Virus record (IMG/VR): IMGVR_UViG_3300009378_000054
Location: 1 to 26,318 of that record
Strand: one strand, 5' to 3'
DNA length: 26,318 nt
From: a virus
Below the pieces are notes generated by a model that searched no databases, was not told the DNA's origin, and was given only the letters and a program-made list of their open reading frames with translations. Positions within the stretch are counted from its first letter, which is position 1; each line of letters starts with the position of its first letter. This document shows positions 1 through 26,318 of the stretch, piece after piece. A program made the translations under genes and the position numbers.

Positions 1-3000
1 AGGGTAACAAAGGCGACCAATGCTAGAGCCGACCAGGTATCCAATACCCGAGCAGGTATTGGTGGAGGTATTGGTAGGGGTACTAGGGGTGGAGGTACTG
101 GGGGTGGAGGAACTTCTGGAGGCAGCACAAGCTACAAGCAAAATCGCGGAATCATCGGAACTAAAGGCGGAGGCGGAGACTTCTCGCATATGGCGTCTGG
201 TATGGGCGGATTTGTTGGTGTTTATGCCGAAATCGCCGCAAAGACCTTCGCTTTAGGTGCTGCGTTTAGAGCCTTAAAAGAGGCTGCGGACTTCGGCGTA
301 CTGATAAAAGGTATGACAGCATACCAAAATGTAACAGGTTCGGCACTGTTGTCAATTACATCAGATATACAGAAAATTACACAGGGCACTGTAGAGTTTA
401 AACAAGCAGCACAAGGTGTAACTATGGCTACGGCTGCAGGATTTGATCCTGAGCAAATTAGAGCTATGGGTACTGCTGCAACAAACGCAGGTATGGCACT
501 AGGTAGAGACCTAGGAGACGCGTACGATAGAGTTATTAAAGGTGTTACTAAAGCCGAGCCAGAACTACTAGACGAACTAGGTATCATACTACGACTAGAG
601 ACTGCATCTAAAAAGTACGCTAAAAGATTGAATGAACAAGACAGCACTTTAAATAAGAGTGCTAAGAATCTTACTACTTACGAAAAACAGCAAGCGGTAC
701 TAGCAGAAGTTTTAGAACAAGCAGACAAAAAATTTGGTAAGCTGGGTAATACTATGGAAGGGCACGCTAACTCAGTTACTAAACTAGGCACAGCTCTGTC
801 AGACTTAGCCTTGAAGACAGCGGATAAAGCACTTGATGTTGATGTATTCTTCGGGGTAGGAAGTATCAAGGATCTTATGGCAGGGCTAGCCGAAAGCGCT
901 AGTGCCGTTATAACCGCACTAGCGGCACTGGCCGCTTTCTTAGTTACAGGATTAATGCCTAAAACAGGTAAGTTTACTACTGACTTTCAAAATCAAGCAA
1001 CAAAGTTCAGTGATTCTGCAATTTCTATGCAATCCTCTATGGCAAAGGGAGGGGGCTCGATCAAAGCATGGGCTCAGGAATTTGATGGCCTAAACAAGTC
1101 TACAGGTAAACAAACTGACTGGCTTGAGGGCTTCCAAGACACAGTTGAGTCTATAAGCACAGGCATGGAAAACCCTGGTAAGTCAGTACAATCTGTATTT
1201 GAGAATATGAAGAACTCATATGAGGCCTTTGACACTGCTGTAAAAGATGGAGATCCGTTTGACACAGAGTTCGAGAACCTAGAGAAGGTAGTGGGCCCTA
1301 AACTATCCAAGACACTAAAGGGGCTTACTAAAACTGCCGCAGATACCAGTGAGGGCGTATCTGCTATCGGTAAATCAATGTCTGCCTCCTTATTTGAAGC
1401 AGTAGACGGTGAAGTAAGTAAACTAGATGCTGCAGGGGAAACTGTAGGTAACCTTGTAAATAAGGAGCTTGGCATAAATGCCAAAATGGGTATTAGAGAT
1501 CTAAAGGACCTTAGACTTCAAATGCTAAAAACTTTAGACCCTGCTCAGTACGCAAAAGAAATGGATAAGCTAGTGGACTCTACTAGTAGTGCGATGAGTA
1601 GGGGCATACGTAGAGGAGAAACCTTCCTACTAAACCAAGCAGTATTAGGCGCTAAAAAGAAGTCTCTAAAAGCCCAGGGGATGGGCGCCATCCAGCAAAA
1701 AAGAATCGAAGAAGGCTTAGCCTCCTCCTTCGAGGAAGCAACTGCTCAAGCTAAAAAGTATAAGTCCGAAGTAGGAAAAGTACTGGACGATATGGAAGAG
1801 AAGGCTGAAAGTAGAAACAAAAAAGAGACGAAGAGATTTTTAAAAACTAGGAAGTCTGCTAGAGGACTCATTCGTACAATGAGAAACGTAGGGGCTAGTA
1901 TTACGGCCGCTAATATGAAGTATGGAACTTTTGTAGCTGCCTTCGGTAGAGGTATGCTCAATATGACCATGAAGGCAGTACAGTTTGTAGCTATATACCA
2001 AATGGTCGAGTCTATGGTAAAAGGCCTTGCTAAAGCATTTGGGTATACCACTAACTATGTTACGGACGCGACATCTGCTGCAGAGTCTTTTGGGGAGGAA
2101 CTAGTAAACCAAGAGACTAAATGGATTGGATATAAAAACCAGCTAAGCCTGTTCACCGATGGCATAGAGGGGTTCACCCAAGGTATGTCTCATAGCTCCT
2201 CCACTTTGGAGAGCTTTGGAGACTCTCTAGATACTATGTCTACTAAGTATGCTATGGCGTATAGTAACATGACCGAGGGAGATAAGGCAGGGGAGTGGTG
2301 GTCCGACTTAGTATTTTGGCAAGATTCCTTAGAGGAACAGTTAGAGAAACAAACTGCGGGTATAAAAAAGGCCATCCAAAACTCTGGGTACCTAAAAGAG
2401 CTTGTTGCTAGTACTAAAGGTATTGATGTAGATAATTTAACTATAATTAATAGTGATGGTAAAAGATCTGAAGGGTTGGTACGCCTACAGAGACAGTTAA
2501 AGAAAAGCACTGAAGCATCTAAGAAATATCAGGATAGCCTTAAAGAACTAATGAAAGGTTATGAATCTGTAGGTAAGGCAGCTGAAGAGTTTGATAAAAG
2601 TATTCTAACATCTACTAAGTTTGACACATTAGTAGATGAGGCGAGCAGGCTAAAAACATCTTTCTTCAATGCTTTTGAAGACCCTAAAGGGGTAGAGATG
2701 TTTGAAGAAAATCTACAAACAGCTATCCGTGCAGCAAAAACAGCAAGAAATACCTTAGATGGTATCAGCCTATCGCCTAAGAGCGTATTAGGAGGGTGGA
2801 CCGAGGATGAGATAACATCTTTCAACATGAGTAAGGATATAGAGTCCGCTATGTTAAAAGCTTCAAAAGATATGAGTAGTAAGTTAGGTATAGCTACCAA
2901 CGCAGCCGATACTCAGCAAGCGATTAGAGAAGGTAAAACTGCTAAAGGCCACTTCAATAAAGAAATACAAATTCAAGCAGCCGGAAGTGCCCTAAGCACT

Positions 3001-6000
3001 ATTTTAGAGGGGTATAGAGGGGACTTCTTAGCTCACCTAAGTGATGAGAAATGGGAAGAATTATCAGAGACTATCTTCAATAAGGTGAATACAGGACTAA
3101 GAACCCTTAAGGTTAAAGATAAGAGTCTAAAGGCTTCTGTTCACGGAGGCCTAGGACATAAGCTAGTAAGTGGTGTGGACCCTAAACAGGTATCTAAGGT
3201 ACTCCAAGACACAGTAAATAGTCAGATTACAGATAGTATGATAGCTACTGGGTTCTATCAAAAAGCTATTAGCTCTCAGGTAGAAGGTATGAGAGAGGTC
3301 CATGTGTCCGCCATAGAGACCCTAATAGGGGAAGATAGAGGCTATCTTGAGGGGCTAGCGGATAATATTAAGGATAGAAAAGGGTTCTTAGAGGCTACTG
3401 ATATTCTAAATGAGGGCATTAAGAAGTACCTTAATTATGTTAAAGAAGCTCAAAGGCAGTCTAGATACTTACAGGGAGAAATAACTCTTGCAGCTGAGGC
3501 TTCTAAGAAGCTTGTAAGTACTGGTACATCTAGTGATTTGGCTGCCTCTTTAACTACCGAAAACAAAGTTATAGACTTAAAGAAGAAGCAGATTCAATTA
3601 GTAATAACACAGTTAAGACTTAGTGACAAAACTAAAGAACAGCAAGAAGCTATTGCACAGGAGCAGAAGAAACTGTTGAACTTAGAGGAGTCAAAATTAT
3701 CTAGTATACAGATTTTACACCAAGCAATTACGGCAGAGGTAAAGCTACAGCACGGGTTCTATGCAGAAAGTGTAGGCCTAGTATCTCAACTAAGTTCTGC
3801 ATTAGAGTCTATTGGCTCTATGACTAAGTCCCAGTCCGCACTTCTTACTTTTACTACTAAGAAGCAATTAGCGGTAAATACAGCTATAGATGCATGGCTG
3901 GCGCTGGAGTCCAAGTACCAGAAAGACTTAAAGAATACAGACAATAAGGATAAACTTACTAGAGATTACAATGCTAGAAAGCAGATCGTAGGGGACACAC
4001 TTACTACAGCCGTTAAATTAGCGGAAATTGAAGTAGACTATAGCTACTTAGAGCATAAACTAGATATATATGGTAAGTTGGCGGATCAGGCCTCTGCATT
4101 TAAAGAAATAAGTTCAGAGCTTCTTGGAATACAAACAACTAATAACAGTGTTACCGAGTCTATAAGTATTTTAAGAAAAAGAGATCTTGATGTATCTAAG
4201 CTATACTTAGAAAACCAAAGAGAGCTTACGGAGCTGAGAGAGCGTAATGCTCTTGCAAAACAGCACGGCATATCGGAGGAAACGGAGCGCCTACATAGGA
4301 GTGAAAAAGCCCACCTTGCTAAAGTGTATAAGGCAAAGCAGAATATACTTAAGCTAGAAGCACAGGCTGCCTTAAATAACTTAAGAGAGACTTCCTACCT
4401 AGATAGTATCAATAGAAACTTACTGGCTGAAGAAGAGTTAAACAGTGCTAAGCTTACTAGTAGTATTCACATTAACAATGTAAAGGCTCGTGAAGTTAGG
4501 CTAGAGAATATTAAGAAGAAGTTCGATGTAAAAGCTCTTCAGCACGAGCATAACGTTTTAAAAATTAAAGAAAAACTACTAAGCGAAAACCTAACTGCTT
4601 GGGACCAGCAAAACCTTTTACGAGATATCTCATCTGAAATTTTGGAGATGGAGAAAGAGAAGGTAGAAGTAATGGAAGAGTATGTAGTAGGTTTAAAAGA
4701 AGCACACGAAGCTAAAAAGCGTATTGGTGAAGCTACTTTGGACGACGAGCTATACTACCGTATCCAAGAAATGAAAGATGCAATGCCTAGTACTATAGAC
4801 TCTGCAGCAAATGTAATGCTAGGGTCTATTAACTCTGCTATTGACTCAATGGCTTCTAATATTAAGGAAGGAGAGGGTCCCTATGGTAAAGGAGGATTCG
4901 AGGACTTCGCTGCTGAGCAATGGCGTACTGCAGGGGATAGCCTTATAGACTCGGGAGCAGAGAAGCTTAAAGTAGCTTCTGCTAGTTTAATGTTAGGCTC
5001 AGGGTACGTTACTCCAGAGGAAAGAGCTGTTGAAGCACTTAAAAAGCAAGAAGTTAATAACCATTTCTTGTTCGATATTATAAAGGTTTTAGAAGATATT
5101 AGAGACCAGAGGTCTAATATAGCATCAGACGTAGCTTCAGAGCGAGCTAAGGCGGAGGATAACTATAATAAGTCGTATAAAGCAGCCTCAAAAATTGACC
5201 CCGATACGGCTTCTGATTTATTAATAGAAGCACTGAACCTAGGTGTCAGCTCTACTCAAGAGCTGACTGAGTCTATTAAGGCATTAACAGAAACTATGGC
5301 TCCGGTTATAGAGGAAGAAAAGAAAAGAAAGGCTGAAGAGTTAGCTAACAGAGCCTTTAATAAAGACTTTGATAAGGTTTCCTCTGTAAATGATATTCAC
5401 GACGCAGAAATAGCTAGCGAAAGGCTAAATGATATGTTTTTAGCTGCTTCCAAAATAAATGACTTACAGGATGCAAGTATAGCCGAAGAACTAGCCAATG
5501 AAGCTCGTATACTTAAGGAAGTAAGGAATAAAGAAGTAACAGCTAGAAATAATTTCTTAGATACAGTAGAGGAAATGACTTCTGCTCTAGACACTTTCGT
5601 AGACTCTGATATATTTAATAACTTTAGAAACTCGGATGCTTACAAAGGGGTAGTAACTAAAAACTCTCCTATGTTAATAGAGGAGAGTACTTACCAGCCA
5701 TTTGTAAAAGGTACTAAAATAGTAGACGACTCACACACTGTGCAAGATAGAGAGGACCGAAAGCGAGGGGCGGAATTCTACTCAGCTGGCGGGCATGTCG
5801 CAGGTACCGGAGGACCAAAGCAGGACAATGTTGCCGCATGGCTATCTCAGGGTGAGTTTGTTGTTAATGCAGAAGCAGCTGCGCGTAATAGAGCATTCCT
5901 TGATATTATAAATGCTGGAGGCAGTGTTCCAGGTTTTGCGGAAGGAACTCGTCCGGATGGAATGATAAGCGGGGGGATTTACGATGCTATTAACCCTGAG

Positions 6001-9000
6001 GTTACTAGAATACTAATAGAAACTAATTCTCATGTAAGTACTATTACTAAGCTTATCGAAACTCAAGTACATAATTCTCAGGCGATAATAAGAGAATTAG
6101 TAGATGATATAGACACTACTATAGCCTTCGAACTAGGGGCACCTATGCAAGACTTTATGATGTTCATAGAATCTGATATGGCCCCTGTATTGGATAAGTT
6201 AAGCTCTACCTTAGATGTACTAACAAAGGACTATAAAGCAGTAAAAGACTTTAGTGTTGTTGATTGGGCTACGCCAGATATGTTCAAAAGTACAGAGCAT
6301 ACTACAGTGAGCAAAGCCGCTGGAGGACATATATCAGGACCGGGAGGCCCTAAGGAGGATAAGATCCCTGCTTGGTTATCTAATGGTGAGTACGTAATTA
6401 ATGCAGCTTCTACTAAGAAGCATGGTGCACTAATTGAAGCTATTAATGCGGATACGGTTCCTGCCTTTGCTAATGGAGGCAAGGCGGAGAGCAAATATGC
6501 TAAGTTTGCGGATGGTGCAAAAGTTAATACTAAAGCACTGCGTGCCCTATCGGAAGGTAGGTTCTCTAAGGGAGTCAGTTTTCAGCATTGGAGACCTACA
6601 GGTCAGTTACATGGCTCTATAACAGGGCTTAAAGGAGGTAAGGAAGTAGCAGGATTATCCTACTCCCTAAGCAAAGATCTAACGAAGATCACAGGCATAG
6701 GTATCCAGGCAGGTAAAGGAGTATTCTCTACTCAATTGTTAGCAGAAGTACTAAAGCATAACCCTCTAGTTAAGTCTATCGACCCAGGAGAGCTGTCTAA
6801 GCAAGGATTAAAGGCTATGGGTAACTGGAGAACTCTTGCAGCCTCCAAAGGTATAACTATACTACCTGCTGTGAATGAGAAAACCGTGGTTACCCCTAAA
6901 GGTAACCGAGTACTAGTATCCAATAACCCTGCTATTACGGATTTACACAACAAAGGTAATAAAATATTTACGGATGTAAACTCTGGAAATAGGCAGTGGG
7001 CCGGGTCTAGGGATGACCTACCTAAAGGCAACACAGATTGGAAGGCCGGCAGGCACTCTAAATTTAACAGGTACGATAGGTCCAAGTTTTCTAATTTCGG
7101 CAGTAAAGATATAAAAGCTCTTAGAGCGGGTACTGTTCCTAGCTTTAGCCAGAGTAATCTATTTGGTAATAACCAAGGGTTTGATCAGAAGTGGTTAAAG
7201 GGCACCGGACATCAGCCTACTCTGCCGGGCATGGATTCCAAAAATGTATACACTGACAAATGGAAGAAAAAGTTTATTAGTGATTTAGCTAAGCACGGCA
7301 GGTCTTCTTCTCAGCTTGACTTATTCCCTCAGAATAGACTACCATTTACTGGACCAGGTATATCTAGGAGCAGCGGGCCGTCTATGAGAGCTAATGCAGC
7401 TAGATTCGGGAAGTCGTTCCTTAAGTGGGGCCTAGGTCCTGCAGGTATTGGTATCTCTATTGCTGAGTTAATAGACTGGTACATGGAGTCTGACGAGGCT
7501 ACTAAGAGCGTGATGGACAATGTTATTAATTTAGGCCCTACCCACGGAGTAGACCCTATAACTCGTAAGAAGTTTAATAAGGGAGGCTTAGCCTCCGATA
7601 GTACCTTAGATAACTGGCTTAACTTTGGTGCGGGGGTATCTGGGGCTAAGGCTATTGAATTCCTAATCAACTCACAAGGTGCAGGAAAAGGTTGGCTACC
7701 TAATAGCATGTTTGAGAAAGCCTTCGGAATGAAGGGCAGCTCAAGTGCTTGGTGGCAGGCAGGTAAGATGCCTTTCGGCCTTCAAGGCTCCTTTTTTGGT
7801 GCAAAACCTACTATGGGCGGAACGCTCGGACTTGCAGGACTTGCAGGATGGGGAGGTTTTGAGCTTGGTAAGATGATGTCTCCTGAGGCAGCTAAGTACT
7901 GGGATGAAGAGGCACTAAATGGGTACTCGAGAACTAAAGGGATGTTTGGTTTCGCCAATGGCGGGCTAGCTTCTAAAGGACGCAATGGAGATACAGAGCT
8001 TGCGCATGTGAACCCAATAGAGGCAGAGATCCTTAAGGCTATGGGAGGTTCAGGTACTATAAACCCTAGCACAGGGTTAAGAGAGTACGCTCAAGGATCA
8101 AAAGCCAAGGCTGTTAATATTAAGAGTAAGACTCAAGAGGACTTGTTAACCGCTGTAAAAGAGTTGTCAAAAGAGCAAGCAGATACCTTATTAGAGCAGT
8201 TAGAGTACTTTAAAAATGTATTTGACTTTAGGAAGGGAGAGCTAAATGAGGAGGAGAAGAACTGGAAGAAGTTCAACGAATCAGAGGCTGTTAAATCTTT
8301 TGAATCTGCTACGGGGGTAGAAGCAAAAGCTTTAGTACAGGCTTTTGGAGCTTCCTTCGAAATGGAGCTAGGTAACTTATTCAAGACAGGAAAATTCGAC
8401 GCTAAAAGTATGTTATCTACTTTCGCTACGAGCGTTAGTACCGCATTTATGAATAAAGGCACAGCTTTAGCAGTTGCAGGTGTAGAAGACCTAGGCAAGT
8501 CTATGTTCACTAGTATGTTTGGCCCTGAAGAGGGGGATGCCCTGACTAAGCTGAAAGGGGAAGGCTTTAAAGGGTTAAATGCAGAAGTAGTAGGGGATAA
8601 GTTTGGAGGTTCTAAGAAAGAAGGTAGTTGGTGGTCCAATATATTTGGAGAGGGGTCAAAGGGAGTAGTAGACGCGGCTGAAAGAACGGGGGTCCTGCCT
8701 ACCAAGGGACTAGCCTCTAAAGCGTTAGAAGCTTCTGAAGACGACACCGTTATGTCAAGCCTGAAAGAGAAGCTTTCCGGGGACGAGAGTATCTTTAGTG
8801 ACATATCCAACTGGGGTACTAAGGTTATGGACTCGGTATCTGGAGTGTTTAAAGAGGACGGGTTCCTGGGGGGAATCTGGAAGTCTATTGGAGACTTTGG
8901 GGGAGAGCTAATGGATGGCATCTCTGGTTTATTCTCAGGCGGAGAAGCCGGAGGAGGTTTCGGCAGTATGTTCTCTGGAATTACAGACTGGTTCAAAGGT

Positions 9001-9588
9001 ATGGACTTCGGAGCGATGTTCTCAGGAGCAGGAGATTGGATATCTGGGCTATTCTCTGGGTTTACTTTTGCCGAAGGGGGCCCGGCGGATAAGAAGTTCG
9101 CTAGATTTGCTACTGGCGGAATGATTCAAGGAGCTGGAGGCCCAACAGAGGATAAGATACCTGCTTGGCTATCTGATGGCGAATACGTAGTAAACGCAGC
9201 AGCCACAGCACAGTATAGACCTATTTTAGAGTCAATTAACGCTAAAGAGTATGCTAAAGGTGGTTTTGCTAAGTTTGCTAAAGGTGGATTTGCTAAGTTC
9301 TCTGAAGGCGGCATAAATTCTGTAGAGCAAGCTCTACTGGATAATGCTTCTGGAAATACTGGTATCAAGCCTATACCTCAAAGCAAAGTAGGAAATACCG
9401 AAGTTAGCAACAATGTTAATGTAAGTGTAAATGTCACTAACGGTAATGCTTCAGTAGACGTAGATGCAGGAAGTTCTAATGAGATGGATGCAGAGCAATC
9501 TAAGGCATTAGGTTCAATGATTGGACAGAGAGTACAAGAGCAGCTTCTAGAAGAACAGAAGCCTGGTGGAATTTTAAGTAGTTATTAA
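1..9588 (+). CDS. H: Phage tail tape measure protein (lambda gpH-like), 5' partial
   Basis: The reading frame is open from base 1, so the gene begins upstream. The ATG at 190 is internal, because the preceding 63 codons are a continuous Gly/Thr/Ser-rich linker. At least 3195 residues are visible, against 853 in lambda H. This protein runs down the tail lumen, sets tail length and usually takes part in DNA delivery. Counting codons from base 1, residues about 99-263 form the conserved tape-measure domain, with the hallmark 'AEPELLDELGIILRL' followed by a basic/alanine helix. Hydrophobic stretches lie near residues 300-320 and 659-682. Residues about 750-1900 are largely charged coiled coil. 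Three 44-residue GEYV/INA modules follow (5785, 6319, 9112), plus a related 'GDTELAHVNPIEAEIL' motif near 7999. A possible GNAT-like domain lies at 6562-6870. The C terminus ends in 'KPGGILSSY', as usual for proteins that dock on the tip complex. Identity is sure; domain boundaries are by eye. Confidence 0.96.
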   Translation, partial: RVTKATNARADQVSNTRAGIGGGIGRGTRGGGTGGGGTSGGSTSYKQNRGIIGTKGGGGDFSHMASGMGGFVGVYAEIAAKTFALGAAFRALKEAADFGVLIKGMTAYQNVTGSALLSITSDIQKITQGTVEFKQAAQGVTMATAAGFDPEQIRAMGTAATNAGMALGRDLGDAYDRVIKGVTKAEPELLDELGIILRLETASKKYAKRLNEQDSTLNKSAKNLTTYEKQQAVLAEVLEQADKKFGKLGNTMEGHANSVTKLGTALSDLALKTADKALDVDVFFGVGSIKDLMAGLAESASAVITALAALAAFLVTGLMPKTGKFTTDFQNQATKFSDSAISMQSSMAKGGGSIKAWAQEFDGLNKSTGKQTDWLEGFQDTVESISTGMENPGKSVQSVFENMKNSYEAFDTAVKDGDPFDTEFENLEKVVGPKLSKTLKGLTKTAADTSEGVSAIGKSMSASLFEAVDGEVSKLDAAGETVGNLVNKELGINAKMGIRDLKDLRLQMLKTLDPAQYAKEMDKLVDSTSSAMSRGIRRGETFLLNQAVLGAKKKSLKAQGMGAIQQKRIEEGLASSFEEATAQAKKYKSEVGKVLDDMEEKAESRNKKETKRFLKTRKSARGLIRTMRNVGASITAANMKYGTFVAAFGRGMLNMTMKAVQFVAIYQMVESMVKGLAKAFGYTTNYVTDATSAAESFGEELVNQETKWIGYKNQLSLFTDGIEGFTQGMSHSSSTLESFGDSLDTMSTKYAMAYSNMTEGDKAGEWWSDLVFWQDSLEEQLEKQTAGIKKAIQNSGYLKELVASTKGIDVDNLTIINSDGKRSEGLVRLQRQLKKSTEASKKYQDSLKELMKGYESVGKAAEEFDKSILTSTKFDTLVDEASRLKTSFFNAFEDPKGVEMFEENLQTAIRAAKTARNTLDGISLSPKSVLGGWTEDEITSFNMSKDIESAMLKASKDMSSKLGIATNAADTQQAIREGKTAKGHFNKEIQIQAAGSALSTILEGYRGDFLAHLSDEKWEELSETIFNKVNTGLRTLKVKDKSLKASVHGGLGHKLVSGVDPKQVSKVLQDTVNSQITDSMIATGFYQKAISSQVEGMREVHVSAIETLIGEDRGYLEGLADNIKDRKGFLEATDILNEGIKKYLNYVKEAQRQSRYLQGEITLAAEASKKLVSTGTSSDLAASLTTENKVIDLKKKQIQLVITQLRLSDKTKEQQEAIAQEQKKLLNLEESKLSSIQILHQAITAEVKLQHGFYAESVGLVSQLSSALESIGSMTKSQSALLTFTTKKQLAVNTAIDAWLALESKYQKDLKNTDNKDKLTRDYNARKQIVGDTLTTAVKLAEIEVDYSYLEHKLDIYGKLADQASAFKEISSELLGIQTTNNSVTESISILRKRDLDVSKLYLENQRELTELRERNALAKQHGISEETERLHRSEKAHLAKVYKAKQNILKLEAQAALNNLRETSYLDSINRNLLAEEELNSAKLTSSIHINNVKAREVRLENIKKKFDVKALQHEHNVLKIKEKLLSENLTAWDQQNLLRDISSEILEMEKEKVEVMEEYVVGLKEAHEAKKRIGEATLDDELYYRIQEMKDAMPSTIDSAANVMLGSINSAIDSMASNIKEGEGPYGKGGFEDFAAEQWRTAGDSLIDSGAEKLKVASASLMLGSGYVTPEERAVEALKKQEVNNHFLFDIIKVLEDIRDQRSNIASDVASERAKAEDNYNKSYKAASKIDPDTASDLLIEALNLGVSSTQELTESIKALTETMAPVIEEEKKRKAEELANRAFNKDFDKVSSVNDIHDAEIASERLNDMFLAASKINDLQDASIAEELANEARILKEVRNKEVTARNNFLDTVEEMTSALDTFVDSDIFNNFRNSDAYKGVVTKNSPMLIEESTYQPFVKGTKIVDDSHTVQDREDRKRGAEFYSAGGHVAGTGGPKQDNVAAWLSQGEFVVNAEAAARNRAFLDIINAGGSVPGFAEGTRPDGMISGGIYDAINPEVTRILIETNSHVSTITKLIETQVHNSQAIIRELVDDIDTTIAFELGAPMQDFMMFIESDMAPVLDKLSSTLDVLTKDYKAVKDFSVVDWATPDMFKSTEHTTVSKAAGGHISGPGGPKEDKIPAWLSNGEYVINAASTKKHGALIEAINADTVPAFANGGKAESKYAKFADGAKVNTKALRALSEGRFSKGVSFQHWRPTGQLHGSITGLKGGKEVAGLSYSLSKDLTKITGIGIQAGKGVFSTQLLAEVLKHNPLVKSIDPGELSKQGLKAMGNWRTLAASKGITILPAVNEKTVVTPKGNRVLVSNNPAITDLHNKGNKIFTDVNSGNRQWAGSRDDLPKGNTDWKAGRHSKFNRYDRSKFSNFGSKDIKALRAGTVPSFSQSNLFGNNQGFDQKWLKGTGHQPTLPGMDSKNVYTDKWKKKFISDLAKHGRSSSQLDLFPQNRLPFTGPGISRSSGPSMRANAARFGKSFLKWGLGPAGIGISIAELIDWYMESDEATKSVMDNVINLGPTHGVDPITRKKFNKGGLASDSTLDNWLNFGAGVSGAKAIEFLINSQGAGKGWLPNSMFEKAFGMKGSSSAWWQAGKMPFGLQGSFFGAKPTMGGTLGLAGLAGWGGFELGKMMSPEAAKYWDEEALNGYSRTKGMFGFANGGLASKGRNGDTELAHVNPIEAEILKAMGGSGTINPSTGLREYAQGSKAKAVNIKSKTQEDLLTAVKELSKEQADTLLEQLEYFKNVFDFRKGELNEEEKNWKKFNESEAVKSFESATGVEAKALVQAFGASFEMELGNLFKTGKFDAKSMLSTFATSVSTAFMNKGTALAVAGVEDLGKSMFTSMFGPEEGDALTKLKGEGFKGLNAEVVGDKFGGSKKEGSWWSNIFGEGSKGVVDAAERTGVLPTKGLASKALEASEDDTVMSSLKEKLSGDESIFSDISNWGTKVMDSVSGVFKEDGFLGGIWKSIGDFGGELMDGISGLFSGGEAGGGFGSMFSGITDWFKGMDFGAMFSGAGDWISGLFSGFTFAEGGPADKKFARFATGGMIQGAGGPTEDKIPAWLSDGEYVVNAAATAQYRPILESINAKEYAKGGFAKFAKGGFAKFSEGGINSVEQALLDNASGNTGIKPIPQSKVGNTEVSNNVNVSVNVTNGNASVDVDAGSSNEMDAEQSKALGSMIGQRVQEQLLEEQKPGGILSSY
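25..171 (+). other. Gly-rich low-complexity linker in tape measure
   Basis: In the tape-measure frame this stretch encodes a glycine-dominated segment with Thr, Ser and Arg, built from short GGT/GGA/GGG runs such as 'GIGGGIGRGTRGGGTGGGG'. It separates an unseen N-terminal part from the conserved tape-measure domain. It is probably a flexible hinge; no specific function can be read from it. Confidence 0.75.
5785..5916 (+). repeat. Tape-measure GEYV module, copy 1 of 3
   Basis: A 44-residue unit starting 'AGGHVAGTGGPKQDNVAAWL', then 'SQGEFVVNA', and ending '...IINA'. It is followed by a short tail, 'GGSVPGFAEG'. The pattern G-G-h-x-x-G-x-G-G-P-x-x-D-x-[IV]-x-A-W-L-S-x-G-E-[YF]-V-[IV]-N-A recurs exactly in copies 2 and 3. 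Related modules are common in long tape measure proteins; I know of no established function for them. Confidence 0.9.
6319..6450 (+). repeat. Tape-measure GEYV module, copy 2 of 3
   Basis: A second 44-residue unit, starting 'AGGHISGPGGPKEDKIPAWL' and continuing 'SNGEYVINA'. It has the same length as copies 1 and 3 and the same ending, a long helix finishing in 'AINA', then 'VPAFANGG'. Copies 1 and 2 lie close together. Copy 3 is separated from copy 2 by almost 900 residues that hold the GNAT-like region and the glycine-rich C-terminal part. Confidence 0.92.
6562..6870 (+). other. Possible degenerate GNAT-like domain inside tape measure
   Basis: The segment reads like strand-strand-strand ('QLHGSITGL', 'KEVAGLSYSL', 'KITGIGIQ'), then a loop and helix 'AGKGVFSTQLLAEVL', then 'VKSIDPGELSKQG' and a final helix 'LKAMGNWRTLAASKGI'. 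This order resembles the core of GNAT acetyltransferase folds: beta-4, the acetyl-CoA pyrophosphate loop, helix 3 and beta-5. The usual R/Q-x-x-G-x-G/A loop is present only in degenerate form (Q-A-G-K-G-V), so enzymatic activity is doubtful. This is inference from pattern; a structure prediction would decide it. Confidence 0.35.
7981..8091 (+). other. GDTELAHVNP motif segment in tape measure
   Basis: Encodes 'NGDTELAHVNPIEAEILKAM' followed by 'GGSGTINPSTGLREY', just after a 'FANGGLA' sequence of the kind that borders the GEYV modules. The layout (GG start, acidic centre, 'NP.EA' helix, GGSG/NPxTGL tail) suggests a second, related family of small modules that recurs in long tape measures. I do not know its function. 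Confidence 0.55.
9112..9243 (+). repeat. Tape-measure GEYV module, copy 3 of 3
   Basis: A third 44-residue unit, starting 'TGGMIQGAGGPTEDKIPAWL', then 'SDGEYVVNA' and ending 'ESINA'. It is closer to copy 2 (EDKIPAWLS.GEYV) than to copy 1. It lies near the protein's C terminus, directly before the FAKGG tandem repeat. Confidence 0.92.
9253..9300 (+). repeat. 24-bp tandem duplication (AKGGFAKF twice)
   Basis: Two adjacent 24-base copies (9253-9276 and 9277-9300) differ at only two bases, and each encodes AKGGFAKF. They are preceded by 'YAKGG'-like and followed by 'SEGG'-like variants. This looks like recent slippage in the flexible link between the last GEYV module and the tip-binding C terminus of the tape measure. 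Confidence 0.9.
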
Positions 9589-9590
9589 TT

Positions 9591-9941
9591 ATGGCATATA
9601 GTTGGAATACAGTAGTAGGGATACAGCCTGCTAAAGGATTTAAAGAACAAATTAAGCCCAATACGTTAAAAGTTACGTATGGGGGAGGCTACATGCAGCG
9701 TGCTGCAGAGGGGATTAATAACCTAAATGGCAGCTTTAACCTAACGTTTACAAACCGTAGCGCCGCAGATGCCCAGAAGATTATAGATTTCTTAGTTGCT
9801 AGAGGAGGTTTCGAGAAGTTTACTTGGACTCCTCCGTATAAAACTTCAGCTATCTCTGTATTTTGTGATAAGTGGGAGGAGCAGTACGTTGCTCACGATA
9901 CTATTACTATTACTGCAACCTTTACTAAGGTATATGAATAA
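9591..9941 (+). CDS. M: Minor tail protein M-like (tail tip)
   Basis: A 116-residue protein of the lambda gpM family, which sits in the tail tip complex between the tail tube and the L/J tip. Family signs are the N-terminal 'YSWNTVVG', the central 'TFTNRSAADAQKIIDFL', and the C-terminal 'FEKFTWTPPY...VFCDKW' followed by a beta strand ending 'TITATFTKVYE'. The length matches lambda M (109 aa). It starts two bases after the tape-measure stop and has no strong Shine-Dalgarno, so translation is probably coupled. It overlaps the next start as TAATG. Order H-M-L is as in lambda. Confidence 0.92.
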   Translation: MAYSWNTVVGIQPAKGFKEQIKPNTLKVTYGGGYMQRAAEGINNLNGSFNLTFTNRSAADAQKIIDFLVARGGFEKFTWTPPYKTSAISVFCDKWEEQYVAHDTITITATFTKVYE

Positions 9942-10780
9942 TGAGTGACGGGTACAAATCCATAATTGAGGATATCTACGGCTTAGAGCCAGGTGTCTTA
10001 TTAGAGCTATTTGAGTTAGATTTGACTACTATTCCTAACTGGATAACTCCCCCTGACGGCGTAGAAGTGTTGAGGTTTCATGCGGGCAGTACTAACTATG
10101 GTACGTACCAGAATGAGGCAGTAGTGTGGCAAGGAAAAGTATATTATCCATACCCTATCGAAGTAAAAGGATTCGAGTTTAGTGGTAATGGTAAACTACC
10201 TAGCCCTACTTTAAAGGTCGCTAATCTAACTGGAGTACTGACTACTTTAATACTAGATCACGAAGATTTAGTATGGGCTAAATTAACAAGAAAAAGAACA
10301 TTTGCTAAATACTTAGATTCTGTATGCTTTAATGGTACGGATACTACACCGGTTGAGGGTACTCACACATTCTTATCTTGTGTAAATGCGGGTCTAGCGG
10401 GAGGTTGGGCACCGGTGTGGTACCCAAACGATAAACAGGATGTTAACGCTCATTTCCCCGATGATATATTCTTCATCGATAGAAAGAAAACAGAAAACAG
10501 AGTACAAATAGAATTCGAGCTATCTACTGCGTTTGATGTGCATGGTACAAAGCTACCTCGCAGACCTATGATATCTAATACATGCCCTTGGAAGTACCAA
10601 AGCGGGCAGGGGTGTACGTGGGTAGATGACGCTAGTAAGAGGTTTGATGCTGCGGATTTATCTGTAGTAGACCAGGCAGACGATACTTGTGGTAAAAGAG
10701 TAAAGAGCTGCGAGCTTAGGTTTGGGGAGAACCAGCCTTTACCTTATGGAGGTTTCCCAGGTTCAAACATAGGAGTTTAA
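9941..10780 (+). CDS. L: Minor tail protein L-like, Fe-S tip protein
   Basis: A 279-residue protein of the lambda gpL family (lambda L is 232 aa), a tail tip component. The C-terminal half carries the family signature 'LPRRPMISNTCPWKYQSGQG', then cysteines, then 'ELRFG...LPYGGFPG'. Four cysteines at residues 215, 225, 250 and 257 match the conserved ligands that in characterised gpL homologues coordinate an iron-sulfur cluster. Two further cysteines (near 'DSVCFNG' and 'FLSCVNAG') lie in an insertion of about 40 residues in the middle, which may explain the extra length. The ATG overlaps the M stop (TAATG). Confidence 0.94.
   Translation: MSDGYKSIIEDIYGLEPGVLLELFELDLTTIPNWITPPDGVEVLRFHAGSTNYGTYQNEAVVWQGKVYYPYPIEVKGFEFSGNGKLPSPTLKVANLTGVLTTLILDHEDLVWAKLTRKRTFAKYLDSVCFNGTDTTPVEGTHTFLSCVNAGLAGGWAPVWYPNDKQDVNAHFPDDIFFIDRKKTENRVQIEFELSTAFDVHGTKLPRRPMISNTCPWKYQSGQGCTWVDDASKRFDAADLSVVDQADDTCGKRVKSCELRFGENQPLPYGGFPGSNIGV
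10771..10775 (+). promoter_or_regulatory. Ribosome binding site that fixes a GTG start
   Basis: AGGAG lies five bases before the GTG at 10781 and inside the end of the L gene. The first in-frame ATG (10793) would be 17 bases away, which is too far. GTG is therefore the better start for the K-like gene, and it follows directly on the L stop codon. Confidence 0.7.
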
Positions 10781-11494
10781 GTGGAACAAGAGATGAGAAA
10801 GCACGCTAAGATCGCGTACCCTAAAGAGGCGTGCGGTTTAGTGGTAGAAGTTGCTGGAGAGGATACTTACTTCCCTTGTGGCAACCTAGCAGATAGACAA
10901 AATGAGGAATTTATATTAGACCCCGTAGACTACGCTAATGCTGCAGATGCGGGTACTATTAAAGCAATATTTCACTCGCACCCAGACTGGCATGAAAAGC
11001 CAAGCGAGGGAGACCTAGTAGCCTGCGAAGAAACTAAGCTACCTTGGATTATACTTAGCTGGCCAGGGAATAAGTTTTACAGATTTGCTCCTAAGGGCTA
11101 TAGCGTAGAGCTACTTGGCAGACCTTTCTTTTATGGTATTTTAGACTGCTGTACTCTATGGAGGGATGTATACCATAGAGAATTAGGGGTAGACTTCGAG
11201 TGTATAGACAAGAGCGGTAGGTACCCAGAGTATAATTGGTGGGAAGAGGGCAGAGACTATTATATGGAGAACTTTGGCTCACAAGGTTTTGTTAAACTAA
11301 TAGATGAGAAGCCTAAGAAATATGATGTATTTCTAATTAAACTAGCTTCTAAGGTAGCCAACCACGCTGCAGTATATATGGGTGGGGGTATTATTATGCA
11401 CCACGTACTAGGTAAGCTCTCTACCAAAGAAATGTATGGAGGCTACTGGCAGAAACACACAGTACACCACTTAAGGCACAAGTCGCAATGTTAA
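10781..11494 (+). CDS. K: Tail tip peptidase K-like: JAMM + NlpC/P60 fusion
   Basis: A 237-residue lambda gpK-type two-domain protein. The N-terminal half is a JAB1/MPN (JAMM) metallopeptidase fold: Glu16 in 'PKEACG', then His65-Ser-His67-Pro and Ser75-x-x-Asp78, an intact zinc-site pattern. The C-terminal half is an NlpC/P60 cysteine peptidase, with the nucleophile Cys123 in 'GILDCCTLWRD', His195 in 'VANHAAVYMG' and a following His pair (207-208). Both active sites look complete. In lambda, K is needed to assemble functional tails; the peptidase domain may open peptidoglycan during entry. The start is GTG. The 3' end overlaps the next gene by seven bases. Confidence 0.93.
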   Translation: MEQEMRKHAKIAYPKEACGLVVEVAGEDTYFPCGNLADRQNEEFILDPVDYANAADAGTIKAIFHSHPDWHEKPSEGDLVACEETKLPWIILSWPGNKFYRFAPKGYSVELLGRPFFYGILDCCTLWRDVYHRELGVDFECIDKSGRYPEYNWWEEGRDYYMENFGSQGFVKLIDEKPKKYDVFLIKLASKVANHAAVYMGGGIIMHHVLGKLSTKEMYGGYWQKHTVHHLRHKSQC

Positions 11495-12099
11495 CAGATG
11501 TTAAACTATACGGAGAACTAGGGGAGCTATACGGAAAGGAGTTTACCTTTGACGTTAACACCCCTAAGGAAGCTGTAAGCGCCCTTATTACTAATTTTAA
11601 GAAGTTCAAAGAGACTCTTAATACAGAGGGCAATTCCTATGTTTTAGTGTACGGGGATAAAGAGCTAGAGATTGATGATATTATGCTTAAAACTTTTGAC
11701 AAAAGAAAGGTTTTAAAGATAATACCAGTAGTAGCAGGTGCGAAGTCTGGTTGGGTAAGCGTCATAATAGGGGCTATACTAGTTGTAGCAGCCTCTATAA
11801 TGATGGGGCCCGGGGGAGGAATGGCGGTAATGGAGGCAATGATGGCAGGAACCGCTACCGCTATGCAGGTTGGAGGTTTGATTATTAACTCTATAGGAAT
11901 GTCTATGATATCCGCGGGAGTAGCCCAGATATTGGCACCTACCCCTGGTACCCCTGTATCCGCTAAGAAAGATGAAAACTATTACTTTGATGGTCCAGTT
12001 ACTACAACAGCACAAGGGCAGCCCGTCCCTATAGCCTACGGCCAATTAAGAGTAGGCGGCGCAGTTATTACTGCGGAAATAAATTCAGAGGAAGATTAA
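11488..12099 (+). CDS. I: Tail assembly protein I-like, first copy
   Basis: A 203-residue lambda gpI-family protein. The N-terminal part (about 1-85) is beta-grasp-like: 'VKLYGELGELYG', 'TPKEAVSALI', 'VLKIIPVVAGAKSG'. Two hydrophobic glycine-rich stretches follow ('VSVIIGAILVVAASIMMGP' and 'GGLIINSIGMSMISAGVAQI'), and then the family ending 'LAPTP...YYFDGP...QGQPVPIAYGQLRVGGAVI'. gpI is required for tip assembly but is not prominent in the finished virion in lambda. The gene overlaps K by seven bases and the second I copy by TAATG, so the three are probably translated as a coupled unit. Confidence 0.9.
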   Translation: MLTDVKLYGELGELYGKEFTFDVNTPKEAVSALITNFKKFKETLNTEGNSYVLVYGDKELEIDDIMLKTFDKRKVLKIIPVVAGAKSGWVSVIIGAILVVAASIMMGPGGGMAVMEAMMAGTATAMQVGGLIINSIGMSMISAGVAQILAPTPGTPVSAKKDENYYFDGPVTTTAQGQPVPIAYGQLRVGGAVITAEINSEED

Positions 12100-12689
12100 T
12101 GAGCGAAATTAGGCTATATGGAGAGTTAAAAGAGAAGTTCGGTGGGTCTCTGTCTCTAGAGGTACATAGCCCTGCAGAGGCTATCCGCGCCCTATGTTCT
12201 GTACTTCCAGGGTTTAGGGAGTTTGTAACTACTTCTGAAGATAGAAATATTGGGTACCAAGTACTTGTAGACGACACAGCAAGAGGGTGGGATGAGCTAC
12301 ACAGCCCTATGGGCCCTGATATATTAAAAATAGTACCTGTAGTTTATGGAGCCAAAAGCAAGGTTGAGAAGATAATAGTAGGGGCTGTAATGGTATACGT
12401 AGGCTACCAAATGGGAGGGATGGATGTAATTCCTAAAGGTGCCGAAATGAGTACAATGCAGATGGCAGGTAAAATGGTTATAAACTTCGGGGTATCTATG
12501 ATATTTTCAGGTATAGCAGAAATGCTAGCTCCAGATCCTAAGCCAGAAGTAGAGGCTCCTGAGAACTATCATTTTGATGGGCCTGTAAACACAGAAAGAC
12601 AAGGAGTTCCGGTACCTATCGCTTACGGGTTAGTAAGGGTAGGTGGAGCAGTAATTAATGCACAAGTTGTAGCAGAGGACAAAGGTTAA
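12099..12689 (+). CDS. Tail assembly protein I-like, second copy
   Basis: A 196-residue paralogue of the preceding gene. It shares the beta-grasp start ('IRLYGELKEKFGGSLSLEV', 'SPAEAIRALCSVLPGFREF'), the 'ILKIVPVVYGAKS' hinge, two hydrophobic segments and the ending 'NYHFDGPVNTERQGVPVPIA' + 'YGLVRVGGAVI'. The ending is nearly the same as in the first copy, while the central part has diverged. The 'AEAIRALCS..PGFR' part is closer to lambda gpI than in the first copy. Lambda has only one such gene. Both copies look intact, so they may have divided the job or form a hetero-oligomer. It overlaps J by TAATG. Confidence 0.9.
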   Translation: MSEIRLYGELKEKFGGSLSLEVHSPAEAIRALCSVLPGFREFVTTSEDRNIGYQVLVDDTARGWDELHSPMGPDILKIVPVVYGAKSKVEKIIVGAVMVYVGYQMGGMDVIPKGAEMSTMQMAGKMVINFGVSMIFSGIAEMLAPDPKPEVEAPENYHFDGPVNTERQGVPVPIAYGLVRVGGAVINAQVVAEDKG

Positions 12690-15600
12690 TGGAATACACT
12701 AAGAAAATTATTAGAGGTGCTGGTGGCGGTAAAGGCGGAGGCGGTGGAAGAGCTGCAGTCGAAGACCCTAATAACATGCACTCTACAGGTACGGCTAAAC
12801 TTATTGACTTAGTGTCTGAAGGGGAGATAGAAGGCTTAGTAAATGGTGCCAAATCTATATTCTTTGATGATACTCCTCTTAAAAATGCAAACGGAGATTG
12901 GAACTTTGAAGACGTTGTATGGGAAGAGAGACAGGGGTCTCAAGGACAGGGTTACATTCCAGGTTTCGAATCTGTAGGTAATCAGAAGTCTGTAGGTACT
13001 CGTGTTCAGAAAGATGGGTCTACCCCTAATGGAGTAATTAGAACTCTTACTAATAGTAATATGGACGCTATTAGAGTGTCTTTATACACAAATAACTTCT
13101 CTAATCAAGATAAGTCTACAGGAGATGTACACGGCTCTAGCGTAGAGTACCAAATAGACTTTCAAGTAGATAATAGTGGCAGCTGGGTATCTCAAGGCAC
13201 TTTTACTAAAACCGGCAAGACAACTGCTAGGTATGACTGGGCTCATAGATTTCCAATTCCTGATAGTTGGAAGACTGCCGGGTTTAATCAGGTATCAGTC
13301 AGAGTTAAAAGACTAACAGAGGACTCAGACTCTCAAGCTATCAATAATGATATCTATTGGAATACCTATACCGAGATCATTGACAACAAATTTACGTACC
13401 CTAATAGTGCATTAGTTGGCATACAGCTAGACGCTAAACAATTTGGCCACGTACCGAGACGAGGTTACGAAATTAAGGGGGTTAAAGTAAAAGTTCCATC
13501 GAACTATACTCCCTATGACCCAAATTCAACCCAAGTTGGAGATTTTCTTTATTCAAGCATCTGGGATGGTACTTTTGACGTAAAGTGGACGATGAACCCT
13601 GCTTGGATCTACTACGATCTTCTTACTAATGATAGATACGGCCTCGGACAATTTTTAGATGAATATTATATCGATAAGTGGGCACTATATACAATTGCTA
13701 GGTACTGTGATTCGGTAGACGATAACGGGCAGTACGTAGGAGTTCCTTCCGGATTTATGGATGGGAACACTACAAAGATGGAACCTAGATTTACGTGTAA
13801 TTTATACCTACAAGGAGCAAACGAAGCCTACAAAGTACTAAACGATTTAGCCTCTGTGTTTAGAGGCTTAGTGTACTGGGACGAAGGATTAGTATCTGCA
13901 ATTCAAGATGCTCCAAAATTACCTGTATTCCACTTTACAGAAGCTAATGTAATTGACGGGAACTTTGCGTACACTGGGTCTTCCAAGAAGGCCAGGCATA
14001 ACGTAGTATTAGTTACGTGGAACGACCCTGCTAATGGGTATAAACAGACTATTGAGTACGTGGAGGACCGAGAAGGTATTCAAAGGTACGGCATGGTAGA
14101 AAAGAGTGTTATCGCGTTTGGGTGTACCTCTAGAGGCCAAGCACAAAGAGTGGGTAAGTGGATCTTATACACAGAAAGACTAGAAACTGAAGGTATCACG
14201 TTTAAAACGGGGTTCGAAGGAGTACCTGTACGTCCTGGAGATTTAGTAAAGGTTTCGGATAAACATAGAGCCGGGGTACGATATGGAGGTAGAATAATAC
14301 CTTCAGTATGCTCGGATACTAGCTACACTACGCAGACAGATTGTGAGTCCGGTACTATTTTTAGCGGATACGGGCTAAATGACTTTACTAGATCAGGGTC
14401 TTACACAGGTAACCCTGGGGACGTATACCGATTTGTGGTATATCAAACTCCTCATACGGCGCAGACCCACAATATCTTTGTTACAGAGTCTTCATGGTTT
14501 AAAGATGAGGCACTTACCCAAGAATACAATACTTGTTCTGATGGTACTTCCGCTACTGCAGTATTATGCTGTACTAATAATTCTGGGTCCTGGGATGCTG
14601 TAAACAGTACTTGTTCTGGAACCTCCGTAGAGTGGTACACTTTAGATTCCTATGACGGGGATACTTACAGGTTTAAGAATAAGGAAGCTGCAACAGCAGT
14701 AGTTAGAGAAACTAGTTTACTCTTTGAGTCTCCTGTACTAAACGAGGGGGATGTGTGGGAGTATGCCACCCCAAAAGACTTTTCTGTATCCGTAACCAAC
14801 GCAGTAGGGGCTAATAATCCTACGTTTATAGAGAATACTCACGGTAACTCCTCTAATTTAGAACTCGGCGTGGCACCTCTTACCGAGAGCATGCATAATA
14901 CATTCAATATATTTATTAATGGCCAGCTAGACTTTAGTAATGGTATTAATATTCGTATGCAGGAGGAGGAGCAGTCGTACAACTACGGTATCAAGTACTC
15001 TTTTGGGGATGTAATAGGGCATACTATAGGGGACTACTGGGAATGGGACGCAAGAACTTGGAGCGTGACAGATAGAGATACGATCTGTTTAGATGCTCCT
15101 GTGGAATTAAACGGGCAAGATAATATGGACTTTAGTATTATTAAGCCAGATGATAGGTGTACTAACTCCGATGGTAGTATTAATAACTCTTATAATAGTA
15201 GAAGTGCTTGTGTGGGCGCAGGCAAGAAATGGGACGAAGCCTCTTACGTAGTAACTAAAGATATCACTATTGATGCCAATGCTGCTACGTATGAAACAAA
15301 CATCATACATTTAAGTACTTCTCTAGACTTTGACCCTCTACCTATGCAGGTATGGACGATGGAAAGAATAGGGCAGGTAGAGGCCCAGCTATTCAGAGTT
15401 ATGTCTATAACTGAAGACGAGCTGAATAAGTATACTATTACAGGGCTGGAGTACAACGCCTCTAAGTTCGATGCAATTGAGCTAGATGAAGAGTTAGAGA
15501 TTACTAGTATAAGTGAAAGACTACCTTGGGGCACTGCGCCCCCTCCTGTAACTAACATTACAGCTACAGAAGAGCTGTACGCTAATGTTAATACCATACG

Positions 15601-18418
15601 TAACCGTATGCACGTTAGTTGGGAAGCCCCAGGACAAAACTACTACTGTTTAGAGGATAATAGCTTCACTAATAAGTCAGACTGTGAGAACGCCTCGTAC
15701 ACTTGGTTAAGGTCTTCATACGACTACCTTAGTCACTATGAAGTTCAGTATAGACGTGAAACGGATGATTGGACTACTATAGAACATAACAGTGCTAATA
15801 ATGTATCTATCGATAATACTTATGCTTCTCCTACTAAGCTGCATGCGTGTACGGATAACACATATACTAACCTTAAGGACTGTGAAGCAAACGGAGAGAC
15901 TTGGAACTTCTACAGTACCGAACTAGCGTGCACAACAGCAGGGAACTCAGTGTGCTACAATGGGTCTGTATATGAAGTCAGAGTTAGAACCGTCAGTTTA
16001 GTAAATGATAAGAGGTCTAGCTGGACTACTTATAAAGTAGAGCTTAAAGGCAAGACCCTACCCCCAGAGGATGTAGGAGGAGTATCGACAGATTGGTACG
16101 CCGATAAAGGACTAGTACTAAGGTGGGGCAGTAACACGGATATAGACTGGGCATACTATGAGGTTCGAAAAGGGACCTCATGGGATACCTCCCCAGTTAT
16201 AGGCACTAGCATTACTAATACTCATTTAGAGGTTGGTGACGTTTCTGAAGGTGCGCATAGCTATCTTATTAAAGCAATAGATACTACAGGGAATTACTCA
16301 GAGAACCCAACTTCTATTACGTACACTGTAACTCCTCCTAGCTCTGTCAGCTCTCTGTCCTACTCATTTGATGTGGGGAACGTGGACATAGCTTGGACCG
16401 CCCCTAGTACAGCGTCCCAAGGTATTAAAGAGTACGAAGTTAGGGAGGGGAGTACTTGGGCAGCGGGAGCAAACCCTAAAGTGGTAACTACTTCTTCTAT
16501 CTCTTACCCAGTAACTTGGGGCGCTGGACTTTATGGTGCTGCAGGGTCCAATGCTAAAACATTCTGGATTGCAGCAAAGGACCACTCTGATAACTATGGA
16601 GTACCTGCTCAAATTGATGTAGTAGTAGCAAGGCCTAGTTCAACATTATTAACTTCTACAGTATCCGGAGCTAATGTAGTACTTAATTGGACTACTCCGA
16701 CTTCAGACCTACCTATAGTAGACTATAAGCTACGCTACGGTAGTACATGGAGTACTTCTACAGATATCGCTATTAATAAGGTAACTGACTGGACTACGAA
16801 AGTTACATGGGGCCCAAATACACCGCGTACCTTCTGGGTCACTTCGGTGGACTCTGCAGGAAATGAGGGCACTCCTATGAGTGTAGTAGTTGATGTTATC
16901 ATACCTGGGAAACCTACAGTTACAAATAGCTATAACTCTGAGAACGTACTACTACAGTGGACACCTACTTCGGGCCAGACATTACCTATTGAAAAGTATG
17001 AAATCAGATATGGTAATACGTGGAGTAATGGACATAACCTATCTGGAGTTTTAGCTACTGCAGCGGGGTTCACTCCTGAGCTTAAGGACGGAACGACTAA
17101 GTCAATTAGATGTAGCTGGGGTCCTTTCTTTGGAGAGCCTACAAGAACTTTTTGGGTGGCTCCTATTGACTCTGCTGGTAATTACGGAGAAATCGGGTCA
17201 GTAGATGTAACTATTAACGTACCTTCTACACCTTCAGGCCTAACTACTGAAGTTATCGATAACTATGTTAAGCTAGACTGGGCAGACCCTAGCTTATCTT
17301 CCCAGCAGCTACCTATTCATAACTATAAAGTATCTAGATGTGATAGAGATAATACTACTTGTACGGTTGCCTCTTCGGTAGATAGCAACTTAATGGGACC
17401 TTCTACTTTTGTAACTAGATTTGAGTCTATCGGGGGCGTATACAAGTACTTTATTGTAGCTGTAGATTCCGCAGGGAATGAAAGTGCCCCTCTAACTTCA
17501 GTAGCTACTGTAAATGAACCTGCAAACTTTACCTTACATCAGCAGATTAATAGCTCTTTAGACCCAGATGTACCTGTTAATGAGGCTCATTGTGATGGCG
17601 CAGTAGCAGGGGACTCTGCTTCTTGTATAGCAGGTGGAGGCTCCTGGGTACAGGAAGATAAGATTAATACTATTGACCTATATAAGGGAGATACTTTCCC
17701 GGCGTATGGGCCAGTAGACAATACTGAAACTTGGGAGTCTCACTTTACTAGTAAGGGTTGGACTACCTTGAATGACCACGGAGCTAATAACTCATATATT
17801 GCAGCCAAGCCTGCTACTAGTGAGTGCGAATTTTACCATTCTTGGGATGTAGGCTTAGAACTAGGTTCCTCTAATATTACTGTGCAAATTACTTCAGCAC
17901 ATAAAGATAACCCAAATATAAATGTGATTAAAGAGACGCACATATATTGGACCAATAATTTAGCTGTATACAACCAAAGTTTGACTGACTTCAGTAATTG
18001 GAACTACTCAGGCTCGGCCTCCAGTACTTCTAGTGCCAATGACTTTAGATATGTTAAGGTGTATACTAAGTTCAAGTCTATTCCTACTAATGATGTAGTA
18101 ATTGTAGATAATGTTAAATTCCTATTATCTATGTCCGAACAGACGGAAACGGGTACTCACTCGGTAAATGTGCTGCAGAAAGATACAGGAGTTAAGGTAT
18201 ATGTAGACGGTACAGACCCTACTAATGGTACTACCTATAAATATGTAGATGTTAAAAAGATTGAAGTAAATTATAGCGGCTCTGCAGCTAAAACCGCGAT
18301 ATACGACTTCGTAGATGAAGCAAACCCAGAGAGCTTTACAGTTTATCTATACGATATAGCAACTGGAAATAGAACAGATGGCAACTTTGACTGGGAAGTC
18401 GTTGGTGTTAGAGAATAA
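12689..18418 (+). CDS. J: Central tail tip / host-specificity protein J-like
   Basis: A 1909-residue homologue of lambda J (1132 aa), the protein that closes the tail tip and usually binds the receptor. Residues 1-535 follow lambda J closely: Gly-rich start, 'LIDLVSEGEIEGLVNGAKSI', 'YTEIIDNKFTYPNSALVGIQ', 'IWDGTFDVKW', 'KWALYTIARYCDS', 'AFGCTSRGQAQRVGKWILYT'. Two further tip domains and a fibronectin III (FN3) domain at about 951-1115 follow, then five tandem FN3-like units of about 100 residues (about 1124-1610), each with 'Y.[VI]R.GSTW' and 'FWV...DSAGN'. The C-terminal 300 residues are beta-rich and end in a compact domain 'VDGTDPTNGTTYKYVDVKKI...VGVRE'. Six Cys/Trp inserts are scattered from residue 541 onward. 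Receptor specificity is probably carried by the C-terminal half (inference). Confidence 0.95.
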   Translation: MEYTKKIIRGAGGGKGGGGGRAAVEDPNNMHSTGTAKLIDLVSEGEIEGLVNGAKSIFFDDTPLKNANGDWNFEDVVWEERQGSQGQGYIPGFESVGNQKSVGTRVQKDGSTPNGVIRTLTNSNMDAIRVSLYTNNFSNQDKSTGDVHGSSVEYQIDFQVDNSGSWVSQGTFTKTGKTTARYDWAHRFPIPDSWKTAGFNQVSVRVKRLTEDSDSQAINNDIYWNTYTEIIDNKFTYPNSALVGIQLDAKQFGHVPRRGYEIKGVKVKVPSNYTPYDPNSTQVGDFLYSSIWDGTFDVKWTMNPAWIYYDLLTNDRYGLGQFLDEYYIDKWALYTIARYCDSVDDNGQYVGVPSGFMDGNTTKMEPRFTCNLYLQGANEAYKVLNDLASVFRGLVYWDEGLVSAIQDAPKLPVFHFTEANVIDGNFAYTGSSKKARHNVVLVTWNDPANGYKQTIEYVEDREGIQRYGMVEKSVIAFGCTSRGQAQRVGKWILYTERLETEGITFKTGFEGVPVRPGDLVKVSDKHRAGVRYGGRIIPSVCSDTSYTTQTDCESGTIFSGYGLNDFTRSGSYTGNPGDVYRFVVYQTPHTAQTHNIFVTESSWFKDEALTQEYNTCSDGTSATAVLCCTNNSGSWDAVNSTCSGTSVEWYTLDSYDGDTYRFKNKEAATAVVRETSLLFESPVLNEGDVWEYATPKDFSVSVTNAVGANNPTFIENTHGNSSNLELGVAPLTESMHNTFNIFINGQLDFSNGINIRMQEEEQSYNYGIKYSFGDVIGHTIGDYWEWDARTWSVTDRDTICLDAPVELNGQDNMDFSIIKPDDRCTNSDGSINNSYNSRSACVGAGKKWDEASYVVTKDITIDANAATYETNIIHLSTSLDFDPLPMQVWTMERIGQVEAQLFRVMSITEDELNKYTITGLEYNASKFDAIELDEELEITSISERLPWGTAPPPVTNITATEELYANVNTIRNRMHVSWEAPGQNYYCLEDNSFTNKSDCENASYTWLRSSYDYLSHYEVQYRRETDDWTTIEHNSANNVSIDNTYASPTKLHACTDNTYTNLKDCEANGETWNFYSTELACTTAGNSVCYNGSVYEVRVRTVSLVNDKRSSWTTYKVELKGKTLPPEDVGGVSTDWYADKGLVLRWGSNTDIDWAYYEVRKGTSWDTSPVIGTSITNTHLEVGDVSEGAHSYLIKAIDTTGNYSENPTSITYTVTPPSSVSSLSYSFDVGNVDIAWTAPSTASQGIKEYEVREGSTWAAGANPKVVTTSSISYPVTWGAGLYGAAGSNAKTFWIAAKDHSDNYGVPAQIDVVVARPSSTLLTSTVSGANVVLNWTTPTSDLPIVDYKLRYGSTWSTSTDIAINKVTDWTTKVTWGPNTPRTFWVTSVDSAGNEGTPMSVVVDVIIPGKPTVTNSYNSENVLLQWTPTSGQTLPIEKYEIRYGNTWSNGHNLSGVLATAAGFTPELKDGTTKSIRCSWGPFFGEPTRTFWVAPIDSAGNYGEIGSVDVTINVPSTPSGLTTEVIDNYVKLDWADPSLSSQQLPIHNYKVSRCDRDNTTCTVASSVDSNLMGPSTFVTRFESIGGVYKYFIVAVDSAGNESAPLTSVATVNEPANFTLHQQINSSLDPDVPVNEAHCDGAVAGDSASCIAGGGSWVQEDKINTIDLYKGDTFPAYGPVDNTETWESHFTSKGWTTLNDHGANNSYIAAKPATSECEFYHSWDVGLELGSSNITVQITSAHKDNPNINVIKETHIYWTNNLAVYNQSLTDFSNWNYSGSASSTSSANDFRYVKVYTKFKSIPTNDVVIVDNVKFLLSMSEQTETGTHSVNVLQKDTGVKVYVDGTDPTNGTTYKYVDVKKIEVNYSGSAAKTAIYDFVDEANPESFTVYLYDIATGNRTDGNFDWEVVGVRE
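14309..14593 (+). other. Cys/Trp inserts 1 and 2 in J protein
   Basis: Insert 1 has Cys541-x10-Cys552 in 'CSDTSYTTQTDC', without the final Trp. Insert 2 has Cys616-x10-Cys627-Cys628-x6-Trp635. They flank a beta-rich segment of about 60 residues inserted where lambda J continues its tip domain after '[AG]GVRYGGRI'. The repeated spacing makes this a distinct small module and not random cysteines. Confidence 0.7.
15158..15232 (+). other. Cys/Trp insert 3 in J protein
   Basis: Cys824-x16-Cys841-x6-Trp848 in the tip region. The first spacing is longer than in the other copies, but the C-x6-W end ('CVGAGKKW') is exact. Confidence 0.65.
15647..15904 (+). other. Cys/Trp inserts 4 and 5, within an FN3 domain
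   Basis: Insert 4 is Cys987-x11-Cys999-x6-Trp1006 ('CLEDNSFTNKSDC'). Insert 5 is Cys1054-x10-Cys1065-x6-Trp1072 ('CTDNTYTNLKDCEANGETW'), followed by a further Cys pair. They interrupt one FN3 domain: the strand 'NRMHVSWEAPG' before them and 'SHYEVQYRRE' and 'VYEVRVRTVSL' after them would join into a normal FN3 if the inserts were removed. They therefore look like loop insertions. Confidence 0.75.
16060..17520 (+). repeat. Five tandem FN3-like domains in J protein
   Basis: Approximate units start at 16060, 16333, 16633, 16909 and 17221. Each unit has a 'V.L.W..P' strand, then '[YK]Y[EK][VI]R.G[ST][TS]W', a conserved Trp ('VTWG', 'CSWG'), and '[FY][WF][VI]..[IVK]D[ST][AT]GN'. The last unit is the most diverged. 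Such arrays act as spacers or receptor-contacting beads in phage tip proteins; copy number differs between relatives. Confidence 0.8.
17591..17647 (+). other. Cys/Trp insert 6 in J protein
   Basis: Cys1635-x10-Cys1646-x6-Trp1653 ('CDGAVAGDSASCIAGGGSW'). It lies after the last FN3 unit and before the beta-rich C-terminal region, at a domain boundary. Confidence 0.7.
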
Positions 18419-18435
18419 TTAAGGAGAAATAAAAA

Positions 18436-19554
18436 ATGGCAAATTGGGATCACCCTATACTATCTAGTCTATATACAGACTTTGTAGATGAAGTAAAGAA
18501 TAGAGACGCTGACGTCGCTAGACAGTTTAGAGAGTACGGAACCAATAGTGTTCTAGGTACAGGAACTATTGTACAAGGAACCGTTAGATTCGATGGAAGC
18601 AAATGGCTAACTTGGAATGGAACTCAGTGGGAGGATTTAGCGTCTGAGTACGATATAGATGTTACTACTGTTAAAGGAGTCGCTCCCTCAGCTACAGGCG
18701 GTCCTAATACTCTACCTTTGTGTAATAACACTACCCAGGCTCAACTATCCGCCGACTTATTAGACGGGTACCACGCGGGTAATACCTCAGGTACTATTCC
18801 TATCTCTAACGGTACTCTAAACGTAAATCTTAATGCAGATATGGTGGATGGGAAGACTGTGGGTAACGCTAATGGTAATATACCTCTATCTAACAGTACC
18901 TTAAATGTAAACCTTAATGCTGATATGGTTGATGGTAATAATGCTAGTAATAGTAGTGGCGATATACCTATTTCTAATGGTACAGTCAATACCAACCTTA
19001 ATGCAGACTTATTAGATGGATATCACGCGGGTAATGCTAATGGAGACATTCCTATTTCAAATGGCGTACTTAACGTGAACCTTAATGCGGATATGGTGGA
19101 TGGCAAAACTGTTGGTAACGCTAATGGTAATTTACCTATATCTAATGGCACGGTATGTACTAACTTGAATGCCGAGTTCATTGGAGGAACTAATTTAGCA
19201 GGGCTATCCTTAGCCCACTCGCACCCATATCTGCCTACGGCGGGGGGTACGGTGTCGGGGGACCTAACGGTAACCGGTAATTTTACCGAAAGCTCTGATA
19301 TTGCTTTGAAGTATGACATTAACCCTATTTCTGGAGCTTTAGATACTATTAGTAAACTTACCGGTAGTACGTACAAGTGGAGGGCAAACGATAAACCTTC
19401 TATGGGATTAATCGCACAGGAGGTAGAGAAGGTACTACCAGACGCAGTAACTTATGATGAAGCAGGCGAGGCTACGGGGGTACAATACACTAGACTAATC
19501 GCTGTACTAATTGAAGCAGTAAAAGACTTAAACACTAAATTGGAGAATAAATAA
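18436..19554 (+). CDS. Tail fibre with C-terminal S74 self-cleaving chaperone
   Basis: A 372-residue fibre protein. Residues 1-80 form a probable attachment domain ('NWDHPILSSLYTDFVDEVKN', 'RFDGSKWLTWNGTQWEDL'). Residues 106-273 are six 28-residue repeats with the core 'NLNAD[ML][VL]DG...GN..G.[IL]P[IL]SNGT'. A short shaft, 'LPTAGGTVSGDLTVTGNFTE', leads to an S74 intramolecular chaperone of about 86 residues. Ser287 and Lys292 in 'SDIALK' match the catalytic Ser/Lys dyad spacing of that family, and 'MGLIAQEVEKVLPDAV' and the final helix 'LIAVLIEAVKDLNTKLENK' are typical. It probably folds as a trimer and then cuts off the chaperone. AAGGAG at 18421 is a good ribosome site. The next start overlaps the stop (TAATG). 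Confidence 0.9.
   Translation: MANWDHPILSSLYTDFVDEVKNRDADVARQFREYGTNSVLGTGTIVQGTVRFDGSKWLTWNGTQWEDLASEYDIDVTTVKGVAPSATGGPNTLPLCNNTTQAQLSADLLDGYHAGNTSGTIPISNGTLNVNLNADMVDGKTVGNANGNIPLSNSTLNVNLNADMVDGNNASNSSGDIPISNGTVNTNLNADLLDGYHAGNANGDIPISNGVLNVNLNADMVDGKTVGNANGNLPISNGTVCTNLNAEFIGGTNLAGLSLAHSHPYLPTAGGTVSGDLTVTGNFTESSDIALKYDINPISGALDTISKLTGSTYKWRANDKPSMGLIAQEVEKVLPDAVTYDEAGEATGVQYTRLIAVLIEAVKDLNTKLENK
18751..19254 (+). repeat. Six tandem 84-bp (28-residue) fibre repeats
   Basis: Units start at 18751, 18835, 18919, 19003, 19087 and 19171, exactly 84 bases apart; the last is the most diverged ('AEFIGG'). Units 1 and 4 share 'ADLLDGYHAGN' and units 2 and 5 share 'ADMVDGKTVGNANGN', so the array may have grown by duplicating blocks of three. 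In frame it forms the fibre shaft. Confidence 0.92.
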
Positions 19555-19898
19555 TGCCAGCAGGTACACATAATATAATTATTGAGAAAGGGGCTTCTTT
19601 TGATTTAGCTCTAACGGTGGAGAAACCTCAGGGAACGCCTATGGATATCTCAAACTACACTATTCGTGGGCAAGTAAGAAGAGATTTATACGAGCCTACT
19701 ATTAATGCTACTTTTGCTTCTATTATGCCGGCAGGAGGAGTAGATGGTAAATTTACTATCTCAATATTACCCGCAGATACAGATACAATGACTTCTGGCA
19801 TGAATGTATATGATGTAGAATTAGAGGAAAATACTACAGGCTCTGTTATGCGACTGTTAGAAGGTAGAGCCGACGTTAGGGAAGGAGTTACAAAATGA
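19554..19898 (+). CDS. Small beta-rich virion structural protein (BppU-N-like?)
   Basis: A 114-residue protein: 'HNIIIEKGASFDLALTVEK', 'PMDISNYTIRGQVRRDLYEP', 'VDGKFTISILPADTDTM', 'VYDVELEE', 'RLLEGRADVREGVTK'. This layout (flat beta-sandwich, 'G..[FY]...[IL]...G.P.DL..Y.....R', 'G.f.isl....T......G.YD[VL]E', '..G...V...VT') recurs in baseplate or fibre-adaptor proteins of many phages, especially marine ones, and resembles the N-terminal domain of lactococcal BppU. It probably links a fibre to the tip. It is coupled on both sides: TAATG before, ATGA after. Confidence 0.55.
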   Translation: MPAGTHNIIIEKGASFDLALTVEKPQGTPMDISNYTIRGQVRRDLYEPTINATFASIMPAGGVDGKFTISILPADTDTMTSGMNVYDVELEENTTGSVMRLLEGRADVREGVTK

Positions 19899-20275
19899 TA
19901 GATGTTCACCTTACAGTAATGGAGTACCCCATTGTCGATGTAAGTGTCCAAGCGCCTGATGAGATAGATTTATCTATTACAGAAGAAACCACTATTGTTA
20001 CTGCATCTGAATTATCTTTTAGCCAGTTGGCAAAATATGTGTCATACACAGGGCACGGCAATTTAGTATCTCAAAACGTTCAAGATGCTATATCCGAGCT
20101 TTCAGATAATTTATTTCAACAAGGAACGGAACCTACTAGCGGAGTTAATGAGGGCGACCTTTGGTATGATACTACCAACGATAGACTTATGGTTTATAGT
20201 ACTATTGCCGGAGCCTCCTCTTGGGAAGAGGTAGTAATGCAAAATCAGGGCATGGTAGACGGGGGAGAGTTCTAG
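19895..20275 (+). CDS. Small fibre-associated protein with GDLWYDT motif
   Basis: A 126-residue protein. The C-terminal half has 'NVQDAISELSDNLFQQGTEP' and 'NEGDLWYDTTNDRLMVYS', a module found in many phage fibre proteins, where it forms a small beta hairpin repeat near the attachment end. The N-terminal half ('VHLTVMEYPIVDVSVQ') is beta-rich and not recognised. The start overlaps the previous stop as ATGA. It is the last gene before the gap with the consensus promoter, so it may end the first fibre block. It is probably structural; its exact place is unknown. Confidence 0.6.
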   Translation: MIDVHLTVMEYPIVDVSVQAPDEIDLSITEETTIVTASELSFSQLAKYVSYTGHGNLVSQNVQDAISELSDNLFQQGTEPTSGVNEGDLWYDTTNDRLMVYSTIAGASSWEEVVMQNQGMVDGGEF

Positions 20276-20315
20276 AAATACGATTTATTTTTGGAAAGGT
20301 GGGGAAAAAATTTAC

Positions 20316-20344
20316 TTGACATTTACCCCGCATTTCGGTATAAT
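20316..20344 (+). promoter_or_regulatory. Perfect consensus sigma-70 promoter
   Basis: TTGACA at 20316-20321, exactly 17 bases, then TATAAT at 20339-20344: both hexamers and the spacing are ideal. An AAAAAATTT tract just upstream (20305-20313) could act as an UP element. The start of transcription would be about 20351, giving a leader of about 33 bases to the ATG at 20384. It is expected to be read by the unmodified host RNA polymerase. Confidence 0.88.
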
Positions 20345-20361
20345 GTATTTATAAACTCGAG

Positions 20362-20373
20362 TCCTACATAGGA
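20362..20373 (+). promoter_or_regulatory. Small leader palindrome overlapping the SD of gene 20384
   Basis: TCCTACATAGGA: the four to five outer bases can pair, and the 3' arm AGGA (20370-20373) is the only plausible ribosome binding site, ten bases before the ATG. The stem is too short to be strong, so a regulatory effect is only possible. Confidence 0.35.
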
Positions 20374-20383
20374 TTTTATTAAG

Positions 20384-21223
20384 ATGGCTAGATCAAATAC
20401 GATAGTACTAAAGAGAACTAATGTTCCCGGTAAAATACCAAGTACTCTCAATTTGTCTTCACCAGGCGAGGTAGCAGTAAACTTAGCAGATAATAAGTTA
20501 TTTGTTAGAAATACTACTGACCAAGTCATTGAGTTAACGAGCCAGCCGCTCGGCAACGCTTCAGATGTAAACATAACATCTCCAGCAGATGGGCAAGTAC
20601 TAAGATACAGAGATTCAACTAATGAGTGGGAATCATCAAACTCTTTACGTGTAACATCCTCAGATGGGAACGTTTCTATAGATAATACAGAAGTACTTAA
20701 GTTCGATCAAAATACAGGGTTACGGGTATCAGATTTAGGGAACCACGAAGTTGAAATCAGCTTGGGTTCACACTGGAAAAACCTAGAAGTAGACGGAGAG
20801 TCTACGTTAGTACCAGTTGGTGAAGAAACTTTACGTTTTATTGCCGGCACGGGATTAACAATACAAACAGATAGTTCAACCGCTCCACAGAGCATCGAGT
20901 TTATAGCAAATGAACCTTATCTGAATGCCTTACAGGACGTAGTATTAGATCACACACCGCCGGTCAACGGAGAGATATTAAAATGGAGTAACGACGCATG
21001 GAGACTGTCTACTGGTGTAGATATCCAGCGTTTTGCATTTACAGCTCCAAGTTTCACTTGGAATGTAGCTCATAACCAAGGTACAGATCAATTTATAGAG
21101 AGAATAGTTAGAGAAGACGGGATGCCTATGTTTGCTAATATAGACGTTGTAGATTCAGATAACTTTAAAGTGTATTTTACTGAAGAAGTAACAGGACATA
21201 TAGATGTTATATTCTCAGGATAA
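20384..21223 (+). CDS. Probable tail fibre protein
   Basis: A 279-residue protein. The N-terminal part 'IVLKRTNVPGKIPSTLNLSS' + 'PGEVAVNLADNKLFVRNTTD' is the 'P.L..GEiAiNlaDkkLFvk' attachment motif of many marine phage fibres. Repeated short beta units follow ('ADGQVLRYRDSTNEWESS' and 'VNGEILKWSNDAWRLSTGVD'). The last 65 residues form a terminal domain, 'FTWNVAHNQGTDQFIERIV' ... 'VYFTEEVTGHIDVIFSG', which also appears in the fibre genes at 21502 and 23992. It is the first gene after the consensus promoter. Arginine codons are mixed (AGA with some CGT). Confidence 0.75.
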   Translation: MARSNTIVLKRTNVPGKIPSTLNLSSPGEVAVNLADNKLFVRNTTDQVIELTSQPLGNASDVNITSPADGQVLRYRDSTNEWESSNSLRVTSSDGNVSIDNTEVLKFDQNTGLRVSDLGNHEVEISLGSHWKNLEVDGESTLVPVGEETLRFIAGTGLTIQTDSSTAPQSIEFIANEPYLNALQDVVLDHTPPVNGEILKWSNDAWRLSTGVDIQRFAFTAPSFTWNVAHNQGTDQFIERIVREDGMPMFANIDVVDSDNFKVYFTEEVTGHIDVIFSG

Positions 21224-21235
21224 GGAAGAGAACAG

Positions 21236-21445
21236 ATGATAGAAATAAGAATACCCAGATCAGAACTACATTTAGCAGCGTACTTGAAAAGTCATGGCGC
21301 TGACTTTATGAACTTCTCAGATGGATGCTTTATATTTGAGAGCGACTTACCAGAAACAGAATGGAGAGTCGCTCACAGTAATAGTTGTTGTTTAAAGACA
21401 GACGTAGAGTTATTTACTTTAAAGAAGTTTTTACCAAGACGCTAA
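21236..21445 (+). CDS. Small protein, DUF5659-like
   Basis: A 69-residue protein preceded by AAGGAAGAG (21222-21230). The sequence 'RSELHLAAYLKSHGADFMNF', 'GCFIFESD' and 'DVELFTLKKFLPRR' resembles DUF5659 proteins, small phage proteins with 'LAAyL...G' at the start, an 'F.F' strand in the middle and a final '[FL]...K.L[KP]'. It has two adjacent cysteines. Its function is unknown; the position between fibre genes suggests either an accessory of fibre assembly or an unrelated passenger gene under the promoter at 20316. Confidence 0.6.
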   Translation: MIEIRIPRSELHLAAYLKSHGADFMNFSDGCFIFESDLPETEWRVAHSNSCCLKTDVELFTLKKFLPRR

Positions 21446-21488
21446 GAGACGCGCAGAGACAAAACAAAATTAATTAATAATATTTCTT

Positions 21489-21494
21489 AGGAGG
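21489..21494 (+). promoter_or_regulatory. Strong Shine-Dalgarno for the 668-aa fibre gene
   Basis: AGGAGG (within TTAGGAGGAAATAAT) lies seven bases before the ATG at 21502, in an AT-rich, weakly structured stretch. It is the best ribosome site in the window and agrees with the expression-type codon usage of the gene. Confidence 0.8.
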
Positions 21495-21501
21495 AAATAA
21501 T

Positions 21502-23508
21502 ATGCCAACAACATACCCAATTCATCACGGTATTACGCTTGCAAGCGGATCCGAGATCGAGAACGCTGTAATTGAAACATTAGCGAACGACCCATCCCCT
21601 CTTGTAACAGGACGTGTATGGTACAACTCAACTAGCGGTAAACTTAAAGTTGCCCTAGGCAACCCTGCAGCAGCTTGTGAGCTGGCTTGCGGCTCTACGG
21701 TAACTGATGCAGTAGCGGCTCTACGTTTAGACTTAGAAACACAAATCACTGCTTTAGATAACGATACGTACAGCAAAGCTGAGACGGATGCCGCAGTATC
21801 CGGAGCAATCGACGATCTAGTAGGAGGAGCTCCTGGTCTTCTTGACACATTAAATGAGCTAGCTGCTGCTATCGGTGACGACGCAAACTTCGTTACTACT
21901 ATCCAGCAACAGATTGCTGCTGAAGCTTCTCTTGCTCGTGGAAATGAAGGTTCTCTAACTTTTACAAACGTTACAGCAACAGACCTAACTGATGCAATCA
22001 ATGCCGAAGGAGACCGTGCTAAGAATGCCGAAGCATCTAACACAGCAGCCGTTACTGCAGAAGCTTTAGCTCGTGCTACTGCTGATGGTAACTTAAACTC
22101 TTTAACAACTACTGCTAAAGGTAGTTTAGTTGATGCTGTAAATGAAGTTAATAATGACGTTACTTCTGTACAGAATGAGTTAAACACTACGCAAACTGGT
22201 GCTGGCCTATCTGATACTGGTTCTTACACTGCTAATGCAGGGTCTAACTACATCACTGCTGCAACTACTCTTGCAGGCGCAGATGATTTACTAGATGCAC
22301 AAGCTAAGGCTAATGCTGACGCTGTTGCACAAGAGGTTCTTGATCGCGGTGCAGCAGTTTCTGGTGAGGCTACTACTCGTGCTAACGCTGATACTGCATT
22401 ACAGGGTCAGATTGACACTAATGTTGCGGATATCTCTACTAATGCTACGGGTATCTCCACTAACGCTACTGCAATCACAGCGGCCGAAGGACGTATTACT
22501 ACCTTAGAAAACGACGGTTCTGTTTCTGCCCTACAAGGCGAGTTAGATGTAACTCAAGTGGGTGCTGGTTTAGCAGCTTCTGGGGCATACTCTGCAAATG
22601 CAGCTATGAACTACATTGGTACGGCTACTTCTCTTGCAGACGCTGACGAGAAACTAGACGCACAAGCAAAAGCTAATGCTGATGATACTGCTGCCGAAAT
22701 CGTTCGTGCTACTAATGCAGAAGGCCAGCTACAGTCTCAAATCACTGCTGCTGTTAGCTCTAACACAAGTACACAAGGTGAGCTTGATACTGTAGAAGCT
22801 GCTGCTGGTTTAAATGCTGACGGTACTTACACTCCTTCTCTAACAAGCAACTACGCTGCTGGTGCTGCTTCTCTTAAGAACGCAGATGAGCTAATTGATA
22901 CTCAAGTTAAGACTAACACAGATGATATTTCTACTGAAACAGCTGCACGTATTTCTGCTGACTCTACTCTACAGACTAACATCAATACTGTATCAGGAAC
23001 TGCAGCTACTAATGCCGCAAACCTAGCTGCTGAGATTACTGATGCTCGTACTGAAGAAGCTCGTATCGAAGGAAAAGTAGATACTAATGCGGGTTCAATC
23101 GCTACTAATGCTTCTGATATTGCTGCTGAGGTTGCTCGTGCAGGTAATGCAGAGGCTGGGTTAGCTACTGACATCACTACTGAAGCAACAGCTCGCTCTA
23201 ATGCAGACGCTGCTTTACGTACTGATATTGACGCTAACACAGCTTCAATCGCATCTCAGAATACTGCTATTCGTGGTGACTATAATGCTACAGTATTTAC
23301 TCACCAGTCTGGTGCGGCGTCTATGGTTCACGCTATCCCTCATAACTTAAACAGCACTTTCGTTGAAGTAAGTGTATTTATGTTCTCTGGCGGTAAGTGG
23401 CAGAATGACATCGCTTTGATTGAAGAAGTAGATGCTAACAACCTAACAATCACTATGACAGATTCTCGTGATGTTAAAGTTGTTGTAAGATCTGCGGCTT
23501 CTATCTAA
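21502..23508 (+). CDS. Large repeat-containing tail fibre protein
   Basis: A 668-residue protein. The N terminus has 'VTGRVWYNSTSGKLKVALG' (the WY[ND]T fibre module) and 'APGLLDTLNELAAAIGDDAN', a motif found in many phage fibres. The middle is alpha-helical, rich in Ala, Thr, Asn and Asp, with three long repeats starting at residues 223, 344 and 424: 'QxELdttqxgAGLxxxGxYt', then 'NYixxAtsLxxADelxDaQ'. Many short 'TEATARSNADAALRTDID' helices follow. The last 70 residues are the shared 'W/H..PHNLNSTFVEVSVF' terminal domain. Of its 18 arginines I count 15 CGT, two CGC and one AGA, unlike the AGA-rich neighbours. It probably forms a long trimeric rod. Confidence 0.8.
   Translation: MPTTYPIHHGITLASGSEIENAVIETLANDPSPLVTGRVWYNSTSGKLKVALGNPAAACELACGSTVTDAVAALRLDLETQITALDNDTYSKAETDAAVSGAIDDLVGGAPGLLDTLNELAAAIGDDANFVTTIQQQIAAEASLARGNEGSLTFTNVTATDLTDAINAEGDRAKNAEASNTAAVTAEALARATADGNLNSLTTTAKGSLVDAVNEVNNDVTSVQNELNTTQTGAGLSDTGSYTANAGSNYITAATTLAGADDLLDAQAKANADAVAQEVLDRGAAVSGEATTRANADTALQGQIDTNVADISTNATGISTNATAITAAEGRITTLENDGSVSALQGELDVTQVGAGLAASGAYSANAAMNYIGTATSLADADEKLDAQAKANADDTAAEIVRATNAEGQLQSQITAAVSSNTSTQGELDTVEAAAGLNADGTYTPSLTSNYAAGAASLKNADELIDTQVKTNTDDISTETAARISADSTLQTNINTVSGTAATNAANLAAEITDARTEEARIEGKVDTNAGSIATNASDIAAEVARAGNAEAGLATDITTEATARSNADAALRTDIDANTASIASQNTAIRGDYNATVFTHQSGAASMVHAIPHNLNSTFVEVSVFMFSGGKWQNDIALIEEVDANNLTITMTDSRDVKVVVRSAASI
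22168..22990 (+). repeat. Three imperfect fibre repeats
   Basis: Units begin at 22168 ('VQNELNTTQTGAGLSDTGSY'), 22531 ('LQGELDVTQVGAGLAASGAY') and 22771 ('TQGELDTVEAAAGLNADGTY'). Each continues with '..NY...A[TA][ST]L..AD[DE].[LI]D[AT]Q.K.N.DD'. Spacing differs (121 and 80 residues) because the helical linkers between units vary in length. Confidence 0.85.
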
Positions 23509-23520
23509 GTAGATGGCGTA

Positions 23521-23548
23521 AGGTGAGTGCAAGAAATTGCACTCACCT
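23521..23548 (+). ncRNA. Hairpin A: 12-bp stem with GAAA tetraloop
   Basis: AGGTGAGTGCAA (23521-23532), loop GAAA, TTGCACTCACCT (23537-23548): a perfect 12-base-pair stem capped by a stable GNRA-type loop, 12 bases after the stop of the 668-aa fibre gene. No T-run follows, so it is not an intrinsic terminator. Its 3' arm is also the 5' arm of hairpin B. It could protect the 3' end of the upstream message or be an RNase III site. Confidence 0.8.
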
Positions 23549-23583
23549 ACTATACAATGTAAGCATTCTATAGTAGGTGAGTG
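23540..23583 (+). promoter_or_regulatory. Hairpin B: long stem hiding the RBS of the 53-aa gene
   Basis: CACTCACCTACTATA (23540-23554) pairs perfectly with TATAGTAGGTGAGTG (23569-23583). Inside it, after one C-C mismatch, AATG pairs with CATT around a TAAG loop. The 3' arm contains the only Shine-Dalgarno (AGGTGAG, 23575-23581) for the ATG at 23588. Hairpins A and B share bases 23540-23548 and cannot form together. A leaves the site open and B closes it. This is the layout of a translational switch (inference). Confidence 0.7.
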
Positions 23584-23587
23584 AGAT

Positions 23588-23749
23588 ATGAGAAAGACAG
23601 AGATTGATAAACATTTAGATAAAACGGATAAGGAACTACAGGCTCTAATGTCTGAGATACCTAAGCTATCTAAAGAGGAACTAATTGGTAGAGTACATAC
23701 TATTATGCATAACTACCACACTTTAGGTTCCTTATTTAAAGAATTATGA
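23588..23749 (+). CDS. 53-aa unknown protein behind the hairpin switch
   Basis: A short ORF of 53 codons, beginning 'MRKTEIDKHLDKTDKELQAL' and ending 'NYHTLGSLFKEL'. It is charged and probably helical (two amphipathic helices around 'EIPKLSKEEL'), with no signal peptide or membrane segment. I do not recognise it. Support as a real gene: AGGTGAG at a fitting distance, an ATGA overlap with the next gene (23746-23749), and the same AGA/CTA-type codon use as the phage core genes. Its place behind two exclusive hairpins suggests controlled expression. Confidence 0.65.
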   Translation: MRKTEIDKHLDKTDKELQALMSEIPKLSKEELIGRVHTIMHNYHTLGSLFKEL

Positions 23750-23988
23750 ATAAGCAAGAGGAGCTCGGAGTATACTCCTGGCTTAGCAAGATAAGACAGA
23801 ATTTGTTAGACTTTAAGTCTACATACCCCTCTTACTCTGCTAAATACAGTATGAGGTGGTGTACAGAACAGAAACAGTCTTTATACTACGCTACAAAAAC
23901 CCTAACTAGCGCCGCTTACTTCAAAGGACTAGACCCACGGTCAATGAAGAATAAACAGGCAAATTATAAATATACTAAAGGAAAATAG
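23746..23988 (+). CDS. 80-aa basic protein of unknown function
   Basis: An 80-residue, lysine- and tyrosine-rich protein ('GVYSWLSKIRQNLLDFKSTY', 'KYSMRWCTEQKQSLYYATKT', C-terminal 'NKQANYKYTKGK'). It is likely to be helical, and no domain is recognised. It overlaps the 53-aa gene by ATGA, so it is probably translated by coupling and falls under the same hairpin control. The next fibre gene starts three bases after its stop. The basic C-terminal tail would fit binding to nucleic acid or an acidic partner, but nothing more specific can be said. Confidence 0.65.
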   Translation: MNKQEELGVYSWLSKIRQNLLDFKSTYPSYSAKYSMRWCTEQKQSLYYATKTLTSAAYFKGLDPRSMKNKQANYKYTKGK

Positions 23989-23991
23989 AAT

Positions 23992-25278
23992 ATGAATTCA
24001 GCACAATACATGAACTTGATGACTAACTTAAAAGTTAGCTCAAATGCCGGTTTTGCCTTCGAGCAGACTAACGTACTACCTACAGACCCAATGATGGGTC
24101 AAATGTCTTTAGTAGACGGAGTACTTTACATCTACGTTACTATTAGCGGTGTAACTACTTGGTTCCCTCTTACAAACGGTAAGTCTTCTTACGTACACAC
24201 ACAATCAGTTGCCGCAGAGCAGTGGGTAGTAAACCACGGACTTGACAGCCAAAACTTTATTTACATGTGTTATGATGCTAATCATAACCTAACTATGGCT
24301 AATGTAGTTTCTCAGGATAACAATAGCTTCACAGTTCAAATGAGTACAGCGGGTACTGGTACAGTAGTTGTATTCGTAGAAAGCGAAGTATTCTTGCCAA
24401 CAGTTGGTGCTAATAATGTTGCTACACAAACTCTAACAGTTGACGGTGGCACAGTAGTAGTAGATACTAATGGTGTTGTTGTAAACGGTGTTAATATTTC
24501 CACAACTGCCGTAGACAACGCAGCTGCACTTACAGTATTGAACGCAGATTCCAGCGTTACAGGTTCTGTAGACCAGAAAATTGAAGATGTAGTTGGAGCA
24601 GCTCCTGCAGCTTTAGATACTCTTGTTGAAATCGGTACTGCGCTAGGTAACGATGCTGACTTCGCGGGAACAATGACTACACAGTTAGCTTCTAAGGCTA
24701 CTGTTATCGCACTTGGAGCAGAAGAAACTGCTCGCATCGCCGATGTAGCTAACCTACAATCTCAGGTTAATACTAAGCTTAATGCTTCCGACTATAACGC
24801 AGCTGATGTACTAGCTAAGCTAGTAACTACTGACGGTTCTGGATCTGGATTAGATGCAGATACTTTAGACGGTAAAGAATTAGCAGATATCGAGTCTGAG
24901 CGTCAATCAGCAGATGCTACTTTACAAACTAACATCACTAACGAGGCTTCTACTGCTCGTGCAGCTGAAGCAGCTAATGCTAATGACATCGCTGGTGAAA
25001 TTACTCGTGCTACGGGTGCAGAGGCTACTTTACAAGCTAATATTGATACTGTAGTTCCTAACTTAGACCACGGTTCTGTAATTTCTTGTGTAGATGCTCA
25101 AGCAACTTATAATGCTTCTTTTAAAGAGTCTTTCGCAATGGTTTACTTAAACAGAATGTTACTTAGACCTTCTGAGTGGACAGGTGCTTGTGTGAACGGT
25201 GCATGTACTTCAATCACAGTTGACTCAAGCATTTCAATCACAGACGGAGACGAATTAGAAATCGTATCAATCGTTTAA
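23992..25278 (+). CDS. Tail fibre protein, 428 aa
   Basis: Begins with an attachment region of about 60 residues ('TDPMMGQMSLVDGVLYIYVT', 'TTWFPLTNGK'), followed by the shared 'W.V.HGLDSQNF...' domain (about residues 66-135). Then come a short beta segment with 'TQTLTVDGGTVVVDTNG', the fibre motif 'APAALDTLVEIGTALGNDAD', 'GLDADTLDGKELADIESERQ', and 'TARAAEAANANDIAGEITRA' helices. The C-terminal 75 residues form a compact domain with 'FAMVYLNRMLLRPSEWTG' and 'ISITDGDELEIVSIV', a common fibre tip domain ('v.LNG..L...dy......I......dGD.i.v'). It has two cysteines in 'GACVNGAC'. A ribosome site, AAAGGAAAA, precedes it. Confidence 0.8.
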   Translation: MNSAQYMNLMTNLKVSSNAGFAFEQTNVLPTDPMMGQMSLVDGVLYIYVTISGVTTWFPLTNGKSSYVHTQSVAAEQWVVNHGLDSQNFIYMCYDANHNLTMANVVSQDNNSFTVQMSTAGTGTVVVFVESEVFLPTVGANNVATQTLTVDGGTVVVDTNGVVVNGVNISTTAVDNAAALTVLNADSSVTGSVDQKIEDVVGAAPAALDTLVEIGTALGNDADFAGTMTTQLASKATVIALGAEETARIADVANLQSQVNTKLNASDYNAADVLAKLVTTDGSGSGLDADTLDGKELADIESERQSADATLQTNITNEASTARAAEAANANDIAGEITRATGAEATLQANIDTVVPNLDHGSVISCVDAQATYNASFKESFAMVYLNRMLLRPSEWTGACVNGACTSITVDSSISITDGDELEIVSIV

Positions 25279-25284
25279 TTTAAT

Positions 25285-25290
25285 AGGAGA
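25285..25290 (+). promoter_or_regulatory. Ribosome binding site for the last fibre gene
   Basis: AGGAGA lies eight bases before the ATG at 25299, in the 20-base gap after the preceding stop. It fixes the start of the gene that runs off the right edge. Confidence 0.7.
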
Positions 25291-25298
25291 CACATACC

Positions 25299-26318
25299 AT
25301 GGCTAGAAGAAAGCACGGTATAAAGGATAAGGCAGGTAACGCCCTATCCCATACCAATAAAAATCAGTCTCTACTATTAAAGCGCGATGGCTCAGTAGAG
25401 TCTAAGGCATCTAAGGCTGACTTAGATGTAGCAAACACAGATGAAGCGTTAATTCTATCTGGTGATAAGGGTAATCTTAGAGCAGGGGAATTAACTGAAC
25501 ATAATATTTCGGTTCTTAATAATGTTAAAGCAGATGTAAACCATACACACGCTGAGCACTATACTAAGTCGGAAATGGATGCAACAGTATCAGATATTAA
25601 TAATGCGGCTAGCACTGAGGCAACTGCTCGTGCGGCTGCTGATAGTACTTTACAAACTCAGGTATCAGATTTAGATACTAGAACTACAGAGAATACTAAT
25701 ACTAATACTACTCAAGGTTCAAGAATCACAGCCTTAGAAACTGCACCTGCTTATGCACCTTTAACTACGTCTCCTACAGCCCCTGCTAACCCTAATGTGG
25801 GCGATCAGTGGTGGGATACTATGTATAATGCATTGATGATCTACATCGACGATGGAGACTCCACTCAATGGATGGATATCACTACGGATATTGGCGATAC
25901 TATGACTTACGCGGAAGCGGAAGCTAGGTACGTTAAACGTGGTGGAGACACTATGACGGGCAACCTACATCCTGAAACGGATAATGTACATAGTTTAGGC
26001 TCCCCTCTCAAGAGGTGGAAGGATGTTTACATCGGTCCAGGCTCTCTATACATTGGAGACCAAAAAGTTCTAGAGTCTGACGCTGATACTATTGTTGTAA
26101 CAGCGGATACCAACCAGAATGTTTCTATCAGAACTAAAGGTACAGGTGACCTAGAATTAACTACTGATACTGGAGCTATTCAGCTTAAGGCAGATATGAT
26201 GGTTACTCCTGGAAAGGGCTTTAATACTTCCAACGGTTCCAAGGTTCCATTTATTAGCGGTATTAGCGTAGCAGGGGAAACTATCGAACAGGTAGCTGAG
26301 CCAGTTAATTCAACTGAT
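25299..26318 (+). CDS. Tail fibre protein, 3' partial
   Basis: An open frame of 340 codons to the window edge with no stop, starting 'MARRKHGIKDKAGNALSHTN'. Motifs in order: 'HNISVLNNVKADVNHTHAEH' + 'YTKSEMDA' (H-x-H fibre repeat, residues about 69-95), 'TEATARAAADSTLQTQV' helices, 'NPNVGDQWWDTMYNALMIYI' (GDLWYDT-type module), 'YVKRGGDTMTGNL', and 'HSLGSPLKRWKDVYIGPGSL', which is typical of the shaft of phage fibres ending in an S74 or similar chaperone. Such a chaperone could follow downstream. The HxH pair in related fibres binds metal ions along a trimer axis (family knowledge). Confidence 0.82.
   Translation, partial: MARRKHGIKDKAGNALSHTNKNQSLLLKRDGSVESKASKADLDVANTDEALILSGDKGNLRAGELTEHNISVLNNVKADVNHTHAEHYTKSEMDATVSDINNAASTEATARAAADSTLQTQVSDLDTRTTENTNTNTTQGSRITALETAPAYAPLTTSPTAPANPNVGDQWWDTMYNALMIYIDDGDSTQWMDITTDIGDTMTYAEAEARYVKRGGDTMTGNLHPETDNVHSLGSPLKRWKDVYIGPGSLYIGDQKVLESDADTIVVTADTNQNVSIRTKGTGDLELTTDTGAIQLKADMMVTPGKGFNTSNGSKVPFISGISVAGETIEQVAEPVNSTD

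Follow-up and report, generated by a model that had tools for sequence, protein, structure and literature searches.

Two adjacent RNA hairpins with conserved structure in a phage tail-fibre operon: a possible intercistronic boundary element

Introduction

Phage T7 early mRNA reportedly contains an RNase III processing site before gene 1.2, which Saito and Richardson are said to have described in 1981. In phage T4, e, soc, 49 and I-TevI are genes whose ribosome sites are sequestered in hairpins (PMC3014915). Stable hairpins have also been connected with the fate of mRNA segments in bacterial operons. A survey in E. coli found a stable hairpin lacking a U-run immediately before the end of 26 of 34 stabilised upstream segments of operons (PMC5927463), and in the puf operon of Rhodobacter capsulatus hairpins were tied to segment stability, according to the statement in PMC7509114 that cites Klug and Cohen 1990.

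Here we analyse a gap between two genes of a phage, present in a 26,318-base virus record given as one strand (IMG/VR record IMGVR_UViG_3300009378_000054, below called the window). In this phage a fibre cluster comes after a lambda-like tail module, and the gap lies within the fibre cluster. An original prediction, made from the sequence, held that three segments of the gap form two mutually exclusive hairpins that would switch the translation of a small gene. We compared this gap with that of related contigs, calculated the energies of the alternative folds and weighed the possible functions of the hairpins.

Results

The gap of interest is 79 nt long and separates a gene for a 668-aa tail fibre from a 53-aa ORF (Table 1). 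Relatives were sought in viral and genome contigs by protein queries and alignments with the 53-aa ORF, the 80-aa ORF that follows it and three fibre proteins. Besides the window, these scans gave only two contigs with this gap: IMG/VR 3300003086_000041 (our record G001, with locus L004 and overlapping loci) and 3300001678_000033 (G002, with L005, L008 and other loci). A search of the phage collection for homologues of this region gave none. Gene order is identical in the window and both relatives, and the C-terminal 79 aa of the 668-aa fibre protein align with 86-92% identity to the two relatives. The 53-aa ORF is 57% and 51% identical to its counterparts, with dN of about 0.28-0.39 versus dS of at least 1.1, and its product is predicted to form a helical hairpin of two helices (pLDDT 91). 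The 80-aa ORF has no good SD and, because of this and its ATGA overlap, it is probably translationally coupled to the 53-aa ORF. Its product is predicted, from a poor model and with low confidence, to be helical. No PHROG or Pfam family was found for either small ORF. Elsewhere in the window, at 18436-19554, a 372-aa protein is encoded whose repeats are of the NLNADMVDG type and which ends in a peptidase S74 (endosialidase chaperone) domain at its C-terminus.

Table 1. Positions of the genes, signals and hairpins discussed in the text (window coordinates unless a locus or record is named)
Feature	Position	Strand	Description
Sigma-70-type promoter	20316..20344	+	perfect, TTGACA-17-TATAAT; conserved with flanks in both relatives
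Counterparts of this promoter	G001:C1:32201-32229; G002:C1:22660-22688		
Upstream tail-fibre gene, 668 aa	21502..23508	+	ORF list; PHROG tail matches; alignment
Hairpin A	23521-23548	+	12 perfect bp, GAAA loop, starts 12 nt past fibre stop codon
Segment 1	23521-23532		
Segment 2	23537-23548		
Segment 3	within 23569-23583		
Hairpin B	23540-23583	+	15 bp + C-C 1x1 mismatch + 4 bp, loop TAAG
Hairpin B, lower stem	23540-23554 with 23569-23583		15 bp
Hairpin B, mismatch	23555/23568		C-C
Hairpin B, upper stem	23556-23559 with 23564-23567		4 bp
SD of 53-aa ORF	23575-23580	+	AGGTGA, inside 3' arm of hairpin B
53-aa ORF	23588..23749	+	ATG at 23588; conserved in both relatives
80-aa ORF	23746..23988	+	ATGA overlap with 53-aa ORF; conserved
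Downstream fibre gene, 428 aa	23992..25278	+	ORF list; own SD AAGGA
Hairpin A, L004	7747-7771		10 bp, 15 nt past stop; AGGTGGGCGC-GTGCT-GTGCTCACCT
Hairpin B, L004	7789-7844		16 bp + mismatch + 5 bp; foot holds AU of start codon
Hairpin A, L005	5514-5537		9 bp, 15 nt past stop; AGGTGGGGG-TTAAGT-CCCCCACTT
Hairpin B, L005	5533-5580		9 bp + mismatch + 11 bp; ends 13 nt before start codon

The strong promoter nearest to the hairpins on their upstream side is that at 20316. Its flanks, CTTGACATTT...GGTATAATGTATTTATAAACTCGAGTCCTA, are conserved ahead of a 279-aa fibre-cluster gene, and it is the probable start of the hairpin-bearing mRNA. Further perfect sigma-70 promoters are present in G001 at 1320 and 9169, which suggests that late modules carry consensus promoters of their own. 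At position 9128 in L020 (G001), before the next promoter, there is an ordinary terminator, CCCCTATAGG..CCTATAGGGGTTTTTT; in this part of L020, at about 9100-9200, the U-run terminator follows a 385-aa gene and lies directly before a perfect sigma-70 promoter. A separate observation is that a sequence resembling the 5' arm of hairpin A, AGGTGGGG/AGGTGAGG, is present at about 20296-20303 of the window and at the same place in L004 and L008. In all three contigs it is found about 20 nt past the stop codon of a 126-aa gene and just before the conserved promoter.

The pairing of segment 1 with segment 2 and of segment 2 with segment 3, as originally described, was confirmed in the window, and so was the location of the SD of the 53-aa ORF within segment 3. 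Segments 1 and 3 are near-identical copies, each complementary to segment 2, and the 3' arm of hairpin A overlaps the 5' arm of hairpin B by 9 nt. In an ungapped stem scan of the 26-kb window, B is the top stem, with a score of 20.8, and A ranks third. The highest score reached in the shuffles was 17.4, and none of 100 dinucleotide shuffles matched B; the folding z of the hairpin region is -4.6. It had also been noted that neither hairpin has a T-run, and in all three contigs both hairpins indeed lack a following U-run. Rfam gave no credible family, the best matches being microRNA models (30.1 against a gathering score of 80), and a look for the hairpin DNA as a mobile or repeated element gave a single occurrence in the window.

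Both relatives have two hairpins in the same gap. B is the top stem of the locus examined in L004 (22.3) and L005 (18.8), with 0 of 100 shuffles matching in each case, and the other scanned parts of these contigs (bases 20001-22268 of G001 excluded) peak at 18.8, which is the U-run terminator, and 15.3. The chance that the top stem falls in this gap in both relatives is, by length alone, (111/19318) x (95/16197), or ~3e-5. Across the three contigs the distance from the end of B to the start codon is 0-13 nt, and each B has one 1x1 mismatch, with 20, 22 and 21 stem positions in the window, L004 and L005, respectively. The original prediction had proposed a search for covariation of the segments in relatives. 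Hairpin A does covary, but the arms of B are unrelated in sequence and cannot be aligned between lineages. The pairs of A were compared by arm position, as MAFFT alignments of this short region misaligned L005. The covariation is at pair 8, which is T-A, C-G and G-C in the three contigs, and at pair 6, which is A-T, G-T and G-C. The changes at pair 6 and at pairs 2 and 9, each G-C or G-T, are compatible with pairing. The DNA divergence among the lineages is about 27%. Because the top stem occupies the same gap in both relatives and hairpin A covaries, the comparison of these three sequences firmly supports the conservation of a two-hairpin RNA element whose structure was kept while its sequence turned over.

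The mutual exclusivity of the two hairpins holds in so far as A and B share 9 nt, but all 12 bp of hairpin A can be present together with the 6+4 bp that make up B's upper half, and the SD is then free. This open state was calculated at -27.0 kcal/mol and full B with the SD paired at -26.8 kcal/mol, both without coaxial stacking of A on upper B, which would favour the open state. When the flanks are included, full B is favoured by about 2 kcal/mol more. The findpath saddle between both states lies at -23.4 kcal/mol, giving a barrier of about 3.5 kcal/mol. With near-equal energies and such a barrier the two states should interconvert quickly, so that hairpin A would not act as a kinetic timer. 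The idea that A holds the ribosome site open for timing therefore finds no kinetic trap on which to act. What stands of the proposed switch is the competition of segments 1 and 3 for segment 2 in the window: the cost of opening the SD is 2.5 kcal/mol and rises to 16.5 kcal/mol when segment 1 is blocked, which indicates that segment 1 counteracts SD sequestration.

The relatives differ strongly in the access to the start codon. Opening the region from -20 to +13 of the 53-aa ORF start costs 9.3 kcal/mol in the window, 27.6 kcal/mol in L004, the highest value among about 50 starts examined, and 2.9 kcal/mol in L005. Control of the ribosome binding site is not conserved across the three contigs, and these strong differences in access indicate that the hairpins were kept rather than RBS masking. 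In L004 the start would be practically closed with B intact, yet the ORF is under protein-level selection, a hint that B may be cleaved or unfolded in vivo. The exclusive pairing is also not shared by the relatives that keep the ORF: L004 has the ORF and both hairpins as separate helices with no bases in common, the kind of outcome that the original prediction had named as speaking against it, and in L005 the A/B overlap is only about 5 nt. With the end of B 13 nt before the AUG in L005, closure of the start by B, which had been part of the switch idea, does not extend to this lineage.

Discussion

We infer a function for the two-hairpin element from these comparisons, and the most likely one is that of an intercistronic RNA boundary, for processing or 3'-end protection, in the tail-fibre operon. 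We hold this tentatively, at a little less than even chances. A dedicated on/off switch is less likely, and the main rival is a translational lock. An mRNA starting from the promoter at 20316 would span the 668-aa fibre gene and then the 53-aa, 80-aa and 428-aa genes. Hairpin A would stand just past a ribosome terminating at the stop codon of the fibre gene. B, whose ~20-22 positions form a near-perfect duplex, would come next, before the following start codon. The mRNA may be cut within or downstream of the element, B being by its size a putative RNase III substrate. The leftover stem would halt 3'-to-5' exonucleases, and the upstream fibre mRNA would then outlast what lies downstream. In the window and L004, where B covers the start of the 53-aa ORF, a cut inside B would in addition expose this start.

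A boundary element of this kind agrees with the position of stable stem-loops between co-directional genes, soon after the stop codon and without a U-run, as in protective hairpins. The near-continuous duplex of about two helical turns is necessary for RNase III, although not sufficient; cleavability was judged by the length of the stem. An RNase III site and 3' protection had been mentioned originally as simpler uses, and as candidate functions they fit better with the stem-loop pair shared by the three contigs. Against a boundary element it may be said that there are three contigs only, that B lies nearer to the start codon than a pure 3'-end guard needs and that a mutational process making perfect palindromes could also leave strong stems.

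In the translational lock, which we consider possible but doubtful, B holds the start of the 53-aa ORF in a helix, and that of the 80-aa ORF through the ATGA coupling, so that the small proteins are scarce or made only after B is cut or melted. The SD inside B in the window, the position of the L004 AUG at B's foot, the very high opening cost of the L004 start and the use of such helices by T4 genes e, soc, 49 and I-TevI (PMC3014915) all agree with it. It is difficult to reconcile with L005, which has both hairpins yet an open start region, and the closure in the window is largely relieved by hairpin A (2.5 versus 16.5 kcal/mol). If the segments instead act as a three-segment switch, the identical 9-nt parts of segments 1 and 3 would take turns on segment 2 through branch migration, with access to the 53-aa ORF set by a bound ribosome, protein or RNA. 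The isoenergetic folds, the low barrier, the effect of blocking segment 1 on the SD and the shorter exchange of about 5 nt in L005 would suit such a mechanism. We find this switch rather improbable: L004 has the ORF and both hairpins but no exchange, the L005 start is open with either hairpin, there is no sign of a ligand or timing device, and a kinetic timer would need a higher barrier. A related proposal, to which we give only a small chance, is a branch-migration rheostat, in which the 9-nt segments, one of them with the SD, exchange between the isoenergetic folds and a terminating ribosome or a protein tips the access to the RBS. If true, this would be ligand-free translational control in a fibre operon, for which other lineages substitute separate hairpins.

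It would be equally surprising to us if the hairpins had no function and were a mutational by-product, i.e. inverted repeats left by template switching (quasipalindrome correction) in a weakly constrained gap. The near-identity of segments 1 and 3, both complementary to segment 2, and the wholesale replacement of B between relatives could be explained in this way, but all three lineages have two hairpins in the same order and at similar distances, and A has compensatory changes over about 27% DNA divergence. Very improbable is a role as a transcription terminator or as a T4-type late promoter within the hairpin that would give transcripts without the 5' arm of B. There is a strong intergenic stem, and a weak -10-like motif, TATACAAT, is present in the 5' arm of B. 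However, an intrinsic terminator needs a G+C-rich stem with a U-run; the U-run is missing in all three contigs, a canonical U-run terminator exists elsewhere in G001, and we rejected this possibility. We also rejected an internal promoter: a scan of the + strand for sigma-70-like sites, as distinct from phage-specific promoters, gave none in the gap, perfect sigma-70 promoters are found at module starts, and in L004 such a transcript would still include B.

If the boundary element is confirmed, it would show how a phage can make two fibre proteins and two small proteins in differing amounts from an apparent single late mRNA, with neither terminators nor additional promoters. The element is also a case of RNA structure retained under wholesale sequence replacement, a kind that escapes sequence searches. 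Beside it, the conserved 53-aa and 80-aa genes belong to no known family.

The RNase III sites of T7 resemble this element as imperfect intergenic duplexes of ~20 bp that precede small genes and whose cleavage could make a start site accessible. They have an internal-loop architecture of their own, and here the cleavage is putative. With the T4 genes the locus shares an SD or AUG in the helix of a longer transcript, in the window and L004. The SD or AUG is thus not in a stable helix in all members, L005 having no such sequestration, and whereas in the well-documented T4 cases transcripts from a late promoter lack the 5' arm, the + strand sigma-70 scan found no promoter within the element that would remove it. 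Multiple hairpins in a polycistronic mRNA are common to the puf operon, where they are linked with differing stability of its segments, and to this locus, where such a role is putative; puf is a bacterial photosynthesis operon with no sequence relation to the phage element. The protective hairpins of E. coli such as malE-malF (PMC5927463), at boundaries of differentially decaying operons, differ from the present case in that here two adjacent hairpins lie in a phage late operon, B reaches the next start and differential decay is putative. Like these hairpins, the phage element is a stable intergenic structure without a U-run just past the upstream gene, a kind of hairpin that is often conserved.
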